Shown: one piece after another, positions 1 to 34,759 of the stretch
How the letters are laid out: every line of letters starts with the position of its first letter
Position numbering within the stretch: the stretch's first letter is position 1
Source: an uncultured Erysipelotrichaceae bacterium
GTDB taxonomy: Bacteria > Bacillota_I > Bacilli_A > Erysipelotrichales > Erysipelotrichaceae
DNA: 34,759 nucleotides
NCBI GenBank assembly: GCA_945877405.1
Contig: CAMCSA010000024.1
Span: forward strand, 1 to 34,759
Reading direction: 5' to 3'
Translations under genes and position numbers: made by a program
Notes under the pieces: model-generated
What the model was told of the DNA's origin: nothing
Databases searched by the model: none
What the model saw: only the letters and a program-made list of their open reading frames with translations

Positions 1-220
1 CGGATTGTGCCATCTGTGACTTCAATCCAAATTCAGAACGTATTGTCTGATACAGTCTGTTACTAAGAGTTACAGAACTCATTGGAAAGTCATGGTCAAA
101 GATATACCGAGATACGAAATTACAGGCAAGACGATACTGCTCTGTCATATGTTTCACAGAGCTTATATCAGTGTCATTCATGTGAATGTGCAGTTTCATT
201 GTCTTAACAGTATCAACCAT
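1..220 (-). CDS. tnpB: IS200/IS605-family TnpB-type protein, N-terminal part (runs off the window)
   Basis: The first 73 residues are visible; the 3' end is outside the window. ATG at 218-220 is preceded on the minus strand by a clear AAGGAG. The sequence has the layout of the N-terminal helical region of TnpB/OrfB proteins: a short beta strand (KLHIHM), then a helix with EQYRLACNFVSRYIF, then LSNRLYQTIRSEFGLKSQMAQ, which matches the usual 'LRxxFGLxSQMA' stretch. TnpB proteins are RNA-guided nucleases (RuvC fold) encoded by IS605-type elements. The RuvC and zinc-finger parts, and any guide RNA at the 3' end, would lie to the left, so activity cannot be judged. No stop or frameshift is seen in the visible part. 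It was recognised by pattern, not by a search. Confidence 0.7.
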   Translation of the reverse strand, partial: MVDTVKTMKLHIHMNDTDISSVKHMTEQYRLACNFVSRYIFDHDFPMSSVTLSNRLYQTIRSEFGLKSQMAQS

Positions 221-254
221 TCTGTTCTCCTTCAATACTGTTATTATACTGTAG

Positions 255-404
255 AATTCCTTAGGATACTTGTGCCGAATAAGCTATGGTTTTGGAAGAG
301 GAATCCTATGTACAAACGGATATTCTGCATGCAGTACAGGTAACGTATCAGAAGAAACGATTGAGAGATACATCGAAAATCAGGGATCATCAAACCGACT
401 CTAA
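255..404 (+). pseudogene. tnpA: IS200/IS605 TnpA (Y1 transposase) C-terminal remnant
   Basis: This frame is open from just after the TAG at 252 to TAA at 402-404, about 49 codons, with no start codon or ribosome binding site. It contains GNVSEETIERYIENQG followed by SSNRL and the stop. The 'GxVxEETIxxYIExQ' ending is typical of TnpA. Normal TnpA is about 130-155 residues, so the N-terminal part with the HUH motif and catalytic helix is missing. The segment just before (281-300) reads better in another frame as LWFWKR, which suggests an added frameshift. It diverges from tnpB as in IS605. Confidence 0.5.
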
Positions 405-411
405 AGAGTCG
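396..411. repeat. Perfect inverted repeat, candidate IS subterminal hairpin
   Basis: CGACTCT (396-402), AA, AGAGTCG (405-411) form a 7-bp stem that includes the tnpA stop codon, followed by a T-rich run (TTGTTTCCTTTGTTTTTT). It may be the hairpin used by TnpA for end recognition, or an intrinsic terminator. The two cannot be told apart from sequence alone. Confidence 0.4.
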
Positions 412-623
412 TTGTTTCCTTTGTTTTTTATGAAGAAGGTACCCGGTATGTCATTCCAAAAGAAGTGGAATACAGTGACAGTTATGGTGGTATGGTGAAA
501 GGAGATATCGTGGTTGTGTATTATGATGGAACATTACTGGAAAGCTGGCCGGTACAGATGAACCATGTATATGCGATTACATTACTTGAACCAGCCGATC
601 GCAGTATCAATGAAAACTCATGA
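405..623 (+). pseudogene. 3' remnant of a DUF3221-like protein gene
   Basis: The frame is open from just after the TAA at 402 to TGA at 621-623, with no credible start. It encodes about 72 residues including RYVIPKEVEYSDSYGGMVKG and then DIVVVYYDGTLLESWPVQ. The pattern 'GDxVxVYYDGxxxESxPxQ' followed by a final beta strand resembles the C-terminal part of small secreted DUF3221-type proteins. The missing N-terminus and the abutting IS remnant suggest the gene was cut by the insertion or by a later deletion. A terminator follows at 654-690. The family assignment is tentative. Confidence 0.4.
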
Positions 624-653
624 AGATCTGCAGTATGAATGATGAAACGTCAC

Positions 654-690
654 ATACCTGTTACAGAAATGTAACAGGTATTTTCCTTTT
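654..690 (+). terminator. Intrinsic terminator downstream of the DUF3221-like remnant
   Basis: An 11-bp perfect stem (654-664 with 671-681) with a 6-nt loop is followed by TTTCCTTTT. It insulates the kinase gene from the debris to the left. Confidence 0.8.
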
Positions 691-755
691 GTGAAAGTGA
701 CTTTCAAAAAGGTCGAATTTATGGATTATTATCCTGTTTTCCTCACTGCTTCACA

Positions 756-786
756 TTGCATCCATGGGAAGATTTGCTATGATAAT
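756..786 (+). promoter_or_regulatory. Possible promoter of the hybrid kinase gene
   Basis: TTGCAT (756-761) is followed by TATGATAAT (778-786), which gives either TATGAT at 16-nt spacing or GATAAT at 19-nt spacing. It is the best match between the terminator at 690 and the start at 900. It implies a leader of about 110 nt with no other obvious element. This is weak evidence from consensus matching only. Confidence 0.3.
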
Positions 787-899
787 GTGGTATGTAAAAG
801 AACACTTCACGATCGTTTCTGTTTCATGGCATCGGTGTCTGTCAATGAAACTGCAGTACGTGTGGTGTTACTGTCTTCGTGTTTGATTTTGAGGGTATT

Positions 900-3800
900 A
901 TGAATGGAGTATCGAAACATCCTGCATTAGATGATCTGATGCAGTGTATGATCAGAGAATCGGATCTGTCGGTAAGTGAACAGATTCTGTCAATGACACT
1001 TTCCTGGTACAGGAGTGAGAGTGTCTGCATGTATGAAGTGGACCATCAACACAACAGGGCTTTTCAGATCTGCGGGAAGTCATGTGATTTTTGTGCGTGT
1101 TCCAATGCAGTTGATCTGCAGGGGGAAGTTCTGGAAAAATGGCTGGATCATTTTGAAACAGCAGATTATGTTTATCTGAAAGAAGAACAGAACCGGATGA
1201 TGTCTGAAAGAAGGAAAGCATGCATTGTGGTGGGAATCCGGAAGGAAGAGAGAATCTGTGGCCTTTTGTGTGTGAATCAGCCACAGGATCATCTGGATGA
1301 TGCACTGTTTGGTAAAATGGCTGCTACAGTTTTATATCGGGAAAACCATGTACTGAATACGCATGCGAAAAGGATGGAAGAGACTGGAAAGAACAGAAAT
1401 GAAAGAGAACGTATCAATCAGTCCATTTCAGAAATCTATTCTTCCATGTATTCCATTGACTTACGGACCAATCAGTTCCATGAACTTTATTCACTTTCTT
1501 CTGTTCATCAGCACATCGGTACGTCTGGGAATGCATCAGAAAAACTGGAACATTTCTGGAAAGTTATGGTGTATCCGGAATTCCAGGAAGAAGTCAGACA
1601 GTTTACGGATCTGAGTACATTGCCAGCCCGTATGGCAAATCAGCGTATCATCACAAAGCAGTATCAGAGTACATTGTTTTATGATCCTTCTAAAGATGAA
1701 GCACCGACCTGGAATCAGTGTTCCTTTATTGAAGAAAAACGGGATGAACATGGAAATCTTCTTTCTGTCATCTTTGTGACACAGAGAATCAACGATGAAA
1801 AAATCAGTCAGCTGAATGAAACCGAACAGCTGAAGCAGTCCAATGCCAGTCTGAAAGATCTGCTGGCACAGGAAAAACAATATACAGCTGTCATTGGTGC
1901 ATTGGGGAATGCATACTATGGACTGTACTATATTGATATTGAAAACAACACATTCCAGGAAGTCGTATCCCATGACCGGATTCATCATCTTCTTGGTGAA
2001 AAAGGGAATGCACGTGCAGTTTTGAAGGGAATGTGCGATGAGTTTGTCAGACCTTCTTTTCATAAAGCCATGCTTGCATTCATCGATATCGATACAATTG
2101 ATGAAAGACTTGGTGAACAGGCAAGCATTTCAATGGACTATGAAGCCAGAAGCGGAGGATGGACACAATGTACCATCATTCCTGTTGAACGAAATCAGGA
2201 TGGAAAGATCCGTTCCATCATCTGTACTTTGAAATGGATTACTGCTGAAAAGGAAGTGGAGATCCAGGATCAGATCATCCGTGCACTCTCAGTACCATAC
2301 GATAACATCTATATCATTCATAGGGATACAGGATACGTCAGAAGCTATCGCATGGGTTCCTATATGAAAAACACATATGGAGAAGATTTTGCGGAAGCAC
2401 GGTATGAAGACAATGTCATTCTGTATGTGAAAAATGAAGTATACAAAGAAGATCGATGGATGTTTGAAAAGATCAGTACGGTTGATGCGATCGATCAGCT
2501 TCTTTTTGATAAGCAGGCATATCATTTCAGTTTCCGTGTTAATCGTGATAACAGGCTGCAGTATTATCAGTGCCAGCTTGTCAGGCCGAATGTATCAGGC
2601 AATGAATATATCATAGCTTTCAGGAATATCGATGAAGAAAAACAGGCAGAACTGGCTCAACAGAAAAAGATTGAGGAAGCACTGCTTGCTGTAGAGAAAG
2701 CTAACGAAAAGCTGAGAGAAGAAAGCATCGTATCTTCTGCATTATCGAAAGAATACTGCAGTATTTTTGAAATTGATCCACAAAAGGAAGAAATCTCTCT
2801 GTATCGCAGTGATGGAAAGAGTCTTCCTGCTTCTGTTGTACAGAAACTTCTTGATCTGAAGGACTATAATACTGTGATCCATTCCTACATTGATTCTTTT
2901 GTAGCAACCGAAGATCGACAGCGGCTCCAACAGGCAATGAATCTTGCTGTATTACAGGAAAAAACACGTGATGATGGATTCTATACGACAGGTTATCGCA
3001 GAATCAAAGATGGGGTTTTTTCCTATTATGAAATGAATGCCGTACGAACCAATGACCGTACAGGTAAACCGATGTATCTGCTTGCAATCAGAGATGTGGA
3101 TGAGGAAACAAGAAGACAGTTGAAGCAGACCGTGGAAATGGAACAGCAGCGTGAGATCATCGAAGGTCTTGGATCGGAATACTATTCTGTACTGCTTGTT
3201 GATCATCATACGGATAGAGTTACCATCTTCAGGGCACAGGATGATGAAGGAAGAGCCATTGCGGATTTCTTCCACCAGCATGATTACAGGTGGGAAAAAG
3301 GTATACTGGGCTATTCCATTCAGAATGTCAGCAGTGCAAGTCGTCAGGAATTCATGGAAAAGCTTTCCCTTTCGCATTTACGCAAAGGAGGGCAGGATTA
3401 TTCCTTTACATATGAGAAAATGAATGGAAATGATGTGATCTATCTGCAGGTCAGAGTTGCTTTTGTTCATGATCCGGATGGTAAGGAAGTTGCGGTCATT
3501 GGAACAAGAAATGTGGATGATCTGATCCGTAAGGAAAAGATGCAGGAGGCAGCATTACAGGCGGCTTGTGAAGCAGCTGAAGCAGCAAGCAGGGCAAAGA
3601 GTGAATTCCTTTCACACATGTCACATGATATCCGTACGCCAATGAATGGCATCATCGGTATGACAGCCATTGCTGCAGCAAACATCCATGATCCACAACG
3701 TGTATCTGACTGTCTGAAAAAGTCAACACAGGCAGGCAGACATCTGCTTGGCCTCATCAATGAAGTTCTTGATATGAGCAGAATTGAATCCGGAAAGGTG

Positions 3801-5141
3801 GATTTACAGGAAGAGGAATTCAATCTGTCCGACCTTGTTGATAATCTGATCACAATGACCGGTCCACAGATATCCCAGCATCATCATCAGCTGCATGTCA
3901 GTATTACAGATGTTACACATGAAGATGTGATTGCCGATGCAATGAGAATCCAGAAGATCTTTACCAATCTGATGTCCAATGCGGTCAAATATACACCAGA
4001 TGGTGGCAGAATACATCTGTCCATCAGAGAAAAACCATCCGGTAATGCACGTACCGGCTGTTATGAAATCATCTTTGAGGATAACGGTATCGGTATGGAG
4101 CAGGACTTTGTGGAACATATATTTGAACCGTTTACCCGATCTGATGATGTTTCCTCTATACAGGGGACAGGTCTTGGTATGGCAATCAGCCGTAATATCG
4201 CAAGAATGATGGGTGGAGATATCAAGGTGGAAAGTCAGCCTGGTAAAGGATCGCGTTTTACAGTTACCCTGTATCTGAAACTGCAGGAAACTGATCCGGT
4301 GGAATATGAACGGTTTATTGATCTGAATGTGCTTGTTACGGATGATGATGCCGTTTCATTGAAGACATGCTGTGATATGCTCAATGATCTTGGCATGAAG
4401 GCAGAAGGTGTCAGCTCAGGAAAAGAAACGGTAAAACGTGTGATTGACAGGCATGCAGACAATGATGATTACTTTGCATGCATCATTGACTGGAAGATGC
4501 CTGAGATGGATGGAATCGCAACCATTCGTGCCATCCGAAAGGAAGTCGGAAATGAAGTTCCGATCATCATCCTTTCCGCCTATGACTGGTCGGATATTGA
4601 GAAGGAGGCAAAAGAAGCAGGTGCCAATGCATTCATATCCAAACCGCTGTTCCGCTCAAGACTGGTAAGAACATTTAATTCACTGCTCACGGATTATCCT
4701 GCCACAGATCAGATTCTTTCTGTGGGAACACTGGAAGACATGGATCTGCATGGTAAGACCGTATTGCTTGTGGAAGATAATGAACTCAATGCGGAAATCG
4801 CAAAGGAAATCCTGCAGATGACAGGAATTGATGTACGGATTGTAACAGATGGTCTGCAGGCAGTGGAAGAAATGAAAACATGCAGGGATAACGCCTACGA
4901 TCTTGTGTTCATGGATATTCAGATGCCGAAAATGAATGGTTATGAAGCAACAAAGGCAATCAGAGCTCTGGATCGGGATTACTGCAGAACTGTACCGATT
5001 GTTGCGATGACAGCCAATGCATTTGCGGAAGATGTACAGGCAGCAAGAGCATCTGGGATGAACGATCATATTGCCAAACCGATTGACATGAAAGTACTGA
5101 TGTCAGTATTACAGAAGAATCTGCACACAGGGAATCAGTAA
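900..5141 (+). CDS. Soluble multi-PAS hybrid sensor histidine kinase with two receiver domains
   Basis: A 1413-residue cytoplasmic two-component hybrid kinase; no membrane segment is visible. ATG at 900 is chosen because GAGGG (890-894) sits 5 nt upstream; GTG at 879 lacks such a site. Order: a GAF-like region (about 1-150), then five similar PAS-like modules (about 176-305, 328-457, 459-600, 607-745, 753-880) joined by charged helices that each end near a 'DEEK/DEET' stretch. HisKA follows with SHDIRTPMNGI (His909), then HATPase with NLMSNAVKYTPDGG, EDNGIGM and GTGLGMAISRN (about 1015-1128). Receiver 1 (about 1142-1264) has Asp1197 in IIDWKMPEMDG; receiver 2 (about 1285-1406) has Asp1339 in FMDIQMPKMNGYEA, and each keeps its acidic pocket, Ser/Thr and Lys. 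There is no Hpt domain and no partner regulator nearby, so ligand and output are unknown. Confidence 0.9.
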   Translation: MNGVSKHPALDDLMQCMIRESDLSVSEQILSMTLSWYRSESVCMYEVDHQHNRAFQICGKSCDFCACSNAVDLQGEVLEKWLDHFETADYVYLKEEQNRMMSERRKACIVVGIRKEERICGLLCVNQPQDHLDDALFGKMAATVLYRENHVLNTHAKRMEETGKNRNERERINQSISEIYSSMYSIDLRTNQFHELYSLSSVHQHIGTSGNASEKLEHFWKVMVYPEFQEEVRQFTDLSTLPARMANQRIITKQYQSTLFYDPSKDEAPTWNQCSFIEEKRDEHGNLLSVIFVTQRINDEKISQLNETEQLKQSNASLKDLLAQEKQYTAVIGALGNAYYGLYYIDIENNTFQEVVSHDRIHHLLGEKGNARAVLKGMCDEFVRPSFHKAMLAFIDIDTIDERLGEQASISMDYEARSGGWTQCTIIPVERNQDGKIRSIICTLKWITAEKEVEIQDQIIRALSVPYDNIYIIHRDTGYVRSYRMGSYMKNTYGEDFAEARYEDNVILYVKNEVYKEDRWMFEKISTVDAIDQLLFDKQAYHFSFRVNRDNRLQYYQCQLVRPNVSGNEYIIAFRNIDEEKQAELAQQKKIEEALLAVEKANEKLREESIVSSALSKEYCSIFEIDPQKEEISLYRSDGKSLPASVVQKLLDLKDYNTVIHSYIDSFVATEDRQRLQQAMNLAVLQEKTRDDGFYTTGYRRIKDGVFSYYEMNAVRTNDRTGKPMYLLAIRDVDEETRRQLKQTVEMEQQREIIEGLGSEYYSVLLVDHHTDRVTIFRAQDDEGRAIADFFHQHDYRWEKGILGYSIQNVSSASRQEFMEKLSLSHLRKGGQDYSFTYEKMNGNDVIYLQVRVAFVHDPDGKEVAVIGTRNVDDLIRKEKMQEAALQAACEAAEAASRAKSEFLSHMSHDIRTPMNGIIGMTAIAAANIHDPQRVSDCLKKSTQAGRHLLGLINEVLDMSRIESGKVDLQEEEFNLSDLVDNLITMTGPQISQHHHQLHVSITDVTHEDVIADAMRIQKIFTNLMSNAVKYTPDGGRIHLSIREKPSGNARTGCYEIIFEDNGIGMEQDFVEHIFEPFTRSDDVSSIQGTGLGMAISRNIARMMGGDIKVESQPGKGSRFTVTLYLKLQETDPVEYERFIDLNVLVTDDDAVSLKTCCDMLNDLGMKAEGVSSGKETVKRVIDRHADNDDYFACIIDWKMPEMDGIATIRAIRKEVGNEVPIIILSAYDWSDIEKEAKEAGANAFISKPLFRSRLVRTFNSLLTDYPATDQILSVGTLEDMDLHGKTVLLVEDNELNAEIAKEILQMTGIDVRIVTDGLQAVEEMKTCRDNAYDLVFMDIQMPKMNGYEATKAIRALDRDYCRTVPIVAMTANAFAEDVQAARASGMNDHIAKPIDMKVLMSVLQKNLHTGNQ

Positions 5142-5162
5142 AGATTGATATTGACTGATTGA

Positions 5163-5227
5163 AAAAGTGGTATCGGACAAGGTGAAAGAACAATGATTGT
5201 TCTATTTCCTGAAACGATGCCACTTTT
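5163..5227. terminator. Nested hairpin after the kinase gene, possible terminator
   Basis: An outer 13-bp stem (5163-5175 with 5215-5227, one G-U pair) encloses a second perfect 7-bp hairpin (AGAACAA 5187-5193, TGA, TTGTTCT 5197-5203). The outer arms are AAAAGTGG... and ...CCACTTTT, so each strand ends in a short T run. It fits a weak bidirectional terminator or another structured intergenic element. The rest of 5228-5346 shows no gene. Confidence 0.45.
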
Positions 5228-5346
5228 CAGGTTGATTCAACTGCAGTCATTCATTCTTTGGATGCTGGTGCATTGAAAATTGAGTAAGGTAAGAAACAAG
5301 GGGATTGCTTTATCCTGGTTGTGGGAGTCCAGGAAAACAGGCTGAT

Positions 5347-5372
5347 AAAAAAACAGCACCCAATGGGTGCTG
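5347..5372 (-). terminator. Intrinsic terminator of citrate synthase
   Basis: On the minus strand CAGCACCC, ATT, GGGTGCTG (5354-5361 with 5365-5372) is followed by seven T (5347-5353), 9 bases past the stop codon. Confidence 0.9.
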
Positions 5373-5380
5373 CAGGCTGA

Positions 5381-6769
5381 TCAGTCATGACTGGTTTCAC
5401 GTTTGGACAAAGGTATGTACTGCTTGTTTTCTTCTCCAATATAACGGTAGGCAGGCCGTATGATTCTGTTGGCAAATTCCACTTCTTCAATACGATGCGC
5501 ACACCATCCGGCAACTCTTGCGATCGCAAAGATCGGTGTGAACAGATCTTCAGAAATACCAAGGATCCGATAGACAAGACCGGAGAACAGGTCAACATTG
5601 GCACAGACATTCTTTGTCTGGCCTTTTTCTTCCGCAAATACAACTGGTGCAAGACGTTCAATGGCACACAGTACTTCATACTGATCACCATAGCCTTTCT
5701 CATACGCAAGAGCCTTTTCCTGCTGTTTGAGAATCTGTGCACGCGGATCGCTTTTTGTGTAGACGGCATGTCCGATTCCATAGATGAGCCCACTGTGGTC
5801 ACCAGCTTCCTTTCGGATGATCTTTCTGAGATATTCTCTGATCTGGTTTTCATCATGGATATCTTCGACATTGGCCATGATATCATCCAGCTGTCGCATG
5901 ACTTTCAGGTTTGCACCGCCATGCTTTGGACCTTTTAAGGCAAGGATGGAGCTGGCGATGGCAGAATATGTATCTGTACCGGTAGAAGAGAGCACACGAT
6001 CAGCAAATGTTGAGTTGTTACCACCACCATGGTCAGCGTGTACAATCAGGCAAAGGTCGAGCAGTCTGGCTTCTTCATGCGTATATTTCTGATCCATTCG
6101 GTAGATGGACAGAATATGTTCCGCAGTAGAAAGTCCTTTGACAGGATAATGGAAATATAATGGACCATGTTCATAGACATGCAGTTTAGTGATATAGGCA
6201 TAGACCATCATCGTCGGCAGTTCCGCAATCAGATTGATCGACTGACGCAGAATGTTTTCAAGCGTTGGATCTTCTGCGTCCGGATCATAGGAATACATTG
6301 CCAGAACTGATCTTGCCATCTTGTTCATGATATTCGGGGAAGGGGCAGCGATGATCATGGATTCCGCAAATCCTTCCGGAAGCTCTCGATGGTTTTCGAT
6401 CAGATTTGCAAAATGCCGTAATGCCTTTTCATCCGGTAATGAACCGAATAACAGCAGCCATACGACTTCTTCAAACATGAAACGGTCATTTCTGATTGCT
6501 TCATTGACAATATCATTGAGGTCAATACCACGATAGATCAGTTTTCCATCTTCTGGGATGATGGATCCGTTTTCATCTTTATGATAGCCGACAACATCAC
6601 ATATGTTTGTTAATCCTGCCAGAACGCCGGTACCATCCGCATTACGCAGACCACGTTTGACTCCCAGTTTCTCACTGATTTCCGGGTTGATAAAGTTATG
6701 GCGACGGAATTCTTCACAAAGCTCACTCAGCTGCTGCTTTGATAATTCCGGGATATCAGGATATAACAT
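5381..6769 (-). CDS. citZ: Citrate synthase (citrate/2-methylcitrate synthase family)
   Basis: 462 residues. It condenses acetyl-CoA with oxaloacetate to citrate; relatives may use propionyl-CoA. ATG at 6769 is chosen because GGAGG lies 8 nt upstream; the frame extends to a TTG at 6784, but that overlaps the binding site. Signature residues: HADHGGGN (His247), GPKHGGAN (His283), GIGHAVY with His334 and DPRA with Arg343, and NVDLFSG with the catalytic Asp393. The protein is longer than classical Bacillus CitZ (about 370) because of an N-terminal extension of some 60-80 residues, as in the roughly 450-residue type of anaerobic Bacillota. It diverges from icd and the aconitase-like gene, which act on its product. 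The window has no prpB/prpD-like gene, which favours citrate over methylcitrate. Confidence 0.92.
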   Translation of the reverse strand: MLYPDIPELSKQQLSELCEEFRRHNFINPEISEKLGVKRGLRNADGTGVLAGLTNICDVVGYHKDENGSIIPEDGKLIYRGIDLNDIVNEAIRNDRFMFEEVVWLLLFGSLPDEKALRHFANLIENHRELPEGFAESMIIAAPSPNIMNKMARSVLAMYSYDPDAEDPTLENILRQSINLIAELPTMMVYAYITKLHVYEHGPLYFHYPVKGLSTAEHILSIYRMDQKYTHEEARLLDLCLIVHADHGGGNNSTFADRVLSSTGTDTYSAIASSILALKGPKHGGANLKVMRQLDDIMANVEDIHDENQIREYLRKIIRKEAGDHSGLIYGIGHAVYTKSDPRAQILKQQEKALAYEKGYGDQYEVLCAIERLAPVVFAEEKGQTKNVCANVDLFSGLVYRILGISEDLFTPIFAIARVAGWCAHRIEEVEFANRIIRPAYRYIGEENKQYIPLSKRETSHD

Positions 6770-6791
6770 ATGCACTTCCTCCAATTCTCTT

Positions 6792-6819
6792 TTGAAAATA
6801 CATTGAAATATTATACAAT
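6792..6819 (+). promoter_or_regulatory. Promoter of the icd-aconitase operon
   Basis: TTGAAA (6792-6797), 16 nt, TACAAT (6814-6819). The start of transcription would fall near 6826, downstream of the ATG at 6823, which is why ATG 6847 is taken as the icd start. Confidence 0.6.
6810..6815 (-). promoter_or_regulatory. -10 box of the citrate synthase promoter, overlapping the icd -10
   Basis: A perfect TATAAT on the minus strand lies 40 nt upstream of the citZ ATG and overlaps the plus-strand TACAAT by two bases. The -35 is poor (TTCCCT at 6833-6838, 17-nt spacing), so this side may need an activator or be weaker. Confidence 0.5.
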
Positions 6820-6846
6820 AGAATGAAAAGAAAGGGAAAGATATTT

Positions 6847-7839
6847 ATGAAAGCAGTTTTAATACCAGGAGATGGCATTGGAAAAGAGATTGCAGCCAGT
6901 GTTATGGAAATCAACGAAGCACTGCATACAGGCATCGAATGGGAGGTATTCCACGCTGGTGCGGAATACCACAGCCATAGCGGCGAGCTGATGGAAGAAG
7001 GTTTACTGGAAAGAATCGGTGAACTTGGCGTTGCCTTAAAAGGACCTACCGCAACACCAATCGGGTCTGGCTTCCGTTCCATTAACGTGTATCTTCGTCA
7101 GGCTTTTTCCACTTATGCAAATCTGCGTCCTGTACACAGTCTCAAAGGTGTTCCATCCCGCTATGAAGGCGTGGATCTTGTGATCGTACGTGAGAACACA
7201 GAAGATCTGTATAAGGGAATTGAATACATGTACGATGCTCACACTGCCCATGGCATCAAACTGATCAGTGAGGAAGCAAGTGAAAGAATTGCACGCTTTG
7301 CATTTGAATATGCCATCAAACAGGGAAGAAAGAAAGTAACTGCCGTTCATAAGGCAAATATCATGAAACTGACAGATGGTCTGTTTCTGAATACATTCAG
7401 AAAAGTTGCGGCAGAGTATCCGCAGATTGAAAGCAGTGATGTCATCATTGATGCATTATGCATGAAGCTTGTGACAGATCCATGTCAGTTTGATGTCCTT
7501 GTTGCACCGAATCTGTATGGAGATATCATCTCTGACCTTTGTGCAGGTCTGGTTGGTGGACTTGGTTTTGCGCCAAGTGCCAATATCGGTGAGAAGGTTA
7601 CAATCTATGAAGCCGTACATGGTTCTGCACCGGATATTGCCGATCAGGATAAGGCCAATCCGACAGCACTGCTGTTATCCTATGCCATGTTACTAAAGGA
7701 TCATGGCATGATCGATCAGGCAAAACGGTTGGAAGAAGCAATCTTCCGTGTTGTAGAAGAAGGCGTTTCTACAACATGTGATATTGGCGGAACTGCAGGA
7801 ACCAAGGCATTCACACAGGCTGTAAAGGAGAAACTCTGA
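6847..7839 (+). CDS. icd: Isocitrate dehydrogenase, NAD-dependent type
   Basis: 330 residues; oxidative decarboxylation of isocitrate to 2-oxoglutarate. The frame is open back to an ATG at 6823, but a promoter -10 sits at 6814-6819, so the ATG at 6847 with AAGGGAAAG upstream is preferred and gives the usual beginning MKAVLIPGDGIG. GSGFRSINVYLR supplies the substrate Ser78 and Arg84; Arg94, Tyr122 (ENTEDLY), Lys169 and Asp226/Asp230 complete the active site. HGSAPDIADQDKANP has Asp263-Ile264 where NADP enzymes have Lys-Tyr, which predicts NAD use. Isopropylmalate or homoisocitrate dehydrogenase is the main alternative, but the Ser/Asn pattern in the substrate loop and the neighbours favour isocitrate. 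The stop overlaps the next ATG by one base. Confidence 0.88.
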   Translation: MKAVLIPGDGIGKEIAASVMEINEALHTGIEWEVFHAGAEYHSHSGELMEEGLLERIGELGVALKGPTATPIGSGFRSINVYLRQAFSTYANLRPVHSLKGVPSRYEGVDLVIVRENTEDLYKGIEYMYDAHTAHGIKLISEEASERIARFAFEYAIKQGRKKVTAVHKANIMKLTDGLFLNTFRKVAAEYPQIESSDVIIDALCMKLVTDPCQFDVLVAPNLYGDIISDLCAGLVGGLGFAPSANIGEKVTIYEAVHGSAPDIADQDKANPTALLLSYAMLLKDHGMIDQAKRLEEAIFRVVEEGVSTTCDIGGTAGTKAFTQAVKEKL

Positions 7840-10040
7840 TGAAGCTGATTAATGAAAAAGTATGGATTCAGGATGGAAAACCGGTCAAAGAGGCTATTAA
7901 TGAAAATGGCAGAGATCTGACTCTTGCCTATCAGATTCTCAAAAACCATGACAGTCAGTCTGATCCATCTGTGATGCATATCATATTTGATTCTCTGACA
8001 TCACATGATATTACATATGTCGGTATCATTCAGACAGCACGAGCATCGGGACTCAAGGAATTTCCTGTACCATATGTACTGACAAACTGTCATAACACAC
8101 TGTGCGCAGTCGGTGGAACGATCAATGAAGATGACCACAGATTCGCATTAAGTGCAGCACATAAATACGGTGGTATCTATGTACCTCCTAACATGGGTGT
8201 CATTCACTCCTACAATCGTGAAATGATGAGCGGTTGTGGCAGAATGATTCTTGGTTCTGATTCTCATACACGCTATGGTGCCTTAGGTACAATGGGTGTT
8301 GGTGAAGGTGGGGGCGAGCTTGCCAAGCAGCTTCTTCGACGTACATGGGATATCCAGCGGCCTGAAGTTGTCCTTGTCTATATGACTGGTGAAGTAAGAC
8401 CAGGTATTGGTCCTCACGATGTAGCGCTTGCCTTGGTTGAGGCTACTTATGCATCCGGCTTTGTCAAAAACAGAGTCATGGAATTTGCCGGTCCTGGTAT
8501 TGCATCATTGTCTCAGGATTTCAGAAACGGTGTGGATGTCATGACAACTGAAACAACATGTCTTTCCTCCATCTGGGAAACCGATGAAACAACACAGGAA
8601 TATTTCCAGGTGCATGGCAGACCGGAAGCATATCAGGAGATGAAGATTCAGGAAGGGGCATGTTATGATCGTGCCATCCTTGTTGATCTGAATGAAATTG
8701 AATCCATGATTGCTTTACCGATGCATCCATCTGTTGCGATGTCCATTCATGCTCTGCAGAAAGATCCGAAAAGAATTCTACAGAAAATACAGGACAATGC
8801 CAATCAGCAGTTATCCGGCAAGGCTCAGATGAATCTTGTTGAGAAAGTGGATGAAGAAGGCAGAATTCATGTTGATCAGGGTGTGATTGCAGGATGTTCT
8901 GGTGGTACATATGAAAACATATGTGCTGCAGCTTCCATTTTGAAAAACGGTAATACGGGGAATGGACAGTTCAGACTGTCTGTCTATCCGGATTCCATGC
9001 CTGTATACCGTTCCTTAATGGAAAATGGTGCTGTAACAGATCTGATTGATGCTGGAGCCATATTCCGTGAAGCATTCTGTGGTCCATGCTTTGGCGCGGG
9101 TGATACACCAGCCAATGGTGAACTATCCATCCGTCATACAACAAGAAACTTCCCGAATAGAGAAGGATCCAAACCAAACGAAGGCCAGATTGCTGGTGTA
9201 TGCCTGATGGATGCAAGATCCATTGCTGCTACAGCTGCAAACAAAGGTATTCTGACTGCTGCCACAGATGTTGTAACACAGAAAGAAACATGTCCACCAA
9301 TGGTATTTCATCAGGAAATCTATGAACGCAGAGTCTATAACGGCTATGGTCATCCAGAACCTGATTTTGATCTGATCTATGGTCCGAATATCAAAGACTG
9401 GCCAGACCAGCCATCCTTAAAGGATCATATTCTGCTGAAGATTGTTTCTCATATTGAAGATGATGTCACAACAACAGATGAACTGATTCCTTCTGGTGAA
9501 ACTTCCTCTTACCGTTCCAATCCGCTTCGTCTTGCTGAATTTACATTAAGCAGAAGAGATCCTTCCTATGTACCTGAAGCAAAGAAAGTTGCTGCCTTAA
9601 CCACAGATGATCTGAAAGAAGTGATTGATGCATACGCTCTTAAAAAGGTTACGGTTGATTGTAATCGAAGCAATATCGCATCTGCGATCTATGCAAGAAA
9701 ACCAGGAGACGGATCTGCGCGTGAGCAGGCTGCTTCCTGTCAAAGAGTACTGGGTGGAGGTGCCAATTTTGCCAGAGAATATGCCACAAAGCGTTATCGT
9801 TCCAACTGCATCAACTGGGGTATTCTTCCATTTGTAACAGAAGATGAAAGTGTGCTTGTAAACGGGGCATGGGTATATGTACCGGATGTGACAGAGCATC
9901 TGAAAAACGATGAACCATGTACAGGATATGTGTTATCGGATGGTAAGGTAAACACGGTTACGTTATCATTTGGTGTGTTGACGGATGATGAAAAACAGAT
10001 CCTTCTGGATGGATGTCTGATCAACTATTATAAACACTGA
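7839..10040 (+). CDS. Aconitase-family hydratase (YbhJ-like), probable aconitate hydratase
   Basis: 733 residues, translationally coupled to icd (TGATG overlap, AAGGAG at 7824-7829). It would interconvert citrate and isocitrate with a [4Fe-4S] cluster. Three cluster cysteines are present: Cys353 in AGCSGGT and Cys414/Cys417 in FCGPCFG. GSDSHTRYGALGTMGVGEGG is the family's conserved substrate region, and SNCINWG near the end belongs to the swivel domain. The motifs differ from classical AcnA/AcnB (GCSGG instead of SCTNS) and recall the YbhJ branch, whose E. coli member has no settled function. The location between citrate synthase and isocitrate dehydrogenase argues that here it is the working aconitase. 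A terminator follows at once. Confidence 0.82.
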   Translation: MKLINEKVWIQDGKPVKEAINENGRDLTLAYQILKNHDSQSDPSVMHIIFDSLTSHDITYVGIIQTARASGLKEFPVPYVLTNCHNTLCAVGGTINEDDHRFALSAAHKYGGIYVPPNMGVIHSYNREMMSGCGRMILGSDSHTRYGALGTMGVGEGGGELAKQLLRRTWDIQRPEVVLVYMTGEVRPGIGPHDVALALVEATYASGFVKNRVMEFAGPGIASLSQDFRNGVDVMTTETTCLSSIWETDETTQEYFQVHGRPEAYQEMKIQEGACYDRAILVDLNEIESMIALPMHPSVAMSIHALQKDPKRILQKIQDNANQQLSGKAQMNLVEKVDEEGRIHVDQGVIAGCSGGTYENICAAASILKNGNTGNGQFRLSVYPDSMPVYRSLMENGAVTDLIDAGAIFREAFCGPCFGAGDTPANGELSIRHTTRNFPNREGSKPNEGQIAGVCLMDARSIAATAANKGILTAATDVVTQKETCPPMVFHQEIYERRVYNGYGHPEPDFDLIYGPNIKDWPDQPSLKDHILLKIVSHIEDDVTTTDELIPSGETSSYRSNPLRLAEFTLSRRDPSYVPEAKKVAALTTDDLKEVIDAYALKKVTVDCNRSNIASAIYARKPGDGSAREQAASCQRVLGGGANFAREYATKRYRSNCINWGILPFVTEDESVLVNGAWVYVPDVTEHLKNDEPCTGYVLSDGKVNTVTLSFGVLTDDEKQILLDGCLINYYKH

Positions 10041-10043
10041 CAG

Positions 10044-10066
10044 GGCAGGGAAACCTGCCTTTTTTT
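10044..10066 (+). terminator. Terminator of the icd-aconitase operon
   Basis: GGCAGG, GAAA, CCTGCC (10044-10059) is followed by seven T, 3 bases after the stop codon. Confidence 0.92.
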
Positions 10067-10074
10067 CAATGCAG

Positions 10075-10101
10075 AAAAAAGACCATGCTTTCTGCATGAT
10101 C
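10075..10101 (-). terminator. Terminator of the plsY-esterase operon
   Basis: On the minus strand GATCATGC, AGAAA, GCATGGTC (one G-U pair) is followed by six T. It stands back to back with the plus-strand terminator at 10044-10066. Confidence 0.85.
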
Positions 10102-10104
10102 TCA

Positions 10105-10890
10105 TCATTTCTGAAACAGATGCGGATACAGATATGGAATGAATACTGGTACGATTCTTTCCCAGTCCGCTTCACAATGGTGGCCACCTGGTGTCAGGTG
10201 TGGATATGTATGGCATCCTTTTTCATTGTACATATGATTGATGTGCAGCATCATATCCATGGCATCAATGAACAGACGCTTGCCATGGACTTCCTGGCTT
10301 CCCTGATCAATGTAGATCCATGTGTCTGGATTGAAGTCGGTTTCATGAATCAGTCTGCTTAACTCACTGTAGCAGAAATGAGTGGAAGGTGAGACACAGC
10401 CTGCTTTGGAAAAAACATCATTGTGGGCTGTGATCATATATTCACTCATCAGTCCTCCCATGGAGGAACCAGCGATACCGATGTGTTTCCGATCGGAATG
10501 GACACGGTATCTTTTTTCTATTTCCGGCTTCAGTTTATTGACAAACCACTTTGCGGTTTCCCTGCCTTGGGGTGGTACATCAGGCAGATCCTCAAGATGC
10601 GTGATTTCAGGTCGGTATGGGCAGTACTCAGAAAGTCTGCCGTCTCCTTTATGGTTGCAGTCAACTCCGACTACAACAAGATCAATGCCAGTCTGATCCA
10701 GATAATCCTTTAAACCCCAGCTTTTCCCATAAGTAGCAACCTGATCATAGAAGATGTTATGGCCATCAAACATGTACAGAACATCATACTTTTTCTTTTT
10801 ATATGCGTAGGAGTCCGGCAGATAAACCCAGACTTTACGAGGTGTAGGGCCGATATGAATCGGCATGCGGAACATTTCTACTTTTCCCAT
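10105..10890 (-). CDS. Esterase of the alpha/beta-hydrolase fold (Fes/esterase-D-like family)
   Basis: 261 residues, no signal peptide. GIAGSSMGG gives the nucleophile elbow (Ser143), IYIDQGSQE the likely acid (Asp195) and GGHHCEADW the catalytic His (237 or 238). KVWVYLPDSY followed by YDVLYMFDGHNIF is the usual N-terminal strand pattern of the PF00756 esterases, which hydrolyse esters of siderophores, formyl-glutathione or acylated sugars. The substrate here cannot be told. The ATG lies inside the last codons of plsY (13-base overlap) with GGTAAGG upstream, so the two are translated together. This hints at a role near lipids or the envelope, but that is inference only. Confidence 0.82.
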   Translation of the reverse strand: MGKVEMFRMPIHIGPTPRKVWVYLPDSYAYKKKKYDVLYMFDGHNIFYDQVATYGKSWGLKDYLDQTGIDLVVVGVDCNHKGDGRLSEYCPYRPEITHLEDLPDVPPQGRETAKWFVNKLKPEIEKRYRVHSDRKHIGIAGSSMGGLMSEYMITAHNDVFSKAGCVSPSTHFCYSELSRLIHETDFNPDTWIYIDQGSQEVHGKRLFIDAMDMMLHINHMYNEKGCHTYPHLTPGGHHCEADWERIVPVFIPYLYPHLFQK

Positions 10891-11522
10891 GGTGCCTTAC
10901 CCATCCATTTGATTCTGCTTTCACTTCCGGCAATGATTCTTTCAATATTGGATCTGTGCCGGTATGTGACAAAGATACTCAATATGATCAGTGATAATGG
11001 AACACTGACACGAAGACTGCCTGCATTGAAGAAGTACAGCAGTGTGCTGACAATGGCATTGATCCATAATGCCAGCATGGATGAGAAACTGACCATTCTT
11101 GAGAAAAACAGAATGCCGAAGAAGCATACAACCGGCAGGATAAAGGATGCCAGCCAGTCATGTGTGACAAATAATGCCAGTGCAAGGAAATAGCCATAGC
11201 TTGTCGCAACTGCCTTTCCTCCCTGGAATCTGGTAAAGATCGGGAAGCAGTGTCCAAAGCAGCATGCCAGTCCTGCATACACTTCACAACCCGGTGCCAG
11301 ATAATGTGCAATGGCGACAGAAATAAATGCCTTCAAGGCATCCAGTACAACGACAAGTACACCAATCGGTCTGCCAAGAACTCTGCCTGCATTGGTTCCT
11401 CCGGTATTTCCACTGCCTTCCTTGCGCAGATCTTTGTGGAAGAATACCAGCCCGATAAACAGGCCCCATGGCACAGATCCAAACAGATATGCGACTGTAA
11501 CCGCCAGAATGTAATTCAACAT
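10878..11522 (-). CDS. plsY: Glycerol-3-phosphate acyltransferase PlsY (acyl-phosphate dependent)
   Basis: 214 residues, integral membrane. It transfers an acyl group from acyl-phosphate to glycerol-3-phosphate, the first step of phospholipid synthesis. The ATG at 11522 has GGGGGAG upstream; the frame runs further back without a better start. The three conserved loops are seen: GSGNTGGTNAGR, GHCFPIFTRFQGGKAVATS and YRHRSNIERIIAGSES. Hydrophobic stretches at about 3-25, 50-72, 80-95, 105-130 and 135-180 fit the five-span topology. It diverges from parE, the same neighbourhood as in Bacillus, which supports the ParE/ParC naming. The downstream esterase overlaps it. Confidence 0.95.
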   Translation of the reverse strand: MLNYILAVTVAYLFGSVPWGLFIGLVFFHKDLRKEGSGNTGGTNAGRVLGRPIGVLVVVLDALKAFISVAIAHYLAPGCEVYAGLACCFGHCFPIFTRFQGGKAVATSYGYFLALALFVTHDWLASFILPVVCFFGILFFSRMVSFSSMLALWINAIVSTLLYFFNAGSLRVSVPLSLIILSIFVTYRHRSNIERIIAGSESRIKWMGKAPWEK

Positions 11523-11548
11523 AGTGATCTCCCCCTGTAGTGAGGAAT

Positions 11549-11576
11549 ATTTTATCATAAAGAAGATGTGAATCAA
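11549..11576 (-). promoter_or_regulatory. Promoter of plsY
   Basis: On the minus strand TTGATT (11571-11576), 16 nt, TAAAAT (11549-11554), with TG in the extended -10 position. The transcript would start about 15-20 nt before the ATG at 11522. An inverted repeat lies just upstream at 11590-11605. Confidence 0.6.
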
Positions 11577-11589
11577 ATGATACTGATGC

Positions 11590-11605
11590 ATGTTAGCGGT
11601 AACAT
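11590..11605. repeat. Small inverted repeat between plsY and parE
   Basis: ATGTTA, GCGG, TAACAT: a perfect 6-bp repeat upstream of the plsY -35. It could be an operator or chance. Confidence 0.25.
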
Positions 11606-11676
11606 ACCTGTGTTTTTGTCTTGTGGAAGTCAGAAGAATCGTGTATTCTCATTAGGCATGAAAAACACTGGATTTT

Positions 11677-11685
11677 TGCTATAAT
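11677..11685 (+). promoter_or_regulatory. Extended -10 promoter of the parE-parC-yqeH operon
   Basis: TGCTATAAT (11677-11685) is a perfect extended -10; no good -35 is seen at 17 nt, as is common for extended -10 promoters. The start would be near 11692, about 20 nt before the GTG. Confidence 0.6.
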
Positions 11686-11712
11686 GATTCAGATATCAGA
11701 CTGGAGGTTGGC

Positions 11713-13635
11713 GTGAAGAGATACGATGACAGCAGTATTCAGATCCTGGAAGGACTGGAACCGGTCAGAAAAAGACCGGGTATGTATATAGGTTCAACCG
11801 ATTCCCATGGTCTTCATCATATGATCTGGGAAATTGTTGATAATGCCGTGGACGAAGCACTCAACGGCTTTGGAAAGAAGATTACGATCACATTGGAAAA
11901 TGATGGCAGTGTGACGGTGGCGGATGAAGGAAGAGGTATGCCGATCGGCAGACATGCTTCTGGAAAAAATACACTGGAAGTCATTTTCACTGTTCTGCAT
12001 GCTGGTGGAAAGTTCACATCAGAAGGCGGCTATAAGACGGCAGGTGGTCTGCATGGTGTTGGCGCATCGGTTGTCAATGCCTTAAGCAGCTGGGTAACAG
12101 TTGATGTATGCCATGATGGGCAGCATGTCCGTATGGAATTCAAAGATGGCGGATCCAAGATCGGTAAACTGCAGAATCTGGGCGCAACAAAACAGACCGG
12201 TTCTACAGTCCGTTTCAAACCGGATCCTTCGATTTTCCAGACGGTTGATTTCAGATACGATACGGTATGTGAAAGAGCCAGAGAAGAAGCGTTTCTGTTA
12301 AGCGGAATCAGCTTTGTTGTCTGTGATCATAGAGGAAAGAAGAATCAGGAACAGACATTCTGTTATGAAAACGGAATGAAGGAATTTGTCAGTTATCTGA
12401 ATGATGACCGTACACCACTGATGGAACCGGTATGCTTTGAAGGCAAGGCACAGGGTGTGGATGTTCAGGTTGCTTTCCAGTATACCGATGATTATCAGGA
12501 AAACACATATTCCTTTGTGAACCTTGTCCGTACCCCGGATGGAGGAACACATGAGGCAGGGTTCAAAGGTGCCTTTACAAAGGCGGTTAACGACTATGCA
12601 AGAAAATACGGCATCTTAAAGGAAAAGGATAAGAATCTGGAAGGAAATGATGTCCGTGAAGGTCTGACTACGATTCTATCCGTATCCATTCCAGAAGAGA
12701 TTCTGCAGTTTGAAGGACAGACAAAAGGAAAACTTGGAACCCCACAGGCAAAACCTGCTGTGGAATCTGTTGTGGCAGAAAAACTGACATTCTGGCTGGA
12801 AGAAAACAAAGAACAGTCAGACATGCTGATTCGAAAAATGCAGAAAGCCATGCTTGCCCGCATTGCCGCAAGAAAGGCAAGAGATGAAGCAAGACGTGGG
12901 AAAAGAGTCGGAAAGGGAGAAAAGGTGCTCTCTGGAAAACTTGCTCCAGCCCGAACAAAGGATTCCAGAATCAAAGAGCTGTTCCTTGTGGAAGGTGATT
13001 CCGCCGGCGGTTCTGCAAAGCAGGGAAGAGATTCCGTCTATCAGGCAATCCTTCCATTGCGTGGTAAGGTATTGAATACGGAAAAGTGTTCGCTTGCGGA
13101 CATTGAAAAGAATGAAGAGCTCAATACGCTGATCTATACGATCGGAGCTGGCGTCGGTTCTGATTTTAATTATGAGGAAAGCAATTACGGTAAGATTATC
13201 ATCATGACCGATGCCGATGATGACGGCTCTCATATTCAGATTCTGCTTCTGACTTTCTTTTACCGCTATATGCGACCATTAATTGAACATGGCATGGTAT
13301 ATATTGCTCTGCCGCCATTATTCCGTGTGACAAAAGGAAAGACACTGGAATACTGTTATACAACGGAAGAGTTGGAAGCGTTAAAGAAAAAACTTGGTAA
13401 ATGCGATATCCAAAGATACAAAGGACTTGGTGAAATGAATGCGACTCAGTTATGGGAAACAACAATGGATCCAGCTAACCGTACACTGGTTCGCGTTGGC
13501 ATTGAAGATAACGCAAAGGCTTCTGTACGTGTATCCACATTGATGGGAGACCGTGCAGAAAACAGACGCAGATGGATTGAAGATAACATCTGCTTTACAC
13601 TGGAAGATGACTATAAACTGGAGGACAACAGGTGA
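11713..13635 (+). CDS. parE: DNA topoisomerase IV subunit B
   Basis: 640 residues; the ATPase subunit of topoisomerase IV, which decatenates sister chromosomes. GTG start with GGAGG (11703-11707) 5 nt upstream. GHKL ATPase: EIVDNAVDEAL, DEGRGMPIGRH and GGLHGVGASVVNALS. Toprim: FLVEGDSAGGSAKQGRDS, PLRGKVLNTEK and MTDADDDGSHI. The C-terminal tail is RYKGLGEMNATQLWETTMDP. Length and motifs would also fit GyrB; adjacency to plsY and coupling to the next gene, which has ParC-like length and neighbours, favour ParE. The 4-base overlap with parC (GTGA) implies balanced synthesis. Confidence 0.93.
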   Translation: MKRYDDSSIQILEGLEPVRKRPGMYIGSTDSHGLHHMIWEIVDNAVDEALNGFGKKITITLENDGSVTVADEGRGMPIGRHASGKNTLEVIFTVLHAGGKFTSEGGYKTAGGLHGVGASVVNALSSWVTVDVCHDGQHVRMEFKDGGSKIGKLQNLGATKQTGSTVRFKPDPSIFQTVDFRYDTVCERAREEAFLLSGISFVVCDHRGKKNQEQTFCYENGMKEFVSYLNDDRTPLMEPVCFEGKAQGVDVQVAFQYTDDYQENTYSFVNLVRTPDGGTHEAGFKGAFTKAVNDYARKYGILKEKDKNLEGNDVREGLTTILSVSIPEEILQFEGQTKGKLGTPQAKPAVESVVAEKLTFWLEENKEQSDMLIRKMQKAMLARIAARKARDEARRGKRVGKGEKVLSGKLAPARTKDSRIKELFLVEGDSAGGSAKQGRDSVYQAILPLRGKVLNTEKCSLADIEKNEELNTLIYTIGAGVGSDFNYEESNYGKIIIMTDADDDGSHIQILLLTFFYRYMRPLIEHGMVYIALPPLFRVTKGKTLEYCYTTEELEALKKKLGKCDIQRYKGLGEMNATQLWETTMDPANRTLVRVGIEDNAKASVRVSTLMGDRAENRRRWIEDNICFTLEDDYKLEDNR

Positions 13636-16124
13636 GTAAGAAGAATATCGTAGAAGATCATACAAAATATGTCCCTCAGCTGTTGGAGGATATCATGGGA
13701 CAGGGATTTGGCAGATATGCCAAATACATCATTCAGGAACGTGCCCTTCCTGATGCCCGTGATGGCCTGAAACCGGTACAGAGAAGAATTCTGTATGCAA
13801 TGTATCATGATGGAAATACATATGATCGTCCATATCGAAAAAGTGCCAAAACAGTAGGTCTTGTCATTGGTAACTATCATCCGCACGGGGATACATCCGT
13901 TTATGATGCAATGATCCGTATGTCACAGGACTGGAAGGTGCGTTTACCGCTGATTGATATTCATGGTAACAACGGTTCCATCGATGATGACCCTGCTGCA
14001 GCAATGCGATATACCGAAGCAAGGCTTGCCAGAGTGACTGAAGTCATGGAAGATGACCTGGATAAGGATACGGTGGAAATGGCACCTAACTTTGATGATA
14101 CGGAAAATGAACCGACGGTTCTGCCGGTACCGTTTCCTGTCATGCTTGTCAATGGTGCAACTGGTATTGCGGCAGGATATGCGACAAACATGCCGCCACA
14201 TAATCTGAATGAATGTGTGGATGCTGCCATATACCGCATTCAGAATCCGGAATGTTCACTGGATGAGCTTATGGATATCATTCCAGGCCCTGATTTTCCA
14301 ACCGGTGGTATTGTCCAGGGGGAAAAAGGAATCAGGGATGCTTTTGAAACCGGTAAAGGCAGAATTGTCATTCGTGGCAGATGTGAAATTGTAACAACAC
14401 GTACCATCCAGCAGATTATCATCACCCAGATTCCATATGAAGTCATCAAGGCAAATCTTGTTCGGAAGATGGATGAAATCCGAGTAGCTAAGGATATTGA
14501 CGGGATTCTTGATGTGCGTGATGAAACCGACCGTAATGGTCTGAGGATTGTTGTGGATGTCAAAAAGGATGCAGATGCACAGCTGATTCTCAATTATCTT
14601 TATAAAAATACGGATCTGCAGGTATATTACAGCTACAACAATGTCGCCATCATTGATGAAAGACCAGTACAGGTAGGGCTTGCCGGGCTGCTGGATGCCT
14701 TTATTGAATTCCGCAAGGAAGTCGTATTGCGCCGTTCCCGGTTTGAACTTGCCAGAATGGAAAAAAGAATACACATCATTGAAGGTCTGATGAAAGCCGT
14801 ATCGATTCTTGATGAAGTCATCCGGATCATCCGTGCTTCCAAAGACAAGGCTGATTCCAAAAAGAATCTGATGAATGAATTTGGCTTTGATGAACCACAG
14901 GCAGAAGCAATCGTATCGATGCGTCTGTATCGTCTTTCCAATACGGATATCCGTATACTGCGTGATGAGTTTGCAAGCCTTGTCAATCAGATTGAGGAGA
15001 CGCGTTCCATCATTGAAAATGTCAATGTACTCAAATCTGTGATCATCAAAGAACTGCGCAGTGTCAAAAAGGAATATGGCGATCCAAGAAGAACAAAAAT
15101 TGAAGCACAGGTACAGGAAATCGTGATCAACCGTGCTGCTATGGTAACTCCAGAACAGGTGCGTATTACCGTATCCAAAGACGGGTATGTCAAACGTGTT
15201 TCCCTGCGTTCCTATATGGCTTCTTCCGATACGCCGACTGGACTTAAGGCGACCGACAGCCTGGTAGGATCCGCAGAAGTCAATACGCTGGATCATCTGC
15301 TTTTATTTACATCCAAAGGCAATTATGCCTGCATTCCGGTATGGAAGATTGAAGAAGGAAAATGGAAGGATATCGGATCACATCTGAATAAGATTGTTCG
15401 AATTGATGGGGATGATAAAATCATTCATGTCATTGTCGTCCACCAGTTTGATACATATGCTTCCATCGTGACGATCGGATCCAATAACCAGATCAAAAAG
15501 ACACCGGTATCCGCATGGTATTCGGAAAGATTCAATAAGGTTGTACCGGCAATGTCATTGCCGGATGGAGCAACACTGCTGAATGCATTCTGCGTGTATG
15601 AAGGACAGCAGATCGTACTGGTAAGCAAGGATGGCTTTGCATGCAGGTTTAATGTGGATCAGTTACCATCAACCGGTGTACGATCCAAAGGTGTCAAGGC
15701 AATGAATCTTTCCATCGGGGATCGTCTTGTATCAGGATGTACCGTCAATCCAAATGATGCCGCAATTCTGCTGATGAGTACAGATGGTGGTATCAAGCGT
15801 ACCTATCTGCAGGAGATTCCAGAAGGTAACCGTCCGCTTAAGGGAGTACTGATCTGCCGGAAGCTCAAGAAGAATCCATACGAGATTGCTTTTGTGCGCC
15901 ATATACAGGCATCCGATGAGCTGATCTTTACCGATCCTGATGAGAAGAAGCTGCGCGCAACAGAAGTACCTTTAAAACAGAAAGATGCAGGTTTCAGCAA
16001 TCCGATTGAACTGAAAGAAGGATGGAGCCTGCAGGAAGAATATGAGGAATGCAGAATCATTGACATTCCAGAAGGAAAACAGCAGCAGGTACATGAAGAT
16101 GTGGAAAAACTGACGCTGTTCTGA
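13632..16124 (+). CDS. parC: DNA topoisomerase IV subunit A
   Basis: 830 residues; the cleaving and rejoining subunit. GTG start overlaps the parE stop, with GGAGG upstream. The winged helix holds [10 protein letters not shown] with catalytic Tyr127. [12 protein letters not shown] gives Thr88 and Asp92 at the two positions that set quinolone response (Ser80 and Glu84 in Staphylococcus GrlA and E. coli ParC). The tower and coiled-coil region follows to about 490. The C-terminal beta-pinwheel repeats cover about 500-790 and include segments like [28 protein letters not shown] and [10 protein letters not shown]. The GyrA-box of gyrases was not seen, which supports ParC. The next gene, yqeH, starts 11 nt downstream. 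Confidence 0.92.
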
Positions 16125-16135
16125 AATGAGGAATT

Positions 16136-17185
16136 ATGACAACATGTAAAGGATGTGGTGTCCACCTGCAGTATGAAGATCGAGCACTGCCAGGGTATAC
16201 ACCGAAAAAAGAAAGTGAATACTGCCAGAGATGTTTCCGTCTGATTCATTATGACGATCTGACGGTTTCCATGCGGAAAGGCATTGATCCGGATGAGGTT
16301 TTGAATCGCATCAAAGGGATGGATGCTCTGATCTTATGGGTTGTGGATCTGTTTGATTTTGAGGCAGGTATGATTGCTGGACTCAACAGACATCTGGCAG
16401 GTAAGGATATCATTCTAGCCGCAGGGAAAAGAGATCTGTTACCCGATACCCTCAGTGATGAAAAGGTGGCAAGGTTTGTCTTTTCAAGACTCAAGGAGCA
16501 GGGTATCACGATTCAGGAGCTCATCCTGACTTCTGCTTATCAGCAGGAAGGGCTGGAGGAAATCAAAGATGCGGTTGCTCGGTATGGAAGAGGCAGACCG
16601 GTCGTTGTCATGGGAAGAGCCAATGCGGGAAAGAGCACACTGCTGAACAGACTTCTTGGCAATCAAGCTTTGACCATGTCCAGATATCCTGGTACAACAC
16701 TGGATTTCAATCAGATGGAAATGGATGGTGTGACCTGGATTGACACACCTGGTATTGAAATTGATTCCAGTATTCTGATGGAAATCGATGAGAAGGATCT
16801 CAAGACTGTTCTTCCGGATCGCAGACTCAAGCCTGTTGTATTCCAGCTCAGGGGCAATCAGTCCTTTGCGGTTGGTGGGCTTGCACGGATTGATCTGTAT
16901 GGTTGTGATCATGCAAGTGCCGTCTTCTATATGGCACAGACGCTGAACCTGCACCGCAGTAAGGTATCAGCGGCACAGGAGCTTTGGAAAAAACATTATG
17001 GTGAACTGCTTGTACCAGTTGCACTCCACAGGCAGTTCCGTAAATTCTCCATCCGTAAGGAAATGGACAAAATGGACATTGTCATCGATGGTTTAGGCTG
17101 GGTGTGTGTTCATGGAACAATGAAAAATGTGGACGTCTATGTCCCGCAGAATGTCAATGTGACATTCAGAAAGGCAATGCTGTAA
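16136..17185 (+). CDS. yqeH: Circularly permuted ribosome-assembly GTPase YqeH
   Basis: 349 residues; needed for 30S subunit maturation in Bacillus. The N-terminal zinc ribbon has CKGCG (Cys4, Cys7) and CQRC (Cys30, Cys33). The G motifs come in permuted order: G4 AAGKRDLLP (97-100), G5 TSA (132-134), then G1 GRANAGKS (160-167), G2 in the PGTT region and G3 DTPG (203-206). G4 reads GKRD instead of NKxD, so the Asn that reads guanine is replaced by Gly; this could lower guanine specificity. The ATG at 16136 has a short GAGG before it. It begins the ribosome-assembly part of the operon (YqeH, YhbY, RsfS). Confidence 0.92.
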   Translation: MTTCKGCGVHLQYEDRALPGYTPKKESEYCQRCFRLIHYDDLTVSMRKGIDPDEVLNRIKGMDALILWVVDLFDFEAGMIAGLNRHLAGKDIILAAGKRDLLPDTLSDEKVARFVFSRLKEQGITIQELILTSAYQQEGLEEIKDAVARYGRGRPVVVMGRANAGKSTLLNRLLGNQALTMSRYPGTTLDFNQMEMDGVTWIDTPGIEIDSSILMEIDEKDLKTVLPDRRLKPVVFQLRGNQSFAVGGLARIDLYGCDHASAVFYMAQTLNLHRSKVSAAQELWKKHYGELLVPVALHRQFRKFSIRKEMDKMDIVIDGLGWVCVHGTMKNVDVYVPQNVNVTFRKAML

Positions 17186-17186
17186 T

Positions 17187-17474
17187 ATGCTGAATGGAAA
17201 ACAGAAAAGATTTTTAAGAAGTCTTGCCTTAAATGAAAGAGCGATCTTTCAGCTTGGCAAGGACGGTCTTTCCGATAACTATATCGAACAGATCGATCAT
17301 GCACTTGGAGCAAGAGAACTTGTCAAGATTTCCGTGTTGAAAACCGGTCCAAGTGATCTGAAGGAAGTATCGTTTGATCTTGCAAGACTGACGAAAAGTG
17401 AAGTCGTACAGATCATCGGCAGAACAATCGTACTTTACCGTAAGGGCAGATCGCCGAAGATTATCCTGCCATGA
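17187..17474 (+). CDS. yhbY: YhbY-family RNA-binding (CRM domain) protein
   Basis: 95 residues, one CRM domain. It begins LNGKQKRFLRSLAL, then QLGKDGLSDNYIEQIDHALGARELVKISVL, and ends IGRTIVLYRK. YhbY-type proteins bind pre-50S particles. The usual glycines (GKxGL) are present. It starts one base after the yqeH stop with AAAGG a little far upstream, so translation probably depends on coupling. Its own stop overlaps the next ATG (ATGA). aroE, which lies between yqeH and yhbY in Bacillus, is absent. Confidence 0.92.
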   Translation: MLNGKQKRFLRSLALNERAIFQLGKDGLSDNYIEQIDHALGARELVKISVLKTGPSDLKEVSFDLARLTKSEVVQIIGRTIVLYRKGRSPKIILP

Positions 17475-18259
17475 TCATTGAAGCATCATTTGATCCTGTA
17501 ACAGTGGAAATGGTACAGGCAATCCGTAACCTGATGAAACAGGAAGGGATACATGAAGTGTATGTGCAGCCAGGTAATGAAGGAATTCTGTCTGTTGATC
17601 AAAGAGTCAGACTGCTCAGACTTGCATTTGCATCGTACAGACATATTCATGTCACAAAAGGAAAAAAGGCAGATCGGATTCTTACCGGTTATGAAGAAAA
17701 TGAGAAACTGGCAAGAAGCGGATATTTCCGGCTTGTACCTGCATCTGTACGTCGTGATCTGATTGAAAACAATCTGTATCTGCCACAGATCGTGGAAGCA
17801 CAATGCAGTCCACATCGTGCCATTCATTCTAAAGGTGTGGCAGATACATGTGTCATTCTGGCACGTGCACACCATTTGGATGAAAAACTTGCAGAAAGAA
17901 TGGGTTATCTGCATGATGTGACAAAAGCAATGTCAAATGAAGAAGGCGAGGCTGTTTTACGCATATGGAGTCCATCAGATCTTTCCCTGAATCCTAAAAT
18001 CTGGCATTCCCGTACAGCTGTATTCTGGCTGAAGCACAACATGGGACTGTATGATCCGAAAGTACTGATACCGATCTGGAATCATACACTGGGACAGGGA
18101 AAATCCGATTATGACCGGATTCTCTATATCGCTGATAAAATTGAACCGAATCGCAATTACGATACAACATACCATCTTTCCCTGGCAAAAAAGGATCTGA
18201 GAAAAGCTGTGGATCTTGTGATGAAGGAAGGGGAAGAATACCGAAGGAAAGGAAATTAA
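17471..18259 (+). CDS. yqeK: YqeK-type HD phosphohydrolase fused to a shortened, degenerate NadD-like domain
   Basis: 262 residues. The C-terminal part (about 110-262) is YqeK, an HD hydrolase that cleaves diadenosine tetraphosphate symmetrically: PHRAIHSKGVADT (His115, His119), YLHDVTKA (His148-Asp149), WHSRTA (His179), WNHTLG (His205) and IADKIEPNR (Asp222). The first ~105 residues look like NadD (nicotinate-nucleotide adenylyltransferase) cut to half size. ASFDPVT replaces GGSFDPxHxGH, so the ATP-binding HxGH is gone, while DQRVRLLRLAF and a relic of the ISSTxIR region (VPASVRRDL, then LYLP) remain. It sits where Bacillus has separate nadD and yqeK. The nucleotidyltransferase half is probably inactive. 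The ATG overlaps the yhbY stop by 4 bases. Confidence 0.85.
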   Translation: MIIEASFDPVTVEMVQAIRNLMKQEGIHEVYVQPGNEGILSVDQRVRLLRLAFASYRHIHVTKGKKADRILTGYEENEKLARSGYFRLVPASVRRDLIENNLYLPQIVEAQCSPHRAIHSKGVADTCVILARAHHLDEKLAERMGYLHDVTKAMSNEEGEAVLRIWSPSDLSLNPKIWHSRTAVFWLKHNMGLYDPKVLIPIWNHTLGQGKSDYDRILYIADKIEPNRNYDTTYHLSLAKKDLRKAVDLVMKEGEEYRRKGN

Positions 18260-18260
18260 C

Positions 18261-18608
18261 ATGTCAGAGTTATTGAATATTGTATGTAACACACTGGATG
18301 AAAAACAGGCGGAAGATATCGTAACCATCGATATGCGCTCTGTAAATCCATACAGTGATTATTATGTGGTATGTACTGCAAAAAATGTCAGACATGCCAT
18401 GTCACTATGTGATTTCTGCAAAGAAGAGGCAGAAAAAAACGGTTATATGGTAAGACTGACAGAAGGGGATCGTGAAAGTTCATGGATCCTTCTTGATCTC
18501 AATGAAGTCGTTGTTCATATCTTCACATCTGAAGCAAGAGACTTCTATCGCCTGGAGCGTCTTTGGGCAGATCTGCCACAGCAGCAGTATACAGAAAACG
18601 TACAGTAA
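18261..18608 (+). CDS. rsfS: Ribosome silencing factor RsfS
   Basis: 115 residues. It binds uL14 on the 50S subunit and blocks subunit joining in starvation. Family features: DIVTIDMRSVNPYSDYYVV, then EGDRESSWILLDLNEVVVHI and FYRLERLWADLP. The ATG at 18261 starts one base after the yqeK stop, with AAGGAAAGG upstream. It is the last gene of the parE operon and keeps the standard yqeK-rsfS order; the cmoA-like methyltransferase that often follows is missing. A strong hairpin follows. Confidence 0.93.
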   Translation: MSELLNIVCNTLDEKQAEDIVTIDMRSVNPYSDYYVVCTAKNVRHAMSLCDFCKEEAEKNGYMVRLTEGDRESSWILLDLNEVVVHIFTSEARDFYRLERLWADLPQQQYTENVQ

Positions 18609-18611
18609 GAA

Positions 18612-18647
18612 ACAGCCTCCACAAGGATCATACCTTCTGGAGGCTGT
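18612..18647. terminator. Bidirectional terminator between rsfS and the convergent gene
   Basis: A 10-bp stem (ACAGCCTCCA 18612-18621 with TGGAGGCTGT 18638-18647) is extended by AAGG/CCTT inside. The T-rich side is better on the minus strand (TTTCTT) than on the plus strand (ATTTC). It serves both converging genes. Confidence 0.85.
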
Positions 18648-18650
18648 ATT

Positions 18651-19142
18651 TCAGTGATAGACACCATTGTCCTTGAGCCACTGTATGAGCATTGAACTTG
18701 TAATCGGAGAAGAAGATGACCATTCCAGTTTTGAAAGAATCTGGATTTCTCCATCTTTGACAGTTACCAAAGCAAAGGAAGGGTAGTCAGATAAACCCCA
18801 GTCCTGAGCCAAAGAGGCAGGCAGGTTTTCCTGTTTGTATCCGGAAAGGTCAACTGTTTCTATCAGACAGTCAAGGTCAAGTCCACTTTTGGCTTTGACA
18901 TCAGAAAGAACAGATGTTCTGACATACATGCTGTCAGTTTCACCATCGTTGTAGAAAAACAGAAAGTGCTGGCTTGATTCCCCGGACGATACGATATATT
19001 CTTTTAAGGATGCATAACTGATGAAAGAGGATGAGTCAATTGCGACATGTTCCTGTCGTGGCTCAAATATCCTGTATGCAGCAACTGCGCCGCTGTAGAT
19101 CATCAGCATACATAATAGTGAAAACAGTATTTTCTTCAGCAT
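18651..19142 (-). CDS. Membrane-anchored protein with thioredoxin-like fold lacking CxxC
   Basis: 163 residues, family not recognised with certainty. Residues 4-22 (KILFSLLCMLMIYSGAVAA) form an N-terminal signal anchor with two lysines inside, so the rest faces outward. The body reads HFLFFYNDGETDS, then a helix, then ETVDLSGYK, WGLSDYPSFALVTVKDGEI. This order of strands and the YPSF turn with a cis-proline-like position resemble thioredoxins, but no cysteine stands where CxxC is expected, so a redox role is unlikely. No Shine-Dalgarno is visible, and a -10 box (TAGAAT, 19149-19154) ends 7 nt before the ATG, so the message may be leaderless. It lies between the rsfS and dnaD units and is transcribed against both. 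Confidence 0.7.
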   Translation of the reverse strand: MLKKILFSLLCMLMIYSGAVAAYRIFEPRQEHVAIDSSSFISYASLKEYIVSSGESSQHFLFFYNDGETDSMYVRTSVLSDVKAKSGLDLDCLIETVDLSGYKQENLPASLAQDWGLSDYPSFALVTVKDGEIQILSKLEWSSSSPITSSMLIQWLKDNGVYH

Positions 19143-19150
19143 GGTATTAT
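19142..19150 (+). promoter_or_regulatory. Extended -10 of the dnaD-nth promoter
   Basis: TGGTATTAT (19142-19150) has the extended -10 form and gives a leader of about 25 nt to the dnaD ATG at 19182. It overlaps the start of the divergent gene. Confidence 0.4.
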
Positions 19151-19178
19151 TCTATCAAAATCATGTTGAAACAGGCAA
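19149..19178 (-). promoter_or_regulatory. Promoter of the thioredoxin-fold-like gene, leaderless arrangement
   Basis: On the minus strand TTGCCT (19173-19178), 18 nt, TAGAAT (19149-19154). The expected start is at 19142-19143, the A of the ATG itself. Confidence 0.45.
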
Positions 19179-19181
19179 TAA

Positions 19182-19739
19182 ATGGAGAATGATTTACATA
19201 TGAAATGGTATGAGGAAAAATTTGTATTACGCAGAGACTGGATTCTGGATCATCTGGAGCTGATCGGGCTCAACAGTGAGGAAGCCATTGTCGCATTGAT
19301 GATTGATTTCATGAATCAGCACAATATGAATATTACGATGGAAGATCTTGCCCATAAAGTAAACATGGACGCAAAGAAAGTGGATCAGGCAATTTCATCT
19401 TTATGTGCACGCCGATATCTGCAGATTCAGGCAGCAGGGGGAAGTGTGCGTTTTGATCTTTCCGGGCTGTATGAAACCGATACGGCAAAAAGTGAAAGGG
19501 TTCTTGACAGTAAACTGTTTGATCTTTTTGAAGAGGAGTTCCATCGCCCATTATCTCAGATGGAAATGACAAAGATCAGTGAATGGAACAGAACAACTGA
19601 CAGGAAGCTGGTGATCTACGCATTACGGGAAGCAAGTGCCTATCATTCCCTTTCCATCAACTATATTGATAAGATTCTGCGCTCCTGGAAAGAAAAAGGA
19701 GTATCCGCAAAGATGATTGAAGAAGGAAAAGTCTTATGA
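19182..19739 (+). CDS. dnaD: DnaD-like replication-initiation protein
   Basis: 185 residues. DnaD helps remodel DNA and load the helicase at oriC and during restart. The N-terminal winged helix (about 20-95) holds NITMEDLAHKVNMDAKKVDQ. The C-terminal DnaB_2-type domain (about 110-180) has LFEEEFHRPLSQMEMTKI, then YALREASAYHSLSINYIDKI and LRSWKEKGV. It is somewhat shorter than Bacillus DnaD (232). ATG 19182 is used; ATG 19200 is an alternative because GGAG (19184-19187) lies 12 nt before it, and neither site is strong. The stop overlaps the nth start (ATGA), and the dnaD-nth pair is a Bacillus hallmark. Confidence 0.9.
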   Translation: MENDLHMKWYEEKFVLRRDWILDHLELIGLNSEEAIVALMIDFMNQHNMNITMEDLAHKVNMDAKKVDQAISSLCARRYLQIQAAGGSVRFDLSGLYETDTAKSERVLDSKLFDLFEEEFHRPLSQMEMTKISEWNRTTDRKLVIYALREASAYHSLSINYIDKILRSWKEKGVSAKMIEEGKVL

Positions 19740-20374
19740 AACACATCGATCCTGTTGCGTTTCTGGATACACTTGCGCAGATGTTCCCTGATGCCCATTG
19801 TGAATTGGACCATCGGAATGCCTATGAGATGGCAGTAGCTGTCATTCTTTCCGCGCAGACGACGGATGCTTCTGTCAATAAGGTCACACCATCGTTATTT
19901 GAAAAGTACCCGGATGCATTCAGCCTTGCATCTGCTCAGCAGAACGATGTGGAAGCATATATTGCTTCACTTGGGCTTTATCGGAACAAGGCACGCTCCA
20001 TCATCGGTTTTGCCAGGGGTGTTGTCGAACAGTGTGATGGGGTGATTCCAAAAACAATGGATGAGCTTACTGCCTTGCCAGGAGTTGGCAGAAAGTGTGC
20101 CAATGTCATTCTTTCAGAATGTTATCAGATTCCATCTCTTGCGGTGGATACCCATGTATCCCGGATCGCAAAAAGACTGTATCTGGCATTTGAGAAAGAC
20201 TCCGTGGATACGATTGAAAGAAAGCTGAAGCAGAAGATCCCAAAAGAGAGATGGATTGCATCTCATCATCAGATGATCTTCTTTGGAAGGTATCTGTGCC
20301 ATGCCAGAAATCCGGAATGTGATCGATGCCCGTTTACACAATACTGCCGCTATCACAAAGCGATGAAGAAATGA
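19736..20374 (+). CDS. nth: Endonuclease III (DNA glycosylase/AP lyase)
   Basis: 212 residues. It removes oxidised pyrimidines and cuts the abasic site. The helix-hairpin-helix LPGVGRKCANVI contains catalytic Lys120, and VDTHV holds Asp138; both numbers equal those of E. coli Nth. The C-terminal [4Fe-4S] loop has Cys188, Cys195, Cys198 and Cys204 with the canonical 6-2-5 spacing. The protein is full length. It is translationally coupled to dnaD. ypoC, which follows in Bacillus, is absent; instead a terminator separates it from the convergent ponA. Confidence 0.96.
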   Translation: MKHIDPVAFLDTLAQMFPDAHCELDHRNAYEMAVAVILSAQTTDASVNKVTPSLFEKYPDAFSLASAQQNDVEAYIASLGLYRNKARSIIGFARGVVEQCDGVIPKTMDELTALPGVGRKCANVILSECYQIPSLAVDTHVSRIAKRLYLAFEKDSVDTIERKLKQKIPKERWIASHHQMIFFGRYLCHARNPECDRCPFTQYCRYHKAMKK

Positions 20375-20379
20375 AAAAA

Positions 20380-20427
20380 GACTGTAGCCGTTTGACCTGA
20401 CAACAGGGACGGGTGCAGTCTGTTTTT
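20380..20427. terminator. Terminator after nth, probably bidirectional
   Basis: A 12-position stem (20380-20391 with 20409-20420; one mismatch, one G-U pair) with an inner CCTG/CAGG is followed by TGTTTTT on the plus strand. On the minus strand it is followed by TTTTTTC. Confidence 0.8.
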
Positions 20428-20472
20428 GGTTATGGCAGTGTTTCATCAGGAGTGATGGAAAGATGCAACCAG

Positions 20473-20508
20473 AAAAAAGGGATTGTAATATATTCATTAC
20501 AGTCCCTT
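20473..20508 (-). terminator. Terminator of the recU-ponA operon
   Basis: On the minus strand AAGGGACTGTAAT, GAATAT, ATTACAATCCCTT (20496-20508 with 20477-20489; one G-U pair) leads into a T run (20473-20478), 15 nt past the ponA stop. Confidence 0.85.
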
Positions 20509-20522
20509 TGATCCATATGCTG

Positions 20523-23132
20523 TTACTGTTGTGATTCGGAAGCAGGAGTTGTTGGTGTTTCCGTCTTGTCACCAGTTTCCGGTTTTTCCGGTTCAACTGG
20601 TGGCTCCGGTTCCGGTTCAGGCTCCGGTTCAGGCTCCGGTTCAGGCTCCGGTTCCTTAGGAGTCTTGAAGGCAGAGCACATCTCATTGGATGTATCATCT
20701 GACTTTTCAAATCCATAGTAACCGCAGACTTCCACATCGGCATCATAGCCAAGGCCATCTACAACCTGTTTCATTGTTTCAGATGTATTGGATACTTCTT
20801 TGATCGTAGTACCGTTAACTCTGATTCTTGCCTTATAAACGATGTTGCCGTACAGACCTTTCGCATCGAAGAAGTTCATATCCGAAGCATTCTTATTGAG
20901 GGTAGAAAGTTCTGTATCACCAGGATATTTTGCCCAGTTGAATGTAATTTCAGATGTGTTTTCGTTATAGGATGCAGAGAAGGAAGAAATATTCTTGAGT
21001 TCTGGCTTATCGGCACTGTAGCTCTTCAGCTTTGCGTAGTCGGATTTGATCAGACCTGTTGTCTTCAGATCATCTCTGCCTTCCGGTACTGCCATGTATG
21101 GCCAGCTTCCCTTGATGAAGGAAATGGATTTGACACTTTCAGGCTGCTGCAGAGTTGCAGGAACACTGCCATCGGCATGGCATGCATCCAGCACCGCACT
21201 GAGGATATAACCTGTTTCATTGATGAAGTTTGCAAAGTAGTTGTTACCGCCGACTTCAGCTTTTTCCCATCCTGCCCAGATTGCGGAAGTATACATCGTA
21301 TCATTGCATACCATCCATTTGTCTTTCATGGCACCTACTGGAATACCATACTCCAGACCAGAGTCACCCCAGTCGCTTGTACCTGTCTTTCCATAGGTTG
21401 CATAGTTTCTGATCAGTACCTGCAGGAAATTGTTTGTTGTGGTATGAACCGCGGAATACATCAAGGAGCTTGTCATATAGGCGGCAGCTTCTGACATGAC
21501 CTGTACTTTTTCGTACTGTGGTTCAATCGGATCCTGATGACCATTACGGTATTCAATCTTTGTAATCGTATGTGGTGTGATGTAATAACCACCATTCATT
21601 TCTGTTGCATGTGCTGCAGCAAGCTGTTCAACCGTACATACAAAGTCATTACCACCAATGGAATAGGCGATGTTGAACCCATCTGCCACTGAATCATCAA
21701 AGCCAAGGCTCTTCATGTATTGTACATACCAGTCATATCCCTTGACATCAATGACATTCTGCATTGCCTGCATGGCAGGAGTGTTCAGGGAATTGGCAAT
21801 TGCATATGTCAGATCGACAACACCGGTTGTTGCACCATAGGCATTCTGGAATGTCCATCCACCGATGGTAATCGGTTTATCAGAAAGCATATGTGCAGTT
21901 GACCATCCACAGTAATCAAAGGTTGGGGCATAGTCAAGGAATGGTTTGACAGTTGAACCTGGCTGTTTGTACTGCTCAGTTGCGTGGTTGAGAAGCATGG
22001 AACCGCCGGAATAGGAACGTCCTCCGCCAATGCCGACGATTTCACCAGTCTGATTGTTGAGTGTGATCAGACCGATTTCTTCGGTATCGCTGTAGAAGTT
22101 GATGCCATATTCGCCAGACTCGATACTTTCAATCGTATTCTGGATTGTCGGATTCATGGCTGTATAGATCTTCATGGATACATTGAATGGATCCTGACCT
22201 GTGATTTCCAAAGCTTCTTTCAGTGCTTCATCAATATAGGCCTGATACTGATAGCCGTTTGAATCCAGTGTGCTGTACTGGTCAATCAGCAGATCTTCTA
22301 CTCTGATACTTGTTGCCAGTGCATATTCTTCATCATTGATATAACCATGTCTGTTCATCAGATACAGAACGTTGTTTCTTCGATCCGTTGCATGGTCCAG
22401 ATAGTTATGTGGGTCATAGTAATATGGAGAGTTGATGATACCGGAAAGCAGGGCACATTCGGAGATGTTCAGCTGACTGACGGATTTACCGAAATACTGC
22501 TCCGCTGCTTTCTGTACACCACGGATATTACCGACGCCACCGAAGTTCATCTTATTCATGTACATCTCGAAGATCTGTTTTTTGGTTGCCTGTTTTTCCA
22601 GCTGCATGGCAAGATCAATCTGCTGGATTTTATATTCGATATCACGTGTTTTGGAAATACCGTTATCATCATTCTGGAAATATGTCAGCTTGACTAACTG
22701 CATCGTGAATGTGGAACCGCCAGACACGTTGTGCTTGATGACAGTATCGATCATTGATTTAACAAAACGTGGAATATCAAATCCGTTATGCGTGAAGTAG
22801 CGGGAGTCTTCGATGGAAAGGAATGCATCGACAAGTGCTTCCGGTACCTGATCATAGGTGATGTTTTCGCGTAACTGCGAACCGACGTCAGCGATTTCAT
22901 TGCCATCCTTATCATAGACAAGAGTGGATTGATTTGTTTCAAAGTCTGAAAGACTCAGTTCCGGTTCACTTTGCAGAAAGGTGTCAATCGCCATGATTCC
23001 GACTGCTCCAAACACCAGTTCGAAACCGACCAGAATCGCCATGATGAGTGTCAGGAAACGGAACCCATGGAATTTTCTTTTTGCTCCAGGGGGAATGATT
23101 TTCTTCTTTCTGCCTGATCTGTTGTTTTTCAT
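20523..23132 (-). CDS. ponA: Class A penicillin-binding protein 1A (glycosyltransferase/transpeptidase)
   Basis: 869 residues. It polymerises and cross-links peptidoglycan outside the membrane. A basic N-tail (KNNRSGRKKK...) is followed by one membrane helix (about 25-50). The GT51 domain has EDSRYFTHNGFD (Glu108), GGSTFTMQLVK (138-148) and IFEMYMNKMNFG (Glu189). The transpeptidase has STVK (Ser393-Lys396), SLN (448-450) and KTGT (582-585). The C-terminal region has a fibronectin-III-like stretch (about 720-820), a run of nine Glu-Pro pairs and a Thr/Pro-rich end. ATG overlaps the recU stop (ATGA), with GGAGG 8 nt upstream. The recU-ponA order is as in Bacillus. GGSTFTMQ differs slightly from the usual GGSTITQQ. 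Confidence 0.96.
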   Translation of the reverse strand: MKNNRSGRKKKIIPPGAKRKFHGFRFLTLIMAILVGFELVFGAVGIMAIDTFLQSEPELSLSDFETNQSTLVYDKDGNEIADVGSQLRENITYDQVPEALVDAFLSIEDSRYFTHNGFDIPRFVKSMIDTVIKHNVSGGSTFTMQLVKLTYFQNDDNGISKTRDIEYKIQQIDLAMQLEKQATKKQIFEMYMNKMNFGGVGNIRGVQKAAEQYFGKSVSQLNISECALLSGIINSPYYYDPHNYLDHATDRRNNVLYLMNRHGYINDEEYALATSIRVEDLLIDQYSTLDSNGYQYQAYIDEALKEALEITGQDPFNVSMKIYTAMNPTIQNTIESIESGEYGINFYSDTEEIGLITLNNQTGEIVGIGGGRSYSGGSMLLNHATEQYKQPGSTVKPFLDYAPTFDYCGWSTAHMLSDKPITIGGWTFQNAYGATTGVVDLTYAIANSLNTPAMQAMQNVIDVKGYDWYVQYMKSLGFDDSVADGFNIAYSIGGNDFVCTVEQLAAAHATEMNGGYYITPHTITKIEYRNGHQDPIEPQYEKVQVMSEAAAYMTSSLMYSAVHTTTNNFLQVLIRNYATYGKTGTSDWGDSGLEYGIPVGAMKDKWMVCNDTMYTSAIWAGWEKAEVGGNNYFANFINETGYILSAVLDACHADGSVPATLQQPESVKSISFIKGSWPYMAVPEGRDDLKTTGLIKSDYAKLKSYSADKPELKNISSFSASYNENTSEITFNWAKYPGDTELSTLNKNASDMNFFDAKGLYGNIVYKARIRVNGTTIKEVSNTSETMKQVVDGLGYDADVEVCGYYGFEKSDDTSNEMCSAFKTPKEPEPEPEPEPEPEPEPEPPVEPEKPETGDKTETPTTPASESQQ
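20602..20655. repeat. Hexanucleotide tandem repeat coding the (Glu-Pro)9 tail of PBP1A
   Basis: Nine 6-base units, alternating GGCTCC and GGTTCA/GGTTCC, are read on the other strand as nine Glu-Pro codon pairs. Each unit is two codons, so copy-number change would alter tail length without breaking the frame. Confidence 0.95.
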
Positions 23133-23713
23133 TTGTTATCCTCCGTTTTGAAATACAGTTCTCTGATGATACTCAGATAATCAACCGGGATGACGTAGTT
23201 ATATGGAATCTGGTACCCGTTTTCCAGAAACCATGTATAGGGAATGCTTTTGCGTTTGGATTCTTTGCGGAAGCTGTTGACCTTATCTTCCATCACAAGG
23301 AAACACTGATAATAGTACGTAAAACGTACGATGATGAAGGCAATGCCACCGTGTGCAGTAACATTGGCTAGATGAGAGAGCTGATGTTCGTGAATCAGCT
23401 GTAAAGGAAATGATGTTTTTGAAGCACATTCCTTTGCTTCAAAGTCAATATACTTTCCCTTGAAAAGACCATTGTAGTCGGTCGTGGATGGAATCTTATA
23501 GTATGCCTCTATGATTTTTGCGGCTTTGCGCTCTGGATAATCCACCTTGACAACCTGTACAGGTGTCGGTTTTTTATGAATGATCGCAATGTCTTCCTGC
23601 AGATAATATGCATTGGTAACATTGATATCATGTTCCAGATCCATTCCTCGATCCCCAGCCGGGGTGATCGGACGGTTATAGCCGCTTTTCTTTCCATTGG
23701 GATAATTTACCAT
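23129..23713 (-). CDS. recU: Holliday junction resolvase RecU
   Basis: 194 residues. It cuts recombination intermediates and loads onto junctions with RuvAB and RecA. The start ATG at 23713 gives MVNYPNGK, matching the family's MxxYPNGK opening; a GTG at 23725 would add four residues without reason. Nuclease core: STTDYNGLFKGKYIDFEAKE (Asp79, Asp90, Glu92, Lys94) followed by TSFPL. The GGTGG before the start is a modest binding site. It is shorter at the C-terminus than Bacillus RecU (206). It forms an operon with ponA by a 4-base overlap and diverges from gpsB. Confidence 0.95.
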   Translation of the reverse strand: MVNYPNGKKSGYNRPITPAGDRGMDLEHDINVTNAYYLQEDIAIIHKKPTPVQVVKVDYPERKAAKIIEAYYKIPSTTDYNGLFKGKYIDFEAKECASKTSFPLQLIHEHQLSHLANVTAHGGIAFIIVRFTYYYQCFLVMEDKVNSFRKESKRKSIPYTWFLENGYQIPYNYVIPVDYLSIIRELYFKTEDNK

Positions 23714-23733
23714 TCGATATACCACCGCATTAC

Positions 23734-23739
23734 ATTATA
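23734..23739 (-). promoter_or_regulatory. -10 box of the recU-ponA promoter
   Basis: A perfect TATAAT on the minus strand, 20 nt upstream of the recU ATG; the -35 at 17-nt spacing (TTCCTT, 23757-23762) is weak. Confidence 0.45.
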
Positions 23740-23768
23740 CATTTGTTCACATAATTAAGGAAGTCCTG

Positions 23769-23797
23769 TTGTTTTTTCATTTTTACGATGCGATAAT
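23769..23797 (+). promoter_or_regulatory. Promoter of gpsB
   Basis: TTGTTT (23769-23774), 17 nt, GATAAT (23792-23797), with TG in the extended position. The start would be near 23804, a leader of about 14 nt carrying AAGGTG. Confidence 0.65.
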
Positions 23798-23817
23798 AAA
23801 CAGCAGGAAGGTGAAAT

Positions 23818-24153
23818 ATGGCATCAAAACTGAATTTGGACCCACAGACAATCGTCGACAAGGAATTTGATGTGGACTTTAAGGGATATAATCCGGATCA
23901 GGTCGATCATATGCTGGACCAGGTCATCCAGGATTATCAGACATACGAAGATATGATTGCAGAGTACAGCCGGCGTCTTTCGGACTTGGAGCGTACCAAT
24001 GCTTCTTTGCGTGCAAAACTGATTGAACTGGAAGGCAGAGCCAGAGCCGTCCAGGACGCAGATCCGATTCTTTCCGGTTCCAGCAACATTGACATTCTGA
24101 AAAGATTGTCGCGACTGGAGCAGAAGGTATTTGACGAAAACGGAAAACGGTAG
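23818..24153 (+). CDS. gpsB: Cell-division regulator GpsB (DivIVA-like)
   Basis: 111 residues, cytoplasmic coiled-coil protein. GpsB couples class A PBPs such as PonA to the division and elongation machinery. The N-terminal domain reads IVDKEFDVDFKGYNPDQVDH, then MLDQVIQDYQTYEDMI, as in DivIVA/GpsB. A leucine- and arginine-rich coiled coil (about 45-75) and a short C-terminal helix (NIDILKRLSRLEQKVF) that mediates trimer formation in the family follow. Its likely partner ponA is in the divergent operon. The 3' end of the gene contains the rnpB promoter, and the rnpB RNA begins about 8 nt after the stop. Confidence 0.92.
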   Translation: MASKLNLDPQTIVDKEFDVDFKGYNPDQVDHMLDQVIQDYQTYEDMIAEYSRRLSDLERTNASLRAKLIELEGRARAVQDADPILSGSSNIDILKRLSRLEQKVFDENGKR

Positions 24154-24159
24154 TATAAA
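24131..24159 (+). promoter_or_regulatory. Promoter of rnpB inside the end of gpsB
   Basis: TTGACG (24131-24136), 17 nt, TATAAA (24154-24159). The -35 and spacer lie in gpsB codons and the -10 begins right after the TAG (24151-24153). The predicted start (about 24163-24166) coincides with the RNA 5' end inferred from base pairing. Confidence 0.7.
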
Positions 24160-24160
24160 A

Positions 24161-24518
24161 GTGTTCGCACATGAGGCAGCCGCTGGCAACTGTCAGAGGA
24201 AAGTCCATGCTCGCACAGTCTGAGATGACTGTAGTGTTTGTGCTGGTCCAATCAATAAGGCCAGGCACCGGAAACGGTGACGGCGGAGCGGAAACCTAAA
24301 GAGAAATCCATGGTCAATGCCCTTAAGGTGTCACAGTGACGCAGCTCTGAGGGAAACTTCAGAGGTGGAACGAGATAAACCCCTCAAGCGAGAAACCCAA
24401 ATTTGGTAGGGGAACTGCTGAAGGTGAAATGAAACCGGATGCGGGTACTTCGGTACAGATAAATGGCTGCCGCTTCCATCATGGAAGAACAGAACATGGC
24501 TTATGATTGTGCAACTTG
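24161..24518 (+). ncRNA. rnpB: RNase P RNA, type B
   Basis: About 358 nt. It is the catalytic RNA that matures tRNA 5' ends. Conserved parts seen: GAGGAAAGTCC (24196-24206) with the following ATGCTCGCAC; the ACAGTGACG element; AACGAGATAAACCCCTC, then GAGCGAGAAACCCAAA, and the L15 loop GGTAGGGGAA that pairs with tRNA CCA; and ACAGAACATGGCTTATG near the 3' end, which closes P4. The ends are set by P1: GTT(C)GCAC near 24163-24170 pairs with GTGCAAC near 24509-24515. The layout matches Bacillus type B RNA. The exact ends may be off by a few bases. gpsB-rnpB adjacency is as in Bacillus. Confidence 0.96.
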
Positions 24519-24520
24519 GT

Positions 24521-24548
24521 GAGAAGGGTTAACGCCCTTCTCATTTTC
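24521..24548 (+). terminator. Terminator of rnpB
   Basis: GAGAAGGG (24521-24528), a 6-nt loop and CCCTTCTC (24535-24542) are followed by ATTTTC. Confidence 0.85.
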
Positions 24549-24561
24549 AAAATCAGATGAA

Positions 24562-24580
24562 TCAATGATATAATCATTGA
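24562..24580 (+). promoter_or_regulatory. pgsA promoter -10 inside a perfect palindrome
   Basis: TATAAT (24569-24574), with TGA before it as an extended -10, lies inside TCAATGAT, ATA, ATCATTGA: 8-bp perfect arms around a 3-bp centre. The -35 is poor. The palindrome is well placed to be an operator for a repressor, but no known box is recognised. Confidence 0.45.
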
Positions 24581-24601
24581 CGATAAAGGAGAAAAAAGAA
24601 T

Positions 24602-25195
24602 ATGAATTTACCAAACAGGCTGACTATTTTCAGAATCGTTCTGATTCCGGTGATCATTCTTGTATATCTTTTCCCATATGCCTCTTTCGGCATTGAACCT
24701 GCAGTATTTACGATTGGAAACACATCCATATCACTGGTCAATCTTGTAGCTTTGGCAATTTATGTCATTGCAGCTTTGACCGATGCTTTGGATGGACATA
24801 TTGCCCGCTCCCGTAATATGATCACAACATTTGGCAAATTTGCGGATCCGATTGCGGACAAGCTGCTGACAACAACACTGTTTCTTCTGTTTTTATCCCG
24901 AGGAATGATTCCGTTTATTCCGGTTTTCATCATGATTGCACGTGATACGGTCGTGGATGGATGCAGAATGATTGCGGCAAATAATGGAAAAGTTGTAGCT
25001 GCACAGCTGATGGGCAAACTCAAGACCGTATTCCAGATGGTCACGATCGCTCTGATTCTGCTGAATAACCTGCCGTTTGAATTGATCCATCTGCCGGTTG
25101 CGGATATCATGGTATGGATGAGTGCACTTGTCTCTCTGATTTCCGGTGTGCAGTACTTCTCACAGCTGAAAGATGATATTTTTGAATCAAAATAA
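24602..25195 (+). CDS. pgsA: CDP-diacylglycerol-glycerol-3-phosphate 3-phosphatidyltransferase
   Basis: 197 residues, integral membrane. It makes phosphatidylglycerol-phosphate, the committed step to PG and cardiolipin. The CDP-alcohol phosphotransferase motif D-G-x2-A-R-x8-G-x3-D-x3-D is complete (Asp64 to Asp86), with an additional Asp61. MNLPNRLTIFRI is the classic start. Hydrophobic spans at about 7-25, 43-60, 88-110, 140-160 and 165-182. AAGGAG lies 10 nt before the ATG. It precedes recA as in many Bacillota; cinA, often between them, is absent. Confidence 0.94.
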   Translation: MNLPNRLTIFRIVLIPVIILVYLFPYASFGIEPAVFTIGNTSISLVNLVALAIYVIAALTDALDGHIARSRNMITTFGKFADPIADKLLTTTLFLLFLSRGMIPFIPVFIMIARDTVVDGCRMIAANNGKVVAAQLMGKLKTVFQMVTIALILLNNLPFELIHLPVADIMVWMSALVSLISGVQYFSQLKDDIFESK

Positions 25196-25197
25196 TA

Positions 25198-25224
25198 GAA
25201 AAAATGTATCAGTTTCATTTTTTC
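25198..25224. repeat. A/T-rich inverted repeat between pgsA and recA
   Basis: GAAAAAATG (25198-25206) and CATTTTTTC (25216-25224) form 9-bp arms around a 9-nt loop. It may be a weak attenuating terminator between pgsA and recA. Confidence 0.35.
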
Positions 25225-25261
25225 CGGTAATAACAATAATGTACCAGGAAGGAGGCTTTAT

Positions 25262-26302
25262 ATGGCCAAAGAAAAAACAACAGAAGTTCTGAGTGATGAA
25301 AGAAAGGACGCCCTGCTGAAAGAAGCCCTGAAGACCATTGAAAAGGAATATGGTAAGGGTTCCATCATGAAACTGGGGGATCGTGTCAATGTATCGGTTG
25401 ATGTCATTCCATCCGGATCTCTTTCACTCGATCAGGCACTTGGCATCGGTGGTTATCCAAAGGGAAGAATCATCGAAATTTATGGACCGGAATCATCCGG
25501 TAAGACAACACTGGCACTTCATGCGATTGCGGAATGTCAGAAGGCGGGAGGCAGATGCGCATTCATCGATGCGGAAAATGCGATCGATCCTGTGTATGCA
25601 AAGAATCTTGGCGTCGATATCGATGAACTGATTCTTTCCCAGCCGGACTCAGGTGAGCAGGCACTGGATATCTGTGAGCTGCTTGTCAAAAGCGGTGCCA
25701 TTGATCTAATTGTTGTAGACTCGGTTGCTGCACTGGTTCCTCAGGCTGAATTGGATGGGGAAATGGGGGATGCATCCGTAGGTCTGCAGGCAAGACTGAT
25801 GTCAAAGGCCATGCGTAAGCTGGCAGGAGTTATGAATCATTCTCTGACAACAGCAATCTTTATCAACCAGCTTCGTGAAAAGGTCGGTGTCATGTTCGGT
25901 AATCCGGAAACGACTCCAGGAGGTAGAGCATTAAAGTTCTATTCATCCGTCAGACTGGATGTCAGACGTGGGGAAGCTTTGAAAAACGGACAGGATGTCT
26001 ATGGCAACATTACAAAGATCAAGGTCGTCAAAAACAAGGTTGCTCCACCATTTAAAACAGCAACGGTCAACATGATCTATGGAGAAGGTATTTCTCATAC
26101 GGATGAAATCATTACTCTTGCGGTAGACAATGACATCATCGACAAGTCAGGCGCATGGTTCTCCTACAATGGAGAAAAGATCGGGCAGGGTATCAACTCA
26201 GTCCGTGAATACATGAAGACACACCCTGAATTTGATGCAGAAGTAACCCAGCGAGTCAAGGAAGCCTTGATGCCTGAAACGGCAACACAAGAAGAAGCAT
26301 GA
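25262..26302 (+). CDS. recA: Recombinase RecA
   Basis: 346 residues. It forms filaments on single-stranded DNA, carries out strand exchange and stimulates LexA self-cleavage. Walker A GPESSGKT (75-82), Walker B region [14 protein letters not shown], loop L2 region [20 protein letters not shown]. The C-terminus is acidic (EATQEEA), as in the family. ATG 25262 has a full AAGGAGG at good spacing. It has normal length and no intein. The 66-nt region before it shows neither a clear promoter nor a GAACnnnnGTTC box, so it may be transcribed from the pgsA promoter. Confidence 0.98.
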
Positions 26303-26309
26303 GCGACAG

Positions 26310-26340
26310 AAAGGAAATTCGATGATGGATTTCCTTTTTT
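26310..26340 (+). terminator. Terminator of recA
   Basis: AAAGGAAAT (26310-26318) and ATTTCCTTT (26329-26337) pair across a 10-nt loop, with T extending to 26340. Confidence 0.75.
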
Positions 26341-26346
26341 CTAGTT

Positions 26347-26352
26347 TAAAAT
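26347..26352 (+). promoter_or_regulatory. Possible -10 for the PAP2 gene, leaderless arrangement
   Basis: TAAAAT ends 6 nt before the ATG at 26359, so a transcript from it would begin at the start codon. No good -35 is seen. Confidence 0.3.
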
Positions 26353-26358
26353 GATGGT

Positions 26359-26850
26359 ATGAATTATGCAGAAATTTACGAAAAAACAGGAGGAAAGATC
26401 CGCAGTCATCCTGAGGCAGTTACTGCTGTAAAAGCAGCAGATCGTTTTCTGACAGCTGTTTTCTATCTGGTCTATCCGCTTACGATCGGGTATGGATTCT
26501 GGATGCATCTGTCATACCGGTATTTTCTGATTCTGGTTCCAGGAATCAGTTTTGTTGTGGTATCTGCTTTCCGCCATCTTGTCAATCGCAGACGTCCTTA
26601 TGAGGCATCTGGTATAACTCCTTTGTGGCACAAGGATACAAGAGGTCATTCCTTTCCAAGCAGGCATGTGTTTTCATCTGCCATCATTGCCATGACACTT
26701 TGTCGGATTCATTTGCCTTCCGGCATGCTTCTGCTTGTGTTAAGTGGGGTAGAAGGAGTGATCCGTGTGATTGCTGGCGTGCATTATCCATCGGATGTAA
26801 CAGCAGGCTGGATCATTGGTGTGCTGTGCGGATTTATGTACTGGCTGTAG
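26359..26850 (+). CDS. PAP2-family membrane phosphatase
   Basis: 163 residues, membrane protein of the phosphatidic acid phosphatase type 2 group, which includes undecaprenyl-diphosphate and PGP phosphatases. Motif 1 is RHLVNRRRPYEA (usual KxxxxxxRP, with Arg in the Lys place), motif 2 GHSFPSRHVFSS (usual PSGH), motif 3 IRVIAGVHYPSDVTAG, which keeps Arg, the nucleophile-assisting His and Asp. Membrane segments at about 30-50, 53-70, 100-118, 120-135 and 145-162. Adjacency to pgsA/recA suggests lipid or lipid-carrier dephosphorylation, but the substrate is undetermined. No Shine-Dalgarno precedes the ATG, and a possible -10 lies directly before it. Confidence 0.82.
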   Translation: MNYAEIYEKTGGKIRSHPEAVTAVKAADRFLTAVFYLVYPLTIGYGFWMHLSYRYFLILVPGISFVVVSAFRHLVNRRRPYEASGITPLWHKDTRGHSFPSRHVFSSAIIAMTLCRIHLPSGMLLLVLSGVEGVIRVIAGVHYPSDVTAGWIIGVLCGFMYWL

Positions 26851-26884
26851 AAAGACGGACGAGAGGAGATCTGGACAATAGTTC

Positions 26885-26913
26885 TTGTGAAAACAGCCTG
26901 AAAATCGTATAAT
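26885..26913 (+). promoter_or_regulatory. Promoter of rny
   Basis: TTGTGA (26885-26890), 17 nt, TATAAT (26908-26913): a strong consensus match. The start is expected near 26920, at the foot of a small hairpin (26919-26935). Confidence 0.8.
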
Positions 26914-26918
26914 AATGC

Positions 26919-26935
26919 ATGGAAGAAAATTCCAT
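26919..26935 (+). promoter_or_regulatory. 5'-terminal hairpin of the rny message
   Basis: ATGGAA (26919-26924), GAAAA, TTCCAT (26930-26935) form a 6-bp stem at the predicted 5' end of the transcript. Such a cap-like hairpin can shield an mRNA from 5'-end-dependent decay; its role here is inferred. Confidence 0.35.
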
Positions 26936-26960
26936 ACAGCAATAAGGAGGGTAACAGATT

Positions 26961-28505
26961 ATGGTACAGATCATTATTGCTGGGATTGTAGGCGTAATTA
27001 TCGGTGTTGGAATCATGTGGGCAATGGCCAGAAGCGGCCTTGACCGTAACACGACACGTTCCAAACTGATTATTGATGAAGCAAATTCAAAGGCAGAAAC
27101 AATTGTCCGTCAGGCAGATCTCGATGGCCAGCAGAAAGTCTATGAGATGAAGATGAAGGCCGAGAAGGAACTGAAGGATCAGCGCTCCAAGGTACAGTCA
27201 ATTGAAAACAGACTGCTTCGTAAGGAAGACAGTCTGAATTTCCGTGAACAGAATCTGAGCAATACGGAAAAGAAACTTGCCGAAAAGGAAAAACAGGCTG
27301 ATAACAGACTTGCAAATCTCAGCAAAATGGAAAGTGAACTGCAGGAAAAGATCGATCAGCAGATCGAAGTTCTTCAGCAGGTTGCACAGCTTTCCCAAGA
27401 AGATGCCAAAGCAGAGCTGATGGCAGCGGTTGAAAAGAAAACTGAAAAAGAAATCGCAGCCTATTTGCGTGAAGCACAGGAAGAAGCAGAAACAAAAGCA
27501 GCTGATGAAGCAAGAAACATCATTGCTCTTGCGATTCAGAGATATTCCCAGGATGAAACGATTGAAAGAACCGTTTCAACTGTCACTTTACCAAGTGAAG
27601 ATATGAAGGGAAGAATCATCGGACGTGAAGGCCGTAATATCAAGGCAATTGAACAGGCAACAGGTGTTGATCTGATCATTGATGATACACCGGATGTCAT
27701 TACGATTTCCTGCTTTGATCCGATCCGCAGAGAAGTCGCAAGACAGGCTCTTGAAATTCTGATCAAAGATGGCAGAATTCAGCCGGGAAGAATTGAAGAA
27801 GTCGTTGAAAAGGTCAGAAGAGATCTGGATGATACGATCTTCAGAATCGGTAATGATACAATTTTCAAGCTTGGAATCGGCAGAATGAACAGAGAACTTG
27901 TCAAGCTTGTGGGACGTATGCGCTTCCGTTACAGCTATGGTCAGAATGGTCTTGCCCACTCTGTAGAAGTTGCTGAAATGGCAGGTATGATGGCGGCTGA
28001 ACTCGGTCTGAATCAGGCCCTTGCCAAGCGTGCAGGTTTACTGCATGATATCGGTAAGGCAATTGACTTTGAACAGGAAGGAAGCCATGTTGAACTTGGT
28101 GTCAAGTATGCCAAGAAGTATGGTGAAAATCCGATTGTCATCAATTCCATCGAATCCCATCATGGAGATACGGCACCACAGGATATCATTGCGGTCATCG
28201 TAGCTGCAGCTGATACACTGTCTGCTGCCCGCCCTGGTTCCCGTTATGAATCTTTAGAAGGCTATATTGAAAGACTGGAGAATCTTGAAAAGATTGCAAC
28301 AGGCTTTGAAGGTGTTGAAAAGGCATTTGCGATTCAGGCAGGCAGAGAAATCCGCATCATGGTAAAACCGGAAGTCATTGATGATATTACAATGGTCAAA
28401 ACAGCCCATGATATCCGTGAAAAGATTGAAAATGAACTGACTTATCCAGGTCAGATCAAGGTCACTCTGATCCGTGAAGTCCGTGTCAACGAACTTGCAA
28501 AATAA
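26961..28505 (+). CDS. rny: Ribonuclease Y
   Basis: 514 residues. It is the membrane-bound endoribonuclease that starts mRNA decay in Bacillota. One N-terminal membrane helix (about 3-23), then a long Lys/Glu/Gln-rich coiled coil (about 30-190), a KH domain with GRIIGREGRNIKAIE (from about 217), and the HD domain with LLHDIGKAID (His362-Asp363) and SIESHHGD. The C-terminal domain ends TLIREVRVNELAK. Length is typical (about 520). ATG 26961 has AAGGAGGG upstream. It has its own strong promoter and terminator, so it is a single-gene unit. RNase J2 and RNase P RNA are encoded nearby. Confidence 0.97.
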   Translation: MVQIIIAGIVGVIIGVGIMWAMARSGLDRNTTRSKLIIDEANSKAETIVRQADLDGQQKVYEMKMKAEKELKDQRSKVQSIENRLLRKEDSLNFREQNLSNTEKKLAEKEKQADNRLANLSKMESELQEKIDQQIEVLQQVAQLSQEDAKAELMAAVEKKTEKEIAAYLREAQEEAETKAADEARNIIALAIQRYSQDETIERTVSTVTLPSEDMKGRIIGREGRNIKAIEQATGVDLIIDDTPDVITISCFDPIRREVARQALEILIKDGRIQPGRIEEVVEKVRRDLDDTIFRIGNDTIFKLGIGRMNRELVKLVGRMRFRYSYGQNGLAHSVEVAEMAGMMAAELGLNQALAKRAGLLHDIGKAIDFEQEGSHVELGVKYAKKYGENPIVINSIESHHGDTAPQDIIAVIVAAADTLSAARPGSRYESLEGYIERLENLEKIATGFEGVEKAFAIQAGREIRIMVKPEVIDDITMVKTAHDIREKIENELTYPGQIKVTLIREVRVNELAK

Positions 28506-28512
28506 AAGATTT

Positions 28513-28548
28513 ACAGTCGTATGAAGTCAATACGGCTGTTTTCTTTTT
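28513..28548 (+). terminator. Terminator of rny
   Basis: ACAGTCGTAT (28513-28522), a 7-nt loop and ATACGGCTGT (28530-28539, one G-U pair) are followed by TTTCTTTTT. Confidence 0.88.
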
Positions 28549-28561
28549 GCAGAAAAGAAAG

Positions 28562-28590
28562 TTGATAGCATGGATGCGGGATGGTATAAT
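28562..28590 (+). promoter_or_regulatory. Strong promoter of the ferredoxin gene
   Basis: TTGATA (28562-28567), 17 nt, TATAAT (28585-28590), with TG in the extended position. It is the best promoter in the window. Confidence 0.85.
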
Positions 28591-28614
28591 ATGTCACGTT
28601 AAGGAGGATTAACT

Positions 28615-28791
28615 ATGCCAGTAACAGTTGATAAGGATACATGTATCGGATGTGGTGCATGTGTAGGTGTCTGCCCAGTATCCGCTCTTTCCCTGGATGA
28701 AAACGGAAAGTCCGAATGCGATGAAGCAGTATGCATCTCCTGCCTTTCTTGCACAGGTGCTTGCCCAGTATCCGCTATTTCCGAGAAGTAA
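28615..28791 (+). CDS. 2[4Fe-4S] ferredoxin
   Basis: 58 residues, clostridial-type electron carrier. Two CxxCxxCxxxCP motifs: Cys10, 13, 16, 20 and Cys40, 43, 46, 50, each followed by Pro-Val-Ser-Ala. A spare Cys35 lies between them. The two halves are clearly related (IGCGACVGVCPVSAL and ISCLSCTGACPVSAI), as expected from the ancient internal duplication. ATG 28615 has a full AAGGAGG 7 nt upstream. Strong promoter, consensus ribosome site and a terminator right after make it a highly expressed single gene. It could serve pyruvate:ferredoxin oxidoreductase or hydrogenase, or feed iron-sulfur enzymes such as MiaB next door; partners are not in the window. Confidence 0.95.
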   Translation: MPVTVDKDTCIGCGACVGVCPVSALSLDENGKSECDEAVCISCLSCTGACPVSAISEK

Positions 28792-28810
28792 TTTTTCGAC
28801 GGAGGAACAA

Positions 28811-28834
28811 AAAGCCAGCCCTGCTGGTTTTTTT
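28811..28834 (+). terminator. Terminator of the ferredoxin gene
   Basis: CCAGC, CCT, GCTGG (28815-28827) with upstream A and seven downstream T. miaB begins only 32 nt later with no clear promoter of its own, so some read-through is likely. Confidence 0.88.
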
Positions 28835-28866
28835 CTTCCTGTGGCATTTGAATATTTGAGGTATAT

Positions 28867-30318
28867 ATGAAAAAACAGAATGATTATATCCTGCCAGATC
28901 ATCTGGCAGCAGCACAGCGTACAAAAGAAGCAGTGGAACCGGAATATGGACTGTTTTCTTTGAACGAAGAGTGTGAAGCGTTAGGAAAAGGAAAAAAATA
29001 TTTCATCCGTACATTTGGCTGTCAGGCAAATGTACGCGATGGGGAAACGATCGCCGGCATGATGGAAGTCATGAATTTTGAGGCATGCAATGATCCAAAG
29101 GAAGCAGATGTACTGATCTTCAATACGTGTGCGGTACGTCGTGCTGCTGAAGAACATGTACTTGGTGAAATCGGTATGTTGAAAGGTCTGAAAAAAGACA
29201 ATCCGGATCGTATTTTCTGTGTATGTGGATGCATGGCACAGGAAGAAGCAGTTGTACAGGAAATTCTGAAATACTATCCACAGGTGGATCTGATCTTCGG
29301 TACACATAATCTGTACCGCTTGCCGGATCTGCTCAAAAAAGTCATGACAACAAAACAGAGAAGCGTTGAAGTATTCTCGGAACAGGGCAGAGTCATTGAA
29401 GATCTGCCAGTACGCAGAAGTCAGTCCATCAAGGGTTATATCGATATCATGTATGGATGTAACAAGTTCTGCACCTATTGTATTGTGCCTTATACAAGAG
29501 GTAAGGAAAGATCACGCAGAGTTGGAGATATTCTGCGTGAAGTACAGCAGTTAAAGGATTCCGGTGGTAAGGAAGCAATGCTGCTGGGACAGAATGTCAA
29601 TGCTTTCGGTAAGGACCTTGGGATGGAAGATGGCTTTACGAAACTGTTGATCAAGGTTGCTGAAACAGGAATTGAAAGAATCCGTTTCTATTCCGCTTCT
29701 CCTCGTGACTATACGGAATCAACGATTCAGGCCATGCTGGATTATCCTTCCATCATGCCATCGTTACATCTTCCAGTGCAGAGCGGCTCCAATTCCGTTT
29801 TACGTCGTATGGCAAGAGGCTATACGATTGAAGAGTATAAGGAAGTCTATGACCGCCTGAAGGAAAGAATTCCGAATATCACATTTACAACAGACCTGAT
29901 TGTCGGATTCCCAGGGGAAACGGAAGAGGAATTTGAGGAAACACTGGCACTTGTGGATTACTGCAGGTTTGACAATGCCTATTCCTTCATGTATTCTCCT
30001 CGCTCCGGTACGCCAGCTGCGAAAATGGAAAATCAGATTCCGGATGAAGTAAAGAAGGAAAGACTGCTGAGGCTCAATCAGCACATCAATCACTGGGCAA
30101 GAGTGAACAACGAAAAATATCAGGATGCTGTTGTGGAAGTACTTTGTGAAGGTACATCCAAAAAGGATGATTCGGTATACAGCGGTTATTCCCGCGAAAA
30201 CAAGCTTGTCAATTTCAAAAGTGATTACGATCCGACAGGCCAGATCGTCAAGGTCAGAATTACCGGTGTAAAAAGTTTTTCCCTGGATGGTATCGCGTTG
30301 CCTCAGGAAACGGAATGA
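28867..30318 (+). CDS. miaB: tRNA-2-methylthio-N6-dimethylallyladenosine synthase MiaB
   Basis: 483 residues. This radical-SAM methylthiotransferase adds the methylthio group to i6A37 of tRNAs reading U-starting codons. The N-terminal UPF0004 domain carries the auxiliary cluster cysteines: Cys52 (FGCQAN), Cys88 (FNTCAVR) and Cys122 (CGCMAQ). The SAM cluster is CNKFCTYC (Cys198, 202, 205) in YGCNKFCTYCIVPYTRGKER. A TRAM domain ends the protein (about 415-480). Substrate type is taken from the N-terminal pattern RTFGCQAN and VPYTRGKERSR, typical of MiaB rather than MtaB or RimO. GAGG lies 5 nt before ATG 28867. Confidence 0.95.
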   Translation: MKKQNDYILPDHLAAAQRTKEAVEPEYGLFSLNEECEALGKGKKYFIRTFGCQANVRDGETIAGMMEVMNFEACNDPKEADVLIFNTCAVRRAAEEHVLGEIGMLKGLKKDNPDRIFCVCGCMAQEEAVVQEILKYYPQVDLIFGTHNLYRLPDLLKKVMTTKQRSVEVFSEQGRVIEDLPVRRSQSIKGYIDIMYGCNKFCTYCIVPYTRGKERSRRVGDILREVQQLKDSGGKEAMLLGQNVNAFGKDLGMEDGFTKLLIKVAETGIERIRFYSASPRDYTESTIQAMLDYPSIMPSLHLPVQSGSNSVLRRMARGYTIEEYKEVYDRLKERIPNITFTTDLIVGFPGETEEEFEETLALVDYCRFDNAYSFMYSPRSGTPAAKMENQIPDEVKKERLLRLNQHINHWARVNNEKYQDAVVEVLCEGTSKKDDSVYSGYSRENKLVNFKSDYDPTGQIVKVRITGVKSFSLDGIALPQETE

Positions 30319-30326
30319 TTTATAAT
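30298..30326 (+). promoter_or_regulatory. Promoter of the rnjB-ftsK unit, overlapping the end of miaB
   Basis: TTGCCT (30298-30303) lies in the last codons of miaB; after 17 nt comes TATAAT (30321-30326). The leader would be about 30 nt and carries GGAGG. Confidence 0.65.
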
Positions 30327-30362
30327 GTGGGCGAGAAAAAACAGTTCCGGAGGAAATAATCT

Positions 30363-32030
30363 ATGAGTAAAGTTCGCATTTTTGCGCTTGGCGGTCTTGA
30401 TGAAGACGGCAAGAACATGTATGTCATTGAAAACAATGATGATATCTTCATTCTGGAATGCGGTCTGAAATACCCGGATGGGGAACAGCTGGGTGTCAAT
30501 ATGATCGTTCCGGATTTTGCATACCTTGTTGAAAACAGAGATAGAATCAGAGCTCTGTTTATTACCCATGGACATGATGATGTCATGTCCGGGGCAGGTC
30601 AGTTATTAAAAGTCATTCCGGATATTCCGATTTATACTGCACCACTTACGGCTGCAATGTTTGAAAGAATGGCGAAGAAGGCCGGTTTCAGCAAACTGAA
30701 TATTCACAGAATCAGACGAAACAGCACATTTAAGATCGGTTCTACGGAAATCAGAACATTTGGTACGACGCAGTCCATTGCGGATGGTTTTGCTGTAGCA
30801 ATCGGTACAGAGGATGGCTATGTTGTCTATTCATCTGAATTCATCGTTGACTACGATACATCCAACGATGCTTTCCGTTTTGATGTTACCAATATCACAT
30901 CCCTTGGCCAAAGCGGAGTACTGGCATTAATGTGTGAATCCGTAGGCTCTACACGTCCTGGTCATTCTTCTCCAAATCACAGAATCACACCTCATCTGGA
31001 GCAGTATTTTGAAGATTCCAAGGGAAGAATGCTGATTACGGTATATAATCAGAATCTTTATAGAGTCATCGAAATCATTGAACTTGCGACAAAATACAAC
31101 CGTAAGGTCATGATTTATGATGATGAACTGAAACAGCTGATGAGCGACATGGCAAAGCTTGGTTATTACCATGTTCCACCAGGGCTGGAAATTCCACGTG
31201 AATCATTCAATAATGATGCTGACAATGTACTGGTACTGATTTCCGGTACGGGTTCCTCCATTTTCCATAAGGTACATCGGATCGCAACAAAGGAAGATGA
31301 GCTGATTGAACTGAAGCCGACAGATACAGTCATCATTGCCTCTCCTGCCGTACCTGGTACGGAAAGAAGTGAAGCAGGCATGGAAGATGACCTGTATAAG
31401 GAAGCAGGCAGAGTCATTGCGGTAGATGCAAGACGTGCGTTCTCCATGCATGCTGGTATTGAAGATCTGAAGATGATGATCTATCTCATGAATCCGAAAT
31501 ACTACATTCCTGTCAAGGGGGAATACCGACAGCTGATTGCCAATGCCAACATTGCCTTATCCATGGGATATAAGGCAGATAACATTGTGGTCATGGATAA
31601 TGGTCAGGTATGTGAAATGGTTGATGGTGTACGTCAGCGCAACTTTGGCTCGGTAACAACAGGCGATGTCATGGTTGATGGAAAGGATTCTTTGGATGCA
31701 TCCGGTATGGTGCTGAAGGATCGTGAACTTCTGTCTACGGATGGTGCGATCATAATCGGAGTTGTGATTAACCATGCGACAAAGAAGATCATCGGTGGAC
31801 CGGATGTGCAGAGCCGTGGTGTTATCTATCTCAAGGATGCCGACTATATTGTCAAACAGGTTGGCGTATTAATGGAAAAGACGATTGAAGATGCAGTGAG
31901 AGATGGCAGATATTCCAATATGGAATGCCGTGGGGAAGCACGTGAAAAGATTGCACGCTATATCCTGCATGAAACAGGCAAACGACCGATGATTCTGCCT
32001 GCCATCGTGGAAATCAATACAAAAGACTGA
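30363..32030 (+). CDS. rnjB: RNase J2-like metallo-beta-lactamase protein with degenerate active site
   Basis: 555 residues with the RNase J layout: beta-lactamase core, beta-CASP insert, core, C-terminal domain. RNase J is a 5'-3' exo- and endoribonuclease in mRNA decay. Here the metal site is broken: HGHDDV (69-74) keeps two His and an Asp but has Val74 for the last His. The NHS motif is TQS (Gln137), the HTGD aspartate is Glu159 in YSSEF, and PVHGEYR is PVKGEYR (Lys385). His363 is kept. Bacillus RNase J2, the poorly active partner of J1, also has a decayed motif and lies upstream of spoIIIE, as this gene lies before ftsK. It is likely a structural partner of a J1 encoded elsewhere. GGAGG precedes ATG 30363. 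Confidence 0.88.
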   Translation: MSKVRIFALGGLDEDGKNMYVIENNDDIFILECGLKYPDGEQLGVNMIVPDFAYLVENRDRIRALFITHGHDDVMSGAGQLLKVIPDIPIYTAPLTAAMFERMAKKAGFSKLNIHRIRRNSTFKIGSTEIRTFGTTQSIADGFAVAIGTEDGYVVYSSEFIVDYDTSNDAFRFDVTNITSLGQSGVLALMCESVGSTRPGHSSPNHRITPHLEQYFEDSKGRMLITVYNQNLYRVIEIIELATKYNRKVMIYDDELKQLMSDMAKLGYYHVPPGLEIPRESFNNDADNVLVLISGTGSSIFHKVHRIATKEDELIELKPTDTVIIASPAVPGTERSEAGMEDDLYKEAGRVIAVDARRAFSMHAGIEDLKMMIYLMNPKYYIPVKGEYRQLIANANIALSMGYKADNIVVMDNGQVCEMVDGVRQRNFGSVTTGDVMVDGKDSLDASGMVLKDRELLSTDGAIIIGVVINHATKKIIGGPDVQSRGVIYLKDADYIVKQVGVLMEKTIEDAVRDGRYSNMECRGEAREKIARYILHETGKRPMILPAIVEINTKD

Positions 32031-32043
32031 GTAAAGGAGCTAA

Positions 32044-34641
32044 ATGGCGAGAAAAACAAAAGCGCAGATCAGAAAGGAAAGACAGACGGAGATTGCGGAA
32101 TGGATTGCCATTCCGATTCTTCTTGGGCTGATGGTACTGGGATTATTAAGAAGCGGTATCGTCGGCGCTTTTCTGTATGATCTGGAACGATATCTTTTCG
32201 GTTCTCTTTTCTATGTGTATATGATCGGCGTCGTTGTGCTGATCGGCTTCAACAAGCTTGCACGTCGTACAGGCAAACAGGAAAAAAGTCCGATCCCTGT
32301 GGCATTGCTGATCATCGCAGCAGTACTTCTGTGTACATGGATTGAGAAACCGGAACAGACAGGACTTGCGATTGCAGAACCCTACATCCGCAATATCACA
32401 TCCTTTTTCGCAAATGCGGAAGGTTCTTCAGATCTGACTGGTGGTATTATCGGTGCTATCCTGTATGCCATCTGTGAAACGCTGTTTGGCAGAACAGGAG
32501 TCATCATCGTAGTGATCGTACTGATTGTGATTTCCAGTTTCCTTCTGATTTCTCTGGATGTATATAAAAATGCCGCAAAGTCCATCTATCATTTCCTTGA
32601 ACTTCCACAAAAGGAAGAAGAAATTGTGGAAGAGGAAAGCAGGGAACCGGCAAATCTTTGGACGATGATTGATGAGCACAGAGAAAAGAAAAAGCAGAAG
32701 CTTGGAGAAATCAGGGTGGATGAGGAAACAGTCGAAGAGGATCACACGGATCTTCTGATTCAGGAAGAAAACAGGGAGAAGCCTGTTCTGCAGAATGAAC
32801 CGTACATGTCAAAACTTGTCAATATCGCTGCAGATGATACAAAGGAAGAGATTCCAGTTGTCCATATGCCAGGAAAGACGATTTCAGATAGCCGTTCCGT
32901 ATTCATTAATGTGGACGATCTGAATGATCCGTTTGAGGATGACATGGATGATCATGCTTCCATGGTACATACGCCTGTATCAGAACCGTTTGTGGATGAT
33001 CTGGCGGATACACAGCCATTATCCATGGTTGAAATACAGGATGAAGCAGTAGTTGAAGAAGAGGAAAAACCGGTTGAGGTAAAGCAGAAACAGCAGGTGG
33101 AAGCTGATACGAAAAAGGAATCATTGTCGAAAATGAAGAAACTCAATGCCGACTATCGTGTTCCTACACCGCGTATGATTCATTCTCTGCTGGATCCATT
33201 ACCTCCACATAATTCCAATAATGCCAATGTGATAACCGCAAAACGAAGAGGTGAACAGCTGATTTCCATTCTTGATAACTTTGATATCAAGGCACAGCTG
33301 CTTGATATTCATATCGGGCCATCTGTCACGCAGTTTGAAATCAGACCGGATGCAACGGTAAAGGTATCACGCATTCTGTCATTGACAGATAACATCAAGA
33401 TGGCATTAGCAGTCAAGGATGTCCGTATTGAAGCACCGATCCCAGGCAGAAATGCGGTTGGTATTGAAGTGCCGAATGAACACAGTACACCAGTCAAGAT
33501 GCGTGAACTGATTGAAACAACAAGTGAAGGGGATAAAAAACAGCCGCTTCTGTTTTATATCGGTAAGAATCTGCTTGGACAGACCGTCACATGCAGACTC
33601 AATAAGATGCCTCATCTTCTGATTGCCGGTGCTACCGGTTCGGGTAAATCGGTATGTATGAATTCCATTATCACTTCACTTCTTCTGCGTACTCATCCGG
33701 ATGATGTCAAAATGCTTCTGGTTGACCCGAAGAAGGTTGAATTCACACCATATCACAAAATTCCTCATCTGATTGGACCTGTCATCAATGATCCAAATCA
33801 GGCAAACAGTGCATTAAAGGCAATCGTACAGATCATGGATGAACGATATAACATCTTTGCGGCAGCTGGAGTCAGAAATATTGAAGTATTCAATGAAAAA
33901 GTACTGGCGCAGAATGGCAGGCCGAATCCGGATGGATCTCCATGTCCGAAAAAGATGCCGTATATTGTTGTCATCATTGATGAACTTGCGGATCTGATGG
34001 CGGTTGCGGGTAAGGATGTTGAACAGTCCATTCAGCGTATTACCCAGCTTGCACGTGCAGCAGGTATTCATCTGATTGTTGCAACACAGCGTCCAAGTGT
34101 TGATGTCATTACCGGCATCATCAAAGCAAATATTCCAAGCCGCATTGCCTTTGCGGTATCATCCGGTACAGATTCCCGTACGATTCTGGATCATGTTGGT
34201 GCAGAACGTCTTCTTGGTAATGGTGACCTTCTGTACATGCCGATTGGACAGTCCGGTTCGGAACGAGTACAGGGTGTATTTGTGACAGATGAGGAAGTAC
34301 AGAGAATCACAGAATGGTGTTCCTCACGTGGTACACCAGAATACAATGATAAGTTCGTACTGCTGGAAGGTGTTGAAAATGGCGAATTTGCCGGAGGAAT
34401 CGGTATTACCGATGATCCGATGTTTGAGCAGGTAAAAGATTATGTCATTGAGGCACAGAAGGCATCCACATCCTTATTGCAGAGAAGATTTGGTATCGGA
34501 TACAACCGTGCCGCAAGAATGATTGATGCTTTGGAAGAAACCGGCGTCATTGGTCCTGCTCAGGGTTCAAGACCAAGAGAAGTATTCATCAAACCGGATC
34601 AGAATGTCAAAAGAACAGAAACAGGAGATATCATTGATTAA
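32044..34641 (+). CDS. ftsK: DNA translocase FtsK/SpoIIIE
   Basis: 865 residues. It is a membrane-anchored hexameric motor that pumps chromosomal DNA through the closing septum. Four membrane helices lie at about 19-40, 55-77, 86-102 and 135-175. A Glu/Asp-rich linker (about 185-365) follows, then the alpha domain (about 370-480) and beta RecA-like motor with Walker A GATGSGKS (529-536), Walker B VVIIDELADL (Asp646-Glu647) and ATQRPSVDVITG. The C-terminal gamma winged helix (about 800-865) has RRFGIGYNRAARMIDALE and GSRPREV, which reads orienting DNA sequences. AAGGAG lies 5 nt before ATG 32044, 13 nt after the rnjB stop, so they form one operon. FtsK and SpoIIIE cannot be separated by sequence here. 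Confidence 0.96.
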   Translation: MARKTKAQIRKERQTEIAEWIAIPILLGLMVLGLLRSGIVGAFLYDLERYLFGSLFYVYMIGVVVLIGFNKLARRTGKQEKSPIPVALLIIAAVLLCTWIEKPEQTGLAIAEPYIRNITSFFANAEGSSDLTGGIIGAILYAICETLFGRTGVIIVVIVLIVISSFLLISLDVYKNAAKSIYHFLELPQKEEEIVEEESREPANLWTMIDEHREKKKQKLGEIRVDEETVEEDHTDLLIQEENREKPVLQNEPYMSKLVNIAADDTKEEIPVVHMPGKTISDSRSVFINVDDLNDPFEDDMDDHASMVHTPVSEPFVDDLADTQPLSMVEIQDEAVVEEEEKPVEVKQKQQVEADTKKESLSKMKKLNADYRVPTPRMIHSLLDPLPPHNSNNANVITAKRRGEQLISILDNFDIKAQLLDIHIGPSVTQFEIRPDATVKVSRILSLTDNIKMALAVKDVRIEAPIPGRNAVGIEVPNEHSTPVKMRELIETTSEGDKKQPLLFYIGKNLLGQTVTCRLNKMPHLLIAGATGSGKSVCMNSIITSLLLRTHPDDVKMLLVDPKKVEFTPYHKIPHLIGPVINDPNQANSALKAIVQIMDERYNIFAAAGVRNIEVFNEKVLAQNGRPNPDGSPCPKKMPYIVVIIDELADLMAVAGKDVEQSIQRITQLARAAGIHLIVATQRPSVDVITGIIKANIPSRIAFAVSSGTDSRTILDHVGAERLLGNGDLLYMPIGQSGSERVQGVFVTDEEVQRITEWCSSRGTPEYNDKFVLLEGVENGEFAGGIGITDDPMFEQVKDYVIEAQKASTSLLQRRFGIGYNRAARMIDALEETGVIGPAQGSRPREVFIKPDQNVKRTETGDIID

Positions 34642-34649
34642 TAGTAGTG

Positions 34650-34684
34650 GGGTGTAATCGTAGCAGATTACATCCTTTTTTTTT
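34650..34684 (+). terminator. Terminator of the rnjB-ftsK unit
   Basis: GGGTGTAATC (34650-34659), a 6-nt loop and GATTACATCC (34666-34675, one G-U pair) are followed by nine T. The remaining 34685-34759 is A/T-rich and shows no gene. Confidence 0.92.
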
Positions 34685-34759
34685 GCGTTTTCTGACATAT
34701 TTTACATCATTTTGGATTTTTTGGGTAATAAGTCATACAGAACCCCAAAGATGAAAGGA

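Follow-up and report, generated by a model that had tools for sequence, protein, structure and literature searches.

A half-size NadD-derived domain fused to the HD hydrolase YqeK in Erysipelotrichaceae

In many Gram-positive bacteria NadD and YqeK are encoded as a fusion or in a cluster, and in Bacillus nadD and yqeK sit in a neighbourhood of the yqeH/yhbY/rsfS type. We examined a gene of this neighbourhood in which YqeK follows what appears to be only half of a NadD domain, and asked where this half comes from, what it has lost and why it is still encoded. The gene lies in a contig of an uncultured Erysipelotrichaceae bacterium (GenBank assembly GCA_945877405.1, CAMCSA010000024.1); the whole stretch of 34,759 nucleotides that was analysed is referred to below as the window. 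The stop codon of the yhbY/yqeI-like gene overlaps the start of the fusion gene by 4 bases (ATGA). Among 85 relatives searched with phmmer, the yhbY/yqeI-like gene was beside the fusion gene in all 85, the yqeH-like ORF in 83 and the rsfS/yqeL-like gene in 67. Further along the window, an ORF on the minus strand (20523-23132) encodes a penicillin-binding-protein-like product of 869 aa with a long C-terminal Glu-Pro repeat tail (EPEPEP...).

Table 1 Features of the half-NadD/YqeK locus, in window coordinates.
Feature	Position	Strand	Basis
yqeH-like GTPase gene, upstream	16136..17185	+	ORF
yhbY/yqeI-like gene, upstream of the fusion gene	17187..17474	+	ORF
Half-NadD/YqeK fusion gene, 262 aa	17471..18259	+	ORF, ATG start; architecture common to 33/36 genus-mates
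Half-size NadD domain (b1-a1-b2-a2-b3 + C-terminal helices), residues 1-105	17471..17785	+	hhalign, AF2, VIA-align
Former GGSFDPIHxGH motif, now ASFDPVTVEM (residues 5-14)	17483..17512	+	Column counts, 45 genus sequences
Internal deletion junction, residues about 66-76	17666..17698	+	Profile gap; secondary structure of two models
Former ISSTxIRxG motif, now EKLARSG (residues 78-84)	17702..17722	+	E 44/45, R 42/45, G 45/45
YqeK HD hydrolase domain, residues 106-262	17786..18256	+	TIGR00488; H119, H148, D149, K152, H179, H205, D222
rsfS/yqeL-like gene, downstream	18261..18608	+	ORF

A truncated NadD fold ahead of a complete YqeK site

The C-terminal half of the protein scored 98 bits against TIGR00488, above the curated cut-off of 70.15, and residues 95-262 of its AlphaFold2 model superposed on the YqeK structure 2ogi (Z 21.2). 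Equivalents of all the residues that coordinate metal and bind ADP in S. pyogenes YqeK (H29, H58, D59, K62, H91, H117 and D135; PMC11857287) are present in the window protein (7/7; Table 1), in keeping with an earlier reading of the DNA, the preliminary description, which had seen all expected metal and substrate residues in this half. The same seven residues were 100% invariant across 85 relatives with full, half and NadD-less architectures. The window protein is predicted to hydrolyse Ap4A or related dinucleotides.

Residues 1-106 alone had no credible match in Pfam and reached only E = 0.029 against the TIGR00482 NadD model, and the N-terminal part went unrecognised in single-sequence searches of Pfam, NCBIfam and PDB sequences, so that searches of this kind cannot prove a NadD origin. 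A profile built from an alignment of 45 genus sequences aligned with the profile of fused NadDs from the same taxonomic family (hhalign E = 8e-13), with that of the sister family (E = 5e-10) and with that of standalone NadDs (E = 3e-11), as compared with E of about 0.3-0.8 for the HD half as a control, and a best E no better than 2e-4 after column shuffling (n = 20). The segments ASFDPVT, DQRVRLLRLAF and VPASVRRDL, which the preliminary description had picked out as NadD relics, aligned with GGSFDPIH, xxRxxMIxxAI and xxPxVLRYI of full fusions. The AlphaFold2 model of the window protein was of high confidence (pLDDT 96.8, pTM 0.91), and its residues 1-104 matched the crystal structure of Mtb NadD (4s1o) with Z 11.7 and rmsd 2.2 over 104 aligned residues (VIA-align); an unrelated fold, which would have spoken against the relics, was not what structure prediction returned. 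Residues 1-105 share descent and the Rossmann nucleotidyltransferase fold with NadD.

What is missing was located by comparison with the predicted structure of the full NadD-YqeK fusion of Erysipelothrix tonsillarum. In that model, strands (E) and helices (H) form a first series (E2-9, H16-28, E33-38, H51-62 and E68-71), a middle series (H73-76, H84-93, E97-104, H105-113, H117-123 and E125-130) and a last series (E141-143 and the C-terminal helices). Between the two predicted models, the first and last series are present in the window protein and the middle series is gone, which corresponds to residues about 73-130 of the full fusion, that is, two helices, beta4, two helices and beta5. The profile alignment places the loss in a single gap of about 64 columns, with a few residues also missing at the former NPWK loop.

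The motifs that flank the deletion have decayed as well. At the former GGSFDPIHxGH motif, FDP is retained and GG, both His and the second Gly are gone; in the alignment of 45 genus sequences the H15 position holds T or S, and the H18 position holds E or D in 40 sequences and M in the window protein (residue 14). The positions of S150 and S151 in the former ISST are acidic, the latter being E in 44/45. The Trp and GxDQ positions of NadD fall within the lost block, and with it the whole NaMN-binding middle (YTIDT, GxDQ, W) is absent; of ISSTxIRxG, in which SST has been replaced, the R and G alone remain. Equivalents of NadD R54, R155 and G157 are retained in 45/45, 42/45 and 45/45 sequences, respectively; P9, R45 and G84 are invariant across the genus, and D8, E78 and R82 nearly so. 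With the catalytic motifs and substrate positions gone, the sequence excludes an active NadD, and the old NadD site is unlikely to bind phosphate. The idea of a half-size, catalytically dead NadD domain is thus borne out, with HxGH and the middle block absent and the fold confirmed.

Distribution of architectures and replacement of NadD

The half-NadD/YqeK architecture was found in 33 of the 36 genus-mate genomes, with 37-50% identity across the whole length. The window protein as a single query gave no match against the genome contigs, and the alignment as query succeeded. Isolates carry the half form too, for example Lactimicrobium massiliense (G034, NZ_OUNG01000001.1), and the remaining half-form loci belong to Solobacterium and Erysipelotrichaceae records, mostly from ruminant gut. 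Relatives in the genus likewise lack HxGH, and thus an intact motif in close relatives, which would have pointed to a sequence error here, was not found. In one genus-mate (G014:C102:1381-2122) a frameshift or a sequencing error divides the half-NadD/YqeK gene between two frames.

Across the family, lengths ahead of the HD motif fell into three modes, of about 222-230 residues in full fusions, 137-161 in half forms and 66-72 where the NadD part is missing. All 24 genomes of the sister taxonomic family carried the full fusion. An in-between form (L125) has 186 residues ahead of this motif and is short of 36 N-terminal residues instead of about 70, and the forms of genera g42, g68 and g63 still have the second His. 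Decay has gone further in g34, where the FDP and R/PYR motifs are gone from the half domain, and in g18, g52 and g60, which have lost the NadD module and retained YqeK. The preliminary description had called the window protein an intermediate; this holds only in part, in that the half state is stable across the genus and clearer intermediates exist elsewhere (L125 and g42/g68/g63).

That NAD synthesis would rely on another gene, also proposed at the outset, agrees with the genome, which encodes one intact NadD (210 aa, 110 bits against TIGR00482) on contig C3, directly after pncB (nicotinate phosphoribosyltransferase) and before nadE (NAD synthetase). We surveyed 145 genomes from the taxonomic family to which the window belongs. 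Of the 46 short-type genomes, 39 also encode a separate NadD, as compared with 0 of the 89 with a full fusion (Fisher p = 4e-27, shared ancestry ignored), and no second NadD was found in the 24 sister-family genomes with the full fusion. In the NadD tree, fused NadDs make up one side of a branch (support 100/99), and standalone NadDs form several deep groups outside this clade. Since none falls inside it, fission of a local fused NadD is ruled out as their source; the standalone NadDs are replacements, not split-off copies, and were probably acquired more than once.

No NadD was recognised in seven short-type genomes, for which replacement is an incomplete account unless the gene fell into gaps in the assembly. 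In five of them that are 93-98% complete (G078, G115, G148, G106 and G132), matches to the nucleotidyltransferase family were only of CoaD, TagD, RibF or TmcAL size. The genomes without NadD could belong to NAD scavengers or contain assembly gaps. Two standalone NadDs seem to have new partners within their own frames. The one in genus g68 (L251, G112:C20:2400-6000) is fused ahead of a glutamine-dependent-NAD-synthetase-like protein (nitrilase and synthase, judged by eye) and would thus have acquired a new partner in the enzyme that acts next in the pathway; the one in g33 (L249, G076:C7:22600-26200) is followed in frame by a region judged by eye to be nitroreductase-like, in a 419-aa frame.

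We also assessed how often the fused NadD was shortened. Parsimony on the HD-domain tree and on trees of conserved neighbours required 5 changes of the full state, and supported branches force at least 2 of them. A single origin of all short forms was weakly rejected by the HD tree (AU p = 0.031), and a constraint joining only the g39 and g42 half forms as one clade was not rejected (p = 0.58). More than one truncation event in the family is likely.

Constraint on the half domain and its possible role

We estimated dN/dS from close genus pairs with unsaturated dS (0.1-0.6), and obtained 0.11-0.26 in the half domain versus 0-0.12 in the HD domain. Values were 0.04-0.39 in half domains of other genera and 0.04-0.11 in active fused NadD. 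These results indicate that constraint on the half domain is relaxed two- to threefold relative to a working NadD, yet clearly present; the half domain is under purifying selection and is not junk, a finding compatible with any function. The complete loss of the module in g18, g52 and g60 shows that it is dispensable in some backgrounds.

We consider it slightly better than an even bet (a probability of roughly 0.55) that the half domain is a structural part of YqeK that outlasted the replacement of NadD, itself perhaps a repeated event. The ancestor would have been a complete bifunctional NadD-YqeK fusion, of the kind still seen in the sister family and in many genera of the same family, and a different NadD, in the pncB-nadD-nadE cluster, would have taken over NAD synthesis in the lineage of the window. 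The motifs for catalysis would then have been lost from the fused NadD, and beta4 and beta5 deleted from its interior together with their helices, about 65-75 residues in all, leaving as its remnant a compact half-Rossmann module packed ahead of an intact YqeK hydrolase. Our guess is that the module is retained structurally, by folding or positioning the HD domain or by shielding its surface; as a further guess, the module may be locked by salt bridges from the conserved acidic positions E14 and E78 to R45 and R82, with the acidic residues standing in for the phosphates of the nucleotide.

It is possible, if doubtful, that the halved catalytic Rossmann domain was instead refitted, perhaps several times, to control or place YqeK as a new domain for regulation or docking. 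Docking proper, with the half domain binding a partner (for instance the new NadD, the ribosome-associated YqeH/YhbY/RsfS of the neighbouring genes, or a second copy of itself through the exposed beta1 edge) and bringing YqeK to its substrate, would suit the purifying selection, the new conserved charged positions (E14 and E78 with R45, R57 and R82) and the conserved yqeH and yhbY neighbours, and contact with NadD would be rewarded if YqeK cleans up NadD errors, as has been proposed (PMC9426524). We nevertheless regard docking as unlikely, as genera differ in which of several deep clades supplied their standalone NadD, which makes one conserved NadD-docking surface improbable, and g18, g52 and g60 have dispensed with the module. 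The nucleotide-sensing role suggested in the preliminary description, with a half domain that still binds nucleotide and tunes Ap4A hydrolysis, draws on the retention under selection of a nucleotide-binding fold with its FDP loop and the Arg of ISSTxIR. Against this, the GG loop, both His and the Trp, GxD and Ser-Ser positions are gone, the missing block holds the NaMN-binding part, and the acidic residues at the H18 (E/D in 40/45) and S151 (E in 44/45) positions would repel phosphate. With substrate-binding positions lost and two phosphate-contact positions now conserved Glu, the suggestion is not supported, and a sensor appears quite improbable.

Two further explanations were considered. A leftover on its way to loss would be expected to show the weaker constraint seen here relative to the HD domain and active NadD, and other genera do decay further (g34) or lose the module completely; such a passing relic is nonetheless improbable, given dN/dS well below 1 in nearly every unsaturated pair, retention throughout the genus at 37-50% identity with P9, R45 and G84 invariant, and a compact fold predicted with confidence. 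A mistake in sequencing or assembly, or a full fusion turned pseudogene, might be suspected in a draft genome of 86 contigs with a genus-mate (G014) whose gene is split in two frames. This is refuted by the 33 of 36 genus-mates and the isolates, L. massiliense among them, that carry the same frame, open and of equal length, and it has next to no probability. The reading as a structural remnant of the replaced NadD is the one we favour.

Relation to known NadD and YqeK proteins

The closest known system is the NadD-YqeK fusion (NF005519/PRK07152; JCVISYN3A_0380), which the window protein resembles in domain order, type of neighbourhood and HD active-site residues, and from which it differs in that its NadD half lacks the catalytic motifs and about 65-75 internal residues. 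Against NF005519 it scored 114 bits, below the cut-off of 315, and matched profile positions 170-342 only. With the symmetrical Ap4A hydrolase YqeK (TIGR00488; 2ogi, 2o08, 8wmy) it shares the HD domain and all metal- and ADP-binding residues, but standalone YqeK is without the N-terminal half-Rossmann module. Compared with the nicotinate-nucleotide adenylyltransferase NadD (TIGR00482; 4s1o, 1kam), residues 1-105 retain the fold minus its middle and the FDP and R-x-G positions, and lack HxGH, SST and the NaMN-binding block, features by which NadD activity would be excluded. Full fusions in Mollicutes, mentioned in the preliminary description, are documented in mycoplasmas (PMC9426524). Substrates of the YqeK domain in the JCVI-Syn3A fusion also include NaAD, CTP and UTP analogues of NaAD, and 8-oxo-GTP, and it has been proposed that YqeK repairs the mistakes of NadD in that organism (PMC9426524). 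A half-NadD/YqeK protein was not described in the literature covered by our search, which was incomplete, and the half form appears to be a previously undescribed variant of the known fusion.

The family Erysipelotrichaceae offers a natural uncoupling experiment. Close genera differ in whether YqeK is fused to an active NadD, is fused to its dead half or stands by itself, with NAD synthesis located elsewhere. As the three architectures occur side by side in one family, the idea that YqeK serves NadD becomes testable, and comparison of these genera could tell whether YqeK needs NadD adjacent to it. The half domain is also a case of a domain under selection despite the loss of its chemistry and half its fold, of a kind that annotation pipelines overlook. 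Beyond this family, 198 sampled genomes of the class yielded one similar gene, in a genome of a distant family (G240), which encodes a 320-aa YqeK (L297:858-1820) beside a YqeH-like gene. The N-terminal region of this protein, about 145 aa, is degenerate and has neither GGSFDP nor HxGH, and the same kind of decay may have occurred there independently.
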